Source: Lachnospiraceae bacterium AC2029
GTDB lineage: Bacteria > Bacillota > Clostridia > Lachnospirales > Lachnospiraceae
DNA length: 64,000 bases
Assembly: GCA_000703065.1 (NCBI GenBank)
Contig: JNLK01000001.1
Location: forward strand, 868,001 to 932,000
Direction: 5' to 3'
Positions within the stretch are counted from its first letter, which is position 1, and every line of letters begins with the position of its first letter. Of this stretch, positions 1-64,000 are shown in pieces. The position numbers were made by a program, and so were the translations under genes. The notes below the pieces were generated by a model. It did no database searches and was not told the DNA's origin. It saw only the letters and a list, made by a program, of their open reading frames with translations.

Positions 1-360
1 TTCATCGAATCCAACCCCGGTCTCCGTTCCCGTTTCAACAAGTACATCCACTTCCCGGATTACGTTGCCGGCGAGCTGATGGAGATCTTCAAGTACATGT
101 GCCAGTCCACCGACTATGTACTGACACCGAGTGCCGCTACCATGGCAGAGGCGTACCTCCGCGGAATGGTAGATGGCAAGACCAAGAACTTCGCAAATGC
201 GCGTCTGGTTCGTAACTACTTCGAGCGTTGTATCGACCGTCAGGCATCCCGTATCGTGCAGGATGAGAACATGACTGAGGACGATCTTGTAACCTTCGTT
301 CGCGAGGACATGATCGAAGCCGAAACCCATGCTGCACTCGAAAGACCGACCGACGACTAA
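1..360 (+). CDS. AAA+ ATPase, SpoVK/CbbX-like, C-terminal part
   Basis: The reading frame is open from the first base and ends at a stop at 358-360, so only about 119 C-terminal residues are visible and the gene starts outside the window. The visible part begins with FIESNPGLRSRFNKYIHFPD, the sensor/arginine-finger region (NPGLRSRF) typical of SpoVK/CbbX-type AAA+ ATPases. The later ARLVRNYFERCIDRQASR resembles the helical lid at the end of these proteins. Known relatives remodel protein complexes using ATP; the substrate here cannot be inferred. A strong hairpin follows the stop at once. Confidence 0.8.
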   Translation, partial: FIESNPGLRSRFNKYIHFPDYVAGELMEIFKYMCQSTDYVLTPSAATMAEAYLRGMVDGKTKNFANARLVRNYFERCIDRQASRIVQDENMTEDDLVTFVREDMIEAETHAALERPTDD

Positions 361-363
361 ATC

Positions 364-405
364 AACAATAGAGCAGGAGGGGCAATCCCCTCCTGCTCTA
401 TTGTT
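364..405. terminator. Perfect hairpin terminator after the AAA+ gene
   Basis: A perfect stem of about 19 bp (AACAATAGAGCAGGAGGGG and its complement) with a CAAT loop starts 4 bases after the stop. The T-rich end is short, so it may act in both directions, ending both the AAA+ gene and minus-strand transcription from the PAP2 gene. Confidence 0.75.
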
Positions 406-420
406 GCGTTGGGCACCAGG

Positions 421-484
421 CATGACAGAGGGACAGGTACAGTGTCACATTTTCATGTGACACTGTACCTGTCCCTCTGTCATG
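421..484. repeat. REP-like perfect palindrome, GGGACAGG family
   Basis: A perfect inverted repeat: two 30-nt arms separated by the loop TTTC. Each arm carries GAGGGACAGGTAC followed by AGTGTCACAT. Related elements occur in this window at 15721, 36777, 36852, 53105 and 53161-53304, always between genes. It lies just after the minus-strand PAP2 gene and could also act as a terminator or mRNA stabiliser. Confidence 0.8.
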
Positions 485-497
485 CTATGCTCTTCTG

Positions 498-1178
498 TCA
501 TGCTTGCTTTTTCTTCAGGTGCTTCGGGAAAAATGCTAAGAAATATCCGATCAGGATCACCGGTATCGCTGCAAGGATATCCAGTACCGAATGCTGTTTG
601 ATCAATGATACGGACATGGTGATCAGGATCGCACAGATCCAGAATCCGATGGACCTCTTCCCGGAGAACCGCTTCGAATCCATGGCGGCGAACACCACTC
701 CGAAGGCCGTGCTCACGTGCTCCGACGGACACACATTTGTACAATGATCCGTTTCGTAAATAATACTGCAGATCCACGTGAAGAAGTTATGTCTGGGCAT
801 GGGATCCGGCCACATATTCTGACCGTTCGGCCACAGTATGTAGATCGACATGGACAGGCTGAGGGTTATGATCAGGTACTTCATGAGTCTGATAAATGTC
901 GGAACCTCAAAGCCCAGGGTATACAGCACCATCAGGATCCAGAAGGGAAACCATATGATATAGGGAATCACGAAATACTCACAGAAGGGGATCATATCAT
1001 CCAGTGCGCAGTGTACCACATAATAATCTCCCTTCTCCGCGATCCCTCCGACCACAAAGAACGTTACCACATAGAACGGCCAGTACAGGAGAAGAAAAAT
1101 GTGCCTGTATTCCTTCTTCGTAATATCACGGAAATGGAAGTCCTTATACGCCCAATCCTCTTTAAATGAGTCCCACAT
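498..1178 (-). CDS. PAP2-superfamily membrane phosphatase
   Basis: A 226-residue membrane protein with about six hydrophobic segments. The PAP2 acid-phosphatase signature is present in degenerate form: CPSEHVSTA (family PSGH) near residue 150 and SLIKQHSVLDILA (family SRxxxxxHxxxD) near residue 193. PAP2 enzymes remove phosphate from lipid phosphates such as phosphatidic acid or undecaprenyl pyrophosphate. It lies 10 bp after acpP, in the place where rnc commonly follows acpP, and is last in the GNAT-plsX-acpP-PAP2 set, so a role in phospholipid turnover is reasonable. The substrate is not certain, and the Glu in PSEH instead of Gly is unusual. Confidence 0.82.
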   Translation of the reverse strand: MWDSFKEDWAYKDFHFRDITKKEYRHIFLLLYWPFYVVTFFVVGGIAEKGDYYVVHCALDDMIPFCEYFVIPYIIWFPFWILMVLYTLGFEVPTFIRLMKYLIITLSLSMSIYILWPNGQNMWPDPMPRHNFFTWICSIIYETDHCTNVCPSEHVSTAFGVVFAAMDSKRFSGKRSIGFWICAILITMSVSLIKQHSVLDILAAIPVILIGYFLAFFPKHLKKKQA

Positions 1179-1188
1179 ACCTGTAATC

Positions 1189-1416
1189 CTATACCCGTGT
1201 TTCCAGATAACCCACGATATCCTTCACGGTTGAAAACTTTGCCAGTTCTTCGTCCGGAATAGTGATACCCTTGGTCTCTTCCAGTGTCATGAGCAGCTGC
1301 AGAACATCGATGGAATCCGCACCCAGGTCATCCTTGATCTTGGATTCCGGCTTTACAACGGACGGGTCCTTAAGCTTCAGCTGCTTTACCAGTAAGTCCT
1401 TAACCTCTTCAAACAT
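1189..1416 (-). CDS. acpP: Acyl carrier protein
   Basis: A 75-residue acidic protein with the phosphopantetheine attachment motif DLGADSIDVLQLLM; the Ser in DSID carries the prosthetic group. It carries growing acyl chains for fatty acid synthesis and donates acyl groups to PlsX. The length and helical pattern are normal. A clear AAGGAGATATGAC precedes the ATG. It sits between plsX and the PAP2 gene on the same strand. Confidence 0.97.
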   Translation of the reverse strand: MFEEVKDLLVKQLKLKDPSVVKPESKIKDDLGADSIDVLQLLMTLEETKGITIPDEELAKFSTVKDIVGYLETRV

Positions 1417-1459
1417 GTCATATCTCCTTTTCTCTCTGCTTTTCTTTCTGCTTTTCTTC

Positions 1460-2482
1460 TTACTTATCTTCCTTCGGCATGCAGGCAGCTATGGAGGCTC
1501 CGATCTTCGGGATCATATTATTGCGGATCATGCGGTAAGCCTGATCCACACAGGCCTTTACGGCGACCCTGTCACCGCTTCCATGGCCCTTTACGATCAC
1601 CTTATCGCTCCCCAGGAGAACGCTTCCGCCATAGTTCTGGTAGTTCATGAATTCCTTCTCTTCCTTGAACATTTTCTTCATGAGAAGCGCACCCATCTGG
1701 TATTTCTTCTTCGAGTAGATATCCGTCTTGAGCTTCTTCAGCAGCTCCAGCGCCGTGCCCTCCACGGACTTGCAGAGCACATTTCCGGAGAAACCGTCGC
1801 AGATGATCAGATCATAATTTCCGGAAAGAGCTTCTCTCGCTTCCATATTTCCGGCAAATTTGATGCCCTCCGTCTTCTTCAGGAGCTGATAGGTCTCTCT
1901 CCGGAGGTCATCTCCCTTCTCCTCTTCCACACCGATATTCAGAAGTGCCACACGGGGTTCCCGCACGCGATAGGCGGTCTCCAGATAACGGCTTCCCATG
2001 ATGGCGAACTGCCGGAGCATTTCCGGCGTCACCTCTACATTTGCCCCGCTGTCGCATACACCCACGATCCCGCCGGTCATGGCAGGAAGGATGGGACAGA
2101 GAGCCGGACGACGCACGCCCTCGATCCTTCCGATACGAAGTGTTGCCGCCGCCACCAGAGAACCGGTAGCTCCGCAGGACACGATCCCGTCCACGCTTTC
2201 ATCCTCACGCAGCATGGAAATGGACTTGATCATGGAGCTGTCCTTCTTCAGACGTATCGCATCGGTGGGCTTGTCATTTCCGGTGATCACTCCCGGTGCA
2301 TGAACGATGGATACACGGGAATCCACGCCGACTCCTCTTCTGTCCAGCACGGTTCTGATCTTCTTCTCATCACCCACCAGAACGACGTTCAGATCCGCAT
2401 GCCTGCGGATCCCCACAATAGCACCTTCAACCTGGGCGTCGGGACTGTTGTCTCCACCCATACAGTCAATGATAAGTTTCAT
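1460..2482 (-). CDS. plsX: Phosphate acyltransferase PlsX
   Basis: A 340-residue protein of normal length with N-terminal IIDCMGGDNSPDAQVEGA and the internal ICDGFSGNVLCKS, both typical of PlsX. The enzyme makes acyl-phosphate from acyl-ACP, the first committed step of phosphatidic acid synthesis by the PlsX/PlsY route. The gene begins 12 bp after the GNAT-like gene with an AGGAGAG ribosome binding site, and acpP follows, so substrate carrier and enzyme are made together. Confidence 0.97.
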   Translation of the reverse strand: MKLIIDCMGGDNSPDAQVEGAIVGIRRHADLNVVLVGDEKKIRTVLDRRGVGVDSRVSIVHAPGVITGNDKPTDAIRLKKDSSMIKSISMLREDESVDGIVSCGATGSLVAAATLRIGRIEGVRRPALCPILPAMTGGIVGVCDSGANVEVTPEMLRQFAIMGSRYLETAYRVREPRVALLNIGVEEEKGDDLRRETYQLLKKTEGIKFAGNMEAREALSGNYDLIICDGFSGNVLCKSVEGTALELLKKLKTDIYSKKKYQMGALLMKKMFKEEKEFMNYQNYGGSVLLGSDKVIVKGHGSGDRVAVKACVDQAYRMIRNNMIPKIGASIAACMPKEDK

Positions 2483-2494
2483 ATTCCTTCTCTC

Positions 2495-3613
2495 CTAAAG
2501 CTTCTTGACATAGGCTCTGCGGCGTTTATGCTGTATCACCTTGAATCTCTTCCACTGGTTCTGGATCGCATGATTCTCCTCCAGAGTCAGATTCGACTCT
2601 GCATATTCAACCCCGTCGGCCCTCAGCATCTTCATCAGCTCCGATGCCACGACTGAGGTGATCCCCCGGTTCACATACTTAGGCGCCACGGCAATCAGCC
2701 CCATTTCCAGCACCCTGGGTTTTTTTATACTTTTCAGCACGCGGGCAAGAGCCGCCGGCGTCAGATGTCCGTAGGATTTCTGTACTGCCTTTGCGATGGA
2801 CGGGAAGCAAAGCCCCAGACTTACCATCTTTTCATTTTCATCCAGCAGAACGGCGATAAGCTTCAGATCGATGATAAGCTTAAAGTTATCGATCAGCATC
2901 TTCTTCATGCCGTCCGTAAAGGGAACCGTTCCGTACAGTCCGTCATAGGCAACGTCGATCAGTTCAAAGAACTGCTTCTGATACTTGTCCAGGAATTCCT
3001 CTTTGGTGTCAGCCGTGCCGAAATGCAGGTTGTACCTCTTCATGACAAAGTCCGCCAGTTTCTCCAGCGACCCGTCATCGTTCTCAGGAGGATAGACCTT
3101 GTACTCCAGCCAGTCCACTTCCTTCTCATATCCCAGAGACTCGATCAGATTCCCGTAGTAATCCGCATTGTACTGTTCGCAGAAGGTAGAATATTCATGG
3201 AAGCCTTCCACCAGTAGTCCTTCCCTCTCCAGATCCGAGAATCCCAAAGGTCCGCAGATCGTATCCATTCCCAGGGAACGTCCCCAGTTCTCGACTGCAT
3301 CGAAGAGGGCCTTTGCCACCTTCTTGTCATTGATCGCATCAAACCGGGTAAAACGGATTCTCTTCTCTCCTCTCTTCTCATTGCCCGCCTTTTGGAGGAT
3401 CCCGGAGATCCGTCCCGCGATCTTCCCGTTCTTATATGCATTAAAATACACTGCGTCGCAGACATCGTAATACACATAATCCTTCCGGAAGATCTTCTTC
3501 TCGTCGGAATAGAGCGGAGGAACGAAATACGGGTTCCCGCGATAAAGCCGAAGCGGGAACTCCAGAAATTCCTTTTGCTGCTGTTTAGTTTTTACTTCTA
3601 ATACTTCGATCAT
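2495..3613 (-). CDS. GNAT-fold acyltransferase-like protein
   Basis: About 372 residues. The sequence (NPYFVPPLYSDEKKIF near the N-terminus, CGPLGFSDLEREGLLVEGF in the middle, and a C-terminal GNAT-like segment with ESNLTLEENHAIQNQWKRF) matches the long GNAT-related family sometimes called YghO-like. The acceptor is unknown. I chose the ATG at 3613 because GGGGAG sits 4 bases upstream; an ATG at 3625 would lie within that site and lacks its own. It leads the plsX-acpP-PAP2 operon, which hints at acylation of a lipid or ACP-linked substrate. That role is inference. Confidence 0.72.
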   Translation of the reverse strand: MIEVLEVKTKQQQKEFLEFPLRLYRGNPYFVPPLYSDEKKIFRKDYVYYDVCDAVYFNAYKNGKIAGRISGILQKAGNEKRGEKRIRFTRFDAINDKKVAKALFDAVENWGRSLGMDTICGPLGFSDLEREGLLVEGFHEYSTFCEQYNADYYGNLIESLGYEKEVDWLEYKVYPPENDDGSLEKLADFVMKRYNLHFGTADTKEEFLDKYQKQFFELIDVAYDGLYGTVPFTDGMKKMLIDNFKLIIDLKLIAVLLDENEKMVSLGLCFPSIAKAVQKSYGHLTPAALARVLKSIKKPRVLEMGLIAVAPKYVNRGITSVVASELMKMLRADGVEYAESNLTLEENHAIQNQWKRFKVIQHKRRRAYVKKL

Positions 3614-3669
3614 AATTCTCCCCATCCACTATAATTAACGGTTGTTTCCAATATCTTCTCACATAATAG

Positions 3670-3696
3670 ATTATATGAAACCGGGGAGTTTTTCAA
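3670..3696 (-). promoter_or_regulatory. Probable promoter of the GNAT-plsX operon
   Basis: On the minus strand a perfect TATAAT (3675-3670) lies about 57 bases upstream of the ATG, with TTGAAA (3696-3691) 15 bases before it. The spacing is short; a shifted -35 (TTATTG) gives 18. It sits in the only sizeable gap upstream of the operon. Confidence 0.5.
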
Positions 3697-3754
3697 TAAA
3701 TAATTCGGCGTTCCGGACCCTAAACCTCAATCTTTGTACAGGCAGCCCGATCCG

Positions 3755-5680
3755 TCAGTCCAGATAGCAGATCTGTCCGTCGATCTTCCACACACCCTCC
3801 AGGCGCTTTCCGTCCGAGCCGTAATAATGATAGACCCCGCCCACCTTCTTCCAGGTATTTCGTACGACCACACCGGACACATTTGCATAGTATCCGTCGA
3901 CCTCCTTATTATTCACCAGTCTGCCGTCCTGATCCAGAAGATACGTATATCCGCTGTCCGAAACGAGCTGTCCTGCGAGGGCTCTTCCGTTCTCAAAGAA
4001 GAAATAGGAGCCGCCGGCATATTTCCATCCGTTCTGAGGACTGACGGCTGAAACCATGACACCGTTTGAGTCGAACTGATACAGGGTTCCGTCCACCACC
4101 CGGTAACCGGTAAGGATCCCGTCCTTTGTGGCGTAGTACAGCTTACCCCCATCATTGATCCACCCCTCCAGAACTGCCTTGCCGTCCTTGCCGAAGTAGA
4201 ACCATTTTCCGTCGATCCGAACCCAGCCTCTGTATTCCACGGCCTGTCCGTCGGCGTTGCTGTAGTAGGAGCGGTCCTCCTCGATCTCGGAGAAGCCGCC
4301 CGTCACAAGCCGCCCCTCAACGAAGGTATAGATTTTTCCCGACAGAGTGATCCGTCCGTTCACCGGCTCACCGTACTTGCAGTAATACCAGTCCTGTCCG
4401 ACCTGAAGCCAGCCGGCAGGAAGAGTGCTTCCGACCTCCTTCAGGTACACGCCGCCGTCACTGAAGATATACCATTTGCTTCCGATCTTCTGCAGACCGG
4501 TCACCATGGTATATCCGTTCTCGCCGCCCAGATAGTAATATTTCTTATTCAGCAGCAGCCAGTTCTTCTTAACCAGCTTTCCGCCCTTACCGGCGTAGAC
4601 CCAGCGTTCTCCGGAAGCATCCGTGATCCTGATCCAGCCGGCCGAGGTCCTTGCCGCACCGTTCGAGCCTACATAATAACCGTCCGGAGTCTCCGTATTC
4701 CGGAGCATCCTTCCCTCGGAAATGTAGTAGTTGCCGACCCAGCCCGTGTACGGCTTTCCGTTCTTATAGTAGTAATAAACTCCTCCTGACAGGGTCCAGC
4801 CGTTGGCGAAGGACTTCGCCGTCTTCACGGATCCGTCCGTATTAAAGGAATATACCCTGGAATCGTAGATCCCGTCCACGGTCTGCATTACACCCTGTAC
4901 ATCAAAGAGATATTTCTTTCCGCCGATGGTACGCTGCCCTCCGGTCACGCAGCAACCGGTCTCCGGATCCACATAGTACCAGTTTCCGTCAAGGAGAAAC
5001 CAACCGCTCTTTACCGGCTTTCCGTCCTTCCCGATCAGCCGAAGTCCTGAATCCGTATTCAGGATCGTACTTGTCTCCATCTTTCCCGACCCGTCAAAAT
5101 GATACTCTTTTCCCCCGATGGTCTTATCGCCGGTCACTGTCTCACCCTGCTCCAGATAGTACCAGTCACCGCCGATCTGATTCCATCCGTTGTCCTTTGC
5201 TTCGCCTGTCCAGCTGCCGTCGGAACCATAGAGCTGGAACCCGGTCTTCGTACGGATGATGCCCGTCTGCATAACGGAGGTCTCCCGGTCGAAGTAATAC
5301 CATTTTCCGCCGATCATAAGATCTCCCGTGGCAAGATAACCGTTTTTCATCACATAGAAGCGCTCCTGATCCGCCTCCGTCCAGCCGGATTTGATCTGGG
5401 TCCCGTCCGCGCGGAACGCATACCACCGGGAATCGATCTGATAGACGCCGTCCCGGTACGCATATCCGTCCTTCCCGAAGTAATAGGTGGCACCTCCCGT
5501 GGTCTTCCATTCTTCCTTTGCACGTGTGCCTTCGTACACATAGTAGATCTTGTTTCTGTCCGTTCCTTCATAGCAAAGTCCTGCCGACTCCGCATGGACC
5601 ACAGGTCCCCGGACAGGAAGAAGCACTGCCATAAGCAGTGCCAGGGTTACGGGTATTCTGTTCTTACTGAGGATCTTCAT
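3755..5680 (-). CDS. Secreted cell-wall-binding repeat protein
   Basis: About 641 residues, starting with a Sec signal peptide (MKILSKNRIPVTLALLMAVL, cleavage near VHAESA). Nearly all the rest is aromatic-glycine repeats of the CW_binding type (units such as GWVRIDGKWFYFGKDGKAV), about 20-25 of them. No catalytic domain is visible, so it is probably an adhesive or scaffold surface protein. I placed the start at the ATG at 5680, which has AGAGGAAG upstream and opens the signal peptide; the longer frame only adds Arg/Lys-rich sequence read through yitT. The start overlaps the end of the YitT gene by 17 bases, which suggests translational coupling. Confidence 0.85.
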   Translation of the reverse strand: MKILSKNRIPVTLALLMAVLLPVRGPVVHAESAGLCYEGTDRNKIYYVYEGTRAKEEWKTTGGATYYFGKDGYAYRDGVYQIDSRWYAFRADGTQIKSGWTEADQERFYVMKNGYLATGDLMIGGKWYYFDRETSVMQTGIIRTKTGFQLYGSDGSWTGEAKDNGWNQIGGDWYYLEQGETVTGDKTIGGKEYHFDGSGKMETSTILNTDSGLRLIGKDGKPVKSGWFLLDGNWYYVDPETGCCVTGGQRTIGGKKYLFDVQGVMQTVDGIYDSRVYSFNTDGSVKTAKSFANGWTLSGGVYYYYKNGKPYTGWVGNYYISEGRMLRNTETPDGYYVGSNGAARTSAGWIRITDASGERWVYAGKGGKLVKKNWLLLNKKYYYLGGENGYTMVTGLQKIGSKWYIFSDGGVYLKEVGSTLPAGWLQVGQDWYYCKYGEPVNGRITLSGKIYTFVEGRLVTGGFSEIEEDRSYYSNADGQAVEYRGWVRIDGKWFYFGKDGKAVLEGWINDGGKLYYATKDGILTGYRVVDGTLYQFDSNGVMVSAVSPQNGWKYAGGSYFFFENGRALAGQLVSDSGYTYLLDQDGRLVNNKEVDGYYANVSGVVVRNTWKKVGGVYHYYGSDGKRLEGVWKIDGQICYLD

Positions 5681-6572
5681 TTTCTTCCTCTTTCTCCTTT
5701 GCCGCCCTCTTCGGATCCGTAACCAGATCCTCTGTCTTCTTGATATGACGCCCGATGATCTCGGACACGTCACTGATCGCGATAAACGCGGATGAATCCA
5801 CTTCGTTGATGATATCCCGGAGCTCCCGCACCTCCAGACGCGTCAGTACACAGTACAGGATGGTCTTCCTTCCGCTGACCAGGCCCTCGCCCTCCATGAT
5901 GGTTACGGTCCTTCCGAGGCGCCGGTAGATCTGCTCCGAGATCTCCTTTGCATCGTCCGTGATGATCATGGCAGCCTTGGTCTGCTGCGTTCCATTTTCC
6001 ACAATATCCAGAACCTTTGAGGTGATAAAATATGTCAGCAGGCTGTACATGGCGCGGTCAAAGCCGAAGAAGAAACCCGCAACCGCAAAGATCCCGATGT
6101 TGAAAATGAGCACCGTCTGTCCGACCGGGAATTTGAATTTCTTATTCAGAAGGATCGCCACGGTCTCGGTCCCGTCCAGGCATCCGCCGAACCGGATCAC
6201 CAGTCCGACTCCGATCCCCAGGATCACACCGCCGAAGCAGACGGCCAGCAGATACTCCTCCGTCATATTCTTGAGCGGTGCAAAAACCTCAAGTGCTACG
6301 GAGAAGATCAGCATGGCAAATGCGGACTTTGCGATGAACTGCTTTCCCATTTTCCTGGATCCGATGATGAGGAACGGGATGTTCAGGATCACCGTAAGCA
6401 CACCCAGGGGAATGTGCAGCAGGGTATTCAGCATGATGGAGATACCCACAACACCTCCGTCCAGGATCGTACAGGGGACCAGGAATTCCTCGATGGCAAA
6501 TGCGGCGATGACGGCCCCTGCCGCGATACAGAGCAGTTCAATGATCAGTTGTACCGAAACCTTCTTCTGCAT
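5664..6572 (-). CDS. YitT family membrane protein (DUF161/DUF2179)
   Basis: A 302-residue protein with about five or six N-terminal transmembrane segments (for example LIIELLCIAAGAVIAAFAI) and a soluble C-terminal DUF2179-like domain (AMIITDDAKEISEQIYRRL, then TILYCVLTRLEVRELRDII). The Gly-rich FGGCLDGTETVAI segment is typical of the family. Function is poorly known; transport has been suggested. AGGAGAGAGC precedes the ATG, 11 bp after the acyl synthetase gene, so the two are co-transcribed. Confidence 0.88.
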   Translation of the reverse strand: MQKKVSVQLIIELLCIAAGAVIAAFAIEEFLVPCTILDGGVVGISIMLNTLLHIPLGVLTVILNIPFLIIGSRKMGKQFIAKSAFAMLIFSVALEVFAPLKNMTEEYLLAVCFGGVILGIGVGLVIRFGGCLDGTETVAILLNKKFKFPVGQTVLIFNIGIFAVAGFFFGFDRAMYSLLTYFITSKVLDIVENGTQQTKAAMIITDDAKEISEQIYRRLGRTVTIMEGEGLVSGRKTILYCVLTRLEVRELRDIINEVDSSAFIAISDVSEIIGRHIKKTEDLVTDPKRAAKEKEEENEDPQ

Positions 6573-6583
6573 GCTCTCTCCTG

Positions 6584-8191
6584 TTACTGCTGCGGAAAGA
6601 TATTCTTATGCCGCACGATCTTCATGCTGGCATTCTTGATGAATTCCACATCCCGAAGCTTCACGCGGACGATCTGCTTGTACAGCGGACGTCCTTTATT
6701 TACCTTGTCCTTCAGCGCATCAAAGTACGCCTGGTCTCCGAGATGCTCCTCGTCGGGGAAGATCTCAGCAATGATCTTGGACTGCTCGTCGTAGACCAGA
6801 ACCTCCCGGACTGCCTCGTCCCGGGCAAGATCCATTTCCAGCTCCTCCGGGGAAATGTTCTCGCCGTTGGACAGGATGATCAGATTCTTCTTCCGTCCGG
6901 TAAGCACGATGAAGCCATCGTCCGTGATATGCCCCAGATCTCCCGTATGGTACCAGCCGTCGATCAGCACCTGATCCGTTGCCTCGGGATCATTGTAGTA
7001 CCCCTTCATGACCAGGTCGCCCCGGAAGACCACCTCTCCCTCATCCGTGATCCGGGCGTCAATGCCGGGCACGATCTGTCCGACAGAACCGTCCAGGAAA
7101 TGATGCGGCCGGTTTACAGCGGTACAGGGGGAACACTCGGTGGTTCCGTAACCGTTCAGGATCTCGATACCCCAGGCACGGAATTCCTTCACATACATGG
7201 GATCCAGCGGCGCACCGCCGCAAATGATATACTGCAGCTTTCCGCCGAAAACCTTACGGATGGAATCGTAGGTCAGTTTTCGGACATCGATACCGATCTT
7301 CCTCATGGCATTCGTACTTTTCATCAGGGTACGGAACGCCTTCTCCTTGCCTCTCTTCCTGATCTCCGCCCAGATCTGGCGATGGAAGAATTCCACAAAA
7401 AGCGGTACCAGGAACAGAGTCTGAGGCTGGAACTCCTCCATATTGTTCTTTACCTGCTTCAGGCTCTTATTGATAAATACCGTTGTTCCGTAGTAAAGCA
7501 CCATCATGATGCCGACGATCAGACCGAAGGCGTGATGGAACGGCAGAACGGCTACCACATTTCCGTCCAGACGGAACAGCTTGCAGGTATTGTTGATCTC
7601 AAATGCGATATTTCGGTTTGTCAGCTCCACGCCCTTGCTGAAGCCCGAGGTCCCGGAAGTGAAAAGGATCGCAGCCGTCTTATCGGACTGAACGTTGTAC
7701 TTCCTGAAGTCCGTCCGTCCCTTGTTCAGCAGACCGCGGCCTTCCTCAAGGTATGCCTGAAAATCTTCCATGCAGTAGATCCTGAGACCGCCCTTCTTCC
7801 TGATCTTCTTCTTGTAGGCACCGCTGACCATGACCGCATCGCAGTCACCCTTCTTCAGCAGTATCTGGATCTCATCCTCCGGAAGCCCCTTATCAATGGC
7901 CACGGCAACGCCTCCGCCATTGATCACTGCAAAGAAAGTCACGATCCATTCATAGGAATTCTCGCCGATGATCGCGATGTTCCTGCCCTGCAGTTTACTG
8001 GCATACATCCAGGTTCCGAGAGCATTCACGTCATTGTAAAGGTCCAGATAACTCTTGGTCACTTCCCCGCCGTGTCCTGCCGGATAGACAAATGCGGCCT
8101 TCTCCGGATGTGCCTCCGCCTTTATGGACAGCAGATCCTTCAGATTACGGATCTCGGGGTTCTCATAATAGGGATATTTTCTGTTTCTCAT
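6584..8191 (-). CDS. AMP-forming acyl-CoA/acyl-ACP synthetase-like protein
   Basis: About 535 residues of the ANL superfamily: P-loop AILFTSGTSGFSKGVE, NGYGTTECSP, the hinge DGWYHTGDLG and the C-terminal GRKKNLIILSNGENISPEEL, plus a candidate catalytic Lys near the end (NASMKIVRHK). These enzymes activate a carboxylic acid to acyl-AMP and pass it to CoA or a carrier. The ATG at 8191 has GAGGAATTGATC upstream; a TTG at 8212 is less likely. It heads an operon with YitT and the secreted repeat protein. Chain-length preference cannot be read from sequence. Confidence 0.88.
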   Translation of the reverse strand: MRNRKYPYYENPEIRNLKDLLSIKAEAHPEKAAFVYPAGHGGEVTKSYLDLYNDVNALGTWMYASKLQGRNIAIIGENSYEWIVTFFAVINGGGVAVAIDKGLPEDEIQILLKKGDCDAVMVSGAYKKKIRKKGGLRIYCMEDFQAYLEEGRGLLNKGRTDFRKYNVQSDKTAAILFTSGTSGFSKGVELTNRNIAFEINNTCKLFRLDGNVVAVLPFHHAFGLIVGIMMVLYYGTTVFINKSLKQVKNNMEEFQPQTLFLVPLFVEFFHRQIWAEIRKRGKEKAFRTLMKSTNAMRKIGIDVRKLTYDSIRKVFGGKLQYIICGGAPLDPMYVKEFRAWGIEILNGYGTTECSPCTAVNRPHHFLDGSVGQIVPGIDARITDEGEVVFRGDLVMKGYYNDPEATDQVLIDGWYHTGDLGHITDDGFIVLTGRKKNLIILSNGENISPEELEMDLARDEAVREVLVYDEQSKIIAEIFPDEEHLGDQAYFDALKDKVNKGRPLYKQIVRVKLRDVEFIKNASMKIVRHKNIFPQQ

Positions 8192-8283
8192 GATCAATTC
8201 CTCTAATACCAAACAAAGATAGTTACATTTTACCGCATTCCACCCAAATGCGCAATTTCATTTCATGCCGTTTACGCCGAATC

Positions 8284-8311
8284 AAAAAAGCAGAGGACGG
8301 AGCCCCTGCTT
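8284..8311 (-). terminator. Terminator of the acylphosphatase gene
   Basis: On the minus strand AAGCAGGGG, a short loop and CCTCTGCTT form a stem followed by TTTTTTGA, about 20 bases after the acylphosphatase stop. Confidence 0.7.
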
Positions 8312-8331
8312 CTCACATACATCCACAATAA

Positions 8332-8613
8332 TCAGTAGCCGCTGACACGGAAGGATCTCTCCTCCTCGTCCACAGCGATCACCTTCGACTCCATATCACG
8401 GATATCGATATACCGGTCCTGCTGCAGCATGACAAGCATCCGGTCGATCTCCGCCTCGGTCCCCTGCACCTCCATGGTGACGGAACCGTCATATTCATTG
8501 CGGACCCAGCCGGTAAGGCGCAGCGACTCCGCCGCGTGTTTGGCGTGCCAGCGGAAGCCGACGCCCTGCACACGCCCCGAGAAGATGAATCTTTTTCTGA
8601 TCTTTTCTTTCAT
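8332..8613 (-). CDS. Acylphosphatase
   Basis: A 93-residue protein with the acylphosphatase signature FSGRVQGVGFRWHAKHAAE (catalytic Arg in VQGVGFR) and GWVRNEYDGSVTMEVQG (catalytic Asn). It hydrolyses small acyl phosphates such as acetyl or carbamoyl phosphate. The start at 8613 has GGAGGATCAGG directly before it. The frame stays open upstream into the IS200/IS605 right end, but that extension is insertion sequence. The IS end lies only 15 bases before the ATG, so the original promoter has been separated from the gene. Transcription may now read through from tnpB. Confidence 0.92.
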   Translation of the reverse strand: MKEKIRKRFIFSGRVQGVGFRWHAKHAAESLRLTGWVRNEYDGSVTMEVQGTEAEIDRMLVMLQQDRYIDIRDMESKVIAVDEEERSFRVSGY

Positions 8614-8628
8614 CCTGATCCTCCAACA

Positions 8629-8772
8629 GTGACATCCTCCCCCACCTGAAGAGGTAGGGGCTTCCTCTCGCCTGTCGGCGAGTTGTCGGTTCTCGTTCGA
8701 TAGCACTAATGTGCTAAGCATAAGCGAGCTATCCCCGTGTGCCCCACGGTTCATTCTTTGCTTTTCTATATA
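8629..8772 (-). ncRNA. Putative omega RNA at the IS right end, copy 1
   Basis: The 144 noncoding bases after tnpB contain nested structure: CTCGCC/GGCGAG, AGCAC/GTGCT inside GATAGC/GCTATC, and the terminal CCCCC/GGGG hairpin. TnpB nucleases use a guide RNA from this position whose variable guide is the flanking DNA past the right end. Here the guide would be the first bases before and into the acylphosphatase gene. The RNA probably begins within tnpB; its 5' end cannot be set. Confidence 0.5.
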
Positions 8773-9891
8773 TTATACAGAAACAATCCTCATGCCTTCA
8801 TTTCTGATATTAATCGCCGCGTTTATGTCTCGGTCATGATGAGCCCCACAATCCGGACAAATCCACTGTCTGACTGAAAGGCTTTTCACTTCCTCATTTA
8901 CATATCCGCAACACGAACAGATCTGACTGCTGGCATAATACTTGTCTACCTTTACGAGCTTTTTTCCCTGCTCCGCCAGTTTATATTGCAAAAATGATAC
9001 AAACATCCCCCATCCATTATCCGAAATCGATTTGCCAAACTTCATTGTCTGCGACATTTTCTTCATGTCAAGATCTTCCACACACACGCAGTCATAGCCA
9101 TTGGTTATCTGTCTGGACTGATTGTGAAGAAAGTCCTTCCTCTGATTTGCGATTTTTTCATGAAGTCTTGCAACTTTTATCCGCTGTTTGGTCCGATTAT
9201 TTGATCCCTTTTGCATAAGCGAAAGTCTTCTTTGCTCTCTTTTCAGTTTTTTCTCTGCCTGTCTGTAGTATCCCGGATATTCCGGTTCATTTCCATTACT
9301 GTCAATATATAATTCATGCATGGAATAATCCATCCCAAGATATGTAGCTATTTTCTTTTCGACAGTATTCAGTTCATACGCATATAATATGCTGGCATAA
9401 TACTTTCCGCAGGGTGTTTTGCTGATCGTCACGGATTTCAGTATGTATCCCTCCGGAATGACACGGTGCATTTTCACTTTCACCCTTCCGATCTTCGGCA
9501 ACTTTAAAAAACCGTCTGCAATGTTTATATTCCCATTAACGCATACGGTTGAATAACTGTTTCGATTACTTTTTTTAGATTTGAATCTCGGAAATCCTGT
9601 CTGCGGCAGGTGAAAAAAGTTTTGGAAGGCTGTATCAAGATGCCTCAGCGCCTGCTGAAGTGCTATGCTGTCAACCTCCTTCAAGAATGTGTAGCCTTCT
9701 TCGTTCTTCAGTTCCGCCATCTCCCCGGCGCACATTGTATATGTAACGGTTGTCTTGTCTTCCTCGTACTGTTTGATCTTCCGGTCCAACCATCGATTAT
9801 ATACAAATCTTACGCATCCGAATGTCTTCGATAGCAGAACTTCCTGCTCCTGATTGGGATAGAGACGAAATTTGAACGCTTTGTTAGCCAT
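8773..9891 (-). CDS. tnpB: RNA-guided nuclease TnpB, copy 1
   Basis: 372 residues, full length. The RuvC-type catalytic residues are all present: Asp188 (GMDYS), Glu272 (VEDL) and Asp355 (DRDINAA). A zinc finger has Cys325/Cys328 and Cys345/Cys348. The start is the ATG at 9891 (MANKAFKFRL), matching copy 2; an upstream extension runs into tnpA. It differs from copy 2 at only a handful of residues (such as R/K222, T/N234, K/R317, I/M369), so both appear functional. TnpB cuts empty donor sites with its omega RNA and promotes retention of the element. Confidence 0.95.
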   Translation of the reverse strand: MANKAFKFRLYPNQEQEVLLSKTFGCVRFVYNRWLDRKIKQYEEDKTTVTYTMCAGEMAELKNEEGYTFLKEVDSIALQQALRHLDTAFQNFFHLPQTGFPRFKSKKSNRNSYSTVCVNGNINIADGFLKLPKIGRVKVKMHRVIPEGYILKSVTISKTPCGKYYASILYAYELNTVEKKIATYLGMDYSMHELYIDSNGNEPEYPGYYRQAEKKLKREQRRLSLMQKGSNNRTKQRIKVARLHEKIANQRKDFLHNQSRQITNGYDCVCVEDLDMKKMSQTMKFGKSISDNGWGMFVSFLQYKLAEQGKKLVKVDKYYASSQICSCCGYVNEEVKSLSVRQWICPDCGAHHDRDINAAINIRNEGMRIVSV

Positions 9892-9907
9892 ATAATACCT
9901 TTCTGTA

Positions 9908-10339
9908 TCATTTCTTCGCTTTACCGGTATCTCCGCTTCGTTTCTTCTGCCCCTGACTTTCAATATACTTTCGGATCACCTCGATCGGTGCACCGCCCGT
10001 GGTAAGCAGACAGAAGCTCTGACTCCAGAAATACTCTTCCCATAATTTCGACCTGATTTCAGGGAACTCCTTCTTTAACAACCTGCTGCTCGCACTTTTG
10101 TATGCGTTTATGAATTTGCTAATCTCGGTATTCGGATGCGCTCTGAAAAGAATGTGTACATGATCGGCATCATGATTCCATTCCTCAAGAGAAATGTTAT
10201 ATCGGGGAGCGATATACTCAAATATCTCTTTCGCCCTGTTTGATATTGATTTATCGAAAACTCTTCTCCGATACTTTACAACCAGAACAAGATGATAGTG
10301 AAGCAAAAATACTGAATGTGCATTGTTGTCTAAATCCAT
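9908..10339 (-). CDS. tnpA: IS200/IS605 Y1 transposase TnpA, copy 1
   Basis: 143 residues. The HUH motif is HVH at 60-62 (DHVHILF) and the catalytic tyrosine is probably Tyr125 (VIRKYIES). These enzymes move single-stranded DNA at replication forks by recognising the subterminal hairpins. The gene lies 16 bp before tnpB on the same strand. Compared with copy 2 it has D29 in place of N, S97 in place of K, and a different Lys-rich tail. Confidence 0.95.
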   Translation of the reverse strand: MDLDNNAHSVFLLHYHLVLVVKYRRRVFDKSISNRAKEIFEYIAPRYNISLEEWNHDADHVHILFRAHPNTEISKFINAYKSASSRLLKKEFPEIRSKLWEEYFWSQSFCLLTTGGAPIEVIRKYIESQGQKKRSGDTGKAKK

Positions 10340-10582
10340 ATATATTATACCTCTATAGAATAATTCGACTGATTATATTATAGCACATTTACATGTAATT
10401 GTCATGTGAACATTCAGCAAATTTGTGCGCAATTCATCCCCCACCTTAGAGGAGGGGGTCTTCTTGCTGAGAGAGGATAAAATTCGTAACATTTTCATTT
10501 TTCGTTGTAATTGTACCGCATTTAATGTTAATATTTCAATGTAAATGTCAAATGAGATGTATGAAACAGTGAGGTTAAAGCT

Positions 10583-11353
10583 ATGAAATGTATGGTATGC
10601 GGAGGAGATATCCCCGCCGGTGCTGAAAAATGTCCGATCTGCGGATTCTCGATCCAGCCAATGGAGACTTCTGCCCTGACGGAGCCCTCAAAGTCCGTAA
10701 AGCCTGCACCGTCAGAGCCCACAAACGGGAAATATCAGCTGGTAGGCGGTAATAATGAGTCGGCCAACCCCTTCGGGGCGGACCCCTCGAACCATGCGGC
10801 CAGGATGGCGCCCTTAGAGGAATCCGCCGCACCTGTAATCACCGGCTATAATCCGTATATGTCTCAGCCAGGCGGAGTACCCGGAGGTGGCGGTGTACCC
10901 GGAGGCGGGGGCATGCCTCCCTACGATCCCTACAGCAGGTCCATGGCGAGTGAACCTGCTCCGGTACCGCAGAAGAAAAACTCCATCAGCGTTGTGGTGA
11001 TCGTCGTTGCCGCACTGCTCGTGGCTCTTGTAGTCGGCTGGATGCTGGGGATCTTCCGGAGCGGTCCGGATGACGGAACCTACGAATTCGTCCGTGCGGA
11101 AATGAACGGAATATCGGTCACTACGGAACAGCTGAAGAGCATGGGAATGAACGTGGATGACTTCACCATCAAGATCAAAGGTGACAAAGCTACCATGACC
11201 TTTCTGAACCAGAAGGGTACCTGTGATGTGGAGATCAACGGAAGCGACATCCGTTTCTACGACAGTTACCAGGAATACAAAGGTAAGATCGACACCGAAA
11301 AAGGCACGATATCCATCGAACAAAACGGAACAAAACTCATATTTGAAAAATGA
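10583..11353 (+). CDS. Zinc-ribbon membrane protein of unknown function
   Basis: 256 residues. The N-terminus is a zinc ribbon (CMVCGGDIPAGAEKCPICGF), then a Pro/Gly/Ser-rich linker with GGVPGGGGVPGGGG near residue 100, one transmembrane helix (SVVVIVVAALLVALVVGWML, about residues 135-155) and a C-terminal domain of about 90 residues with short beta-like strands (TYEFVRAEMNGISV, KATMTFLNQKGTCDVEI). The C-terminal part resembles small lipocalin-like DUFs, but I cannot name it. It stands alone between the IS element and the hydrogenase operon, with its own terminator. Confidence 0.85.
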   Translation: MKCMVCGGDIPAGAEKCPICGFSIQPMETSALTEPSKSVKPAPSEPTNGKYQLVGGNNESANPFGADPSNHAARMAPLEESAAPVITGYNPYMSQPGGVPGGGGVPGGGGMPPYDPYSRSMASEPAPVPQKKNSISVVVIVVAALLVALVVGWMLGIFRSGPDDGTYEFVRAEMNGISVTTEQLKSMGMNVDDFTIKIKGDKATMTFLNQKGTCDVEINGSDIRFYDSYQEYKGKIDTEKGTISIEQNGTKLIFEK

Positions 11354-11380
11354 GAACGGTCAGGTTCATCCGCGTTCTCG

Positions 11381-11407
11381 AAAGGCGGCCCGAAAGCCGC
11401 CTTTTTT
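11381..11407 (+). terminator. Terminator after the zinc-ribbon gene
   Basis: AAAGGCGGC, loop CCGAAA and GCCGCCTTT, running into TTTTTT. A textbook intrinsic terminator 27 bases after the stop. Confidence 0.9.
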
Positions 11408-11431
11408 CATGGGACCGGCCCGCGATTTTCC

Positions 11432-11460
11432 TTGTGAAGCCACCCGTTTTTTGGTATGAT
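11432..11460 (+). promoter_or_regulatory. Promoter of the hydrogenase operon
   Basis: TTGTGA (11432-11437), a 17-base spacer and TATGAT (11455-11460), 37 bases before the hydC start codon and just after the previous terminator. Confidence 0.75.
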
Positions 11461-11497
11461 AAAAGAGTCTTATTCTATCATTTCAGGAGGGAAATCT

Positions 11498-11992
11498 ATG
11501 GGGAAGTTAAATGCCGCTGCGGCGGCCAGGATCCGCGAGATCTGCGACCGGTATAAGGACGAGAAGACTCCTCTCATGATGATCCTCAGCGATATCCAGA
11601 ACGAATATGGATATATCCCGCTGGAGGTTCAGGAGGTCGTATCCGAAAAGACCGGCATCTCTGTAGCAGAGATCTACGGGGTAGTTACATTCTACTCCTT
11701 CTTCTCATTGAAACCAAAGGGAAAGTACGTTATCGGCTGCTGTCTCGGAACGGCATGCTATGTCAAGGGTGCACAGCAGGTGATCGACAAGTTCTCCGAG
11801 CTTCTGGGCGTCGGTCCCGGACAGACCACGGAGGACGGACTTTTTACCATCGACGCGCTCCGCTGCATCGGAGCCTGCGGTATCGCTCCGGCGGTCAGCA
11901 TCAACGGCAAGGTATACCCGAAGGTATCCGTTAACCAGGTGCATGACATCGTAGCTTCCTACCAGGATGCAGAGAAAGGAGCAAACGCATGA
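11498..11992 (+). CDS. hydC: NADH-dependent hydrogenase subunit, NuoE-like (HydC)
   Basis: 164 residues. A thioredoxin-like [2Fe-2S] protein of the NuoE family: cysteines in CLGTACYVKGA and CIGACGIAPA. In trimeric bifurcating hydrogenases this subunit sits with the flavin subunit and passes electrons from NADH. I chose the ATG at 11498, preceded by CAGGAGGGAAATCT; the longer frame adds an unlikely leader. The end overlaps hydB by 4 bases (ATGA). Confidence 0.93.
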   Translation: MGKLNAAAAARIREICDRYKDEKTPLMMILSDIQNEYGYIPLEVQEVVSEKTGISVAEIYGVVTFYSFFSLKPKGKYVIGCCLGTACYVKGAQQVIDKFSELLGVGPGQTTEDGLFTIDALRCIGACGIAPAVSINGKVYPKVSVNQVHDIVASYQDAEKGANA

Positions 11993-13872
11993 TCAAGGAT
12001 ATTAAAACTCTGGAAAGCTCCATTGCTTCCTGTACCAAGGCCATGGACGACAAGTTCAGCGGAGCGGACGGCAAGCGCCATATCGTGCTCTGCGGCGGTA
12101 CCGGATGTCTCTCCAACAATTCCATGGAGATCAAGGAACGTTTTGAAAAGGTTCTCAAGGCCGAAGGTCTTGACGATCAGGTGACCGTCAATATCGTTGG
12201 CTGTTTCGGATTCTGTTCTCAGGGTCCTTTCGTTAAGATCTATCCCGAGGATACTCTCTACCGTCTGGTAAAGGTTGAGGATGTGGATGAGATCGTTCAT
12301 ACCGACATCGTAAATCACACGGTTGTATACCGCCTGCTCTATGTGGACACCGCTACCGGTGAGAAGGTAAAGAAGCAGGAGGATATCAACTTCTACAAGA
12401 AGCAGCGTCGTGTGGCACTGCACAGCTGCGGCGAGATCAATCCCGAGGATCTGAACGAGGCACTGGGTTCCGGAGCGTTCCAGGGACTGAAGCGCGCCCT
12501 CTCCATGACTCCGCAGGAGGTCATCGACGAGGTTCTGGCTTCCGGCATCCGCGGACGTGGTGGCGCAGGCTTCCCCTCCGGCCGGAAATGGCAGTTTGCC
12601 CGTAACGTAGAGAGCGATGAGAAGTACGTAGTCTGCAACGGTGACGAGGGTGACCCGGGTGCATTCATGGATCGAAGCATCCTTGAGGGTAATCCCCTGG
12701 CCGTGATCGAGGGTATGATGATCGCCGGCTATGCCATCGGTGCAAAGGAAGGTTACTTCTATGTACGTGCCGAGTATCCCATCGCCGTGAACCGTCTCCG
12801 CAATGCCATCAAGCAGGCAAGAAACGCAGGTCTCCTGGGTGAGAACATCCTGGGAACCGGCTTCACCTTCGACTGCCACCTCCGTCTCGGCGCAGGTGCT
12901 TTCGTCTGCGGTGAGGAGACTGCTCTTCTGAACTCCATCGAAGGTAAGCGCGGCATGCCCCGTCCCCGTCCGCCGTTCCCGGCAGTAAAGGGTCTCTGGG
13001 AGAAGCCGACCATCATCAATAACGTAGAGACTCTGGCCTGCGTTCCTTTCATCCTCCGCGAGGGTGCTGAGGAATTCGCAAAGGTCGGAACAGAGAACTC
13101 CAAGGGGACCAAGGTATTCGCCCTGGGTGGTAAGGTAAATAACGTCGGACTGGTGGAGGTTCCCATGGGAACCACACTCCGCGAGCTGATCTACGATATC
13201 GGCGGCGGAATTCCGGGCGGCAAGAAGTTCAAGGCCATCCAGACCGGCGGCCCTTCCGGCGGATGTCTGACCGAAAAGTTCCTGGATGAACCCATCGACT
13301 TCGATAACCTGGTGGCAAAGGGCTCCATGATGGGCTCCGGCGGAGCCATCGTTATGGATGAGGACAACTGTATGGTGGACGTGGCCAAGTTCTACATGGA
13401 GTTCATCTGCGACGAGTCCTGCGGAAAATGTTCTCCCTGCCGGATCGGTACCAAGCGTATGCTGGAGATCCTGACCCGGATCACCGAGGGCAAGGGAACC
13501 ATGAAGGATCTGGATCAGCTGGAGGAGCTGGCGAAGACCGTAAAGACCAATTCCCTCTGTGCACTGGGCCAGACGGCAGCCAACCCTGTAACGTCTACGC
13601 TGACACATTTCCGTGATGAGTACATCGCTCATGTCCGGGATAAGAAGTGTCCGTCTCACGTCTGCAAGAACCTGATGGAATACGTGATCGATCAGGACAA
13701 GTGCGTGGGCTGCGGTCTCTGCTCCAGAGGCTGTCCGGTCAATGCGATCCAGAAAACCGCTTATACTCCGGAAGGCCACAAGCTGCCCTCCTACACCATT
13801 GACACAACGAAGTGCATCAAGTGCGGCGCCTGCATCAGCACCTGCCGTATGCGTGCGATTTCGAAGCAGTAA
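11989..13872 (+). CDS. hydB: NADH-dependent hydrogenase flavin subunit, NuoF-like (HydB)
   Basis: 627 residues. In order: an N-terminal thioredoxin-like [2Fe-2S] domain (CGGTGCLSNNS, CFGFCSQGPF), the NuoF core with the nucleotide motif GRGGAGFPSG and FMN region NGDEGDPGAF, the [4Fe-4S] ligand set ESCGKCSPCRIGT, and two C-terminal ferredoxin clusters (CVGCGLCSRGC, CIKCGACISTC). It binds NADH and FMN, where electrons from NADH and ferredoxin meet before reaching HydA. The domain order matches HydB/HndC and not respiratory NuoF. It is coupled to hydC by an overlapping start. Confidence 0.95.
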   Translation: MIKDIKTLESSIASCTKAMDDKFSGADGKRHIVLCGGTGCLSNNSMEIKERFEKVLKAEGLDDQVTVNIVGCFGFCSQGPFVKIYPEDTLYRLVKVEDVDEIVHTDIVNHTVVYRLLYVDTATGEKVKKQEDINFYKKQRRVALHSCGEINPEDLNEALGSGAFQGLKRALSMTPQEVIDEVLASGIRGRGGAGFPSGRKWQFARNVESDEKYVVCNGDEGDPGAFMDRSILEGNPLAVIEGMMIAGYAIGAKEGYFYVRAEYPIAVNRLRNAIKQARNAGLLGENILGTGFTFDCHLRLGAGAFVCGEETALLNSIEGKRGMPRPRPPFPAVKGLWEKPTIINNVETLACVPFILREGAEEFAKVGTENSKGTKVFALGGKVNNVGLVEVPMGTTLRELIYDIGGGIPGGKKFKAIQTGGPSGGCLTEKFLDEPIDFDNLVAKGSMMGSGGAIVMDEDNCMVDVAKFYMEFICDESCGKCSPCRIGTKRMLEILTRITEGKGTMKDLDQLEELAKTVKTNSLCALGQTAANPVTSTLTHFRDEYIAHVRDKKCPSHVCKNLMEYVIDQDKCVGCGLCSRGCPVNAIQKTAYTPEGHKLPSYTIDTTKCIKCGACISTCRMRAISKQ

Positions 13873-13889
13873 GGGAGGAGGTAAGACTT

Positions 13890-15656
13890 ATGGCAAAGAT
13901 CAACATCAAAATCGAAGGAATCCCTTACGAAGTCGAAGAGGGAATGACCATACTGGAGGCTGCAAAGAGCTGCGGTTACGAGATCCCGTCACTCTGCACC
14001 TTCAATCACGGTGAATGCAATCTCGGCTCCTGCCGTGTATGTCTCGTTGAGGCTACCGGTGCCAGAGGCCTGGTTGCCAGCTGTGTATACCCGGTTTCCG
14101 AGGGCATGGAGGTTCGTATCTCCTCTCCGGCAGCCGTGGAAGCAAGAAGAGAAAGCGTGGAACTGCTGCTGTCCAATCACAACAAGAACTGCCAGCAGTG
14201 TGAGAAGAATGAATACTGTGAGCTGCTGCATGTGGCAAAGCTGACCGGCGCACGGGATGACGCCTTCGCCGGCATGCACAGCAAGACCTATGTTGACCGG
14301 CTGGCTCCGGGCCTGGTTCGGGATACCTCCAAATGTATCCTCTGCGGACGCTGCGTGGCACGTTGCCAGAACGCTCACGGCCTGGGAATCCTGGGCTTTG
14401 AGAACCGCGGCTTCAACACCGTGGTTTCCCCGGCTGAGAACCGCAGCTTTGCGGACTCCCCCTGTATCCAGTGCGGACAGTGCGTAAATGTATGTCCCAC
14501 CGGTGCTCTGATGGAGCATTCCGAGATCGATCTGGTGGACGAGGCCTTCCGTTCAGGCAAGCATGTGATCGTGCAGGCAGCACCTGCCGTACGCGCAGCT
14601 CTGGGCGAGGAATTCGGTTATCCGATCGGTACTCCGGTCACCGGCAAGATGATCGCGGCACTGCGTCGTCTTGGATTTGAGAAGGTTTACGATGTAAACT
14701 TCGGCGCGGACCTGACCATCATGGAGGAAGGTCACGAGCTCCTGAGCCGGATGCAGAACGGCGGTGTTCTTCCGATGATCACCTCCTGTTCTCCGGGCTG
14801 GGTCAACTATGCCGAGTATAATTACGGGGATCTGCTTCCCCATCTGTCCTCCTGCAAGTCTCCTCACGAGATGCAGGGAGCCATCATCAAGTCCTACTGG
14901 GCAGAGCAGAAGGGAATCGATCCGAAGGATATCTTCGTTGTATCCGTAATGCCCTGTGTGGCAAAGAAGTTCGAACGTCAGCGTGAGCAGCTGCAGGTGA
15001 ACGGTCTCCCGGATGTGGATGCCGTTATCACAACACGCGAACTGGCCAAGATGATCAAGCGAAGCGGTATCATGTTCACCCGTCTTCCGGATGAAGACTG
15101 GGATCAGGACATCATGGGCGATTACTCCGGTGCCGGCGTTATCTTCGGTGTCACCGGCGGTGTTATGGAAGCCGCTCTCCGTACGGTTTACTTCAAGCTG
15201 ACCGGTCAGGAAAAGGCAGACATCATCTTCGAAGAGGTAAGAGGCCATGATGCGGGCATCCGCGAGGCATCTCTGGATATCAACGGAACCACCGTAAATG
15301 TGGCGATCGCATCCGGCATGAAGTCCGCAAAGGTTCTTCTGGACGAGATCCGCGACGGCAAGTCCAAGTATCAGTTTATCGAGATCATGGGCTGTCCCGG
15401 CGGCTGCATCAACGGCGGAGGCCAGCCTTATGTACGCCCCTGCTTCCTGCCGAACGAGGATGACGATATCATCGACACCTACAAGGAGAAGCGTGCGAAG
15501 GCACTGTACTCCGAGGACGAGAGACAGACAGTCCGTCAGTCCCATAACAACCCGCAGATTGTAGAGCTGTATGACAAGTTCCTGGGTGCGCCGAACACGC
15601 ATAAAGCCCACAAGCTTCTGCATACCTCCTACGCTCCGCGTGAAGGTTTCAACTAA
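13890..15656 (+). CDS. hydA: [FeFe] hydrogenase catalytic subunit HydA
   Basis: 588 residues. An N-terminal [2Fe-2S] ferredoxin domain (CTFNHGECNLGSCRVC), a His/Cys [4Fe-4S] site (HNKNCQQCEKNEYC), two [4Fe-4S] clusters (CILCGRCVARC, CIQCGQCVNVC), then the H-cluster domain: TSCSPGW at 298-304, MPCVAKKFE at 354-362 and EIMGCPGGC at 498-506. It reversibly makes H2, here probably with NADH and ferredoxin together. The first motif has Ser301 in place of the second Cys of TSCCPGW. The start at 13890 follows GGGAGGAGG, 17 bases after hydB. No accessory hydEFG genes are in the window. Confidence 0.95.
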   Translation: MAKINIKIEGIPYEVEEGMTILEAAKSCGYEIPSLCTFNHGECNLGSCRVCLVEATGARGLVASCVYPVSEGMEVRISSPAAVEARRESVELLLSNHNKNCQQCEKNEYCELLHVAKLTGARDDAFAGMHSKTYVDRLAPGLVRDTSKCILCGRCVARCQNAHGLGILGFENRGFNTVVSPAENRSFADSPCIQCGQCVNVCPTGALMEHSEIDLVDEAFRSGKHVIVQAAPAVRAALGEEFGYPIGTPVTGKMIAALRRLGFEKVYDVNFGADLTIMEEGHELLSRMQNGGVLPMITSCSPGWVNYAEYNYGDLLPHLSSCKSPHEMQGAIIKSYWAEQKGIDPKDIFVVSVMPCVAKKFERQREQLQVNGLPDVDAVITTRELAKMIKRSGIMFTRLPDEDWDQDIMGDYSGAGVIFGVTGGVMEAALRTVYFKLTGQEKADIIFEEVRGHDAGIREASLDINGTTVNVAIASGMKSAKVLLDEIRDGKSKYQFIEIMGCPGGCINGGGQPYVRPCFLPNEDDDIIDTYKEKRAKALYSEDERQTVRQSHNNPQIVELYDKFLGAPNTHKAHKLLHTSYAPREGFN

Positions 15657-15676
15657 AGCGCAAGAAAGCGAAAGAT

Positions 15677-15706
15677 CGGGGATGGTTCCGTACCGTCCCC
15701 GTTTTT
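15677..15706 (+). terminator. Terminator of the hydrogenase operon
   Basis: CGGGGATGGT, loop TCCGT and ACCGTCCCCG, with G-T pairs in the middle, followed by TTTTTAT. It lies about 20 bases after the hydA stop. Confidence 0.8.
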
Positions 15707-15720
15707 ATACGAAAGAAGGA

Positions 15721-15738
15721 CATGACAGAGGGACGGGT
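15721..15738. repeat. Half REP element, GGGACGGG family
   Basis: CATGACAGAGGGACGGGT matches one arm of the palindrome at 421-484 (CATGACAGAGGGACAGGT) except for one base. The partner arm is missing. Confidence 0.55.
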
Positions 15739-15760
15739 CTTCCTGCTTTCTCCGCCCGGC

Positions 15761-17131
15761 TTACTCCCGCATCTTTCGCAGTTCGGAGGCTGCCAGCGGG
15801 ACCGCCAGACAGACGGAGCAGACATCCGCAACCGCCTGGGAGATCTCGACGCCTGTAAGCCCGAACAGAGACGGAAGCAGAAGGATCGCGGGAATGAAGA
15901 AGAGTCCGTTTCTGGCCGAAGCAGTGATGGATGCCTTCAGCCCTTTTCCCATGGACTGCAGCATCATATTGATCATAACCGTAGTGGCAAGAAGCGGCAG
16001 CGTCGCCGCCTGGTATCGCAGGGCTGCACTTCCCACTTCCACCACATCGGGATCATCCCGAAAGATCCGGATCACATCCGGTGCGAAAATGATACAGATT
16101 GCTGCGACCACCACCAGAAATACCGTTCCCCAGCGAAGGCAGAACCAGAAGCCCTGCCGGACGCGGTCCTTCTTGCCTGCGCCGTAGTTGAAGGAGCACA
16201 CCGGCTGGTAACCCTGTCCGAAGCCGATCAGCGCCGAGGCCAGCATCATAAGCACCCGGGTCACAATGGACATACCGGCGATGGCCGCTTCCTGTCCGTA
16301 TTCTCCGGCCGCACGGTTCAGCAGAACCGTGGCGACGGCCGCCATTCCCTGACGTATCAGGGACGGAAATCCGCCGTTTATCACCTGGCCGATATAATAG
16401 CCGTTGATATGCACATTTTTCAGCCGAAGCCTGATATTTTCACCACGCCGGCTTCCCGCCAGCAGGATCAGGAAGCTCATGATCTGACCGGATACCGTTG
16501 CTATGGCCGCGCCGGTCACTCCCAGATCAAAGGTCAGAATGAGCAGCGGATCCAGCAGGACGTTAATGATCGCTCCTGCCACCAGTCCCACCATGGCATA
16601 CATGGCGCTTCCCTGAAAACGCAGCTGGTTGTTGACCACGAACTGGCACATCATAAAGGGCGCGCCTACAAGGATGATGCGCGCATACTGCTGCGTCAGT
16701 TCCAGCGTCTCCTCCGTCACATCCGAGGACGCGAGCACATCCGTCAGCGGCTCGATCCCGATATTTCCGACCACCATAACGAAGAGTCCCGTGATCATGG
16801 CCATGGCAAAGCCCGTGGACGCCATCTCGGAAGCTTCCTTCTGTTTCCCGGCGCCCAGCATCCGCGCCAGATAGTTTCCTGAACCATGTCCGAACATAAA
16901 GCCGAGTGCCTGAATGATGGCCATCATCGGAAAAACGATCCCCACCGCCGCCGTAGCCTGTGTCCCCTTTCCCGGGATCTGCGCCACGAAATAGGTGTCC
17001 GCCATATTGTAAAATCCGGTTACCAGCATGCTGATGATCGTCGGTATCGCAAGCCGTATGATCAGCTTCGGTACCGGCGTCTCGGTCATCATGGTATAGC
17101 GATCTTCTTTTGTCCCCGACCTTCCAAACAT
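15761..17131 (-). CDS. MATE family multidrug/metabolite exporter
   Basis: 456 residues with about 12 hydrophobic segments and the MATE pattern MLVTGFYNMADTYFVAQIPG near the start and GFGQGYQPVCSFNYGAGKKD in the second half. MATE proteins export cationic compounds using Na+ or H+ gradients; the substrate here is unknown. The start at 17131 follows AGAGAGCAGAAGG; an ATG pair at 17092 is possible but has no better site. It lies after HD-GYP on the same strand but about 210 bases away. Confidence 0.9.
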   Translation of the reverse strand: MFGRSGTKEDRYTMMTETPVPKLIIRLAIPTIISMLVTGFYNMADTYFVAQIPGKGTQATAAVGIVFPMMAIIQALGFMFGHGSGNYLARMLGAGKQKEASEMASTGFAMAMITGLFVMVVGNIGIEPLTDVLASSDVTEETLELTQQYARIILVGAPFMMCQFVVNNQLRFQGSAMYAMVGLVAGAIINVLLDPLLILTFDLGVTGAAIATVSGQIMSFLILLAGSRRGENIRLRLKNVHINGYYIGQVINGGFPSLIRQGMAAVATVLLNRAAGEYGQEAAIAGMSIVTRVLMMLASALIGFGQGYQPVCSFNYGAGKKDRVRQGFWFCLRWGTVFLVVVAAICIIFAPDVIRIFRDDPDVVEVGSAALRYQAATLPLLATTVMINMMLQSMGKGLKASITASARNGLFFIPAILLLPSLFGLTGVEISQAVADVCSVCLAVPLAASELRKMRE

Positions 17132-17240
17132 CCTTCTGCTCTCTTTTCTTCTCTGTTATCTGTTCTGCTCTGCGGTCTGTTCCACTCTGCTGTCCGCTGC
17201 GCTCTGCTATCCGCTGCACTCTGCTTCGTTCGGACAGAGA

Positions 17241-17318
17241 AATGCGGGAGCGTCTGCCGCTTTTCTCCCACGTGCCCGATATCCGGCGCGAAGAAGCGCA
17301 ACAACAGGCTCCCGCATT
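17241..17318 (-). terminator. Long-loop inverted repeat after the HD-GYP gene
   Basis: AATGCGGGAGC at 17241-17251 pairs with GCTCCCGCATT at 17308-17318, with a loop of about 56 bases. On the minus strand it lies about 25 bases after the HD-GYP stop, but the T tract is poor. It may be a terminator or fold with the upstream region of the MATE gene. The rest of 17132-17240 is pyrimidine-rich with imperfect copies of TCCGCTGCGCTCTGCT; I see no gene there. Confidence 0.4.
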
Positions 17319-17342
17319 TTTCATATATCCGATGTCATTTCT

Positions 17343-18578
17343 TTAATCTTCTGTATCCAGCATGGAAGCGGTGTAACGTGCGCTTTCCTTGCGAACCTCT
17401 TCGTCTCTCTTTCCGAAGATATCGTCGAAGTTCTGAAGCATCAGCTCTACCATGTATCCGGACAGTGCGCCCTTCTCGATGGACTCGGCCAGTGTCTTCA
17501 TCACGCCTTCCTTCGCCATGCTCTGACGGTATGCACGCACCTCGGCAACCGCTGAGAAAATATCCGCAACCGCAAGGATCTGGGCTCCCATGGGGATGTC
17601 TCCCATCTTAAGTCCGAAGGGATAGCCGTAGCCGTTCAGCTTCTCATGGTGAAGTGCCGCCCACTGTCCGATCTGCTCGAAGCCCGGAATATCCTTCAGG
17701 AACAGATACGTGTAGTATGCGTATTCCTTCACGATATTGAACTCTTCGTCCGTCAGTTTCTCACCCTTCTCCAGGATGTCCTTCGGAACCTTCAGTTTTC
17801 CGATATCATGCAGATACCCTGCGATCAGCATCATCTTGCACTCATCCTCGGACATGCCCATGATCTCTGCAAGACGTACAGCGGAAACCGCCACACCCAC
17901 GGAGTGAGCTGCCGTATAGGAACTGCGGAAATCGATCACACGGGACATAAACCGTGCCAGCTCGATCGTCTCGTCAATGGTAAGATCCATACCATCCGGA
18001 ATATAGGTCAGGATCACCTCCGGCTGATGCAGAAGGTCCATCCAGATGTACTCTGTCTTGGATACACGCAGGAAACACTCAACAGCCCAGGAATGCAGCG
18101 CCTTGCCCGCCTGATTGGAGATAGTCTCGCAGATATCCTCCACCTGATTCAGCGCAGCATCATTTTCCTTCAGAAGCATGGATACTCTTCTGGAAAGATC
18201 GATGATCTCGGCAAATCTTGCTTCCTTGGAAAGGATCTCGTATGCCGGGTCACCTGCAGAATCAGCCTGTCCCGCCTGGAACATGCGGCGTACAAACTGC
18301 AGCATACTTACGTCACCGACGATATTCAGTCCCGCCCTGGAAAGCTCCTTAAAGGAATAGTCCTTTCCGTCCGGCAGGATCACACTACCCACATCATAAA
18401 GCAGCGCATCCCAGATGATCTCGATCAGGTCCTGTTCCTCGTAACCGAGTTCGTCGGCCATGCGATATGCCAGATAAGCCGTCTGCTGATGGTGATTCGG
18501 GTACGCCTCATCCAAGAGGTTCAGGGAATTTGCAAGTACCCTCGCAACGGCTCTTTTGCTTGTGAATTTCATCTCCAT
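17343..18578 (-). CDS. HD-GYP domain phosphodiesterase-like protein
   Basis: 411 residues. The C-terminal half carries the HD-GYP pattern: HSVGVAVSAVRLAE, the metal pair HDIGKLKVP, HHEKLNGYGYP and a later ADIFSAVAE. Such proteins hydrolyse cyclic di-GMP. The N-terminal half has an HD-like segment too (YPNHHQQTAYLAYRMADELG, then WDALLYDVGS in which the catalytic His is absent), so it may be a degenerate second HD domain. AAGGGGGCAGCT precedes the ATG. On the minus strand TATAAT occurs about 60 bases upstream. Confidence 0.88.
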   Translation of the reverse strand: MEMKFTSKRAVARVLANSLNLLDEAYPNHHQQTAYLAYRMADELGYEEQDLIEIIWDALLYDVGSVILPDGKDYSFKELSRAGLNIVGDVSMLQFVRRMFQAGQADSAGDPAYEILSKEARFAEIIDLSRRVSMLLKENDAALNQVEDICETISNQAGKALHSWAVECFLRVSKTEYIWMDLLHQPEVILTYIPDGMDLTIDETIELARFMSRVIDFRSSYTAAHSVGVAVSAVRLAEIMGMSEDECKMMLIAGYLHDIGKLKVPKDILEKGEKLTDEEFNIVKEYAYYTYLFLKDIPGFEQIGQWAALHHEKLNGYGYPFGLKMGDIPMGAQILAVADIFSAVAEVRAYRQSMAKEGVMKTLAESIEKGALSGYMVELMLQNFDDIFGKRDEEVRKESARYTASMLDTED

Positions 18579-18690
18579 AGCTGCCCCCTTTGATCATTTA
18601 TAGTCCTTCTTATTTCCCCATAGAAACTACCACTTTATATTATATCAAACTGCCACGAAATATGCACCCTTTTTCTTAGGCTCCGTATCC

Positions 18691-18719
18691 TTGACTTCAC
18701 TCTCCCGTATGATTATAAT
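18691..18719 (+). promoter_or_regulatory. Promoter of the Lys-rich membrane protein gene
   Basis: TTGACT (18691-18696), a 17-base spacer and a perfect TATAAT (18714-18719), about 42 bases before the start codon. Confidence 0.75.
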
Positions 18720-18760
18720 CGAGTATGAAGGTATATAGTATTCTCAGGAGGAGGTTACCC

Positions 18761-19087
18761 ATGAACAAGAAGCTGGAAGCAAAACTCGACGAAGCACTCT
18801 CCGATCTCAACGACGAGGCAAAAGAGAAGATCAAAACTGACGTTAAGAAGACCGTCAAGAAATCGGTCAAGAAATCCGTCAGGAAGAAACTGAGGAAGCG
18901 CAGAAGCAGACTGATCCGTCGTCTGTTCACCATCGGAATCATCATCGGTGGCTGCTGGTTCACCTACAAGCACTGCAGCTGGTTCAGGAATCGCGTGGAT
19001 TCCGTATCGGCTAAGATCAAACCTACGATAAAGGAAAAGGTAAGCACTGCTAAGTGCAAGCTTCCCTGCTGTAAAAAGAAGGGATGA
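18761..19087 (+). CDS. Small Lys/Arg-rich single-pass membrane protein
   Basis: 108 residues. A charged N-terminal stretch (KKLEAKLDEALSDLNDEAK), then a very basic run with repeated KKSVKKSVRKKLRKRR, one short hydrophobic helix (LFTIGIIIGGCWFTY, about residues 56-72) and a basic Cys-containing tail. I do not recognise a family. It has its own promoter, an AGGAGGAGG site and a strong terminator, so it is a real monocistronic gene. The basic face next to the membrane may contact lipids or nucleic acid, which is speculation. Confidence 0.75.
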   Translation: MNKKLEAKLDEALSDLNDEAKEKIKTDVKKTVKKSVKKSVRKKLRKRRSRLIRRLFTIGIIIGGCWFTYKHCSWFRNRVDSVSAKIKPTIKEKVSTAKCKLPCCKKKG

Positions 19088-19123
19088 TGCGAGAACAGCT
19101 GATACCAATCGCTCATAATAAAA

Positions 19124-19163
19124 CCTCCGGAAACCTGCTATTTGCAGGTTCCGGAGGCTTTTT
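19124..19163 (+). terminator. Terminator after the Lys-rich protein gene
   Basis: CCTCCGGAAACCTGC, loop TATTT, GCAGGTTCCGGAGG, then CTTTTT. A strong stem of about 14 bp with one bulge. Confidence 0.9.
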
Positions 19164-19188
19164 AATTTAGTGTGGTGATTTTACCGTT

Positions 19189-21504
19189 TTACTTTTCGGT
19201 GTAATATCCGTTCTTGTCAAACTTGTAGGATATGCTGTCGATGGTATAGGTTGCGCTCTTTGCGTACCATCCGTCCTTGACTCCGTACCACCACTTGCTG
19301 CCGGCTTTATGCCAGCTGTACTTCACGGGATCACTCTGAACACCGTTCTTATTGACCCACCAGCCCTGAACGAATTCGCTCTGGGCCACGTAGCCATTTG
19401 CCTTGAAGTAATACCAGTTGCCGTCGATCTTCTGCCAGCTGTTCTTCAGGTAGGAGCTTCCGGTCAGACCGTACCACCAGCCCTTCTTGTCCTGCTTCCA
19501 GCCCTTTGCCTTGGCCTTTCCGTCCCAGGCTCCGGACTTTGTGAGATAGCATCCCTGACGATAGCAGGAGGATTCCATGTTACCCTTCTTATCGAAGAAG
19601 TACCACTTTCCGTCGATCTTCTGCCACTGATTCTTTGCGTACCAGCCGGATTCATCAACAAAGGTCCAGTTCTTTCCGACCTTCTTCCAGTCAGCCTTAT
19701 ACTTATAGCTCTGCTTACCGTTCTTGTCGTACCACTTTCCGTCTACCCATTCGTTCTTGTAATCCTTGTAGAACTCATGGATCTTCGAGGAAAGAATCTC
19801 CGAATCAAACATTTTATCGTAAGCGAGTACAAAATCCGGCTTTGCACCCAGATCAACATCTATATCCGGATCTGTCGCGCTGAGCTTCGTCATTCCTGAA
19901 ACGTTCATAAAATAGCCGCTTGCGGTAAAATCGATGTTCAGGGCACATCCGCCGCCACCGCTGTTCTCACCCAGAACTGCGATACCCATTTCCTTTGCCA
20001 GAACAGGCGTAAGGTTACCGGCGGAGTAGGAGCATCTGCTCTCGAGGAACGCAAAGTTCAGGTCATATGACACCGCCTTATCTGCATCATCAATATTCCC
20101 GTCCAGATTCAGGTCAAGTACAGCCTTCTCGTATCCCCTCTCATCACTTGCACGATAGTAGTTATACAGGGTAAATTCATTTGTCTGCAGCTTCTTGTTG
20201 GCCATCAATGCCAGCATATAGCACCCTACCTGAGTAACGCCGCCGTTGTTTGTGGAAAGATCGACCACGAAATTCTTCATCCCGAGTTCTGCCGCTTTAT
20301 CCACCGACCACTTGAACGCATCCACAATAGGAAGCGTAAAACTGTTAAATGTAAAGATTGCGGTATCTCCTGCAACATAGAGACCTGCACCACAGTCCTC
20401 CCACTCTTTCACCGTTGCGTATTGGGCCGGAATGGTTGTTGCCCTATTCTGAGAAATCTCGGCAATCACCGTATCTCTGACACCGGCCTGAGCAACATAC
20501 TCAAGGAAGACATCCTTATCCTCAACTCGATCCGGATCTGTGAGCAGCTCCTTCAAAGCTGTTACAATTTTCGAATCCGGATAATAAGCAATCGCAGTAT
20601 TGATATCCTGGCCGGGAGCCGTATGACCGCCATCGAAGAGGTCAATGCCGATATAGATCAGACCGATGTTATAATCCAAAAGATTCTCGGACTTAAGATA
20701 GGTCTTCGCCTTCTTCAGCCTATCAGAAGAATCCAGAGTCTTATCAAAGCCATCCGCCAGAATCTTCTCGGCCAGCTTACATCTCGAGGGAGCCCCATAG
20801 GAAGTATCCATCATAAAACAGAGCTCATTATAGTTAAACTGCGCCTCGGATGCAGGTCTTTCCATCCGCTCAAAAAGCTTTCCCCTGTCATAGTAGCAGG
20901 CTCCCGTAAGCGTATCCGAAGAATGCAGGAAATAAAGCTCTCCGTCCAGATACTGAGCTGCATTATAGAGTCTCATAAAGAGATCATTCATGGTCGGAAC
21001 CGGAATGTATGCCTCGTCGTTGATCTCCATAATATCGATGTCATACGCTCCCAGATCAAAGGATGCCGGCTTCGCTCCGCCATCATATCCCCTTTCGATC
21101 ATCTCCGCAAAGGTCACATTCATGTCAGAAGCCACATTGGGCGACTGCGAAACGAAATCATAATACTTTTCAAAACTCACTACTTCATCATTCGGATTCA
21201 CCGTCATGGTGTACTCTGATGTAGCAGAACCGACCAGATAAGTCCCATCCGCCTGCTTCGTCGCCGCAAAATCATCCGCCTTATAGACCGCATTCAGATA
21301 ATCCGTCACCTTAATATACGGGATCGTCGGAAGATCGCTCTTAAATGCCAGTGTCATTTCCGTAGGATGCTCACCGTCAAAAAGATACGCTGTTACATCC
21401 TGCATCTCGTACTCCGGCTCTGCCTGCGCTGCCATGGGGAACAACATTCCCACACAAAGCGTTGACAGAATCGCTGTACATTTCAAGTGCCTTCTCAGCT
21501 TCAT
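19189..21504 (-). CDS. Secreted S41-type peptidase with cell-wall-binding repeats
   Basis: 771 residues. A signal peptide (cleavage near AAQAEP), a central S41/TSPc-like region at about residues 380-565 (FVVDLSTNNGGVTQVGCYM; CSYSAGNLTPVLAKEMG with the likely catalytic Ser; AVLGENSGGGGC), and 5-6 aromatic cell-wall-binding repeats at the C-terminus (for example NQWQKIDGKWYFF). S41 enzymes cut proteins near their C-terminus; substrates here are unknown. Inside the S41 region is a dockerin-like calcium loop, DLNLDGNIDDADK. The start has GGAGAGAAGT before it. It lies alone, upstream of nothing on its strand. Confidence 0.85.
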   Translation of the reverse strand: MKLRRHLKCTAILSTLCVGMLFPMAAQAEPEYEMQDVTAYLFDGEHPTEMTLAFKSDLPTIPYIKVTDYLNAVYKADDFAATKQADGTYLVGSATSEYTMTVNPNDEVVSFEKYYDFVSQSPNVASDMNVTFAEMIERGYDGGAKPASFDLGAYDIDIMEINDEAYIPVPTMNDLFMRLYNAAQYLDGELYFLHSSDTLTGACYYDRGKLFERMERPASEAQFNYNELCFMMDTSYGAPSRCKLAEKILADGFDKTLDSSDRLKKAKTYLKSENLLDYNIGLIYIGIDLFDGGHTAPGQDINTAIAYYPDSKIVTALKELLTDPDRVEDKDVFLEYVAQAGVRDTVIAEISQNRATTIPAQYATVKEWEDCGAGLYVAGDTAIFTFNSFTLPIVDAFKWSVDKAAELGMKNFVVDLSTNNGGVTQVGCYMLALMANKKLQTNEFTLYNYYRASDERGYEKAVLDLNLDGNIDDADKAVSYDLNFAFLESRCSYSAGNLTPVLAKEMGIAVLGENSGGGGCALNIDFTASGYFMNVSGMTKLSATDPDIDVDLGAKPDFVLAYDKMFDSEILSSKIHEFYKDYKNEWVDGKWYDKNGKQSYKYKADWKKVGKNWTFVDESGWYAKNQWQKIDGKWYFFDKKGNMESSCYRQGCYLTKSGAWDGKAKAKGWKQDKKGWWYGLTGSSYLKNSWQKIDGNWYYFKANGYVAQSEFVQGWWVNKNGVQSDPVKYSWHKAGSKWWYGVKDGWYAKSATYTIDSISYKFDKNGYYTEK

Positions 21505-21681
21505 ACTTCTCTCCTTTCTCTTTCAAACCCCTCCCGGTCAGATTCCCCCGCCACAAGTGACAGCGAATGACCTGTCTTCTTCCGTCAGTTTTCTTTTTTC
21601 AGGCATATTATCTGACTCTATAGGGATATTGTATCATGATATCCTTTTCTAAAGTCGTTCCATATTGGCACACTTTTTTGC

Positions 21682-21711
21682 TTGACATTGCCGTACGGCG
21701 AAATATATAAT
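21682..21711 (+). promoter_or_regulatory. Promoter of hipBA
   Basis: TTGACA (21682-21687), an 18-base spacer and TATAAT (21706-21711). The first operator-like repeat overlaps the spacer and -10 box, so a bound repressor would block RNA polymerase. Confidence 0.75.
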
Positions 21712-21785
21712 GCAATCACTGAAATATGTTCGTACGGCGAAATATAAGCATCTCAACTGTGTATTTAGCCGTACGGCGAAATGCG
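21690..21785. promoter_or_regulatory. Three operator-like repeats, 39-bp spacing
   Basis: The core CGTACGGCGAAAT occurs at 21692, 21731 and 21770; the 18-base sites begin at 21690, 21729 and 21768, exactly 39 bases apart. Each contains the palindrome CCGTACGG (first base changed in the middle copy). They run from the promoter to just before the hipB ribosome binding site. These are probably binding sites for the HipB-like protein, as in other autoregulated hipBA modules. Confidence 0.7.
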
Positions 21786-21795
21786 AGGTGGCTTC

Positions 21796-22008
21796 ATGAA
21801 AATCAATACTACCATCAATTTCGGTTCAGCTATAAAGCAGCGAAGAAAGAAACTGGGGTATACTCAGAAATACATTTCCGAGGTCAGCGGAATGAGCACA
21901 AGTTTCATTTCCGACCTGGAAAACGGAAAGACAACAACCGAGCTTGGAAAGGCGCTCTATCTGGCAAATCTGTTGGGGCTGGATATCGAGCTTAACGAAA
22001 GGGGATAG
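21796..22008 (+). CDS. hipB: HipB-like helix-turn-helix antitoxin/repressor
   Basis: 70 residues, an XRE-type helix-turn-helix: FGSAIKQRRKKLGYTQKYIS, then GMSTSFISDLENGKTTT as the recognition helix region. HipB proteins bind HipA and repress the operon. The start at 21796 follows GAGGTGGCTTC; an ATG at 21781 overlaps the third operator repeat. hipA follows after 3 bases. Confidence 0.88.
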   Translation: MKINTTINFGSAIKQRRKKLGYTQKYISEVSGMSTSFISDLENGKTTTELGKALYLANLLGLDIELNERG

Positions 22009-22011
22009 CCT

Positions 22012-23280
22012 ATGCGGTCATTGAAGGTATTTCTTGAAATACAGGGCGAGCAACGGCATATCGGCAGTATCGATGGGGAAACCTATATGGATTCACGGTT
22101 CCGCTATACCCGGGATTATCTGGACAGCGAGTTCAGCAGACCGATCTCTGTCTCCCTCCCGCTTACCGACGAACCATTTTCTCCTGCGCAGACAAAAAAC
22201 TATTTCGAAGGCCTTCTTCCGGAGGGCTTTTCCCGAAGAGCGGTTGCCACATGGCTCAAGGCCGATGAGAACGATTACCTTACCATTCTCTCCGTCTTGG
22301 GACGCGAATGCATCGGCGCACTAAAGATCATAGAAGGAGACGATGATTCAGACACAGAATACATCCCCCTGTCTATGAAGCGTGTCCGCGAGCTTGCAGC
22401 AGAGGGTGTGACAAAATCCACCGAGCTCCTTATGGAAACACATTTATCTTTAGCCGGAGCAAACGGAAAGGTGGGATTATACTACGATGAAGCATCGAAG
22501 AAGTGGTACCTGCCCAGGGGAAACGCCCCCAGCACGCACATAGTAAAACAAAGCCATGTCCGACTGAAGGATATCGTTTTAAACGAACAGCTCTGTATGC
22601 AGACTGCCCGCCTGGCAGGGATAGACGTACCGGAAAGCTTTATCGTGAGCACAGGGAAGGGCACTGATCCGGAGATTCTCTTCGCAACAAAACGTTATGA
22701 CCGAGCATTTACCGGGAAAAGCCATAACGGCAAGCTTCAGATACCGGAGAGGCTCCATCAGGAGGATTTCTCGCAGGCCATGGGAATTCCCGCAAAAGAA
22801 AAATACGAAAAAGAGGATCAGCACTACCTCAGACGCATGTTCGAGCTGATTCGTGCCAACGCCGCAGATCCTATCACGGAGCAGCTGAAGCTATGGAAGA
22901 TGCTGGTATTTCATTTTCTGATCGGCAATACCGACGCACACATTAAGAACTTCTCTTTATTATACAGTGATGACCTGAAAAAAATAACCCTTGCACCGGC
23001 CTATGATATCGTCAGTACAAGGGTATATGATCTCACAGATGAAATGAGCATCTTCCTCGGCGGAGAGATTCGTTTGCAGAAAATGAACCGCTCTCTGTTC
23101 GCCCACGCCGCCTCCGAGGCAGGCATTGCTGAACGAATGGCAATGAAGATTTTTGATGAGACTGCGGATATCTTCGAAAGTGCTCTATCTGAAGCGGCAG
23201 AAACGCTCGAAGCATCCGGGTTCCATAAAGCGGTGGAGCTGAAAAAAAAGATTCTGGAGAAAGCATACTATAGGAATTAG
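22012..23280 (+). CDS. hipA: HipA family Ser/Thr kinase toxin
   Basis: 422 residues with the N-terminal HipA domain (VFLEIQGEQRHIGSIDG to about residue 110) and the kinase core: SHKLQIPERLHQEDF-like region after ATKRYDR, GNTDAHIKNFSLLY near residue 305 with the catalytic Asp, and LAPAYDIVST as the metal-binding Asp segment. Studied HipA proteins phosphorylate glutamyl-tRNA synthetase or another target and cause dormancy. All the key residues I can see are present, so it looks active. It is coupled to hipB. Confidence 0.93.
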   Translation: MRSLKVFLEIQGEQRHIGSIDGETYMDSRFRYTRDYLDSEFSRPISVSLPLTDEPFSPAQTKNYFEGLLPEGFSRRAVATWLKADENDYLTILSVLGRECIGALKIIEGDDDSDTEYIPLSMKRVRELAAEGVTKSTELLMETHLSLAGANGKVGLYYDEASKKWYLPRGNAPSTHIVKQSHVRLKDIVLNEQLCMQTARLAGIDVPESFIVSTGKGTDPEILFATKRYDRAFTGKSHNGKLQIPERLHQEDFSQAMGIPAKEKYEKEDQHYLRRMFELIRANAADPITEQLKLWKMLVFHFLIGNTDAHIKNFSLLYSDDLKKITLAPAYDIVSTRVYDLTDEMSIFLGGEIRLQKMNRSLFAHAASEAGIAERMAMKIFDETADIFESALSEAAETLEASGFHKAVELKKKILEKAYYRN

Positions 23281-23295
23281 TAGTGGCTATTTATC

Positions 23296-23327
23296 CTCAG
23301 AAACGGCCTATTTTAGCCATTTCTGAG
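23296..23327. terminator. Hairpin between convergent hipA and guaA
   Basis: CTCAGAAACGGC, loop CTATTTTA, GCCATTTCTGAG form a stem with one mismatch. There is no long T tract on either strand, so it may be a weak shared terminator. Confidence 0.5.
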
Positions 23328-23337
23328 CTTGTGTACA

Positions 23338-24927
23338 TTATAGGAGTTCGATCGTTCCCGGCGGCTTGGAGGTAAGGTCATACAGTACCCGGTTGACACC
23401 CTTCACCTCGTTGATGATACGGGTCATGCAGCGCTGCAGCACCACAAACGGGATATCAGTACAGTCCGCCGTCATGAAATCACTGGTGCAGACCGCACGG
23501 AGTACGACTGCATAATCGTAGGTCCGGAAATCTCCCATAACACCGACCGAACGCATATTGGAAAGTGCGGCAAAATACTGGTTGGGAGGTGTAGTGATCT
23601 CTCCTCTTGCCACAGCCGCATCTACCTCTTCCCGATAGATGGCATCCGCTTCCTGTACGATCCGTACCTTTTCGGCGGTGATATCGTCAATGATACGAAC
23701 GCCCAGTCCCGGTCCCGGGAAGGGCTGACGGAATACCAGATACTCCGGGATCCCCAGTTCAAGTCCGGCCCGTCGCACCTCATCCTTGAACAGCATCCGC
23801 AGGGGCTCCACGATATCCTTGAAATCCACGTGATCCGGAAGACCGCCCACGTTATGATGGGACTTGATCACAGCAGACTTGCCGAGTCCCGACTCGATCA
23901 CATCGGGATAGATAGTTCCCTGTGCCAGGAAATCCACCGCACCGATCTTCTTTGCTTCTTCTTCAAATACACGGATGAACTCTTCACCAATGATATGACG
24001 CTTCCGCTCCGGATCTGTCTCTCCTGCCAGCTTCAGGTAGAACCGTTCCTGTGCGTTGACGCGGATGAAATTCAGGTCGTACTGACCCTTGGGTCCGAAG
24101 ACCGCTTCCACCTCATCGCCCTCGTCCTTCCGAAGAAGACCGTGATCCACAAAGACACAGGTCAGCTGCTTTCCTACAGCCTTGGAAAGAAGTACCGCTG
24201 CTACTGAGGAATCCACGCCTCCGGACAGGGCACAGAGCACCCGGCCCTTGCCGATCTTCTCACGGAGCTCCTGTACGGTACGCTCCACAAAGGAGTCCAT
24301 CTTCCAGTCCGCCTTGCAGCCGCAGACATTGATCACAAAGTTACGAAGGATATCCTGACCATACTCGGTATGCTGAACCTCCGGATGGAACTGGGTCGCA
24401 TAGAGCCTCTTCTCCGGATCCTCCATGGCTGCCACCGGACAGTGTTCCGTCCTGGCAGTGATCCGGAAGCCCTCCGGAACCTCCGCTATATAATCTGTAT
24501 GGCTCATCCATGAGGTAAACGGCGTTCCGACGCCCTTAAATAGCAGAGAAGCTTCTTCGCCCTTCTCCTCGGAATTACCCGCAGCCGCATCGCATACGAA
24601 GGTCTCGGTCCGTCCGTACTCACTGACGGGGGCAGTTGCAACCTTTCCGCCCAACTTGTAGGCCATCAGCTGGGATCCGTAGCAGATTCCCAGGATCGGG
24701 ATCCCCAGTTCGAAGATCTCCTTCGAATAGGACGGGGAATCCTCCAGATAGACACTATTGGGTCCTCCGGTGAAAATGATCCCCTTCGGGTTCATTTCCC
24801 TGAGCTTCTCGATGGAAATGGTATAGGGATGTACCTCCGCATATACCTCACATTCCCGCACCCTGCGTGCGATCAACTGGTTGTACTGTCCTCCGAAATC
24901 AAGGACAACGATCATTTCTCGGCTCAT
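23338..24927 (-). CDS. guaA: GMP synthase (glutamine-hydrolysing)
   Basis: 529 residues with both normal domains. The class I glutaminase has the nucleophile Cys in [15 protein letters not shown] and the His/Glu pair in [12 protein letters not shown]. The ATP pyrophosphatase has the PP-loop [13 protein letters not shown], and the C-terminus is the dimer domain ending in [12 protein letters not shown]. It makes GMP from XMP. ACGAGGAGAGAAAC precedes the ATG. It follows the S41 peptidase on the same strand after a gap of about 75 bases with no evident riboswitch. Confidence 0.98.
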
Positions 24928-25002
24928 GTTTCTCTCCTCGTGAAATGTTGTTTCTATGTCAATTCCTCTTTTCCTGTTGCTCCCGACAGTATTCCCCGCA
25001 AC

Positions 25003-26364
25003 CTACGGCTCCTCCGTGGACTCAGTACTCTCAGTGGATTCTGTAGTCTCGGTTTTTTCTGTGGTTTCGGTTTCCGTCGTTGTCGAACCCTTCAGCGGCT
25101 CTCCACCCAGTGCCTTGATGGCCGCTGCCAGCTGCGGATCCTCTTCAGGTTCCATTTTGTAGAGTTTCTTTCTCTGCTCCGCAGTCAGCGCAACCTCAAC
25201 CTCCGGCTCGATCCCGGTTTCGTGGATATTGCTTCCGGACGGAAGATAGTACTTTGCGATGGTAAACTTCACGGCAGATCCGTCCGTCAGCGGAAAGGTC
25301 TGCTGTACGATACCCTTTCCATAGGTCTTCTCTCCTACCATGATTGCCTTACCATAATCACGAAGACATCCGACCATGATCTCCGAGGAGCTTGCACTGT
25401 TTCCGTTCATCAGGATCGCCATGGGCAGATCCACGCTGTGCTCGTCCTTTGTATAGTCATTATACATGATCTTACCGTTCTTATCCTTCATTTCCAGAAG
25501 GAGTCCGGGCTTGGAGGGATCCCCGTCCTTCGGGATCTGACCATCCTCGATCAGGTAGTCAACCATCTCAATGACAATGTTCGTCAGACCGCCGGGATTA
25601 TTTCTTACATCAATGATCAGACCCTTTGCGCCCTGCGCCACCAGATCGTCAACAGCAGCCTTAAACTGAGGCGATGTCTTTTCGATAAACTCCGATATGG
25701 AAATGTAGCCGTAACCGTTATCAAGCATTTCATATTCAACGGAAATGGTCTCGATCTTCTGGCGTTCCACATCGAATTCCACATAATCCTCAAGAGATTC
25801 CCGGTATACCTTGATATGTACCTTGGTCCCCTCTTCTCCGCGGATCATTTTTACGACCTCTTCCAGTTCCATGTCCGTGGTGAGTGCCGTGTCCCCGATC
25901 TCAACGAAGATGTCATCCGCCTCGAGTCCCGCAGCCTCCGCGGGAGTATTCTTGATCGGTGATACCACGTAGATCGTTCCGTTCTCCATATTCTTGGTCA
26001 CGGTAACGCCGATCCCGACGAATTCACCCTCGTCCTCCTCCCGGACCTTTGCAAACTCCTCAGGCGTATAATATGTGGCATATTTATCACCCAATCCGCG
26101 GAGCAAACCGTCGTAGTACGCCTCCTCCGTTTTCTCAGGATCGATCTCATACATAAAATTCTTGTCGATCAGCTGCTGGATCACGCCCGTCTTCTGTCTG
26201 ACCGCATCTGAATAAATGTTCACTCCGCCGGGTCCGTTTGAATCGGACGCCGAACCCTGAACCTCCGACTGATCCTCTGACTGCCCGGCACTTCCGCAGC
26301 CACCCGCAGTCAGAAGAAATGCCAGTGCCAGCCCTGCGGCCAGGCTCCTTCTAAGCTTTCTCAT
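25003..26364 (-). CDS. S41 C-terminal processing peptidase, lipoprotein (CtpA-like)
   Basis: About 453 residues. A lipoprotein signal peptide ends in LLTAGGC, followed by a PDZ domain (GIGVTVTKNMENGTIYVVSP, PAEAAGLEADD) and the S41 protease core: IDVRNNPGGL, catalytic Ser in GNSASSSEI and Lys in GEKTYGKGIVQ. The C-terminus is a low-complexity tail of repeated TE/TT. The ATG at 26364 (MRKLRRSLAAG) opens the signal peptide and has AAAGGACAG upstream; the first ATG at 26400 is unlikely. It follows the M23 hydrolase and ftsEX on the same strand, a common arrangement for cell-wall control. Confidence 0.93.
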   Translation of the reverse strand: MRKLRRSLAAGLALAFLLTAGGCGSAGQSEDQSEVQGSASDSNGPGGVNIYSDAVRQKTGVIQQLIDKNFMYEIDPEKTEEAYYDGLLRGLGDKYATYYTPEEFAKVREEDEGEFVGIGVTVTKNMENGTIYVVSPIKNTPAEAAGLEADDIFVEIGDTALTTDMELEEVVKMIRGEEGTKVHIKVYRESLEDYVEFDVERQKIETISVEYEMLDNGYGYISISEFIEKTSPQFKAAVDDLVAQGAKGLIIDVRNNPGGLTNIVIEMVDYLIEDGQIPKDGDPSKPGLLLEMKDKNGKIMYNDYTKDEHSVDLPMAILMNGNSASSSEIMVGCLRDYGKAIMVGEKTYGKGIVQQTFPLTDGSAVKFTIAKYYLPSGSNIHETGIEPEVEVALTAEQRKKLYKMEPEEDPQLAAAIKALGGEPLKGSTTTETETTEKTETTESTESTESTEEP

Positions 26365-26439
26365 GTTGTTTTCTGTCCTTTCCGTCTCAATGCAAGTCAT
26401 TCCGTCCGGCCCATAATCCGGACCTTTATTATAAGTTTA

Positions 26440-26468
26440 TTGAGCGGTCGCCCGAAGCAACCGCTCAA
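26440..26468 (-). terminator. Hairpin between the M23 and S41 genes
   Basis: TTGAGCGGT, a loop of 11 bases and ACCGCTCAA form a perfect 9-bp stem 9 bases after the M23 stop. The following minus-strand sequence is AT-rich (TAAACTTATAATAAA) without a T run. It may attenuate transcription into the S41 gene. Confidence 0.5.
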
Positions 26469-26476
26469 AGGTAATC

Positions 26477-27922
26477 CTAGTATGAGAGTCCCAGATAAGG
26501 TCTGGGGTTCACGTACTGTCCGTTCAAACGGACGCCGAAATGCAGATGCGGTCCGCTGGTGGCACCGGTCATGCCTACATGTCCTACCACCTGTCCGGCA
26601 TTGACCGACTGTCCCATCGTTACCGCATAATCATTCAAATGGTGATAAATGATCGTCAGATTACTTCCTATATCGATCATTACCGTCTTTCCACCGGTTC
26701 CGTAATAACCAACATAAATAACTGTTCCCTGTGCCGCTGCTACTACCGGGTCATACATATGAGCTGAAATATCAATACCCTGGTGATTTGCAGTCGCTCC
26801 CGGGACTCCGATGTCGCCTCGATAGCCGTAATCAGATGTGATGTAGGTGCTGGACGGCTGGGGCCATACGAAGGCCGCACCGTCATAGGGGGTGACATCG
26901 CGGGTAATGGTTGTACGGGCCGTGGACTCGATCTCAGCGATCCTGTTCGCCTGGATCTGCTCCTGCACCTGCAGCTTGGTCAGTCCGGCCTGCTCCTCAT
27001 CAATCTGGGACTGATAATCATTGATCTGCTTCTCCTTCTCATCAGAAAGGAGAACCAGCGCATCCTGCCGGTCCTGATAGACCTCCTGCATGATACCGAA
27101 ATCCTCGGTCATGGTCTCCAGCATCTTCAGCTTATTTGCAAGCTGCTGCCGGGAGGCCTGATAATTCCTCAGCAGTACCTGATCATAGTCGCTGACCTGC
27201 TCCACATATTCGGTCTTGTTCAGGACATCCGCAAAATTCACGGCCTGAAGAAGCGCGTCCATATAAGAATAATTACCATTCTCATAGGAATTCTGAATGT
27301 GATCCTTCAGCTTGTTGTACTGAACCTGCACATCCTCCTCTGCGAACTCCATTTCATACTTCAGCTGCTCGATGGTCGCATCCACCTTTGTCCGCTGCAT
27401 GGCCATCTCGTCCATTTCATCCTGAAGACGAATGATCTCATTATCCATCTCCTGCAGATTCTCGATGAAGTCATTCTGGTTCTTCTTCATTTCTGCAAGC
27501 TTCTTACGAATCGCCTGGGATTCTCTGATGCTGTCGGCGTACTGCTGACGAAGCGCAGCGATCTCGGCAGCATTTAAATACGGCTGGATCGTTTCCGTGG
27601 ATGCTTCCTCGGTGGAGCCCTCCTCTGAACCCTGTTCGGAGCTCTGCTCGGAGCCCTGCTCCGTCTTCTCCTCGGTCGGCTTCTCCGTCTTCTCCTCCGT
27701 CGGCTTCTCCGTTGGTTCCTCCGTCGGTTTCTCTGTCGGTTCCTCCGTCGGTTTCTCCGTCGGCTTCTCGGTCGGTTCCTCCGGATTACCCTCGGTAGGT
27801 CCCTGACTCGTCTGTTCCGAAGATGTCTCTTCTCCCGGTACCGGGTCATCCGCATAAACGCCGGATCCCGTCAGACCGAAGAGCAACATACATGTTATGA
27901 GAATGCGTATTCTTTTTTTCAA
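26477..27922 (-). CDS. Secreted M23 peptidase with coiled coil (EnvC-like)
   Basis: 481 residues. A signal peptide, then a low-complexity region of repeated EPTEKPTE (about residues 40-100), a long coiled coil (about 115-335, rich in heptad Leu/Ile, Glu and Gln) and a C-terminal M23 domain with zinc ligands in HQGIDI and HLHFG. With FtsEX next door, this is the expected extracellular hydrolase or hydrolase activator controlled through FtsX. The start codon is TTG at 27922, supported by AGGAGGCGATTCG just before it. Ribosome binding sites this strong with TTG are notable but not rare. Confidence 0.93.
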   Translation of the reverse strand: MKKRIRILITCMLLFGLTGSGVYADDPVPGEETSSEQTSQGPTEGNPEEPTEKPTEKPTEEPTEKPTEEPTEKPTEEKTEKPTEEKTEQGSEQSSEQGSEEGSTEEASTETIQPYLNAAEIAALRQQYADSIRESQAIRKKLAEMKKNQNDFIENLQEMDNEIIRLQDEMDEMAMQRTKVDATIEQLKYEMEFAEEDVQVQYNKLKDHIQNSYENGNYSYMDALLQAVNFADVLNKTEYVEQVSDYDQVLLRNYQASRQQLANKLKMLETMTEDFGIMQEVYQDRQDALVLLSDEKEKQINDYQSQIDEEQAGLTKLQVQEQIQANRIAEIESTARTTITRDVTPYDGAAFVWPQPSSTYITSDYGYRGDIGVPGATANHQGIDISAHMYDPVVAAAQGTVIYVGYYGTGGKTVMIDIGSNLTIIYHHLNDYAVTMGQSVNAGQVVGHVGMTGATSGPHLHFGVRLNGQYVNPRPYLGLSY

Positions 27923-27945
27923 ACGAATCGCCTCCTAACCGGGCA

Positions 27946-28854
27946 TCATACCCTGAGATGTTTCCTTGTTGTCAGCCAGCTTCCGATGAAACCGATACCG
28001 ATACCGATCAGAAGTGACATGGGTGCCAGCACCTTGAAAAGATCCATGGCAGGTACAAAATCAAAGATGGACTGCAGAACGGCAAACCGTCCCACAACAT
28101 AGTCAATAACCGCTTCGTACATGTAGTACAGAATGATCACGGGGATCACGGATCCGATGAAACCGATGGTCACACCTTCGATGATGAAGGGGGCACGAAC
28201 GAAGGCGTTCGTCGCTCCGATCAGCTTCATGATCTTGATCTCCTCCTTACGCACCGTAATACCGATGGTAATGGTATTACTGATCAGGAAGATGGATACC
28301 AGGAACAGGATCACGATGATAAATCCCGAAGCGTAACCGACGAAGGTATTGATCGCCGCCACATTATTCGCGGTATACTCCGAACTCTTGACCTTTCGCA
28401 CGCCCTTGATGGAGCTTACGAACTGTACAAAGTCCGCCTGATAGGTGACATCCTTCAGTGTGATGGTAAAGGACGCCGAATTCGCCAGCGGGTTATCCGA
28501 GCCGAAGGTCTCTCTTGCGGCTTCCGGATCGTCATAATTCGCCTCGGAGAACTGCTTCCATGCATCCTCTGCCGAGATAAAATCAAGGGTTGCCACTTCA
28601 TCTCTGGTCCGGATCTGTTCCCGGATCAGATCGATCTGATTGTCTGAAATACCGGATTCAAAGAATACGGAAATGGAAATATTTCCTTCAATATTCTTGA
28701 TCGCGGTACGGAAGTTTACAATGACTGCATACAGAAGTCCGAACAGGAACAGGCAGGCCACGATGGTACCGATGGATGCCAGTGAGAACAGGAGGTTTCT
28801 CCGGATGTTCTTAAATCCCTGACGGATACTATATCCGACTGAACTAATCCTCAT
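27946..28854 (-). CDS. ftsX: Cell division protein FtsX
   Basis: 302 residues with four transmembrane segments: one near the N-terminus (NLLFSLASIGTIVACLFLFG), a large extracellular loop, then three more (such as GFIIVILFLVSIFLISNTI). The FtsX-type permease core is clear. With FtsE it activates a cell-wall hydrolase outside the membrane, probably the M23 protein encoded next. The ATG at 28854 overlaps the end of ftsE by 11 bases and has GGGAGG before it; the frame open farther upstream belongs to ftsE. Confidence 0.95.
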   Translation of the reverse strand: MRISSVGYSIRQGFKNIRRNLLFSLASIGTIVACLFLFGLLYAVIVNFRTAIKNIEGNISISVFFESGISDNQIDLIREQIRTRDEVATLDFISAEDAWKQFSEANYDDPEAARETFGSDNPLANSASFTITLKDVTYQADFVQFVSSIKGVRKVKSSEYTANNVAAINTFVGYASGFIIVILFLVSIFLISNTITIGITVRKEEIKIMKLIGATNAFVRAPFIIEGVTIGFIGSVIPVIILYYMYEAVIDYVVGRFAVLQSIFDFVPAMDLFKVLAPMSLLIGIGIGFIGSWLTTRKHLRV

Positions 28855-29530
28855 CGATATAGCCTCCCTTCTCCACGTCATTGATAATGACGCCCTTCTT
28901 CAGCGTGATGACACGCTTCTTCATGGCGTTCACGATCTCCTTGTTGTGAGTTACAACAACAACCGTGGTTCCCTTGGAGTTGATCTCCTCGAGCAGGTTC
29001 ATTACCTCCCAGGTATTCTTGGAGTCCAGGTTACCGGTAGGCTCATCCGCCAGAATGATGTCCGGCTTGTTCACCAGCGCACGGGCCAGTGCGACTCTCT
29101 GCTGCTCACCACCGGACAGCTGCCGGGGATAAGATTTGTACTTGTCCGCAAGGCCTACCATGGTCAGCATGGCTGGTACCTGACGGCGGATATATCTTGC
29201 AGGTGTTTCTACAACACGCTGGGCAAATGCCACATTTTCGTATACCGTACGGTCCTTGATGAGACGGAAATTCTGGAATACGAATCCCAGTTTACGGCGG
29301 ACCTTCGGGATCTGTCGACGCTTCAGCTTCGAATAGTCAAATCCCGCCACCTGGATCCTTCCCTTCGTGGGAACCAGCTCACGAAGCATCAGCTCCAGCA
29401 TGGTGGTCTTCCCGGATCCGGAACTACCTACGATGAACACAAATTCACCCTTCTCTATGTGCAGGTTTACATCCTGCAGGGCAACAGTTCCGGTCGGGTA
29501 CTTCATTGTTACATTTTCCATTGTAATCAT
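28844..29530 (-). CDS. ftsE: Cell division ATP-binding protein FtsE
   Basis: 228 residues, an ABC ATPase with Walker A GSSGSGKTT, signature LSGGEQQRVALARAL, Walker B IILADEPTGNLD and the H-loop His in VVTHNKE. Length and the ftsX overlap identify it as FtsE. GGAAGGATACCCATT precedes the ATG. It lies about 38 bases after the CdaR-type regulator gene. Confidence 0.97.
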   Translation of the reverse strand: MITMENVTMKYPTGTVALQDVNLHIEKGEFVFIVGSSGSGKTTMLELMLRELVPTKGRIQVAGFDYSKLKRRQIPKVRRKLGFVFQNFRLIKDRTVYENVAFAQRVVETPARYIRRQVPAMLTMVGLADKYKSYPRQLSGGEQQRVALARALVNKPDIILADEPTGNLDSKNTWEVMNLLEEINSKGTTVVVVTHNKEIVNAMKKRVITLKKGVIINDVEKGGYIDED

Positions 29531-29568
29531 AATGGGTATCCTTCCATGTATTACTTACGGGGACTCTC

Positions 29569-30660
29569 TCAGAATTCAAGGGTCTCCATATATTTCATAT
29601 ACTTGACAACCATCAGGGCGATCTTGAAGGTGATCGCATCCTCGAATACGCGGAGATCCAGGCCGGTTGCCTTCTGGATCTTGTCCAGACGATATACCAG
29701 CGTATTCCGGTGGATGTATAGCTGACGGGAGGTCTCGGACACATTCAGGCTGTTCTCGAAGAACTTGTTGATGGTCACAAGTGTCTCGTCATCAAACTCA
29801 TCCGGAGACTTTCCGTCGAAGATCTCCTTGATGAACATACGGCAGAGTGGGATCGGAAGCTGATAGATCAGACGGCCGATGCCCAGGTTATTATATGCGA
29901 TGATGTTCTTATCGCTGTAGAAGATCTTTCCTACATCCAGCGCCATCTTGGCTTCCTTGTAGGAACGGGATACTTCCTTGATCTCATTGACAATGGTACC
30001 GAAGGCAACATGTACGCTGGACATGGCCTCGGTATTCAGCATATCCACGATCACCTTTGCGATCCGCGCCAGCTCGTCATAATTCTCCGTAACCTTTACT
30101 TCCTTCACCAGGATGATGTTCTTCTCATCCACTGCAGTGATGAAGTCCTTGGTCTTGCTTGCGAAAAGATTCCGCACGGTCTCAAGCGCATTGTTGTCCT
30201 TCTCGGTCTTGGTCTCAATGATGAAGACCACGCGCTTAACATCCGTGTCGATGTGAAGCTTCTTCGCACGGTTATAGATATCTACCAGGAGGAGATTGTC
30301 CAGAAGGAGGTTCTTGATGAAGTTATCCTTATCGAACCGCTCCTTGTATGCCACAAGAAGGTTCTGGATCTGGAAGGCCGCCATCTTGCCGACCATATAG
30401 GTGGTATCATTCTCACCCTTTGCCATGATCACATATTCCAGCTGCTTATCATCATTCACCTTAAAGAACTGACAACCAAGCATGGCCTGACTTTCAGCCG
30501 GCGAATCCGCAAAGGTGGAAACCGCGTCCTCATACCCGTCTGCGGGCCCGTCGATGGTCTTTGCCAGTGCCCTGCCTTCTACATCCATAACGACCAGATC
30601 AACCTTGGTTATGGTCCGGATGCCTTCGATGGTATCCTGCAGAATCTGATTTGAAATCAT
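29569..30660 (-). CDS. CdaR/PucR-type transcriptional regulator
   Basis: 363 residues. The N-terminus resembles the sugar-diacid recognition domain (ILQDTIEGIRTITKVDLVVM), the middle a GGDEF-like fold of CdaR type, and the C-terminus a PucR-type helix-turn-helix (NVSETSRQLYIHRNTLVYRL). These proteins sense small acids such as glycerate or glucarate; the ligand here is not known. It is encoded between the UgpC-type ATPase and ftsE on the same strand, so it may regulate sugar uptake. AAAAGGAGAAGACAC precedes the ATG. Confidence 0.88.
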   Translation of the reverse strand: MISNQILQDTIEGIRTITKVDLVVMDVEGRALAKTIDGPADGYEDAVSTFADSPAESQAMLGCQFFKVNDDKQLEYVIMAKGENDTTYMVGKMAAFQIQNLLVAYKERFDKDNFIKNLLLDNLLLVDIYNRAKKLHIDTDVKRVVFIIETKTEKDNNALETVRNLFASKTKDFITAVDEKNIILVKEVKVTENYDELARIAKVIVDMLNTEAMSSVHVAFGTIVNEIKEVSRSYKEAKMALDVGKIFYSDKNIIAYNNLGIGRLIYQLPIPLCRMFIKEIFDGKSPDEFDDETLVTINKFFENSLNVSETSRQLYIHRNTLVYRLDKIQKATGLDLRVFEDAITFKIALMVVKYMKYMETLEF

Positions 30661-30765
30661 GTGTCTTCTCCTTTTCTATGCCTGTTATCTGTCCGATGAA
30701 CAGCATTCCCCCATTGTTCTATGAAACATCCCATCCATTTTAGCAAAAATTCACAAAAAAATAAA

Positions 30766-30796
30766 GAGGAAATACGGCCTTTCGCCGTATTTCCTC
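30766..30796 (-). terminator. Terminator of the UgpC-type ATPase gene
   Basis: GAGGAAATACGGC pairs perfectly with GCCGTATTTCCTC around a five-base loop; on the minus strand TTTATTTTTTTG follows. It sits about 30 bases after the stop. Confidence 0.88.
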
Positions 30797-30826
30797 AGAA
30801 ATTTCATAAAAACTTTACAACCCGAA

Positions 30827-31939
30827 CTAATTTGCTATTATCTGTTCAGTTTCCTTATCAAAGATGTGGATCTTGGACAGGTCGAATGCAAACTGTACTG
30901 TGTCGCCCGGACGAGCGGTTGTACGTGCATTAACTCGAGCTGTGATATCAAACTGATCGATAGAGAAGTACAGGTATACTTCAGCACCAAGCATTTCGTA
31001 GATATTGATACGAGCATCGATTACGGACTCCGGAGAGGACTCGATGAACAGCTGCTCGTCGTGGATATCCTCCGGACGGATACCAAGAACAACGTCCTTG
31101 TCGATGAATCCGCCTGCGATCAGCTTGTTGGCCTTTACTTCCGGAACCTTGATGGAGTGAGAACCGAACATCAGAAGAACGTCTGCGCCGGACTTTACAA
31201 CCTTGCAGTCGATGAAGTTCATCGGCGGCATGCCCATGAAACCTGCAACGAAGAGGTTTGTCGGATGATCGTAAAGGTTCTGCGGTGTATCTACCTGCTG
31301 GATGATACCATCCTTCATAACTACGATACGGGTACCCAGTGTCATAGCCTCGGTCTGGTCATGTGTTACGTAGATGATGGTTGTCTGCAGTCTCTGATGA
31401 AGTCTGGAGATCTCAACACGCATCTGAACACGGAGCTTAGCATCCAGGTTGGAAAGAGGCTCGTCCATCAGGAATACCTTCGGCTCACGAACGATCGCAC
31501 GACCCATGGCCACACGCTGTCTCTGACCACCGGACAGAGCCTTCGGCTTACGATCAAGAAGGTGCTCGATCTCAAGGATCTTAGCTGCTTCATGAACGGA
31601 CTTGTCGATCTTCTCCTTGGAAACCTTACGGAGCTTCAGACCGAATGCCATGTTGTCATAAACGGACATGTGCGGATACAGAGCGTAGTTCTGGAATACC
31701 ATCGCGATATCTCTGTCCTTCGGCTCTACTGCATTTACCAGCTTGTCGCCGATCCACAGCTCACCGGAGCTGATGTCCTCAAGACCTGCGATCATACGCA
31801 GTGTTGTGGACTTACCACATCCGGAAGGTCCAACGAAGATGATGAACTCCTTATCTGCGATCTCCAGATTGAAGTCCTTTACAGCGTTGAATCCATTCGG
31901 ATAGATCTTGTAAATGTTCTTCAGTGATAAACTAGCCAT
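30827..31939 (-). CDS. ugpC: Multi-sugar ABC transporter ATPase (UgpC/MsmX type)
   Basis: 370 residues. Walker A GPSGCGKST, signature LSGGQRQRVAMGRAI, Walker B FLMDEPLSNLDAKL, H-loop YVTHDQTEAM and a C-terminal MalK-like regulatory domain (TOBE/OB fold). In Firmicutes such ATPases often serve many sugar permeases encoded elsewhere; no permease or binding protein gene is in this window, in line with that role. A strong AGGAGGAAGC site precedes the ATG. The 5' gap of about 290 bases is AT-rich and probably holds the promoter. Confidence 0.95.
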   Translation of the reverse strand: MASLSLKNIYKIYPNGFNAVKDFNLEIADKEFIIFVGPSGCGKSTTLRMIAGLEDISSGELWIGDKLVNAVEPKDRDIAMVFQNYALYPHMSVYDNMAFGLKLRKVSKEKIDKSVHEAAKILEIEHLLDRKPKALSGGQRQRVAMGRAIVREPKVFLMDEPLSNLDAKLRVQMRVEISRLHQRLQTTIIYVTHDQTEAMTLGTRIVVMKDGIIQQVDTPQNLYDHPTNLFVAGFMGMPPMNFIDCKVVKSGADVLLMFGSHSIKVPEVKANKLIAGGFIDKDVVLGIRPEDIHDEQLFIESSPESVIDARINIYEMLGAEVYLYFSIDQFDITARVNARTTARPGDTVQFAFDLSKIHIFDKETEQIIAN

Positions 31940-32112
31940 CTTTTGCTTCCTCCTAAATAATATAACTTAATTAAGCTGTATATACACTTTTTCACTGCTA
32001 CCTATATTAACCTTTTTGATTTTATTAAACTATATGTGAATTGCATAAAGAACGCGAAAAAACTTTGTCTATCTTGCACACCGCCCCTCAGACCCCCATC
32101 ACTTTCAACAAA

Positions 32113-32150
32113 AAAAGGTGGGCGCCCCATTTGAAAAGCGCCCTTCCTTT
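32113..32150 (-). terminator. Terminator of the LytR_C gene
   Basis: On the minus strand AAAGGAAGGGCGC, a loop and GCGCCCACCTTT form a stem with a central mismatch, followed by TTTTTG. It lies about 85 bases after the stop codon. The rest of 31940-32233 shows no gene. Confidence 0.75.
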
Positions 32151-32233
32151 GTGAAATATTCATACAATATGTAAACCACTCATAAAGGTACCAAAATCAA
32201 GGTATCATTCTTGTACAACCTGCCGAGTTTCTG

Positions 32234-32773
32234 CTAATTCTGGGACAAAATATCGTCTTTTGTACCTATAATAATGAGAACGTCCATGCCTGTGATATCC
32301 ACATCCGTCTCATCCTTGTTGAGCTCTCCGGTCTCTGTGGTTGCTCCCTGGAAATACGCCGCCAGCTCCGGGCCCTTACCTTCCGTCAGCACATAGATCT
32401 TCGTATTCTCGGTGCTTCCCTGGAAATTTCCTGCTTCCACAGAGGTGTAGCCCTCTCCGTTCAACTTCTCCTTCCAGGCGCCTGCCAGCCCGTTGGTCTG
32501 AGTTCCGTTCAGCACTGCGATCTTGATCCCGTAATCCACCTTCGGAGCTTCCGTCGTCGCTTCCGTGGTTACCGCCGTAAGCAGCGGATCTGACTGGTTC
32601 TCGGACGCCACAGTCCCGGTTCCGCTTGCCGACTCATCCTTCACGTTCTTTCCGTGAATCAGGGAACGGACCAGGGCAACGATCAGACAGACGATCACGA
32701 TCGCAAGGATCACAACGACTGCCCTCAAAAACATAGAGAAAAAGATACCCGTGGCACTCTGTTTCTTCTTCAT
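32234..32773 (-). CDS. LytR_C domain membrane protein
   Basis: 179 residues. One N-terminal transmembrane helix (VVVILAIVIVCLIVALVRSL), a Ser/Thr/Glu-rich linker and a C-terminal LytR_C domain (IAVLNGTQTNGLAGAWKEKL). This domain is found attached to LCP cell-wall ligases or alone; here there is no LCP part, so it is likely a stand-alone cell-envelope protein. The ATG at 32773 follows GGAGGGGAGACAG. A GTG farther upstream overlaps that site and is unlikely. It is divergent from the SDR gene. Confidence 0.82.
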   Translation of the reverse strand: MKKKQSATGIFFSMFLRAVVVILAIVIVCLIVALVRSLIHGKNVKDESASGTGTVASENQSDPLLTAVTTEATTEAPKVDYGIKIAVLNGTQTNGLAGAWKEKLNGEGYTSVEAGNFQGSTENTKIYVLTEGKGPELAAYFQGATTETGELNKDETDVDITGMDVLIIIGTKDDILSQN

Positions 32774-32907
32774 CTGTCTCCCCTCCACAACACTGCCTTA
32801 TCATTATCATATAGTATAACAAATGTCTTTTCCGTTTTCAAATAAAAACAGAATGTGATACAATGAATTTAGTGAACGATCCCTCCCGAAAGGAAGCAGA
32901 GAATACT

Positions 32908-33645
32908 ATGAAAACAGCACTGATCACGGGTGCGTCCCGAGGCATCGGACGCGCAACCGCACTCCGGCTGGCAGAAGCCGGGAATTATCCCCTCCTCTGC
33001 CTGACCGCGCATACACAGGGTGCCCTTCTGGAAGCACTGGCGGAGGAAATCCGCACCGAATATCCGGAGCAGGCCGTATTCTGTCTTACCGGCGACATCG
33101 GAAACATTTCCTTTACGGAACAGCTGGCCCGCGAACTGCATTCCGCCGGCGGAACCGTGCAGCTTCTCATCAACAACGCCGCCGTCAGTTACCACGGTCT
33201 TCTTTCGGAAATGAGTCCTGAGGACTGGGACCTTGTGATACGGACCAATCTGACGGCACTTTATAATACGTGCCATACATTTATCCCCGATCTTATGTCA
33301 ACTAAAGAAGGTAGGATCATCAACCTGTCCTCTGTCTGGGGCGCGGTGGGTGCCTCCTGCGAAGTGGCCTACAGCGCCTCCAAGGGCGGCGTGGACGCCT
33401 TCACCAGAGCACTGGCCAAGGAGCTCGCCCCCTCGGGGATCGCGGTGAACGCCCTCCAGCCCGGCGTGATCGATACGGACATGAACCGGAACCTCTCGGC
33501 AGAGGACCGGGACGCTCTCGCAGACGAGATCCCGGCAGGACGCTTTGCCACTCCGGAGGAAGCCGCAGATACGATCCTTCGTCTCGCGGAAATGCCTTCT
33601 TATCTGACCGGATCCATCCTCCGCCTGGACGGTGGCTGGTATTAA
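32908..33645 (+). CDS. Short-chain dehydrogenase/reductase (FabG-like)
   Basis: 245 residues. The Rossmann motif TGASRGIGRATA, the NNAAVSYHG segment, catalytic Ser in NLSSVWG and YxxxK in YSASKGGVDAF, and the C-terminal LTGSILRLDGG. It resembles 3-oxoacyl-ACP reductase, but many SDRs look alike and there is no fatty acid gene beside it. The start at 32908 is preceded by AAAGGAAG at a long distance. The CARF-nuclease-like gene follows after 17 bases. Confidence 0.88.
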   Translation: MKTALITGASRGIGRATALRLAEAGNYPLLCLTAHTQGALLEALAEEIRTEYPEQAVFCLTGDIGNISFTEQLARELHSAGGTVQLLINNAAVSYHGLLSEMSPEDWDLVIRTNLTALYNTCHTFIPDLMSTKEGRIINLSSVWGAVGASCEVAYSASKGGVDAFTRALAKELAPSGIAVNALQPGVIDTDMNRNLSAEDRDALADEIPAGRFATPEEAADTILRLAEMPSYLTGSILRLDGGWY

Positions 33646-33662
33646 ACGAAAAGGAGAATATC

Positions 33663-34868
33663 ATGGGTGATGTATTTGTGGAATTCTTCTCCGAAGAAGC
33701 ACTGGAGAATATCATGGCACTCCTGCAGTATAAGCCGGAGCGCATCATTTATCTGGGTCACAAGCACAACATGATCACAAAAAAAATGAAGAGCCTGCGG
33801 AAGTTCGCTTCCATCACGTCTCCCGACACGGTTCTGGAATTCATCGAGGTGCCCCGGGACAGCCTGGACCTCTGTATCCAGACCATCGACGACATTTGCG
33901 AGGAATATCCTGACGCCCGGTTCGAGCTGACCGGCGGCGGGGAAATGTTCCTCATCGCCTTCGGCTACGTGAGTGCCGCAAGAAAGACCCGGACGCTCCG
34001 GATCGACCCCTACACCGGCACGGAAATGGACTTCTCCGAGGGTACGGCGCCGCTGTCCTCAAAGAGCGATGTTAAGATCTCCGTCTCCGAGAATATCGTC
34101 CTGCACGGTGGCGTGCTTCGCGCTCCCATGAACAACTGGCGATTCACAGATCAGTTCCGCGAGGAGATCCGGACCATCTGGGAGGTTGCCCGGGAACTCC
34201 GGCACAACTGGAACAAGCACCTGGCCGTGATCGAGGAAGTCGTAAAGAATTACCCGGCGGATGATGACGGGGTCTACCGCATTCCGAAGGCTGCTCTCCG
34301 GGACGCCATAATCACCCTGGAGAAGCTGGACGAAGCCGGGATGATGAATTTCTTCCGTTACGAGCACTCCCGTATCGTCTTCCGCTTCAAATCGAAGCAG
34401 ATCCGTGAGATCGTTACCAAAACCGGAAATATCCTGGAACTCCACGTCTACGAGGTTGCCACCCGGCAGCCTACGGAGTTTACGGACGCCGTGGTCGGCG
34501 CCGTGATCGACTGGGACGGCGAGGCCGGAAATCCCGGCGGTTCCACATACGACGGACGTCCGAAAAGCGAGACCATCAACGAGATCGATGTGATCCTGAT
34601 GCGTTCCGCGATACCGACATTTATCTCGTGCAAAAGCGGCCGGGCTGATTCCAAGGCCCTGCATGAACTGGAGACCGTAACCTCCCGCTTCGGAGGCCGC
34701 TATGCCAAGAAGGCCCTGGTCATGTCCACACCCTGCGACACCTCCACCAGCGGTTCCTCCTTCTTCAAGCAGCGGGCCAAGGATATGCATATCTGGGTCA
34801 TTGACGATATCTACTCCATGTCCGACGCCCAATTCCTACGTAAGTTAAAGAGAATACAGGGAGTGTGA
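33663..34868 (+). CDS. CARF-nuclease-like protein (DUF1887/Card1 type)
   Basis: 401 residues. The N-terminal third looks like a CARF-type Rossmann fold: IIYLGHKHNMITKKMK near residue 30, and ARFELTGGGEMFLIAFGYVS, which matches the TGG ligand loop of CARF domains. A helical middle follows. The C-terminal part resembles a PD-(D/E)xK nuclease: Glu259, Asp309 (NEIDVIL) and Lys324 (FISCKSG). The usual Glu of ExK is Ser322; Glu in HELETV may replace it. Card1/Can2 relatives are activated by cyclic oligoadenylate from type III CRISPR, but no CRISPR genes are visible here. The IS copy 2 right end overlaps its last four bases. Confidence 0.78.
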   Translation: MGDVFVEFFSEEALENIMALLQYKPERIIYLGHKHNMITKKMKSLRKFASITSPDTVLEFIEVPRDSLDLCIQTIDDICEEYPDARFELTGGGEMFLIAFGYVSAARKTRTLRIDPYTGTEMDFSEGTAPLSSKSDVKISVSENIVLHGGVLRAPMNNWRFTDQFREEIRTIWEVARELRHNWNKHLAVIEEVVKNYPADDDGVYRIPKAALRDAIITLEKLDEAGMMNFFRYEHSRIVFRFKSKQIREIVTKTGNILELHVYEVATRQPTEFTDAVVGAVIDWDGEAGNPGGSTYDGRPKSETINEIDVILMRSAIPTFISCKSGRADSKALHELETVTSRFGGRYAKKALVMSTPCDTSTSGSSFFKQRAKDMHIWVIDDIYSMSDAQFLRKLKRIQGV

Positions 34869-35008
34869 CATCCTCCCCCACCTGAAGAGGTGGGGGCTTC
34901 CTCTCGCCTGTCGGCGAGCTGTCGGTTCTCGTTCGATAGCACTAATGTGCTAAGCATAAGCGAGCTATCCCCGTGTGCCCCACGGTTCATTCTTTGCTTT
35001 TCTATATA
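34865..35008 (-). ncRNA. Putative omega RNA at the IS right end, copy 2
   Basis: Same 144-base structured region as in copy 1, with the same CTCGCC/GGCGAG and GATAGC/GCTATC helices. Its guide would be the flanking DNA, that is, the 3' end of the DUF1887 gene read backwards. The right-hand hairpin has G where copy 1 has A, restoring a pair. Confidence 0.5.
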
Positions 35009-36127
35009 TTATACAGAAACCATCCTCATGCCTTCATTTCTGATATTAATCGCCGCGTTTATGTCTCGGTCATGATGCGCCCCACAATCCGGACAAATCC
35101 ACTGTCTGACTGAAAGGCTTTTCACTTCCTCATTTACATAACCGCAACACGAACAGATCTGACTGCTGGCATAATATCTGTCTACCTTTACGAGCTTCTT
35201 CCCCTGCTCCGCCAGTTTATATTGCAAAAATGATACAAACATCCCCCATCCATTATCCGAAATCGATTTGCCAAACTTCATTGTCTGCGACATTTTCTTC
35301 ATGTCAAGATCTTCCACACACACGCAGTCATAGCCATTGGTTATCTGTCTGGACTGATTGTGAAGAAAGTCCTTCCTCTGATTTGCGATTTTTTCATGAA
35401 GTCTTGCAACTTTTATCCGTTGTTTGTTCCGATTATTCGACCCCTTCTGCATAAGCGAAAGTTTTCTTTGTTCCCTTTTCAGTTTTTTCTCTGCCTGTCT
35501 GTAGTATCCCGGATATTCCGGTTCATTTCCATTACTGTCAATATATAATTCATGCATGGAATAATCCATCCCAAGATATGTAGCTATTTTCTTTTCGACA
35601 GTATTCAGTTCATACGCATATAATATGCTGGCATAATACTTTCCGCAGGGTGTTTTGCTGATCGTCACGGATTTCAGTATGTATCCCTCCGGAATGACAC
35701 GGTGCATTTTCACTTTCACCCTTCCGATCTTCGGCAACTTTAAAAAACCGTCTGCAATGTTTATATTCCCATTAACGCATACGGTTGAATAACTGTTTCG
35801 ATTGCTTTTTTTAGATTTGAATCTCGGAAATCCTGTCTGCGGCAGGTGAAAAAAGTTTTGGAAGGCTGTATCAAGATGCCTCAGCGCCTGCTGAAGTGCT
35901 ATGCTGTCAACCTCCTTCAAGAATGTGTAGCCTTCTTCGTTCTTCAGTTCTGCCATCTCCCCGGCGCACATTGTATATGTAACGGTTGTCTTGTCTTCCT
36001 CGTACTGTTTGATCTTCCGGTCCAACCATCGATTATATACAAATCTTACGCATCCAAATGTCTTCGATAACAGAACTTCCTGCTCCTGATTGGGATAGAG
36101 ACGAAATTTGAACGCTTTGTTGGCCAT
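35009..36127 (-). CDS. tnpB: RNA-guided nuclease TnpB, copy 2
   Basis: 372 residues with intact Asp188, Glu272 and Asp355 of the RuvC site and both CxxC zinc-finger pairs. Starts MANKAFKFRL at the same place as copy 1. The few changes from copy 1 (for example Lys222, Asn234, Arg317, Met369) are outside the catalytic residues. Role as for copy 1, but with a different guide because the flank differs. Confidence 0.95.
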   Translation of the reverse strand: MANKAFKFRLYPNQEQEVLLSKTFGCVRFVYNRWLDRKIKQYEEDKTTVTYTMCAGEMAELKNEEGYTFLKEVDSIALQQALRHLDTAFQNFFHLPQTGFPRFKSKKSNRNSYSTVCVNGNINIADGFLKLPKIGRVKVKMHRVIPEGYILKSVTISKTPCGKYYASILYAYELNTVEKKIATYLGMDYSMHELYIDSNGNEPEYPGYYRQAEKKLKREQRKLSLMQKGSNNRNKQRIKVARLHEKIANQRKDFLHNQSRQITNGYDCVCVEDLDMKKMSQTMKFGKSISDNGWGMFVSFLQYKLAEQGKKLVKVDRYYASSQICSCCGYVNEEVKSLSVRQWICPDCGAHHDRDINAAINIRNEGMRMVSV

Positions 36128-36143
36128 ATCATGCTCCTCTGTA

Positions 36144-36575
36144 TTATTTCTTCTCTTTACCGCTATCTCTGCCTCGTTTCTTCTGCCCCTGGCTTTCGAT
36201 ATACTTCCGGATTACCTCGATCGGTGCACCGCCCGTGGTAAGCAGACAGAAGCTCTGACTCCTGAAATACTCTTCCCATAATTTTTTCCTAATCTCCGGG
36301 AACTCCTTCTTCAACAACCTGCTGCTCGCACTTTTATATGCGTTTATGAATTTGCTGATCTCGGTATTTGGATGTGCCCTAAAGAGAATGTGTACATGAT
36401 CGGCATCATGATTCCATTCCTCAAGGGAAATGTTATATCGGGGAGCGATATACTCAAATATCTCTTTCGCCCTGTTTGATATTGATTTATTGAAAACTCT
36501 TCTCCGATACTTTACAACCAGAACAAGATGATAGTGAAGCAAAAATACTGAATGTGCATTGTTGTCTAAATCCAT
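36144..36575 (-). CDS. tnpA: IS200/IS605 Y1 transposase TnpA, copy 2
   Basis: 143 residues with HVH (60-62) and Tyr125. It differs from copy 1 mainly near residues 29, 97, 105 and in the Lys-rich C-terminal tail. Both TnpA copies look complete, so either could move both elements. Confidence 0.95.
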   Translation of the reverse strand: MDLDNNAHSVFLLHYHLVLVVKYRRRVFNKSISNRAKEIFEYIAPRYNISLEEWNHDADHVHILFRAHPNTEISKFINAYKSASSRLLKKEFPEIRKKLWEEYFRSQSFCLLTTGGAPIEVIRKYIESQGQKKRGRDSGKEKK

Positions 36576-36776
36576 ATATATTATACCTCTATAGAAGAAT
36601 TCGACTGATTATATTATAGCACATTTTCATGTAATTGTCATGTGAACATTCAGCAAATTTGTGTGCAATTCATCCCCCACCTTAGAGGAGGGGGTCTTCT
36701 TGCTGAGAGAGGATAAAGTCGGTTCCGGCATGACGGGGGAGCAACCTACCCCATAGACCATAGACGTGATCGACCA

Positions 36777-36807
36777 GGGACAGTTCTGATCAAACCAGAA
36801 CCGTCCC
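36777..36807. repeat. REP-like palindrome, GGGACAGTTCTG
   Basis: GGGACAGTTCTG and CAGAACCGTCCC pair around a seven-base loop, with one mismatch (A against C). It lies between IS copy 2 and dnaB. Two partial direct copies of ACCGTCCCCGATTTGCA follow it. Confidence 0.65.
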
Positions 36808-36851
36808 CGATTTGCACCGTCCCCGATTTGCAGGGACAGGTGTGAAAATAT

Positions 36852-36884
36852 GGGGACGGTTCTGATCGAATCAGAACCGTCCCC
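36852..36884. repeat. REP-like perfect palindrome, GGGGACGGTTCTGAT
   Basis: GGGGACGGTTCTGAT and ATCAGAACCGTCCCC pair perfectly around CGA. It ends 11 bases after the dnaB stop on the minus strand, so it may also serve as the dnaB terminator. Confidence 0.75.
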
Positions 36885-36895
36885 GTATTGCACGC

Positions 36896-38257
36896 TCAGT
36901 TTTGTTGTTTGTTCTGGGGTTCGCAGTTTGCGAAGCGGGTGTACTTACCCAGCCACTCCAGGTCGATGGTGCCTGTTTCACCGTTTCTCTGCTTGGCCAC
37001 GATGATGTCCGCGATACCGGGTTTCTTCGACTCTTCCTTATTGTAGTAATCGTCACGGTAGATGAAGAGGACCACGTCCGCATCCTGCTCGATGGCTCCG
37101 GACTCACGCAGGTCCGCAAGCACCGGCTTATGGTCGGTACGGGAGTCCACCGCACGGTTCAGCTGGGAAAGCGCGATCACCGGAACCTCCAGTTCTCTTG
37201 CAAGGCTCTTCAGTGCACGGGATACCTCGGAAATGAACTGCTGCCGGGATTCTACCGGACGGCTGGCGTTCATCAGCTGCAGGTAGTCAACGATGATCAG
37301 ACCCAGACCCTGGGGTGAATTCTTCAGTTTTCTGCACTTGGATCTCAGCTGCGGAATGGTGATACCGGAATTATCGTCGATGAACAGCGGCGCATGTGCC
37401 AGCCGTTCCGTACTCTCGATAATACTGTCCCAGTCATAATCGGAAAGCTTACCGGTACGGATCGCCTGTGCGTCAACCATGGCATCCATGGCGATCATAC
37501 GGGTCACCAGCGACTCCTTGCTCATCTCCAGCGAGAATATAACGGTGGGGGTCTTCTCCTTCAGGATCACGTGCTTTGCGATATTCAGCACCAGCGCGGT
37601 CTTTCCCATGGCCGGACGTGCCGCAACCAGGATCAGTTCTCCTTTATGTAAACCAGTCAGCTTCTGATCCAAATCAATGAAACCGGTGGGAAGTCCGTTG
37701 ATCCGGCCGTCCTTTCTGGAGGCTTCTTCTATCTCATCGATCACATCCACGATGATGCTCTGCATCGTGGCAAAGTCTTTCTTTCCGTTCCTGGACTGCA
37801 CAAGACTGAAGACATTTTCCTCTGCCTGGTCCATGATGTTATCCACATTTCCCTGTGCCTCATAGCAATCCTTCGCGATTCCTTCCGCGGTACGGATCAT
37901 CTGCCTCAGCATGGATTTATCCCGGACGATCTTCGCATAGTCCATGGCATAGACCGAGGTATTCTGCTCCGCCAGGATATCGCCGAGATAGCTCATCTCA
38001 TACAGACTTTCCGGCGCTCCCATGGAGCGAAGCCGCTCTGCAAGGGTCACCTCGTCCACAGCCTTTCCCTCTTCGTGAAGACCGCAGATCGCTTCAAAAA
38101 GGATCCCGTACTGTGGATTGTAGAAATCCTCCTTGATCAATATTCCGCTCACGTCGGAAACAGCATCAGGGTCCATTAACATGGAACCAATGATGCTGCG
38201 CTCCGCCACACTATGGTGGGGTGGTATTCTTTTTACGATACCTTCTGTTTCTGCCAT
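36896..38257 (-). CDS. dnaB: Replicative DNA helicase DnaB
   Basis: 453 residues. The N-terminal DnaB domain begins at HHSVAERSIIGSML, and the RecA-like motor has Walker A ARPAMGKTALVLN, Walker B LIIVDYLQLM and the arginine-finger region. It is the ring helicase of the chromosome replication fork. CGAGGAGAGT precedes the ATG. It follows rplI on the same strand, the classic rplI-dnaB order, with a short palindromic repeat in the gap. Confidence 0.97.
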   Translation of the reverse strand: MAETEGIVKRIPPHHSVAERSIIGSMLMDPDAVSDVSGILIKEDFYNPQYGILFEAICGLHEEGKAVDEVTLAERLRSMGAPESLYEMSYLGDILAEQNTSVYAMDYAKIVRDKSMLRQMIRTAEGIAKDCYEAQGNVDNIMDQAEENVFSLVQSRNGKKDFATMQSIIVDVIDEIEEASRKDGRINGLPTGFIDLDQKLTGLHKGELILVAARPAMGKTALVLNIAKHVILKEKTPTVIFSLEMSKESLVTRMIAMDAMVDAQAIRTGKLSDYDWDSIIESTERLAHAPLFIDDNSGITIPQLRSKCRKLKNSPQGLGLIIVDYLQLMNASRPVESRQQFISEVSRALKSLARELEVPVIALSQLNRAVDSRTDHKPVLADLRESGAIEQDADVVLFIYRDDYYNKEESKKPGIADIIVAKQRNGETGTIDLEWLGKYTRFANCEPQNKQQN

Positions 38258-38279
38258 ACTCTCCTCGTATTTCTCATGC

Positions 38280-38308
38280 GATCCTTCGCACTTCCGCTCA
38301 GGATGACA
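38280..38308. repeat. REP-like element, GATCCTTCG/CAGGATGAC family
   Basis: GATCCTTCGC ... GCTCAGGATGACA, an imperfect palindrome between dnaB and rplI. Similar elements occur at 43689, 43722, 45898 and 46098. Confidence 0.6.
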
Positions 38309-38312
38309 CGCC

Positions 38313-38762
38313 TTATTTCTGCTCCTTCACGTTGACAAGCAGCTCCGCAGTCACTTCCGGATGAAGCTTGATGGGAACTCTGTAACTGCCCAGCGCCTTG
38401 ATCGGATCCTTTACCACGATCTTCTTCTTGTCGATGTCCAGGCTCAGCTGCTTCTTCACCAGCTCCGCGATTTCCTTGGAGGAAATGGATCCGAAGGCCT
38501 TACCGCCCTCACCCATCTTCATCTCCGCCGTTACAGATGCCGCACCGATCTTCTCTGCCAGTGCCTTTGCATCCGCCAGATTCTCCGCTGCCACCTTTGC
38601 ATCATTCTGATTCTTCAGCTTCAGATCGTTCAGATTCTTCGGTGTTGCCTCAACACCCAGCTTCTTGGGAAGCACAAAGTTCCGTGCATAGCCGGGATTT
38701 ACCTCCACGATCTCACCTTTCTTACCAAGTGACTTTACATCCTGTAATAAAATAACCTTCAT
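38313..38762 (-). CDS. rplI: 50S ribosomal protein L9
   Basis: 149 residues, normal length. The N-terminus [20 protein letters not shown] and [13 protein letters not shown] are the L9 signature. It binds 23S rRNA. It lies 154 bases after gdpP and before dnaB. Confidence 0.98.
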
Positions 38763-38916
38763 AGCTTATAACCTTTCTGTCTGTATCTTCTTTATCTGAC
38801 TTATCTCTGTTTATACTGTCTCCGCCGACATCATGTCCTGCCCTTACGACTCATCTGTCTTCAACTCTCTGCCGCTTCGTTTTTCCCGCTCTCAACGGAT
38901 CCGGGACATTCCAGCA

Positions 38917-40968
38917 TCAGATGCTGCCCTCTGCCGTCATTTCCTTCAGAACAAGACGAAGCTTCTCAAAGAACTCTTCCTTTGTGGTATCACGCAGCTG
39001 CGCTCCCGCGATCGTTGCATGGCCGCCTCCGTTGAAACGCTCCATGACCAGCTGGACATTGACATCCCCGATGGAACGCGCGGATATATAAAGGACACCG
39101 TTCTCCGATTCCGTACATACAAAGGACGCCTTCACATCCTCCACATTCAGAAGCTCATTTGCCGCCTTCGCAACGGGAACGGTCGGTAACTCACCGCTGT
39201 CCGGATCCGGATCCACGAAGGACATGGCGTAAACTCCCATATAGATCTCCGCATTGCTGATACCCTGTGCCCGCTCCTTCATGGAAGTCAGGCTGCTGCG
39301 GAACATTTTCCTGACACGGGTGATGTCCGCGCCGCTCTTCCGAAGATACGAAGCCGCCTCAAAGGTACGGACTCCCGTCTTGTTCAGGAAGTTATCCGTA
39401 TCGATCAGGATACCGGAATACATGGCGTCCGCTTCCACCGGACGGATCTTCGGTTTTACGGAAATGTACTGGAACATCTCCGTGATCATCTCGCAGGCCG
39501 AGGATGCAAAGGGCTCGATATAGGAGAGGGTCGCATTCTCGATGGGTTCGTTGGACTGACGGTGATGGTCGAAAACCACCACGGTGGGCGCAAGCGTCAG
39601 AAGCTCCTCGCACTCCGTCATGCTGGGACGGTTTACGTCGCATACTACAAGCATGGTATTTGCATCCACCATACTGAGGGCCCGTCCGCTGGGGATGATC
39701 ATGTCCCCGTAGAAATTATTGCCCTTGAAGCTGTTCACCAGAGGACGGATCGCCTCCGTCTCCTCATTCAGAACGATAAATGCCTTCCGGCCCAGGGTCG
39801 TTACCAGGCGATAGATACCGATGGCAGAACCGAAGGCATCCGCATCCGGTCTTTTATGCGCCATGATGATAACGCGGTCCTTGTTCTCCAGAAGCTCCTC
39901 GAAGGCCTGTGCCTTAACACGCGCCTTGACGCGGGTGGTCTTCTCGGTTCCGGTGCTCTTACCGCCGAAGTAGGTTACATTTTCTCCGTTCTTCAGTGCC
40001 ACCTGGTCTCCGCCTCGTCCGAGAGCCAGACCGATGGCAACCTTTGCATTTTCAAATGCGTCGATGAAGCTGTCATTTCCGGCGCCGATACCTACGGAAA
40101 GTGTCATGGGAATCTCATTTCCCACATTCAGATTCTTTACATCATCCAGCAGGGAGAAACGGTCATCCTGCAGGGTCCTGATGTACTTCTGGCGGAAGAC
40201 GAAGAGATACTTGTCATTCTCCAGATGCTTTACTATGGCGTCAATGTTGGAAAGATACATATTGATCTTCCGGTCGACCAGCGCCGTCAGGATGGAGTGC
40301 TTTACCTCCTCCAGGGAGTTCATGACTTCATCATAGTTATCGATATACACCAGTCCGGCGAAAAGCTTCTGATCGTAGGCCTCCTGCTCCAACCGGCGTT
40401 CCTTCGTCACATCGAAGAGGTACATTACGATCACCACGTCATCGCCCTTCTTCTCCTGCCGATTGTCATCGAACACCGTGGACAGATCGACTCTCCGGAT
40501 CATGGCGTTGAACCGGCGGTCTCCGTACTGCACGTCCAGTTTGAACTCGCCCTCCACGTCCTCTATGACGCCGGGAGTAAGATCCGGGAAATAATCCTCG
40601 ATCCTGCGCTGCAGGAACTTCTTCTCACTGATCCCGATGGTCTTGTAGAACATTGCGTTTGCCCAAAGGACCTTGCCGTCCGTATCCAGCAGTGCATAGG
40701 GCACGGCCAGACCATGAAGCAGTTCCTTCTGTACCTTTCCCTGCTCCAGCGAATAATCCACCATCGTGGCCTTCACCAGCGGGGTCAGACGGAAATAGGC
40801 AATGATCACCGCCAGGATATACACGGCGATCACGATAGCCGCGATCAGCGCTTCCTTGGACTCCACGCCGAAATTCATGATGCAGATGGTCAGCAGGACC
40901 ACTGCCAGCAGGATCGGCACAAGGATCAGATATTTGATTTTTCTTCTCAATCCTCTGCTGCTTGACAT
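38917..40968 (-). CDS. gdpP: GdpP-like cyclic di-AMP phosphodiesterase
   Basis: 683 residues. Two N-terminal transmembrane helices, a PAS domain (about 85-200), a degenerate GGDEF domain (about 220-345) and a DHH-DHHA1 phosphoesterase: MAHKRPDADAFGSAIG, VVVFDHHRQ and C-terminal GGGHATIAGAQ. GdpP degrades cyclic di-AMP, which controls osmotic balance and cell-wall strength. The GGDEF lacks its catalytic motif, as usual for GdpP. GGGAGGACATCC precedes the ATG. It lies 18 bases after valS and before rplI. Confidence 0.95.
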   Translation of the reverse strand: MSSSRGLRRKIKYLILVPILLAVVLLTICIMNFGVESKEALIAAIVIAVYILAVIIAYFRLTPLVKATMVDYSLEQGKVQKELLHGLAVPYALLDTDGKVLWANAMFYKTIGISEKKFLQRRIEDYFPDLTPGVIEDVEGEFKLDVQYGDRRFNAMIRRVDLSTVFDDNRQEKKGDDVVIVMYLFDVTKERRLEQEAYDQKLFAGLVYIDNYDEVMNSLEEVKHSILTALVDRKINMYLSNIDAIVKHLENDKYLFVFRQKYIRTLQDDRFSLLDDVKNLNVGNEIPMTLSVGIGAGNDSFIDAFENAKVAIGLALGRGGDQVALKNGENVTYFGGKSTGTEKTTRVKARVKAQAFEELLENKDRVIIMAHKRPDADAFGSAIGIYRLVTTLGRKAFIVLNEETEAIRPLVNSFKGNNFYGDMIIPSGRALSMVDANTMLVVCDVNRPSMTECEELLTLAPTVVVFDHHRQSNEPIENATLSYIEPFASSACEMITEMFQYISVKPKIRPVEADAMYSGILIDTDNFLNKTGVRTFEAASYLRKSGADITRVRKMFRSSLTSMKERAQGISNAEIYMGVYAMSFVDPDPDSGELPTVPVAKAANELLNVEDVKASFVCTESENGVLYISARSIGDVNVQLVMERFNGGGHATIAGAQLRDTTKEEFFEKLRLVLKEMTAEGSI

Positions 40969-40986
40969 GGATGTCCTCCCGCAGTC

Positions 40987-43656
40987 TTACTGCTTTGCAA
41001 AGCTTTCCAGGCGCTCCAGCACCTGAGCATAGGTTTCCTTATACTTCTGAAGCTTCTGCTTCTCTTCCTCCACCTTCTCTGCAGGTGCCTTGCTGAGGAA
41101 CCGCTCATTTCCGAGCATATTCTCTCCACGTTTGATCTCGCCCTCCAGTCGGGTCTTCTCCTTGTTCAGACGCTCCAGTTCCTTCTCTGCATCCACCAGA
41201 TCCGCAAAGGGCATGTAGAGAACGGCATTGTGGATCACGGCCGAAACCGCATCCTCTGCGATGCCTGTCTTATCTGCCTGTACAGCAACCTCACCGGCAT
41301 ATGCCAGAGGCGCGAAGAAGTTCTTCGTCTCTTCAAACAGCTTCTGAAGCTCCTCTTCCTCGGTCACAACCACTACGCTTGCCTTTCTTGAAGGCGGCAC
41401 GTTCATCTCCGCACGTACATTCCGGATGCTGCGGATCGCTTCCTTGAGGATGTCGGTATGTGCCTCCTCCTCATCGAAATGCAGTTCCTCGCTGTATACC
41501 GGCCACTGAGAGATCATAATGGACTCCTCGTCGGTCAGTGTACAGAAGATCTCCTCGGTTACAAACGGCATATAGGGGTGCAGCAGCTTCAGCGCGGTGG
41601 TAAGCACCGTCCGAAGGGTATAGAGTGCTGCAGCCTTGGTCTCGTCGGCATCATCCCAGAGTCTGGGCTTCACCATTTCGATATACCAGTCACAGAACTC
41701 CTCCCAGAGGAAGCTGTAGATCTTGTCTGCGGCGATACCCAGCTCGTACTTCTCCATATTCTCGGTAACATCCTTTACCAGGGTGTTGCACTTGCTGAGG
41801 ATCCAGCGGTCAGCCAGGGTAAGATCCGTGATCTTTACGGCGTCAATGGCTGCCGGATCGGCCTTGTCGATATTCATCAGGATAAATCTGGATGCATTCC
41901 AGATCTTATTTGCAAAATTACGGCTTGCTACCACACGCTCCCAATAGAAACGCATGTCGTTGCCCGGCGCATTTCCGGTGATCAGCGTGAAACGCAGGGC
42001 GTCGGCACCGTACTGATCGATCACATCCAGCGGATCGATACCGTTGCCCAGCGACTTGCTCATCTTCCGTCCCTGGTCATCACGTACCAGACCATGGAAG
42101 AGAACCGTGTGGAAGGGCAGCCTGCCTGTCTGCTCGATGGACGAGAAGACCATACGGATCACCCAGAAGAAAATGATGTCGTATCCGGTTACCAGTACGT
42201 CCGTGGGGAAGAAGTATTTGTAGTCTTCACTCTCCGTATCCGGCCAGCCCACGGTTGAGAAGGGCCAGAGTGCGGAGGAGAACCAGGTGTCCAGGGTATC
42301 CGGATCCTGCTCCAGTTTGGAGCCGCCGCACTTCGGACACTTAAAGGGTTCACCGTCCACTGTAGGATTGACAACGATCACCTCACCGCAGTCCTGGCAG
42401 TACCATGCCGGGATCCGGTGACCCCACCAGAGCTGACGGGAGATACACCAGTCACGGATGTTATCCAGCCAGTTATAATATACCTTATTCATACGCTCGG
42501 GGATCAGGCGAAGCTCGCCCTTCTCCACAGCTTCCTTTGCGGGGCGGGCCATTTCCTCCATCTTTACGAACCACTGGGGCTTCACCATGGGCTCAACCGT
42601 GGTGCCGCAGCGGTCATGGGTCCCGACCATATGAGTATGGGGAACTACCTTCACCAGAAGGCCCAGCTCCTCCAGATCCTTTACGATCTGCTTTCTTGCC
42701 TCATAACGCTCCATACCGTCATACTTGCTGCCTGCAAGCCGGATGGTGGCGTCATCGTTCATGATGTTGATCTCTTCCAGGTTGTTGCGCTTTCCGACCT
42801 CAAAGTCGTTGGGGTCATGGGACGGAGTGATCTTTACGCAGCCTGTACCGAATTCCTTGTCAACATAGTGATCCGCGATCACGGGAATGGTGCGTCCCGT
42901 CAGGGGCAGCTCCAGCATCTTCCCTACAATATCCTGATATCTCTCATCATCCGGATTTACCGCTACTGCCGTATCACCCAGCATGGTCTCCGGACGTGTG
43001 GTTGCGATCTCCACGAAACGTCCCGGCTCACCCACAACCGGATAATTGATATGCCAGAAATGTCCGTCCTGCTCCTCATGCAGAACCTCCGCATCGGAAA
43101 TGGAGGTCTTGCACACCGGACACCAGTTTACGATCCGGGAACCCTTATAGATCCAGCCCTTGTCATAGAGCTTCTTGAATACGGTACCGACCGCACGGTT
43201 ATTTCCCTCATCCATGGTAAAGCGTTCACGCTCCCAGTCTGCGGAGGAGCCCATGCGCTTCAGCTGCTGAACGATCCGTCCGCCGTACTCCGCACGCCAT
43301 TCCCAGGCACGCTTCAGGAAGCCTTCCCGGCCCAGATCCGCCTTCTCGATCCCCTGTTCCTTCAGGGCATTGATGATCTTAACCTCTGTGGAAATGGCCG
43401 CGTGGTCCGTTCCCGGCTGCCACAGGGCGTTGTATCCCTGCATCCGCTTCATACGGATCAGGATATCCTGCATGGTATTGTCCAGCGCATGTCCCATATG
43501 CAGCTGTCCGGTAATGTTCGGAGGGGGCATCACGATGGTGAAGGGCTTCTTCGAGCGGTCTGCATCCGCATGGAAATAGCCTGCTTCCTCCCATTTTCTG
43601 TAAAGTCTTTCTTCGATGTCCTCCGGACTGTAAGTCTTTCCAAGTTCCTTAGCCAT
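40987..43656 (-). CDS. valS: Valyl-tRNA synthetase
   Basis: 889 residues. The class I signatures are PPPNITGQLHMGHALDN (HIGH) and GRKMSKSLGNGIDP (KMSKS). There is a CP1 editing region, a tRNA anticodon-binding domain and the C-terminal coiled coil (ELERLNKEKTRLEGEIKRGE) of ValRS. It attaches valine to tRNA-Val. No T-box is visible upstream; only a pair of REP-like elements sits in the 99-base gap. Confidence 0.98.
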   Translation of the reverse strand: MAKELGKTYSPEDIEERLYRKWEEAGYFHADADRSKKPFTIVMPPPNITGQLHMGHALDNTMQDILIRMKRMQGYNALWQPGTDHAAISTEVKIINALKEQGIEKADLGREGFLKRAWEWRAEYGGRIVQQLKRMGSSADWERERFTMDEGNNRAVGTVFKKLYDKGWIYKGSRIVNWCPVCKTSISDAEVLHEEQDGHFWHINYPVVGEPGRFVEIATTRPETMLGDTAVAVNPDDERYQDIVGKMLELPLTGRTIPVIADHYVDKEFGTGCVKITPSHDPNDFEVGKRNNLEEINIMNDDATIRLAGSKYDGMERYEARKQIVKDLEELGLLVKVVPHTHMVGTHDRCGTTVEPMVKPQWFVKMEEMARPAKEAVEKGELRLIPERMNKVYYNWLDNIRDWCISRQLWWGHRIPAWYCQDCGEVIVVNPTVDGEPFKCPKCGGSKLEQDPDTLDTWFSSALWPFSTVGWPDTESEDYKYFFPTDVLVTGYDIIFFWVIRMVFSSIEQTGRLPFHTVLFHGLVRDDQGRKMSKSLGNGIDPLDVIDQYGADALRFTLITGNAPGNDMRFYWERVVASRNFANKIWNASRFILMNIDKADPAAIDAVKITDLTLADRWILSKCNTLVKDVTENMEKYELGIAADKIYSFLWEEFCDWYIEMVKPRLWDDADETKAAALYTLRTVLTTALKLLHPYMPFVTEEIFCTLTDEESIMISQWPVYSEELHFDEEEAHTDILKEAIRSIRNVRAEMNVPPSRKASVVVVTEEEELQKLFEETKNFFAPLAYAGEVAVQADKTGIAEDAVSAVIHNAVLYMPFADLVDAEKELERLNKEKTRLEGEIKRGENMLGNERFLSKAPAEKVEEEKQKLQKYKETYAQVLERLESFAKQ

Positions 43657-43688
43657 TGTTGTTGTTTTCCTCTCTATATCTTCTTTTA

Positions 43689-43715
43689 AGATCCTTCGCG
43701 TTGCTCAGGATGACA
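43689..43715. repeat. REP-like element, AGATCCTTCG family
   Basis: AGATCCTTCGC ... GCTCAGGATGACA. Together with the next element it forms an inverted pair in the gap between valS and the TPR gene. Confidence 0.6.
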
Positions 43716-43721
43716 AGCCCA

Positions 43722-43753
43722 TGTCATTCTGAGGCGTCAGCCGAAGAATCTTT
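43722..43753. repeat. REP-like element, TGTCATTCTGAGG family
   Basis: TGTCATTCTGAGGC ... GCCGAAGAATCTTT, the complement form of the preceding element with A for G changes that keep pairing. It lies just before the stop codon of the TPR gene (minus strand). Confidence 0.6.
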
Positions 43754-43755
43754 CA

Positions 43756-44589
43756 TCATACGATCTGATCGCGGAATTCATCCTTCAGCTGAGCCAGGAT
43801 GATATCCATTCTCTTGTCGTAATCCGTCATGTCCTTATGCATCTTGTTGTACACGGCACGCTGGAGCATGGCGTATATGGTCATCTCACGGACATCGTCC
43901 TTGGAGTCGCCGATCTCCATCATGATGTCCTCGAAATACCGTTCGGACAGACCCATCTTGTGGACCTCATTCTTTAATGTGGTGATATCCTCCGTTACGG
44001 AGACCACATAGAAATATCCCTTCAGGGATTCCTGATTGCTGTTCAGGTCATAGGCCTTCAGGAAATACTTCTTCGCATCCTCGATGTCCAGGTTGTTGGC
44101 CGCTGCCACCGCCCGGTTGTGATATACATTTCCGAGGAATTCCTTATCCTGGATCTCCGCCTCCTGTTCGATGATGCCATCGTAGATAATGGAGGCCCGG
44201 ATGAACCTGCGGTATCCCAGATACCCGTCGGCCTTCAGCTTCTCCCGCTGCAGGGTGGACAGCTTCCGGTACTTCTGCCAGGCTGCCGCATAGGTCTTCA
44301 CCTCTTCCGGCGTATAATACTCTCCTGCATTCAGGATCTCCACCAGCAGATCCTGGGCGAAGGGAGTCTTGTTCGCAAGTCCCGTCAGCCGGTCCGCCAG
44401 CTGCGGCATGTCCAGCTCGTCGCGGATCCAGTTGAACAGCTTCTCCGAAAGCGCCGATTTGGAGATCAGCACGGTGTTGTTGTAAATGTAGAAGCAGAGC
44501 TCCTCGTAGGTGTAGATCTCCACCTTGGTATTAAGAAATGTGAAGGGAGTCTCCGCCTGCTTCGGTGAGCATACGATTATTTTTGCCAT
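43756..44589 (-). CDS. TPR-containing protein of the Hsp70-like/solenoid operon
   Basis: 277 residues, soluble, no signal peptide or transmembrane helix. A helical protein with at least one TPR-like unit near residues 170-205 (YHNRAVAAANNLDIEDAKKY). I do not recognise a named family. Its start overlaps the end of the Hsp70-like gene by 13 bases, in a different frame, so the two are translationally coupled. It probably binds the other two proteins of the operon. Confidence 0.8.
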   Translation of the reverse strand: MAKIIVCSPKQAETPFTFLNTKVEIYTYEELCFYIYNNTVLISKSALSEKLFNWIRDELDMPQLADRLTGLANKTPFAQDLLVEILNAGEYYTPEEVKTYAAAWQKYRKLSTLQREKLKADGYLGYRRFIRASIIYDGIIEQEAEIQDKEFLGNVYHNRAVAAANNLDIEDAKKYFLKAYDLNSNQESLKGYFYVVSVTEDITTLKNEVHKMGLSERYFEDIMMEIGDSKDDVREMTIYAMLQRAVYNKMHKDMTDYDKRMDIILAQLKDEFRDQIV

Positions 44590-45842
44590 ACGATGGAAAA
44601 CTCCTTTCTGTAGACTTTGTTCGTCGTCGGGAAGAGTTTTCCGAAGCCGAGATCACGGATGATCACGGCACCGTCCGTGGGGTTCTCGAACTCCACCTCC
44701 AGGGACAGCTTCGTTGTCTTGTTCGGGCGTTTCGGGATCCCGTGGATCTTCACGACCTCCCGCTTCTCCTCCTCGGTGTGCCGGCTGCGGTACACCAGGG
44801 TGATGGTATCCGTATCATCCAGGATCACGTGGATCTTACCCCGAATGTTATACCACTGCTTACCGCCGTTGACAATAGGCACGAAGGTATCCTTCTCGTC
44901 GTCCAGGGAGATGCCCACGTCAAAGAGGACATTTTCCTTGGTCTCCACGAAGAACTGGTCATAGAAGGCCTTATACTCTCCGCCCACGGCCCGGTAGCAG
45001 GCTCCCTTGGTGTAGATATTCTGACCCACGAAGACTCTCCGCCCCTGGCAGAGGACGTTCGTGGACTTCTTCATCCATTTGTTCGTGAAGCCGACGCCCG
45101 TCAGATAAACCGACGAAATGTACGCCTTCTTCATCTCGTAGTCCGCGATCTTCGCGAAATCCACATCCATCTGATAGGTATCATTTCCGTAATTGCCGAG
45201 GGACATCTGCGAGGAATAGTCCTCATGTGTCACCGTCACCAGCTTGGGCGTTTTGTTCCTGGAAATGTCGATGCGGTAGTAATTCAGCCCGTCCGCATTA
45301 TAATCATACAGCGCCACGGAATTGATCCACAGCCCCTGCTCCTGATTGAAAATGTAGAACAGACCGCTGTCCAGGTGGCTTGTGATCTCGATGGCGGACT
45401 CCGGCACCTCCATCAGCTTGTAAAGCCCGGAAAGCAGCTGATAAATGTGGCTGCTGTACTCCGGTACGGAAATGACCAGCTTACGGATGGTGGCATCCTC
45501 GTAACGATAGAGGAAGGAGTCGATGTGAAGCTTCACCATTTTCACGAAAAGGTCCGGATAGGTGTACTCCTCTCCCTCCACGGTGATGACCTCGTCACTC
45601 TCCAGATTCTCGAAAATGCCGTCGATGATCACGCCGTCCTCGTTGAACCGCGCCTCGGAGGCTTCCCCGCCCACATACCAGTGGCCGGTCTCCGTGCTGT
45701 GGAACAGGATGTTCGGCATGAGATAGGTCTCTTTGTTATTCAATTGGCTGACGGATTCGGGCTCACGTGTGATGTCGTTATAGTACGACAGCTGTGTAAA
45801 GTCCGAACAAAGATCCATTCCGATGTAAAATGCGTCTGCCAT
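44577..45842 (-). CDS. Hsp70/actin-like (ASKHA) protein, DUF5716-like
   Basis: 421 residues, cytoplasmic. The order of segments parallels DnaK: FYIGMDLCSDFTQLSYYN at 5-22 (phosphate 1), WYVGGEASEARF near 55-66, KLVISVPEYSSHIYQLLSGL at 121-140 (DnaK VITVPAYF), IEITSHLDSGLFYIF at 151-165 (DnaK INEPTAAAL), SVALYDYNADGLNYYRI at 175-191 (phosphate 2) and VYLTGVGFTNKWM (adenosine). The C-terminus is beta-rich, like a substrate-binding domain. The glycine-rich ATP loops are degenerate, so ATP use is uncertain. From memory it fits DUF5716. Confidence 0.75.
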   Translation of the reverse strand: MADAFYIGMDLCSDFTQLSYYNDITREPESVSQLNNKETYLMPNILFHSTETGHWYVGGEASEARFNEDGVIIDGIFENLESDEVITVEGEEYTYPDLFVKMVKLHIDSFLYRYEDATIRKLVISVPEYSSHIYQLLSGLYKLMEVPESAIEITSHLDSGLFYIFNQEQGLWINSVALYDYNADGLNYYRIDISRNKTPKLVTVTHEDYSSQMSLGNYGNDTYQMDVDFAKIADYEMKKAYISSVYLTGVGFTNKWMKKSTNVLCQGRRVFVGQNIYTKGACYRAVGGEYKAFYDQFFVETKENVLFDVGISLDDEKDTFVPIVNGGKQWYNIRGKIHVILDDTDTITLVYRSRHTEEEKREVVKIHGIPKRPNKTTKLSLEVEFENPTDGAVIIRDLGFGKLFPTTNKVYRKEFSIVWQK

Positions 45843-45897
45843 AATTTCATTCCTCTGTGTTTTGTATCATCCAACGCGCTGATAGACGAAGGTCATA

Positions 45898-45924
45898 AGA
45901 TTCTTCGCTTCGCTCAGAATGACA
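45898..45924. repeat. REP-like element, AGATTCTTCG family
   Basis: AGATTCTTCGCTTCGCTCAG, then AATGACA, upstream of the tandem array in the DUF5716/DUF5717 gap. It is an imperfect palindrome of the same family as 38280 and 43689. Confidence 0.6.
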
Positions 45925-46116
45925 TATTCTGTCATCCTGAGGGCGCATGACATATTCTGTCATCCTGAGGGCGCATGACATATTCTGTCATCCTGAGGGC
46001 GCATGACATATTCTGTCATCCTGAGGGCGCATGACATATTCTGTCATCCTGAGGGCGCATGACATATTCTGTCATCCTGAGGGCGCATGACATATTCTGT
46101 CATCCTGAGGGCGCAC
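45921..46116. repeat. Tandem array, 7 x 28 bp
   Basis: Seven units beginning GACATATTCTGTCATCCTGA, at 45921, 45949, 45977, 46005, 46033, 46061 and 46089, each exactly 28 bp. The first six end in GGGCGCAT; the last ends GGGCGCAC and continues into the REP-like element that reaches the stop codon of the next gene. The unit contains one arm of that element. There are no spacers, so this is not CRISPR. Confidence 0.95.
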
Positions 46117-46130
46117 GCCCGAAGGATCTT
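46098..46130. repeat. REP-like element overlapping the solenoid gene stop
   Basis: TGTCATCCTGAGGGCGC and GCCCGAAGGATCTTA form an imperfect palindrome that includes part of the TAA stop of the solenoid gene (minus strand 46131-46129). It is probably the seed from which the 28-bp array expanded. Confidence 0.6.
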
Positions 46131-49100
46131 ACAACAATGTCAGGTTCTCCTCGAACAGGTGGATCGTATTGATATAGATATCCAGATCCTCAAGCAGCTC
46201 CCGGTCCTTCCGCATCTCCTGCTTTACCAGCATGCTGTTGATCATCTCGAAGCGGTTCAGATCCTGCTTGTTGTAGGACTTCTTCTTCAGAACCTCGCTC
46301 TCCACGATCTGTGCATTTCCCTCCGGATCGTCCTCGATGCTGTAGACCAGCCGCTCGCCGTGGAACACCACGAACTCCATCACGTAAAGGCCGCTGACCA
46401 CTTCCTCCATCCGGTGCACCTTCGTATGCTCTCTGGCGCGGGTGCCCGTTCCGGTGCTGTACCGTACAAAGACCTGTCTCCGGTTCTCGGACTTGTAGAT
46501 CAGGTAGGTCTTCAGGAACACATCCTGAGGCAGCTCCAGGAAGGAGACAAAGCTCTTGTAGAAGGGAAGGATCTTGCCTGCATCCACGAAGCGGAGTGCC
46601 GTCTCGGAGATCCATTTCTTCTGTTCGTTCGTATATCTCTCCAGACGGCTGAAGTACAGCAGCAGCGCCATGGATGAGATCTCATCGTCGATATTGCCCT
46701 TCATGATCTCGGAATACAGCGCCTCGAAAATGTAGTTCGGAACCTGCATATCCCGGATCAGATAGTTATGGGCAGCCAGCCGCAGGAAGGCCTTGACCAC
46801 CAGTCCTCTGCTGCGTCCTCCGTAATAGGTTGCGAAAACATCGTAGATATACTCCAGATGCTCTCCGGCAAACATCATCTGAGCCAGAGTGTTCTCCGCC
46901 AGGGAGCCCACATCGGCCACACGGTCCTTTGCCAGCTTGAAGAGTCCGGCCAGCTCATCGATGGAGCCGTTGAAATTCATGGCCATGTAGGTCAGAATGT
47001 TCGGATTGACCGTTCCCGTCTTGTACAGGTTCAGGCAGATGGACATCAGGTCCTCGTTCAGGAAGCCCTCAGAATCCTGTACACCATAGTCGGCAAGGCG
47101 GTACAGCTCCCGCACATCCAGCTCGTTAAAGCCGTACAGCTTTACCGCCTGGAATGCCTTGTCGAAAAGGTTCATATCGATCAGATAGGTAATGATGGTC
47201 CGGGCATTTGCGTGGGTCAGATACTCGATATCCAACCGGCGCAGATACTTCACCAGCACGTCCGTATCCAGATTCTCATGGTAATACTCGATGATCTCCA
47301 GGCAGGCGGACTGCTTGTAGTCATCCGAGATCTCCTCGCAGTTGATGATCTCCCGCGCCGCATTTACCTCACGGGCGTTCTTGTAGGTGAATTCCCCGAT
47401 GCTCTCGTAGTTGTAGAGCAGCACACGGTAATCCCTGGGGCTGTACTCCCGGCAGATGGGGATGTACGCCTTCTCGTCCACGATCCGCTCGAAGTGATAG
47501 GGGATGGATCCCGCATAGCGGTTGCCGTCCTTATCCTCGAAAATGATGGACGCATTGTCCGACAGGATCTCCACGTAAGCCTCGCCGTCATCCAGCGGTA
47601 CGTGCTGCACACTGGAAAGCTCTCCGTGGCTGACGATCACGGCCCGGATATTCTTGTTGTAGCACACCAGCTTCCGGCGGAAGATGATATTGATCAGCTT
47701 GCCGGCAAAAAGGGAGCTTACGGATTCCGGCTCCAGGAACTCATCATAGATCACGGTCAGGTCGTCATTGACCTTGCCCTTCATGATCATGCTCTCCATG
47801 AAATCCTCCATGGTGGGCGCATATTCATGATAGATCTTCATATGCTCGGACTTGTTGAAGATCACATTTGCATAGAGATATGCAAGCTCGTCCTCGTTCA
47901 GCGTGTTCTTGTAATTCAGATACATCAGCACAGAGGGCGGGATCAGCTCGTAGTGAGTCCTGTCCATACTGCGGATGTAGCACTCGTTCAGGCCGATGAA
48001 CTTAAGGGACCGGAGAACCGCTGCCTTGTAGAACCGGTGGTATCTCTGATCCAGCATATTTGCGGAGATCAGCATGGAACAGATGGAGCCCAGAACCTCC
48101 AGGTTCTCATTCTCCTTCTTCAGGAGACGCTCCTCTTCCTCCGCACGGATGGTCTCGTCAAACTTATCGTCGAAGGACTGGCGGACCTTCCTGTCCAGCT
48201 GCTCCTCCTCCCGGTCATAGATCTCACCCTCGCTGGAAAGCCGCAGGGGATCCTCGGGATCATTGATGCTGAAGCCCTCCTTCTCCGCCTCGTCGGTCTC
48301 TTCCTCTTCATCCTCATCAAATCCCGTGAAAATGAAATCGTCCTCACCGGCAAAGGAAGGCTGTTCTTCCTCGTCGGTCTCCTTTTCGGAAAGAGACTCC
48401 TCCGTCTTCCGGTTTTCGCGCTTCCGGCGTTCTCTCCTCAGCTCTTCATCGTTCTTATCGTAAATGGAACGGAGCAGGTCAAAGATCTGCTTGTTGAACT
48501 CCTTGTTCCGTCCCGCCAGCTTCACGAACTCATTCAGTACGTCATCGGAAATGTACTCATGACGGAGGCCCCATTTGATGGTTGTGATCTCAAAGGGAGT
48601 CAGTCTCTTCAGCATGAGCGGATTTGCGTTCAGGATATCACAGAGCTCGAAGTAGATGATCGGGCTGTTCTCGCCCTCTTCGTACATCTCCGTCAGTTCC
48701 CGGTAAAGCGCGCCCTTATCCTCGTTGTAGACCGGATCCACAAAGAGCAGCAGCCAGAAGAAGAACATCTTCGGCTCCTGGGTGCGGTAATTCCGGCGGA
48801 TCATGTTCGCCGTTTTCTCGATGGTCTCCTCATCCCTGAGCATCATGGCCTTCAGGTATTCGTAGAAGCACTTCTCCTGATTGGTCATCAGGCTGCGGTC
48901 CACATCCGCCTCGATCCGGAGGAACTCCTGCTCCACCTTCGCATAGTCCCCTTTCAGGATGTTCATGTGCATGACGGCCAGCCGGTACATATCCTCCTCC
49001 GGCTCCATTTCCATCAGCACACGCAATGCCTCCAGGGTATCCGCCACATACTCCTCCAGCCCGATCCGGTCCATACGGAAATCCAGATAGGCCTGGGTGA

Positions 49101-50034
49101 GATTGATCTTGCACTGCTTGTATTCCTGTTCCTTCAGACGGTTTTCCTGATTCACCCGCCGCTGCTGCGGCTTGGAAAGGTGAATGTCGATCTCGATCTT
49201 CTGGTAGATATTCTCAATGATCAGCTTTCCGCTGTTCTCTCCGTCCGGCACATGCTCCGGCGAGATGTACACCTGCAGATCGCAGGAATTCGCCGTAAAG
49301 TCGGAGGAGGCAAGGATCTTCTTCGCCGGAATGATGAACTCCGCATTGCTTCGGATCTCGGACCGTGTGTAGCCCCAGGTGTTCTTCGTCAGTCCGATGG
49401 TGATACTCTCCGTCTCCGCCGGCATCACCAGATCCAGCTTGGCCTTGTCGGTGGACAGGGTCACGGTACGTTTCTTATGCACAAGAACCAGGAACTCCTC
49501 CATGGCCTGATCCACGGAATGACTGTCCAGAAGACTCTCGTAGATCAGCTTCAGATGGGGTTCCCTGTTGATAAATGTACGTCGGAAGTCATCGCTCATG
49601 AACAGACGGGCGGCCTCGTTCCAGTTCCGCTCCGCCAGAGCAGCGAATTTGAAAAGATCATCGATCCGCTCGCTCCCGCAGGTAACGCAGGGCGGAACGA
49701 TGCTGATATCGTAGGGCAGACGGAACTCTCCTCCGTCGGTGATCACATTGATGTGTCCGCGGAAGTTCTGTCCTGCCTCCAGGCAGGTTGCGTCAAAGGA
49801 ATAACGCACCTCGAATCGGCGGCTGATGAAGCTGTGGCTCTCAAAGCGGAGCAGGTATCGGCTGTCATAGACCATACCCTTGATCGGATACTTATTCCGG
49901 CTTTCCACCGAGAAGGAGCCCTCGTATACGGTGCCTGCCTCGATGTTCAGTTTGAAGTTTTGCTTTGAAATGTGTACGTCCGGCCGGTCGATCCGAAATT
50001 CGCCCTTCGCGTACTGCTCCACAATCGCCTTCAT
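46129..50034 (-). CDS. Giant Ig-like/alpha-solenoid protein, DUF5717-like
   Basis: 1301 residues, no signal peptide or transmembrane helix. The N-terminal 300 residues are beta-rich, with two repeated Ig-like segments (TVYEGSFSVESRNKYPIKG; CLEAGQNFRGHINVITDGGE). From about 300 on it is mostly helical and TPR-like (QEKCFYEYLKAMMLRDEETI). An acidic disordered linker lies at about 530-600 (ETDEEEQPSFAGEDDF). From memory this resembles DUF5717. The ATG at 50034 has GGAGAGGGTTGC before it; the longer frame adds nothing like the family. It is first in the operon with the Hsp70-like and TPR genes. Confidence 0.85.
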   Translation of the reverse strand: MKAIVEQYAKGEFRIDRPDVHISKQNFKLNIEAGTVYEGSFSVESRNKYPIKGMVYDSRYLLRFESHSFISRRFEVRYSFDATCLEAGQNFRGHINVITDGGEFRLPYDISIVPPCVTCGSERIDDLFKFAALAERNWNEAARLFMSDDFRRTFINREPHLKLIYESLLDSHSVDQAMEEFLVLVHKKRTVTLSTDKAKLDLVMPAETESITIGLTKNTWGYTRSEIRSNAEFIIPAKKILASSDFTANSCDLQVYISPEHVPDGENSGKLIIENIYQKIEIDIHLSKPQQRRVNQENRLKEQEYKQCKINLTQAYLDFRMDRIGLEEYVADTLEALRVLMEMEPEEDMYRLAVMHMNILKGDYAKVEQEFLRIEADVDRSLMTNQEKCFYEYLKAMMLRDEETIEKTANMIRRNYRTQEPKMFFFWLLLFVDPVYNEDKGALYRELTEMYEEGENSPIIYFELCDILNANPLMLKRLTPFEITTIKWGLRHEYISDDVLNEFVKLAGRNKEFNKQIFDLLRSIYDKNDEELRRERRKRENRKTEESLSEKETDEEEQPSFAGEDDFIFTGFDEDEEEETDEAEKEGFSINDPEDPLRLSSEGEIYDREEEQLDRKVRQSFDDKFDETIRAEEEERLLKKENENLEVLGSICSMLISANMLDQRYHRFYKAAVLRSLKFIGLNECYIRSMDRTHYELIPPSVLMYLNYKNTLNEDELAYLYANVIFNKSEHMKIYHEYAPTMEDFMESMIMKGKVNDDLTVIYDEFLEPESVSSLFAGKLINIIFRRKLVCYNKNIRAVIVSHGELSSVQHVPLDDGEAYVEILSDNASIIFEDKDGNRYAGSIPYHFERIVDEKAYIPICREYSPRDYRVLLYNYESIGEFTYKNAREVNAAREIINCEEISDDYKQSACLEIIEYYHENLDTDVLVKYLRRLDIEYLTHANARTIITYLIDMNLFDKAFQAVKLYGFNELDVRELYRLADYGVQDSEGFLNEDLMSICLNLYKTGTVNPNILTYMAMNFNGSIDELAGLFKLAKDRVADVGSLAENTLAQMMFAGEHLEYIYDVFATYYGGRSRGLVVKAFLRLAAHNYLIRDMQVPNYIFEALYSEIMKGNIDDEISSMALLLYFSRLERYTNEQKKWISETALRFVDAGKILPFYKSFVSFLELPQDVFLKTYLIYKSENRRQVFVRYSTGTGTRAREHTKVHRMEEVVSGLYVMEFVVFHGERLVYSIEDDPEGNAQIVESEVLKKKSYNKQDLNRFEMINSMLVKQEMRKDRELLEDLDIYINTIHLFEENLTLL

Positions 50035-50185
50035 GCAACCCTCTCCGATATAAAAAACTTGCGAATCCCACTCTAAATGTTGTAGAATAGAATCAGCGTG
50101 TAATAAAAACATACAAAATCAACTTATTATAGCAGATTCGGTCATGTTTTGAAAGTCCAAATATCTACACGCCGGAGGTTTCGGA

Positions 50186-51238
50186 ATGAGTCCAAATCAA
50201 TTAAGGATCGAACAATACGAAACGGTGCTTTACGATGCAAATCTGAATCCCCTGGGGATTCCTGTGTCCGTAAAGCAGTCCATCGCAAATAATATCGGAT
50301 CCATCATCAAGTATCCCGACATCTACTATGCGAATCTGAAAACGGCGATCGCAGACTATGCCGGAACTACTCTGGAAAGGATCATCATGGGGAACGGTTC
50401 TCCGGACCTGCTCCGTCTCTTCGCCGCACTTCTGACGCCGAAGAAGGCCATGATCCTGGTTCCCAGCAGCTCCGAGTACGAGAAGGTGATCACCTCCTAT
50501 GGATGTGAGCCCGTCTTCTACGAGCTGGATGAGGAGCTGGATTTCGAGCTGGATGTGCAGGACCTGATCGGAAAGCTGGATTCCTCTCTGGACCTTCTGA
50601 TCCTGGGCAACCCCAACAACCCCACCTCCAAGAGGATCACCCGTGAGGAGATCGCCTCCATCGCAGAGGCATGCAAGGCTCTGGACATCTTCCTTCTGGT
50701 GGACGAAATGTATGTGGAGTTCCTGGATGACTACGAAGAGGTCACTGCCGTTCCGCTGACGGATAAGTTCGAAAACCTGGCCGTTCTCCGCAGTGTATCC
50801 AAGTTCTTTGCGGTTCCCGGTCTCCGGTTCGCCTATGCGGTCATGAACAATGAGGAGCTGTCGAACATCATCGACCTTACCACAACGAAGAATAACATCG
50901 CGACCCTTTCGGCCATCGCCGGGATCGACATGTTCAAGGATACGAAGTACATCGAGGATTCCCGCTCCACCATCCATACGGAGCGCAGCCTGGTGTACCT
51001 GGCTATGGCTCCCTGCCGTACCATCAAGCTGTACAAGCCGGCGGCCAACTTCATGCTGATGAGGATCCTTTCGGATGAACTCACATCCTCCAAGGTTGCC
51101 GAGCACTGTGCTCTCCGGGGCATCATGATCCGGAAATGTGACGATATCCGCGGACTCGGCAACAAGTATATCCGTTTCTGCTTCATGAACCCGAAGCAGA
51201 ATGACCTGATGGTGAATACGATCCTTGAGATCGTGTAG
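50186..51238 (+). CDS. HisC/CobD-like PLP aminotransferase
   Basis: 350 residues, fold type I. The segments LILGNPNNPTSKRITREEI, LLVDEMYVEFLDD and the PLP lysine in RSVSKFFAVPGLRFAYAV are the HisC/CobD pattern. These enzymes use histidinol phosphate or make cobalamin side chains; without his or cob genes nearby I cannot choose, and other amino acids are possible. GGAGGTTTCGGA precedes the ATG. It is divergent from the solenoid gene and upstream of the T-box. Confidence 0.82.
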   Translation: MSPNQLRIEQYETVLYDANLNPLGIPVSVKQSIANNIGSIIKYPDIYYANLKTAIADYAGTTLERIIMGNGSPDLLRLFAALLTPKKAMILVPSSSEYEKVITSYGCEPVFYELDEELDFELDVQDLIGKLDSSLDLLILGNPNNPTSKRITREEIASIAEACKALDIFLLVDEMYVEFLDDYEEVTAVPLTDKFENLAVLRSVSKFFAVPGLRFAYAVMNNEELSNIIDLTTTKNNIATLSAIAGIDMFKDTKYIEDSRSTIHTERSLVYLAMAPCRTIKLYKPAANFMLMRILSDELTSSKVAEHCALRGIMIRKCDDIRGLGNKYIRFCFMNPKQNDLMVNTILEIV

Positions 51239-51264
51239 GAGTTTCGATCATCGACACATTTCCT

Positions 51265-51293
51265 TTGACACACCGGTGGAAATGTGTTAGCAT
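51265..51293 (+). promoter_or_regulatory. Promoter of the T-box and trpB2 transcript
   Basis: TTGACA (51265-51270), a 17-base spacer and TAGCAT (51288-51293) with an extended TGT just upstream. The predicted start fits the beginning of the T-box leader at about 51300. Confidence 0.72.
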
Positions 51294-51303
51294 ATTTTAA
51301 ACC

Positions 51304-51582
51304 GTTGAAGAAGAGTGAGTAGGCAAAGCCTCTATTGTCACAGAGAGCCGCAGATGGTGAGACTGCAGCGAATATGCTTCCGTGCCGAATGGGCTTCCGA
51401 GGGCAACCTGAACGCATGAATGCAAGTATGGGCGCCGGAGTACGTGATCTCCGTTATCAAATCCGGCATATCGAAGGGTATGCACTAAGAGGATGCACAT
51501 GCATCAAGCCGGGTGGCACCGCAGGCTGAGTAAGAATTTCAGGCCTGTCCCAGCAGCAACTGTTTGGGACAGGCTTTCTTTA
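51304..51582 (+). promoter_or_regulatory. T-box leader controlling trpB2
   Basis: The leader starts AAGAAGAGTGAGTAGGC, typical for T-boxes, followed by AGAGAGCCGCAGATGGTGAG (stem I AG bulge and GGTG loop). The T-box proper is GCCGGGTGGCACCGC, around 51508-51522. An intrinsic terminator CCTGTCCCA/TGGGACAGG (51544-51573) plus CTTTCTTT follows. Uncharged tRNA would bind and switch off termination. The most likely specifier is TGG (Trp) at 51390-51392 within GAATGGGC, which suits a tryptophan synthase gene; the exact specifier loop is not proved. The rest of 51239-51654 holds only the promoter and a short leader. Confidence 0.88.
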
Positions 51583-51654
51583 TGTCCCAGCACTCTGCTC
51601 AAGGTACCCGCACCGACCGAAGTCGGGCGGAATAAGAAAAAGGAGGACAAAACC

Positions 51655-53031
51655 ATGGCAGAAGAACAGAAGATCCCGTACAAGATTTACCTCACAGAAG
51701 ACGAGATGCCGAAGGCATGGTACAACCTGCGTGCCGACATGAAGGTAAAACCGGCACCGCTGCTGAATCCGGGCACAGGAAAGCCCCTGACGGCAGAGGA
51801 GCTCTCACCCATTTTCTGTGAAGAACTGGTAAAGCAGGAGCTGGACAATGACACCGCATTTATCGAGATCCCCCAGGAGATCCGGGATTTCTATAAGATG
51901 TTCCGTCCGTCACCGCTGGTTCGCGCATACTGTCTGGAGGAGAAACTTCAGACACCGGCCAAGATCTACTACAAATTCGAAGGAAATAATACAAGCGGAA
52001 GCCACAAGCTGAATTCCGCCATTGCTCAGGCCTACTACGCAAAAAAGCAGGGTCTGAAGGGTGTGACCACCGAGACCGGAGCCGGTCAGTGGGGAACCGC
52101 CCTCTCCATGGCCTGCGCATATCTGGGCCTGGACTGCAAGGTATACATGGTAAAGGTTTCCTATGAGCAGAAGCCCTTCCGTCGTGAGGTTATGCGTACC
52201 TACGGTGCGTCCGTAGTACCGTCTCCGTCAGACACCACTGAGGTAGGACGGAAGATCCTGGCCGAGTTCCCGGGAACCACCGGAAGCCTTGGCTGCGCCA
52301 TCTCCGAGGCGGTTGAAGTTGCAACCAAGAATCCGGGCTACCGTTATGTGCTCGGAAGCGTGTTGAACCAGGTACTGCTGCATCAGTCCGTGATCGGTCT
52401 GGAGACCAAGGCAGCTCTGGATAAGTACGGCATCAAGCCGGACATCATCATCGGCTGTGCCGGCGGCGGTTCCAACCTGGGCGGACTTATCGCTCCCTTC
52501 ATGGGCGAGAAGCTCCGCGGTGAAGCAGACTACCGAATCATCGCTGTGGAGCCGGCATCCTGCCCCAGCTTCACCCGCGGTACATTTGCCTATGACTTCT
52601 GCGATACCGGCATGATCTGCCCGCTGGCAAAGATGTACACTCTGGGCTCCAGCTTCATTCCGTCCGCAAACCATGCAGGTGGTCTTCGCTTCCACGGCAT
52701 GAGCAGCACTCTGTCCCAGCTGTACCATGACGGCTATATGGAGGCAACTTCCGTAGAGCAGACCGATGTCTTCGAGGCGGCTGAGTTCTTCGCCCGCACC
52801 GAGGGTATCCTGCCGGCACCGGAGAGCTCCCATGCTATCCGCGCTGCCATCAACGAGGCCAACAAGTGCAAGGAGACCGGCGAGGAGAAGACCATCGTCT
52901 TCGGTCTGACCGGTACAGGTTACTTCGACCTGGTAGCATACCAGAAGTACAACGACGGCGAGATGAGCGACTACATCCCCACAGATGAAGAGATCGCAGC
53001 CTCCGTTGCAAAGCTGCCGAAGGTGGAGTGA
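51655..53031 (+). CDS. trpB: Tryptophan synthase beta-like enzyme (TrpB2)
   Basis: 458 residues, longer than the usual TrpB and typical of TrpB2: KIYLTEDEMPKAWYNLRADM near the start. The PLP lysine is Lys118 (SGSHKLN); GAGQWGTALSMACA and the phosphate loop GCAGGGSNLGG are present. It joins indole and serine to make tryptophan; TrpB2 often works without TrpA, and no trpA or other trp gene is nearby. AAAAAGGAGG precedes the ATG at 51655. Expression is under the T-box leader upstream. Confidence 0.93.
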   Translation: MAEEQKIPYKIYLTEDEMPKAWYNLRADMKVKPAPLLNPGTGKPLTAEELSPIFCEELVKQELDNDTAFIEIPQEIRDFYKMFRPSPLVRAYCLEEKLQTPAKIYYKFEGNNTSGSHKLNSAIAQAYYAKKQGLKGVTTETGAGQWGTALSMACAYLGLDCKVYMVKVSYEQKPFRREVMRTYGASVVPSPSDTTEVGRKILAEFPGTTGSLGCAISEAVEVATKNPGYRYVLGSVLNQVLLHQSVIGLETKAALDKYGIKPDIIIGCAGGGSNLGGLIAPFMGEKLRGEADYRIIAVEPASCPSFTRGTFAYDFCDTGMICPLAKMYTLGSSFIPSANHAGGLRFHGMSSTLSQLYHDGYMEATSVEQTDVFEAAEFFARTEGILPAPESSHAIRAAINEANKCKETGEEKTIVFGLTGTGYFDLVAYQKYNDGEMSDYIPTDEEIAASVAKLPKVE

Positions 53032-53104
53032 TCCTCTCCCATACGTGATCAGTCGGACAGCGCATCAAATCGTTATCCGTGCTGAACATTCGTTCATACA
53101 TGAT

Positions 53105-53156
53105 AGAGGAACAGCCCCCGTGTCACATGAAAATGTGACACGGGGGCTGTTCCTCT
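53105..53156. repeat. REP-like perfect palindrome, GTGTCACAT family
   Basis: AGAGGAACAGCCCCCGTGTC ending ACAT pairs perfectly with its complement around GAAA (24-bp stem). It follows trpB2 by about 70 bases and may act as its terminator (TTTCC after it is weak). Confidence 0.8.
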
Positions 53157-53160
53157 TTCC

Positions 53161-53280
53161 TGGTAAAGCACGACTAAGGGACAGGATCCGTGTCACATTC
53201 TGGTAAAGCACGACTAAGGGACAGGATCCGTGTCACATTCTGATAAAGCACGACTAAGGGACGGGTTCCATGTCACATTT
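53161..53280. repeat. Tandem repeat, 3 x 40 bp
   Basis: Three consecutive 40-bp units at 53161, 53201 and 53241. The first two are identical and the third differs at a few bases (TGATAAAG, GACGGGTTCCATG). Each contains GGGACAGGATCCGTGTCACA, an arm of the REP-like family. Together with 53105-53156 and 53257-53304 it fills the 300-base gap, with no gene. Confidence 0.9.
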
Positions 53281-53304
53281 TCATGTGGCACGGAACCCGT
53301 CCCT
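53257..53304. repeat. REP-like palindrome, third unit plus inverted arm
   Basis: AGGGACGGGTTCCATGTCAC followed by AT, loop TTTC, and ATGTGGCACGGAACCCGTCC followed by CT. One arm is the end of the third tandem unit. It lies about 29 bases after the stop of the next minus-strand gene and may terminate it. Confidence 0.75.
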
Positions 53305-53332
53305 CTGTCATACGATATTATGGTTATGGAAA

Positions 53333-55384
53333 TTACGGATTCTTGCATCCTCCGCCGTTTGTGAAGTAGTACGTCTTTCCGTCAATGACCTTCTGACCGG
53401 TCACCATGACTCCGCTCGACTCGAAGAAATACCAGATCCCGTCGTCCTTCAGCCAGAGTGTCGTCATGACACCGTTCTTGAAGTAGTACTGCTTGCCGTC
53501 GATCTTCTGCCAACCTTCCAGCATCTTGCCGTCAGCCGCGAAATAGAACCAGGAACCGTTGATCTTCTTCCATCCGGTGGACATTGCTCCGTCCTTCTCG
53601 AAGTAATACCAGGAACCGTCGATCTTCGACCAGCCGATCTCCTTTACACCGTTTGCATCGATATGCAGGGTCTTGCCCTCGATCTTCATCCAGGTGTTCT
53701 TCGGATAGGTGTTGTTCTGCTTCGGCGAGTTGCCGATCATGTGCATTACATGAGCTTCCGACATCACGCCATGGCATGCATAGCAATATACTCTGTGGCT
53801 TACGGTGCCTACCGTCCGGGTATTATGACAGTAAACCTTTGCAAGTCCGTCCTCGCTCCAGCCATAGAACAGCAGGGTGTGAACAAAGGGTCTTCCGTCT
53901 CTCTCATGAGGACAGTACAGGAGGATCAGATCTCCTGCCGCGATCTCCTTGCCTTCCGGTATATTCTCCAGCTTCACATATCCGTCTTCGATGGGAACAA
54001 CGATCTCCTCGATATCGGAATGCTTTGCCAGCTTATTATGCAGCGCGGTTGCGTGCTGATCGTATTCATTGATACCGCCGCCTGCCTTCAGACAGTTGGA
54101 ACCGAACTCCGCACACTGCCAGCCGTAGATACACTTATCTCCTGCCAGTCCCTTGCTGACATCGATTGCAGTATGTTTGATGGCAAAATCGATCGCCTTT
54201 GCAGGATCATAACCGGAAATGGGCTTGGTTATGGTCTCATCAACCTCTCCGTCCCATACGCCGTCAGGTCCGAAGCTCTGGAGCTTTCCGGCAAGTCTCA
54301 GTTTTCCGGTCACCGGCGTTCCGTCTTTGTCCAGATAAAACCACTGGTCCTTTACCTGGGCCCAGCCGGTCTTCATGACGCCGTCGTCGCCGAAGATATA
54401 CGTCTTTCCGCCGATCTCCTGCATTCCGGTCAGCATCGCACCGTCAGAGGAAAGATAGTAGAACTTCCCACCCAGCTTCTTCCAGCCGGTCTGAAGGATT
54501 CCGTCTGCAGAGAAGAAATACCATTTCCGGCCGATCTGTCTCCAGCCGGTCCGCATAAAGCCTTCACTGCCGAAGTAGTACCAGCTGCTTCCAAACTGCT
54601 TCCAGCCCGTCTTCATGACACCCTGGGCATCAAAGAAATACCACTTCCTGCCGATCTGCTTCCAGCCGGTCCGCATGAAGCCTTCCTTGCCGAAGAAGTA
54701 CCACTTTCTCCCAAACTGCTTCCAGCCGGTCCGCATGAAGCCTTCCTTGCCGAAGAAATACCACTTCTTTCCGATCTGTCTCCAGCCGGTCTGCATGATC
54801 CCGGCAGGACTGAAGTAGTACCACTGGCCCTTCCATTTCATCCAGCCGGTCTTCTTATTCCCGTTGGCATCGATATAGGAATAACTGTTGCCGTTCTTCA
54901 CCCATCCGGCCTTTGCTTCCGTTCTCACATTTACAGCCAGTGCCGGAGCTGCCAGCTTCGATGCATCGACGTCATTTGAATCAGCCGCATCCTTTTCCGC
55001 GGCAGCCGTATCCTGCTTCTTTGTTCCGGCGGTCCTGTCCTGTGACAAGGCCTCCTGATCATCCGTTCCGGCAGTTCCATCCTGCACTACGGCTTCCTGA
55101 TCATCCGTTCCGGCAGTTCCATCCTGCACTACGGCTTCCTGATCATCCGTTCCGGCAGTTCCATCCTGCGCTACGGCCTCCTGATAATCTGTTCCGGCAG
55201 TCTCATTCTGTACTGCCACTCCGCCCTCTTCCTCCGGAGTCGTCTCCTCCCCCGAACTCTCTGCCATCACCGCAGACTCCGCCTCATCCGGCACCTCGGC
55301 CGCCTCGGCTCCCTGCGGAATTCCCAGGCTGAGCGACCCGCAGAGCAAAGCCGCAGCCATCCCCAGTTTCCATTTCCTTCTCAT
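53333..55384 (-). CDS. Secreted repeat protein with amidase-like domain
   Basis: 683 residues. A signal peptide, then a low-complexity region with a 14-residue repeat (QEAVVQDGTAGTDD, about four units, roughly residues 68-120), about ten cell-wall-binding repeats (GWRQIGKKWYFFGKEGFMRT), a catalytic-type insert at about 400-555 and more repeats to the end. The insert has YGWQCAEFGSNCLKAGG and a later PFVHTLLFYGW, the Cys/His arrangement of Amidase_6/NlpC-P60-like enzymes. It probably cuts peptidoglycan peptides or amides at the surface. The start ATG at 55384 opens the signal peptide. The REP palindrome lies after its stop. Confidence 0.85.
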   Translation of the reverse strand: MRRKWKLGMAAALLCGSLSLGIPQGAEAAEVPDEAESAVMAESSGEETTPEEEGGVAVQNETAGTDYQEAVAQDGTAGTDDQEAVVQDGTAGTDDQEAVVQDGTAGTDDQEALSQDRTAGTKKQDTAAAEKDAADSNDVDASKLAAPALAVNVRTEAKAGWVKNGNSYSYIDANGNKKTGWMKWKGQWYYFSPAGIMQTGWRQIGKKWYFFGKEGFMRTGWKQFGRKWYFFGKEGFMRTGWKQIGRKWYFFDAQGVMKTGWKQFGSSWYYFGSEGFMRTGWRQIGRKWYFFSADGILQTGWKKLGGKFYYLSSDGAMLTGMQEIGGKTYIFGDDGVMKTGWAQVKDQWFYLDKDGTPVTGKLRLAGKLQSFGPDGVWDGEVDETITKPISGYDPAKAIDFAIKHTAIDVSKGLAGDKCIYGWQCAEFGSNCLKAGGGINEYDQHATALHNKLAKHSDIEEIVVPIEDGYVKLENIPEGKEIAAGDLILLYCPHERDGRPFVHTLLFYGWSEDGLAKVYCHNTRTVGTVSHRVYCYACHGVMSEAHVMHMIGNSPKQNNTYPKNTWMKIEGKTLHIDANGVKEIGWSKIDGSWYYFEKDGAMSTGWKKINGSWFYFAADGKMLEGWQKIDGKQYYFKNGVMTTLWLKDDGIWYFFESSGVMVTGQKVIDGKTYYFTNGGGCKNP

Positions 55385-55467
55385 AATCCCACTCCATCTT
55401 TACATCATTTTGATGCCACACTACGCAAGCCCCTCTAACCACAGGTTACAATCCATTTCCGGTAAAC

Positions 55468-56265
55468 CTATTTCCCCATTGCATTCTTCAGGATACCGCC
55501 ATACCAGTCGATCAGCTGTGTCCCGAACAGGATCGCAAGATACAGTCCGACACAGAGCGACGGGCCAAAAGGAATATGCTCCTTGCCACCCTTCTTCTTC
55601 CGGAGCATGACCGTGATCCCCACGGCTCCTCCGACGATGGCTCCCATAAAGAAACCGCTGACGATCATCTTCCACCCCAAAAGGAAGCCTGCCGCAAACA
55701 TCAGCTTGATATCTCCTCCGCCAAATGCGCCGGAAATGATCAGGTTGATGAGGATCATGGGAACTGCGATACACACCATTCCCACAAGACGGTTCACGAT
55801 CGTGATCTCCGAAAAGGGAGAGGTCCACTGGAAGGTCAGGATCGACAGACCTCCGATGGCAAGGATGATCACGTTCAGCACAAACGGGATCTCCATGGTA
55901 TCCAGATCGATCATCGCGATCAGAAGCAGTATGATCGTAACCGCCAGCAGCGTCCAGGTGGCCGCATTTGCTCCGTACCGGATCACAAGCCCTGCCGACA
56001 GTGCCGCTCCCAGAACGAGAAACGCCGCAAAACGGCGCGGACGTTCCTTGATCACGTCACCCACAGGCATATGGATCAGCTTCGCCTCGGCCTCTTTTCT
56101 GGCAAGAAATTCCGCCTTCTGTTTCTTGGTCATCTTGCCATCCACATCCTCGTCGTAGTCCTCCCGGGCACGGATCGCCGCATCCCATCTGCGGTTGACG
56201 ATGGCCATAACGCCGGCCAGGAGAATTCCGACCAGGATAAAGATGATCATCAATACTACATCCAT
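55468..56265 (-). CDS. A24-type prepilin peptidase
   Basis: 265 residues with about 7 hydrophobic segments. The two catalytic aspartates of the A24 family are in AMIDLDTMEIP and GAFGGGDIKLM (GxGD). These enzymes cut the leader of type IV pilin-like proteins. The N-terminal methylase domain with its CxxC pairs is absent; instead there is a short charged region (DYDEDVDGKMTKKQKAEF). No pilin genes are in the window. Confidence 0.82.
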   Translation of the reverse strand: MDVVLMIIFILVGILLAGVMAIVNRRWDAAIRAREDYDEDVDGKMTKKQKAEFLARKEAEAKLIHMPVGDVIKERPRRFAAFLVLGAALSAGLVIRYGANAATWTLLAVTIILLLIAMIDLDTMEIPFVLNVIILAIGGLSILTFQWTSPFSEITIVNRLVGMVCIAVPMILINLIISGAFGGGDIKLMFAAGFLLGWKMIVSGFFMGAIVGGAVGITVMLRKKKGGKEHIPFGPSLCVGLYLAILFGTQLIDWYGGILKNAMGK

Positions 56266-56277
56266 AAAATGTCCCCC

Positions 56278-58077
56278 TTATGAATCCTGCTCAGCGCTTT
56301 CCAGCCTGATACCAAGCTCCTCCAGCTGTACAGGATCCACCACATTCGGAGCCTCGCTCATCAGATCGGAAGCATCCTTTACCTTCGGGAAGGCGATCAC
56401 TTCACGGATGGAATCGCATTTACACATCAGCATCAGGAGACGATCCAGTCCGTAGGCCAGTCCCGCATGCGGGGGAACTCCGTACTTAAACGCGGTAAGA
56501 AGGAAGCCGAACTTATCCTCTGCGCTTTCCTTCGTAAGGCCGATGACCTCGAACATTTTCTCCTGTATGTCATTCTGGTGGATACGGACGGAACCTCCGC
56601 CGATCTCCACGCCGTTAAGTACGATATCGTATGCCTTTGCACGTACGGCACCCGGATCGCTGTCCAGCTTGTCCAGATCCTCCTCCATGGGCATGGTGAA
56701 GGGATGGTGCATGGCTACAAATCTCTCCTCTTCCTCGCTCCACTCCAGCAGCGGGAACTCGGTGATCCATACGAACCTGTAGGTATCCTTATCGCAGAGT
56801 CCCATTTCCTCGGCCATATGGCAGCGGAGTGCACCCAAAGTCTCCAGAACCAGCTTCTTCTTGGCATCTGCCAGGATCAGAACCAGGTCCCCGGCCTTTG
56901 CACCGGCCTTTGCCTTGATCGCTCCCAGCTCCTCCGGCTTCATGAACTTGGCAAAGGAGCACTTCTCATCTCCCTCTTCGGGTATGGAAATGTAGGCAAG
57001 GCCCTTCATTCCGTAGCCCTTTACGAACTCCGTCAGGGCGTCCAGCTTCTTGCGCGCCATGCCGCCCATGCCCGGAACCGTGATACAGCGAACGGTTCCG
57101 CCTGCCTCCAGCGCACCGCTGAAGACCACAAACTCACAGCCTGCAACCGTATCGGACAGGTCGCAGAGCTCCATGCCGAACCGAAGATCCGGCTTGTCGG
57201 AGCCGTAGCGTTCCATGGCTTCCTTCCAGGTCATTCTCTGGATCGGAAGTTCCACGTCCACACCGATGGCGTCCTTGAACATCCGCTGAAGCAGACGCTC
57301 ATTTACATCGATGACATCATCCACATCCACGAAGGAAAGCTCCATATCGATCTGTGTGAATTCCGGCTGACGGTCTGCACGAAGATCCTCATCACGGAAG
57401 CACTTTGCGATCTGGAAATACCGGTCGTAACCGGAGCACATCAGAAGCTGCTTGAACAGCTGCGGTGACTGGGGAAGCGCATAGAAATTGCCCGGGTGGA
57501 TCCGGCTGGGAACCAGATAATCTCTCGCCCCTTCCGGAGTGGACTTGCAGAGGATCGGAGTTTCGATCTCCAGGAAGCCCTCATCCGCCATAAATGCGCG
57601 GACCGTTGTGGTCACCTTGCTTCGCAGCATGATATTTGCCTGGATATCCGGACGACGAAGATCCAGGAACCGGTACTTCAGACGGATATCCTCCTTGGTC
57701 TTACTGTCAGCCTCCACCGGGAACGGAGGTGTCTCCGCCTCGGAAAGGATCCGAAGAGAATCCGCGATCAGCTCGATCTCACCGGTTGCCATATTTTCGT
57801 TCACGCCGCCGGCCCGGAGCTCCACCTTACCGGTCACTGCGATCACGAACTCGGAGCGAAGCCGGGCCGCACGCTCGAAGGCGTCCGCACCTGCTGTCTT
57901 CTCCTCGAAAATGATCTGAAGCACGCCGGAGCGGTCTCTCAGGTCCGTGAATACGATCCCGCCCTTATTGCGGCTCTTCTGTACCCAGCCCATGACCGTG
58001 ACCTGCTCACCGACATTTGCCTTTGATAATTCTGCACATCTGTGGGACCGCTTCAGTCCCTTCATGGATTCTGCCAT
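56278..58077 (-). CDS. aspS: Aspartyl-tRNA synthetase
   Basis: About 599 residues, bacterial length with the GAD insertion. The OB-fold anticodon domain begins EQVTVMGWVQKSRNKGG, and class II motifs include RFLDLRRPDIQ and GLAYGLDRLLMLM. It attaches aspartate to tRNA-Asp. The ATG at 58077 has AGAAGGAGATGACAAGA upstream and gives MAESMKGLKRSHRC; farther starts are less likely. It lies downstream of the DUF6273-like gene but with a 90-base gap. Confidence 0.96.
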   Translation of the reverse strand: MAESMKGLKRSHRCAELSKANVGEQVTVMGWVQKSRNKGGIVFTDLRDRSGVLQIIFEEKTAGADAFERAARLRSEFVIAVTGKVELRAGGVNENMATGEIELIADSLRILSEAETPPFPVEADSKTKEDIRLKYRFLDLRRPDIQANIMLRSKVTTTVRAFMADEGFLEIETPILCKSTPEGARDYLVPSRIHPGNFYALPQSPQLFKQLLMCSGYDRYFQIAKCFRDEDLRADRQPEFTQIDMELSFVDVDDVIDVNERLLQRMFKDAIGVDVELPIQRMTWKEAMERYGSDKPDLRFGMELCDLSDTVAGCEFVVFSGALEAGGTVRCITVPGMGGMARKKLDALTEFVKGYGMKGLAYISIPEEGDEKCSFAKFMKPEELGAIKAKAGAKAGDLVLILADAKKKLVLETLGALRCHMAEEMGLCDKDTYRFVWITEFPLLEWSEEEERFVAMHHPFTMPMEEDLDKLDSDPGAVRAKAYDIVLNGVEIGGGSVRIHQNDIQEKMFEVIGLTKESAEDKFGFLLTAFKYGVPPHAGLAYGLDRLLMLMCKCDSIREVIAFPKVKDASDLMSEAPNVVDPVQLEELGIRLESAEQDS

Positions 58078-58169
58078 TCTTGTCATCTCCTTCTGGTGAC
58101 CCATACGCTAAGTGTTCCGGTCACCAATCATTCTGTCATTTTATCACATCCGCATGGAATTAGAAAGAA

Positions 58170-58919
58170 TCAGGGCTTAATAACCAATGCGGGACGGATC
58201 CCTAAATTATCGCGGTTGACCATACAGCCCAGGTCATAGACGCGACCGTTAAAACCGACATACGCGGCATTTGTGGTATCATCGCCCAGCGACCGAAGCC
58301 ACCATCTGCAGTTCCCGTCAAGGGCGCCGCCTTCAAATGTCCATATCCCCTGCGCCTTTGCATAGGCCGTAGGCTTGCATGCCCGTGCTACTGAGTCGCC
58401 ATCCGCATCATCCGCGAAGTACTCTCTTACTTCAAATTTAGAGAACAGAAACACCCGATCCTCTGCATCTGCTCCATATGATGCATATTCGGCATTCGAT
58501 GAATTATCCGTTGAAATAACAGCCAGTTCATCAGTTGAGAATGCGGTATTCATAAATGAACCGTTCAGCCATTCCCGCAGTGTACATGTCATCCATGACA
58601 CGGACTTTCGTTCGATATGGTACGGCTGAACATCCAGAGCATACCGGCTCATCACCAGCAGGCTCCCGTCCTCTCTTTTTTCAAGAACGATCCACTCGAT
58701 CGGTTCTTTTCCGTTGGATGTATCATTATCCTGCTCATAGTGTCCGAACGCGATCAGAGACCCTGCCTTTGCCGCTTTAAGATCAGTCAAAGTCTCATCC
58801 GTCTGATTCTTTGTTTCAGCGGAATTCCCGCATCCCGTAAGAAACAGGGAAGCCAGAACCGCCAATAACAGAAGTCTCTTTTTCCCTTTTTTGCTGCGAT
58901 GAGTCGTTCGTTTTTTCAT
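58170..58919 (-). CDS. DUF6273-like lipoprotein
   Basis: About 249 residues. A Lys/Arg-rich lipoprotein signal ends in LASLFLTGCG. The rest resembles DUF6273, a C-type-lectin-like domain: FGHYEQDNDTSNGKEPIEWI, CTLREWLNGSFMNTAFS, and RWWLRSLGDD. The function is unknown; this fold can bind ligands or proteins. I use the ATG at 58919; a GTG at 58931 is possible, and neither has a strong ribosome binding site. It lies in the aspS-hemZ gap on the minus strand. Confidence 0.78.
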   Translation of the reverse strand: MKKRTTHRSKKGKKRLLLLAVLASLFLTGCGNSAETKNQTDETLTDLKAAKAGSLIAFGHYEQDNDTSNGKEPIEWIVLEKREDGSLLVMSRYALDVQPYHIERKSVSWMTCTLREWLNGSFMNTAFSTDELAVISTDNSSNAEYASYGADAEDRVFLFSKFEVREYFADDADGDSVARACKPTAYAKAQGIWTFEGGALDGNCRWWLRSLGDDTTNAAYVGFNGRVYDLGCMVNRDNLGIRPALVIKP

Positions 58920-58949
58920 ATAACCATTCACTGTTTGTAATACCCCATG

Positions 58950-60443
58950 TTATCCGAACCTCATCATTCCTTCCGTGGCTTCCCGCTTCCGCTCGATCAT
59001 TTCATCGATCCGGCCCATATACTGGTCGACATTCTTTACATCCTCAACCCGGTCCACGCCCAGGATCTCCCCGGTCTCTTCATTCATCCGGAGCAGCTTC
59101 GTAACGGAGCCGGCTCCCGCAGCCATGATATCCAGCCATTCCTCAATGATGAGAACGTTGTAGAGGCAGGGCTTCTTCGCATACCCCACATTTTCCAGAT
59201 TCCCGGAAATGTTCTTCTGCCGGTACAGATAGTAGGGCTCCAGTCCCATTCTCCGCGCACTTTCGTGTGCAAGGGTCAGCATCTGATCCGTGTACCGGTG
59301 GAAGGTATCCCTCAGCTGGTCGAAGCGGTTCTTCAGCTCCGCAGCACGCTTTACCGCCAGACTGTGAACCGTCAGGCTGTCCGGCGCCAGCTTCTCGATC
59401 AGTCCCAGGGTGTATCGCATATCATCCGGCGTTTCATCCGGAAGCCCCGCGATCAGATCCATATTGATATTGTCAAAGGAAAGCTCCCTTGCCATCCGGA
59501 AGGCCCGGATCACATCCTCGGAGGTGTGATTCCTTCCGATCTTCTGCAGCGTCCTGTCCCGCATGGTCTGGGGATTGATGCTGATCCGTGTCACCTTATG
59601 CCGCTTCATCACCCGCATCTTGTCTGCGGAAATGCTGTCCGGGCGTCCGGCCTCCACGGTATATTCCTTCAAATGGGTAAAATCAAAATTATCCTCAATG
59701 GCACCCAGCAGCCGGTCCAGGAAGCCCGCCTCCAGGGAGGTAGGAGTTCCGCCGCCGATGTAAATGGATACCAATCTTCGCTTGCGGTTTACATAAGATA
59801 TGATCTGTAATTCTCTGATCAATGCATCCAGATAATCACTGACCGACTGGGCATACATGTCGATGGGATACGACGCAAAGGAACAGTAGAGACAGCGTGT
59901 GGGACAGAAGGGAATGGACACGTAGAGACAGTAATCCAGCCTCGGATCCACCTCCTCCAGGATCTCCTTCTCCCGCATAGCCACATCTACTGCAAGAGTC
60001 GCCTTCTCTTCGGAAACCTGATAGGCTTCCATATAGCCGTCAATGATCTCATCCCGCTCCAGCCCGTCTCTCAGAGCCTTCGAAGCGATCTTCGTGGGAC
60101 GCATGCCGGTGAGACTTCCCCAGGGAAGCTCCCTTCCGGTGTATTCGGATAGAAGGCGATAGGAGGCCAGCTTCAGACGGTTCCTGAACCTGGGCTTATC
60201 CTCGTAGTCCCCGTTGATATAGGCCGTGAAGACCACCTTACCGTTTTCCTCCAGACGAAGCCGGGTGTGCTGCTCCATAAAAAGTGCAGTAAAGACAAAC
60301 CGGAACTCCGCATAGAGCTCCCGTTTGTAATCCGCCACCTGCTCCGGCGTCACGCCACGGATCCTCTCATCCGCATAGAAGGCCTGAAGCATGGAACGAA
60401 GATCATTGGTATAGGATGTGTCATTCTCAACCAGTAAAATCAT
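58950..60443 (-). CDS. hemZ: Oxygen-independent coproporphyrinogen III oxidase-like HemZ
   Basis: 497 residues. An N-terminal domain particular to HemZ (SYTNDLRSMLQAFYADERIR), then the radical SAM cluster FCPTRCLYCSF (CxxxCxxC) and IGGGTPTSLEAGFLDRLLG. The C-terminal part resembles the HemN/HemZ family. HemZ is linked to haem synthesis in anaerobic Firmicutes, though many members act as haem chaperones or remain untested. AGGAGAGCGGTAG precedes the ATG, with no other hem gene in the window. Confidence 0.9.
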   Translation of the reverse strand: MILLVENDTSYTNDLRSMLQAFYADERIRGVTPEQVADYKRELYAEFRFVFTALFMEQHTRLRLEENGKVVFTAYINGDYEDKPRFRNRLKLASYRLLSEYTGRELPWGSLTGMRPTKIASKALRDGLERDEIIDGYMEAYQVSEEKATLAVDVAMREKEILEEVDPRLDYCLYVSIPFCPTRCLYCSFASYPIDMYAQSVSDYLDALIRELQIISYVNRKRRLVSIYIGGGTPTSLEAGFLDRLLGAIEDNFDFTHLKEYTVEAGRPDSISADKMRVMKRHKVTRISINPQTMRDRTLQKIGRNHTSEDVIRAFRMARELSFDNINMDLIAGLPDETPDDMRYTLGLIEKLAPDSLTVHSLAVKRAAELKNRFDQLRDTFHRYTDQMLTLAHESARRMGLEPYYLYRQKNISGNLENVGYAKKPCLYNVLIIEEWLDIMAAGAGSVTKLLRMNEETGEILGVDRVEDVKNVDQYMGRIDEMIERKREATEGMMRFG

Positions 60444-60545
60444 CTACCGCTCTCCTATGATCTATGCGCGTCCTTCCTCACAGCATCCGTGCGTGAGTCA
60501 TGCCTAAGGCTCAGAGTACGGATGAGTATCGGAAGACAATTTACG

Positions 60546-61181
60546 TTAGAAATACATATTTTCCGCAATCTCTCTCTGGATCGTGGTGGCTCTGTCATGT
60601 CCCGGGAAGACCAGAGTCTCCTCCGGCAGAGTAAAGAGCTTGTTCCGGATCCCGCTCATCAGCGCATCCTGGCTTCCGCCCGGGAAGTCGGTTCTTCCCA
60701 CGCTTCCGGAGAAAAGAGTATCTCCGTCAAAGAGCAGATGCTGCTCAGGGAAATAGTAGCACATACCACCGGGAGTATGTCCCGGAACCTGAATGCACAC
60801 CATTTTCGTTCCCATGATGTCGATCTCTTCTCCGTCCTTCACCGTACGGTCCGCATCCAGTGTGAACGGCTCCCCGATAAAGGGCAGGGACAGATTCAGC
60901 TGCGGATCCTTCAGCCACTGCAGGTCATCCTCTCCGATGATCACCTCCGCCTCGGGATACTCCTCCTTCAGCCGGGGAACTGCCATGCAGTGATCGAAAT
61001 GCCCGTGTGTCAGAAGGATGGCCTTGGGGATCAGCCCCTGATCCTCGATCATTTTCACAAGATGCTCACCGCTGTCCGCGGGATCGATGATCACCGTATC
61101 CTTAGTCTGCACATTGGAGACCGTATAGCAATTTGTACTGACCGGTCCGAGGACCGCCGAGATGATATTTAACTCTGCCAT
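60546..61181 (-). CDS. Metallo-beta-lactamase fold hydrolase (glyoxalase II-like)
   Basis: 211 residues. The metal motif THGHFDHCMAVP (HxHxDH), a later GHTPGGMCYYFP and FPGHDRAT give the MBL/glyoxalase II pattern. It is likely a hydroxyacylglutathione hydrolase-like or other thioester hydrolase; this family is wide, so the substrate is not assigned. It starts 18 bases after relA. The 100-base gap to hemZ contains CATCCGT and ACGGATG arms about 27 bases apart, too weak to call a terminator. Confidence 0.9.
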   Translation of the reverse strand: MAELNIISAVLGPVSTNCYTVSNVQTKDTVIIDPADSGEHLVKMIEDQGLIPKAILLTHGHFDHCMAVPRLKEEYPEAEVIIGEDDLQWLKDPQLNLSLPFIGEPFTLDADRTVKDGEEIDIMGTKMVCIQVPGHTPGGMCYYFPEQHLLFDGDTLFSGSVGRTDFPGGSQDALMSGIRNKLFTLPEETLVFPGHDRATTIQREIAENMYF

Positions 61182-61199
61182 ATTTTCAACCTTTCCACG

Positions 61200-63473
61200 T
61201 CACCCTGTGGTACGTTCGATGTCGATGATGCCGTCGATGCTGCGGATCTTTGCGGACAGCCATGCCAGCTGCTCCTTGGACCGGACACCGAACTGCATGG
61301 AAATGGTGGTCTTGCCCTGTTTGGAGGTCCGCACCGTCATTCCCTTGATATTCACCTTTGCCTCGTTGAAGATCTTGGAGATCTCAAAGAGGATCCCCTG
61401 ACGGCCGGTGGCATAGACATTGATCTCCGTCATGTACTCGGAATCGGCCTCCTGCACGCCCTCAGCCCATTCGGCATCGATCATTCGCACCCTCTCGCTC
61501 TCATCCATGCCAACCACATTGATACAGTCCGTTCTGTGGATGGAGATCCCTCGGCCGCGGGTGATGAAGCCCACGATCTCATCTCCCGGCACAGGAGAAC
61601 AGCACTTGGAGAAACGAACAGCCACATCGTGGATCCCGTGTACCTTGATTCCGTCCTTCGGGATCTCGTACACCCGCTTACCACGCCGGATCTCGGAGAC
61701 GACCTCCTCATCGCTCTTCCCCGCATTGTCCAGACGGCGCTTCTCCTCGGTCAGACGATTGACGATCTGACCTTCCTTGATCCCGCCGTGTCCGACCGCT
61801 GCCATAAGGCTTTCCCAGTCGGGGAAATTATACTTCTTCAGCGTTGCCTCCATCAGAGGCGGCACCAGCAGTTCCGAAAGTACAATGCCCTTGGACCTGC
61901 AGTAATCCTCCATAGCCGCCTTGCCCTTCTGGATATTGCCCGCCTTATGCTCCTGACGGAACCACTGATTGATCTTCGTTTTCGCCTGGGAACTCTTCAC
62001 CACCTTCAGCCAGTCCTGGCTGGGGCCCTTGGAGTTACCCGAGGTAATGATCTCCACACGGTCACCGCTCTTCAGCTCTGTCTCGATGGGAACCATGGAG
62101 CCGTTGACTCTCGCGCCCACCATGGTATTTCCCACTGCCGTGTGGATCAAATATGCAAAATCAATGGGCGTGGAGCCCTTGGGAAGACTCTTCACATCAC
62201 CCGCCGGTGTAAAGACATATACCTGATCCTGGAACAGATCCAGGTCCGTCTTCACCGCATTCATAAATTCGTGGTTATCTGCCGTATCGTTCTGCCACTC
62301 CAGGATCTCACGAAGCCAGATCAGCTTCTCCTCCTCACGGCTGACATTTTTCGAACCGCTCTCCTTGTATTTCCAGTGTGCGGCGATACCGTACTCAGCC
62401 GTCCGGTGCATGTCATAGGTCCGGATCTGGATCTCAAAGGGGCGTCCCTCATTTCCGATCAGGGTCGTATGCAGCGACTGGTACATATTCGCCTTCGGCA
62501 TGGCGATATAATCCTTGAAACGTCCGGGGATCGGTTTGTACTTCGCATGGATGATACCCAGCGCCGCATAGCAGTCCCGGACGGTATCCACCTTGATCCG
62601 GAGCGCATAAATATCATAGATCTGATCCAGCGTCTTCCCCTGGGTCTTCATTTTCTTGTATATACTGAACATGTGCTTTACACGTCCGTCGATCTCTGCT
62701 TCGATGCCGGCATCCGCGATCAGTTCACGCACCTCTTCCACCACTTCTGTGATGTAGTCCTCGCGCTCTGCCAGCCGCTCATCGATCTTCTGCTGCAGCT
62801 CCGTATAAACCTGCGGATACAGGTACTGCATGCAAAGGTCATCCAGCTCGATCTTGATCTTGGAGATACCGAGCCTGTGAGCGATGGGTGCATAGATATC
62901 CATGGTCTCACGCGCCTTCTCGATCTGCTTGGCCGGAGACTGATACTGCAGGGTCCTGAGGTTATGCAGACGGTCCGCCAGCTTGATGATGATCACCCGG
63001 ATATCCTTCGCCATGGCCAGGAACATCTTACGGAGGTTCTCCGCCTGGATCTCGATCTTATCCTGGGACAGGTTCAACTGGGTCAGCTTGGTAACGCCGT
63101 CCACCAGAATGGCAACCTCCTCGGAGAACTCTCTGGCAACATCCTCCTTCGTCATGGCGGTATCCTCTACCACATCATGAAGCAGACCCGCCACGATGGT
63201 CTCCTTGTCCATTTCCAGTTCCGCGAGAATGATAGCCACGCAGATCGGATGGATGATGTACGGCTCTCCGGACTTTCTCTTCTGCCCCTCATGGGCTTCG
63301 TCCGCCGTACGATATGCCTTCTCGATCATGGAAAAATCATCCGACGGATGGTACAGACGGATCTTCTCCAAAAGAACATCATAAAGAACCTCCGGAGAAG
63401 TAAAGTCCTCCGGGGTCGTCAGATCCTGCTCCTGCTTATGCGATTTGACCAAAGTGCGGATCGTGTCGTCCAT
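61200..63473 (-). CDS. relA: (p)ppGpp synthetase/hydrolase, RelA/SpoT family
   Basis: 757 residues, the long Rel type. In order: HD hydrolase domain with HDVVEDT near residue 82, the synthetase domain (IYALRIKVDTVRDCYAALG, EIQIRTYDMHRTAEYGIAAHW), TGS (VYVFTPAGDVKSLPKGSTPI), and C-terminal ACT domain. HD residues are intact, so it is probably bifunctional. It makes and breaks the stringent-response alarmone. It starts 6 bases after apt, as often seen in Firmicutes. Confidence 0.97.
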   Translation of the reverse strand: MDDTIRTLVKSHKQEQDLTTPEDFTSPEVLYDVLLEKIRLYHPSDDFSMIEKAYRTADEAHEGQKRKSGEPYIIHPICVAIILAELEMDKETIVAGLLHDVVEDTAMTKEDVAREFSEEVAILVDGVTKLTQLNLSQDKIEIQAENLRKMFLAMAKDIRVIIIKLADRLHNLRTLQYQSPAKQIEKARETMDIYAPIAHRLGISKIKIELDDLCMQYLYPQVYTELQQKIDERLAEREDYITEVVEEVRELIADAGIEAEIDGRVKHMFSIYKKMKTQGKTLDQIYDIYALRIKVDTVRDCYAALGIIHAKYKPIPGRFKDYIAMPKANMYQSLHTTLIGNEGRPFEIQIRTYDMHRTAEYGIAAHWKYKESGSKNVSREEEKLIWLREILEWQNDTADNHEFMNAVKTDLDLFQDQVYVFTPAGDVKSLPKGSTPIDFAYLIHTAVGNTMVGARVNGSMVPIETELKSGDRVEIITSGNSKGPSQDWLKVVKSSQAKTKINQWFRQEHKAGNIQKGKAAMEDYCRSKGIVLSELLVPPLMEATLKKYNFPDWESLMAAVGHGGIKEGQIVNRLTEEKRRLDNAGKSDEEVVSEIRRGKRVYEIPKDGIKVHGIHDVAVRFSKCCSPVPGDEIVGFITRGRGISIHRTDCINVVGMDESERVRMIDAEWAEGVQEADSEYMTEINVYATGRQGILFEISKIFNEAKVNIKGMTVRTSKQGKTTISMQFGVRSKEQLAWLSAKIRSIDGIIDIERTTG

Positions 63474-63479
63474 TTGTTT

Positions 63480-64000
63480 CTATTCTCCCTCAAACTGTAC
63501 AACGCTTGCCACGTCATACTTCTTCAGCCGCTCTCTTCCCTTCAGATCCGGAAGTTCGATCAGGAAGATTGCCTTTACTACCTCGCCTCCGAGCTGCTCC
63601 ACCAGACCTGCTGTCGCTTCAATGGTTCCGCCGGTGGCGATCAGATCATCGATGATCACGACCTTCTGCCCGGGACGGATCGCATCCCTGTGGACCTCAA
63701 TGGTCGCAGTTCCGTACTCCAGATCATAAGTTGCCTCAACGGTTTCTCTCGGAAGCTTCCCCTTCTTGCGGACCAGGATCAGAGACTTATTCTCATTATA
63801 TGCGATCGGAGTCCCAAATAAGAATCCACGGGATTCCACGGCGGCTATAACATCATACTCCACGCCGTCCAAAAGCCCGGTCAGTTTATCCACGGCCAGC
63901 CGGAAGCCTTCCGGATCAGAGATGACACTGGTGACATCCCTGAACATCACTCCTGGTGTCGGAAAATCCGGGATCGTACTGATATAATCCTTTACATCTT
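63480..64000 (-). CDS. apt: Adenine phosphoribosyltransferase, 5' end off window
   Basis: The frame is open to the right edge, adding DVKDYISTIPDFPTPGV before MFRDVTSVI, so about 173 residues are visible and only a few N-terminal residues are missing. The PRPP-binding motif is VVIIDDLIATGGTIEA. It makes AMP from adenine and PRPP (purine salvage). A GTG at 63950 lies inside this conserved N-terminal region and is not the real start. relA follows after 6 bases. Confidence 0.95.
   Translation of the reverse strand, partial: DVKDYISTIPDFPTPGVMFRDVTSVISDPEGFRLAVDKLTGLLDGVEYDVIAAVESRGFLFGTPIAYNENKSLILVRKKGKLPRETVEATYDLEYGTATIEVHRDAIRPGQKVVIIDDLIATGGTIEATAGLVEQLGGEVVKAIFLIELPDLKGRERLKKYDVASVVQFEGE

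Follow-up and report, generated by a model that had tools for sequence, protein, structure and literature searches.

Which role could be played by three neighbouring minus-strand genes that encode a DUF5717 protein (1301 aa), a DUF5716 protein (421 aa) and a TPR-like protein (277 aa)? The question is raised by a stretch of 64,000 nucleotides from Lachnospiraceae bacterium AC2029, termed the window in the following. The Pfam descriptions of the two DUF families, as shown, give no function, and no paper on DUF5716, DUF5717 or the operon was found in the open-access literature searched. The word DUF5716 occurs once in PMC8115291, a mismatch-repair paper by its title, and the accessible part of PMC11019930 does not mention the DUF5716/DUF5717 family.

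The locus and its gene products

A sequence-only reading of the window had described the trio at the coordinates listed below, with a 13-base overlap of the TPR-like and DUF5716 genes, and the open reading frames confirm this arrangement. The family names that it had given agree with the Pfam assignments to PF18984/PF18983 (DUF5717) and PF18980 (DUF5716).

46129..50034, minus strand: DUF5717 gene, putative scaffold, 1301 aa; N-terminal domains of Ig/ASH type, then an alpha-solenoid into which an acidic stretch is inserted, and a beta domain at the C-terminus (Pfam, homologue model, Foldseek)
49162..50034, minus strand: two predicted Ig/ASH-like beta domains of DUF5717, separated by a short helical segment (aa 1-291; placed by way of the L116 model and alignment A4)
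46519..49137, minus strand: predicted alpha-solenoid of DUF5717 (aa about 300-1172), with an acidic linker at aa about 540-640 and, at aa 786-850, a small beta domain as interruptions (L116 model)
45919..46115, no strand: 28-bp unit repeated perfectly in tandem, seven copies, separating the DUF5717 and DUF5716 genes
44577..45842, minus strand: DUF5716 gene, degenerate Hsp70, 421 aa (Pfam, PDB profile search, hhalign, homologue model, Foldseek, residue alignment)
44958..45836, minus strand: part of DUF5716 corresponding to the Hsp70 nucleotide-binding domain (aa 3-295), without subdomain IIB and catalytic Lys/Glu (alignment)
44595..44957, minus strand: part of DUF5716 resembling the Hsp70 substrate-binding domain beta (aa 296-416), without alpha lid (hhalign, homologue model)
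43756..44589, minus strand: gene of the TPR-like protein (277 aa), sharing 13 bases with the DUF5716 gene (ORF, Pfam, alignment with the sister-family TPR protein)

The tandem copies probably do not belong to the system. For DUF5717, the ATG at 50034 was preferred as start over position 50112 in the mechanical list of open reading frames (1327 aa) because the homologue consensus begins like the 1301-aa reading. Both DUF proteins of the window are clear members of their families, DUF5717 with E-values of 1.5e-276 for PF18984 and 3.3e-64 for PF18983 (920 and 217 bits vs. cut-offs of 25) and DUF5716 with an E-value of 2.4e-95 for PF18980 (319 bits vs. a curated cut-off of 34.7). The N-terminal Ig-like segments and the solenoid that had been proposed for DUF5717 reappear in a model of its homologue from L116 (pLDDT 86.8, pTM 0.60) and in the corresponding Foldseek search, which retrieved chains of the ciliary central pair and SPD-2 as well as Ski3/Ctr9/Naa15-type chains; the acidic linker proposed alongside them could also be placed. 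Judged from this model, DUF5717 is composed of Ig/ASH-like domains on an alpha-solenoid.

The best Pfam TPR match of the TPR-like protein (E 0.0033, 17.9 bits) stays below the cut-off of 27, whereas its sister-family ortholog from L193 passes with 89 bits. The window protein aligns with this ortholog along its own length save one internal gap, and is shorter than the TPR protein of the sister families (~387 aa). Natural DUF5716-TPR fusions occur in five of the 40 regions fetched, which makes a complex of these two proteins likely. All three genes are under purifying selection (pS 0.47-0.58 vs. pN 0.035-0.052, window vs. L037), and none of the three proteins contains a 19-residue stretch above the hydropathy threshold used, in line with the lack of signal peptides noted before.

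Relation of DUF5716 to Hsp70

When a DUF5716 profile was compared with PDB sequences, six were found at E<=0.002, all of them DnaK (best 2.2e-7); the single window sequence reached only E 0.34, and PF00012 matched none of the 31 members of alignment A1 at E<=1. In a one-to-one comparison by hhalign, DUF5716 is colinear with residues 3-468 of the DnaK from the same genome (E 1e-6), and all three segments that the sequence-only reading had set against DnaK segments are paired in just this way. The C-terminal half of the DnaK match, corresponding to SBD-beta, is insignificant in the PDB search when taken alone (domain E 25 or worse). The structural models represent the homologue L116, which is 28% identical to the DUF5716 of the window, and not the window proteins themselves. 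The L116 DUF5716-TPR fusion was modelled with a pLDDT of 92.2 from alignment A5, which replaced A3, where TPR rows had been set on the Hsp70 part; its TPR half rests on five sequences. Foldseek with this model yielded 248 PDB matches at E<=0.001 (best E 9.7e-17). Among the best 50 of the 248, 47 are Hsp70-family proteins according to their titles; the other three belong to the ciliary central pair and to RAC, complexes that contain an Hsp70. An ASKHA fold, as had been predicted for the 421-residue protein, is thereby recovered in the homologue, and the combination of Hsp70 nucleotide-binding domain and SBD-beta emerges from Foldseek on L116 and from hhalign with DnaK alike. Sequence comparisons and models together show that DUF5716 is a degenerate Hsp70 by descent.

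The degeneration concerns the ATPase above all. At the positions of Lys70 and Glu171 (E. coli numbering), the catalytic residues of Hsp70, neither Lys nor Glu occurs in any of 75 DUF5716 rows (two rows are gapped at 70; the window protein has F and H), while Lys and Glu are present in all 48 rows of the Hsp70s a, c and d introduced below. The phosphate loops of Hsp70 (DLGTT, DxGGGT) are not intact in DUF5716, in agreement with the degenerate loops described in the sequence-only reading, and the phosphate-2 position is Thr in a single row out of 75. DUF5716 has 40-59 residues across the span of residues 176-300 of the DnaK from the window's genome, vs. 127-161 in the four Hsp70s of L193. Subdomain IIB, the GrpE-binding lobe, is missing, with occupancies of 0.06, 0 and 0 over own-DnaK residues 201-260, and a Pfam scan of the trio gave no GrpE or J-domain match. 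On the other hand, Asp8 is kept in 67/75 and the first adenine-site Gly in 74/75 rows, so that nucleotide could still bind.

Distribution, a fourth gene and the operon of sister families

Within the window's family, DUF5716 is present in 145, the TPR protein in 144 and DUF5717 in 147 of 150 genomes, mostly in one copy and without patchiness, and the genes are usually linked (trio linkage in 39/40 fetched regions). It had been held that genomes with unlinked genes would count against a functional trio. A few such exceptions exist, i.e., G020 with DUF5716 and no DUF5717 or TPR match in a genome that is 67% complete, G039 with DUF5717 and G084 with the TPR gene on a separate contig, and G146 with a full DUF5717 and no match for the other two; linkage was upheld otherwise, and G029 and G091 carry none of the three genes. 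The expectation of a conserved trio across Firmicutes proved correct for linkage but not for phylum-wide spread, as DUF5716 was detected in 5 of 398 genomes of the phylum, all within the window's family. More distant relatives occur elsewhere in the order, in families other than that of the window, and the system was not seen outside this order in the samples searched. Since it is kept by nearly all sampled members of the family, a dominant one among gut bacteria, and is unseen outside the order, it should serve a lineage-specific cell-biological role.

Neighbouring genes differ between genomes and offer no functional clue, with the exception of a fourth gene for a membrane coiled-coil protein with a hydrophobic hairpin and without Pfam family. 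This neighbour of the trio, new here, is found in 64/150 family genomes, beside the TPR gene in all 64, and was labelled in 10 of 29 sister loci, where some regions end soon after the TPR gene; sequence matches connect the fourth genes of both groups (best 8.7e-69). The proposed cytoplasmic complex does not hold throughout, because the hairpin gene beside the trio in these 64 genomes implies a system that is not purely cytoplasmic everywhere. The genome of the window lacks the fourth gene, so tethering by its product cannot apply there.

In the sister families, the operon comprises genes for DUF5717, Hsp70a, a GrpE-domain protein (m1), Hsp70b, Hsp70c, Hsp70d-VWA, the TPR protein and sometimes the coiled-coil protein, with the core order Ha-m1-Hb-Hc-Hd in 27/29 loci, a GrpE domain in 16/17 m1 and VWA in 16/16 Hd proteins. 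ATPase motifs are retained in Hsp70 a, c and d and not in b, which matches DUF5716_C in 14/16 and HSP70 in 13/16 cases. In the phylogenetic tree a 100/100 branch separates a, c, d and the genomes' own Hsp70s from a group in which DUF5716 is nested inside b. Hsp70b is paraphyletic, with DUF5716 inside, in 98% of bootstrap trees, the nesting being carried by one branch (96/80) in a tree where several rows are long and eight deviate in composition. From this placement, the matching fourth genes and shared neighbours, Hsp70b is taken as the ortholog of DUF5716; this link and the larger sister operon are new here. The aminotransferase upstream in the window has matches at E<=2e-67 in 8/20 sister regions, and valS lies downstream in 3/29 sister loci. 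GrpE-domain chimeras from the window's own genome were rejected as family-wide partners, as the matches listed from other genomes mainly cover the GrpE end and are nearly all GrpE-sized frames; hhalign of such a chimera with DUF5716 gave no match (E 0.33).

Explanations for the trio and comparison with known systems

We consider it probable that the trio is what reduction has left of a multi-Hsp70 machine specific to the order, and that it has been retained as a pseudo-Hsp70 scaffold that does not cycle. The operon of the sister families encodes DUF5717, three Hsp70s with preserved ATPase motifs, one of them with VWA, a GrpE-domain protein, the pseudo-Hsp70 b and the TPR protein, in some cases with the membrane coiled-coil protein; the window's family would have kept DUF5717, the pseudo-Hsp70 (DUF5716) and the TPR protein, and about two-fifths of the sampled genomes also have the membrane protein. 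We infer reduction as the direction of change and a physical complex in which DUF5716, most likely no longer cycling ATP, would bind the TPR protein and sit on the DUF5717 solenoid as an immobile module for structure and docking, and which would be tethered to the membrane wherever the fourth gene is present. For the process served we can offer no more than a guess, namely protein assembly associated with the membrane or envelope. The more far-reaching proposal of an undescribed order-specific Hsp70 super-machine, with four ordered paralogues (one pseudo-Hsp70, one with VWA), a GrpE-domain protein as its dedicated exchange factor, a giant scaffold of Ig and alpha-solenoid type, a TPR protein as adaptor and a coiled-coil protein as membrane anchor, from which the window's family would have lost every ATPase while keeping a near-universal core complex as structural scaffold, appears to us about as apt to be right as wrong.

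The direction could also be the reverse, with an ancestral three-gene form to which three active Hsp70s and the GrpE-domain gene were added later in the sister families. The trio is indeed the part common to both groups, and Hsp70b is degenerate already within the full operon. We judge this rather improbable, given the nesting of DUF5716 inside a paraphyletic b and the shorter TPR protein of the window's family. Also improbable is an active, if unusual, DUF5716 chaperone that would bind ATP in a remodelled pocket and hold clients with its beta domain, assisted by DUF5717 and the TPR protein as co-chaperones. Conservation of Asp8 and the adenine-site Gly, the retained SBD-beta-like domain and purifying selection would fit, but the catalytic Lys and Glu are missing from all 75 rows, phosphate-2 Thr is nearly so, IIB is gone and the trio is without GrpE or J-domain match. 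Of the two functions that the sequence-only reading had left side by side, a scaffold is the best reading, and ATP-driven chaperone action by DUF5716 itself is unlikely.

An anti-phage or conflict system, akin to published operons with Hsp70/GrpE or VWA, is very improbable. Themes such as Hsp70, GrpE, beta-repeats or TPR are shared with one GAP1-N2 theme in the accessible part of PMC7159879, the TPR protein weakly matches NCBIfam GapS6a (E 0.006, below cut-off), and three of six sister proteins have partial PADLOC matches, namely Hsp70c and Hsp70d (PDC-M61B, 8.7e-11 and 4.4e-7) and the TPR protein. Such a system is at odds with the near-universal, mostly single-copy and non-patchy occurrence in the family, and no GTPase was recognised in the Pfam scans run. 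Defence as the main reading was rejected, as the trio and the fourth gene gave no PADLOC match at E<=0.01. A phage or mobile origin was likewise rejected: DUF5716 had no match in plasmids, no relative was confirmed in viral contigs, and of four phage-collection records with DUF5717 the two examined are bacterial chromosome contigs, both carrying the trio and the fourth gene and one also valS.

The link between DUF5716 and Hsp70b of a multi-Hsp70 operon provides the two DUF families with a testable ancestry and mechanism. It also draws attention to two partners without own Pfam family, one being the membrane coiled-coil protein and the other the GrpE-domain protein in its long N-terminal part, and it yields a natural series that leads from a machine driven by ATP to a scaffold made of a pseudo-enzyme. 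With DnaK/Hsp70 (PF00012), DUF5716 shares the N-terminal start, the actin-like core, the adenine-site Gly and the SBD-beta region in the same order; it differs by lacking catalytic Lys/Glu, intact phosphate loops, subdomain IIB and the alpha lid. Atypical Hsp70s of the Hsp110/Sse1 type are among the Foldseek matches of the DUF5716 model (2qxl, 3d2e). Hsp110/Sse1 acts alongside canonical Hsp70 and is itself a modified Hsp70; it is larger and retains ATP binding, in contrast to DUF5716 without catalytic residues and IIB. The GAP1-N2 GTPase-centric systems, as far as described in the accessible part of PMC7159879, combine Hsp70 with GrpE, in a subset with a second Hsp70 without peptide-binding domain, and have a beta-repeat protein that carries a TPR or J domain; they have been inferred to act near the membrane. 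These systems are built on GTPases and GAP1, neither of which was recognised here in Pfam scans that covered the trio, eight of its neighbours in the window and the majority of genes in one sister operon, whereas the sister operon has four Hsp70s in fixed order and its reduced form is kept family-wide.

DUF5716 as a degenerate Hsp70

DUF5716 is a degenerate Hsp70. The likeness to DnaK noted in a sequence-only reading of the window was borne out by a profile search, by hhalign and by a structural model searched with Foldseek. The single window sequence matched DnaK only at E 0.34, whereas a profile of 31 members, run against all PDB sequences, had six matches at E<=0.002, all to DnaK (the best at 2.2e-7); up to E 10 there were two more, YlbL (0.79) and another DnaK (1.4). 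This match is carried by the N-terminal part; the C-terminal part is colinear but without significance alone. In hhalign, DUF5716 is colinear with DnaK from the window's own genome across DnaK residues 3-468, so that it has counterparts of the nucleotide-binding domain as well as of the substrate-binding domain's beta part. PF00012 finds none of the 31 profile members. The protein modelled was a homologue, the DUF5716-TPR fusion encoded at locus L116 (pLDDT 92.2, pTM 0.82), whose DUF5716 part shares 28% identity with the window protein. Among the Foldseek matches listed for this model, an Hsp70-family protein is named in 47 of 50 titles (best E 9.7e-17). The other three, 7sqc_Z0, 7n6g_6K and 7x3k_B, are chains from complexes containing an Hsp70.

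An alignment of 75 DUF5716 rows with DnaK was used to count residues, which are named here as in E. coli. Lys is absent from the Lys70 position in all 75 rows (two have a gap), Glu from the Glu171 position in all 75 (His in 46), and the phosphate-2 Thr is present in a single row. Rows that keep Asp8 number 67; for Asp194 the figure is 47 and for the first adenine-site Gly it is 74. Opposite residues 176-300 of the own DnaK, DUF5716 has 40-59 residues vs. 127-161 in the four Hsp70s of L193, a locus from another family of the order, Hsp70 b included; subdomain IIB, at which GrpE binds Hsp70, is therefore gone from DUF5716.

The gene trio, its partners and its distribution

The genes for DUF5717, DUF5716 and the TPR-like protein lie where the earlier reading had placed them, with conserved coding sequence at all three and a 13-base overlap of the latter two, as stated there; its DUF assignments agree with Pfam. 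In the window's TPR-like protein, the TPR repeat scores below the Pfam cut-off. For the DUF5717 gene, 50034 is the most likely start, because the homologue consensus begins there. DUF5717 and DUF5716 genes nearly abut in fetched regions holding both, unlike in the window with its repeat-filled gap:

45919-46115, seven perfect tandem copies of a 28-bp unit, separating the DUF5717 gene from the DUF5716 gene
45898-45924, 27-bp element adjoining these repeats

A model of the L116 DUF5717 homologue (pLDDT 86.8) begins with two beta domains, continues as a long solenoid that is interrupted midway by a small beta domain, and ends in a further beta domain; how these parts are placed relative to one another is unsure, given the pTM of 0.60. 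The Ig-like segments and solenoid proposed earlier would correspond to the N-terminal beta domains and the solenoid. Foldseek matches, all with low TM-scores, were to ciliary central-pair chains and an SPD-2 domain, a kind known as ASH/MSP, and to solenoid proteins from the Ski, Paf1/Ctr9 and Naa15 complexes.

Among 150 genomes of the Lachnospiraceae, DUF5716 occurs in 145, the TPR gene in 144 and DUF5717 in 147. DUF5716 was found in five of 398 genomes of the phylum, all five within this family, and in none of 14 control genomes. A mixed DUF5717 profile matched 16 of 391 genomes of the class, all in the family, just three genomes listed in that search coming from other families of the order. 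Among named relatives, DUF5716 of Eubacterium ruminantium ATCC 17233 is 77% identical to that of the window. The expected linkage holds in 39 of 40 regions, with DUF5717, DUF5716 and TPR in this order on one strand and the latter two fused into a single ORF in five of the 39; the regions were picked by DUF5716 position and non-randomly, suspected fusions and long contigs being preferred. Unlinked genes had been named as evidence against the operon; linkage is usual, and a few genomes are exceptions:

G020 (67% complete), DUF5716 alone
G039, DUF5717 on a separate contig
G084, TPR on a separate contig
G146 (68% complete), full-length DUF5717 without a DUF5716 or TPR match
G098 and G128, only fragments of DUF5717
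G029 and G091, none of the trio matched

In 11 of the 49 loci that were compared, the gene after TPR encodes a protein of about 400 residues. Its sequence reads as a coiled coil flanking a hydrophobic stretch (two hydropathy segments in five of eight proteins, a single merged stretch in three), and none of four proteins scanned gave a Pfam match above cut-off. It is present in 64 of the 150 family genomes, that of the window not among them, and in all 64 it is found 3' of the TPR match at a distance of 15-498 bases, measured in G092 from a short TPR fragment on the same contig.

Directly upstream of DUF5717, one region encodes a VTC-domain protein (L118:3834-4493, plus strand; PF09359, E 8.5e-8), with a cluster mate in L116; VTC domains are linked to polyphosphate. 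The unverified 'Bacteriophage sp.' records MT835486.1 and MT835988.1 (L234, L235) each contain the trio and the fourth gene, and one also valS; they look like bacterial chromosome contigs.

Related operons and Hsp70s

The DUF5716 profile matched 97 of 146 genomes of the order: by the match table, 15 in the family, 59 outside it with E<1e-14 and 23 weaker, the last probably plain DnaK. Of 29 regions examined, each from one of the 59, 27 have the order Ha, m1, Hb, Hc, Hd (Hsp70 a to d and a GrpE-domain protein, m1) after DUF5717, and two are partial. DUF5717 is split over two ORFs in 15 of the 29, the TPR gene comes next in 24 of the 27, and a coiled-coil gene, labelled in 10 of the 29, matches the fourth gene of the window's family (best 8.7e-69). 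A C-terminal GrpE domain was found in 16 of 17 m1 proteins scanned, a VWA domain in all 16 Hd proteins, and DUF5716_C and HSP70 matches in 14 and 13 of 16 Hb proteins. Phosphate-loop motifs are present in 16/16 each of Hsp70 a, c and d vs. 0/16 of b; no J-domain was matched among the proteins scanned. The aminotransferase upstream in the window has matches at E<=2e-67 in eight of 20 such regions, and valS was found in three of 29.

In a 57-row tree, in which five rows are flagged by the program as long and eight as unusual in composition, a 100/100 branch sets DUF5716 and b apart from Hsp70 a, c and d and from the window genome's own Hsp70s, and DUF5716 is nested inside b (96/80). The three intact Hsp70s of the window's genome fall outside the a, c and d groups, so that none of them is an ortholog of a, c or d. 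Other loci of this genome encode:

G000:C1:3654980-3656368 (L239:8481-9872, plus strand), long N-terminal part, then a C-terminal GrpE domain
G000:C1:771692-773074 (L240:9690-11261, minus strand), long N-terminal part, C-terminal GrpE domain and partial Hsp70 match (E 8e-6)
L242:6447-9518 (G000:C1 near 2507000), 1023-aa ORF carrying TPR repeats; its J-domain match is slightly under cut-off
L242:9502-11199, second intact Hsp70, adjoining the preceding ORF
L241:9009-11486 (G000:C1:1745008 on), 825-aa ORF with an Hsp70 domain; downstream, an AAA ATPase ORF and two ORFs without assignment

The two GrpE-domain proteins may be degenerate Hsp70-GrpE chimeras, because that of L240 has the partial Hsp70 match. 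The two have matches in 143 other family genomes, those listed covering mainly the GrpE end.

A probable scaffold without its chaperones

The window operon is without the GrpE-domain gene and the active Hsp70s of the related operon. The trio probably represents the scaffold part left from a former multi-Hsp70 machine. DUF5716 has retained its fold and lost its ATPase residues and the GrpE-contacting lobe; it is likely a fixed docking piece linking DUF5717 and TPR. That the three proteins form a complex is inferred, as are the cellular location and clients of that complex and the direction in which the operon changed. No published description of a DUF5716/DUF5717 operon was found in the open-access papers searched. 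The nearest published theme found is that of the GAP1-N2 systems in their Hsp70/GrpE variant, which has a GTPase core (PMC7159879).
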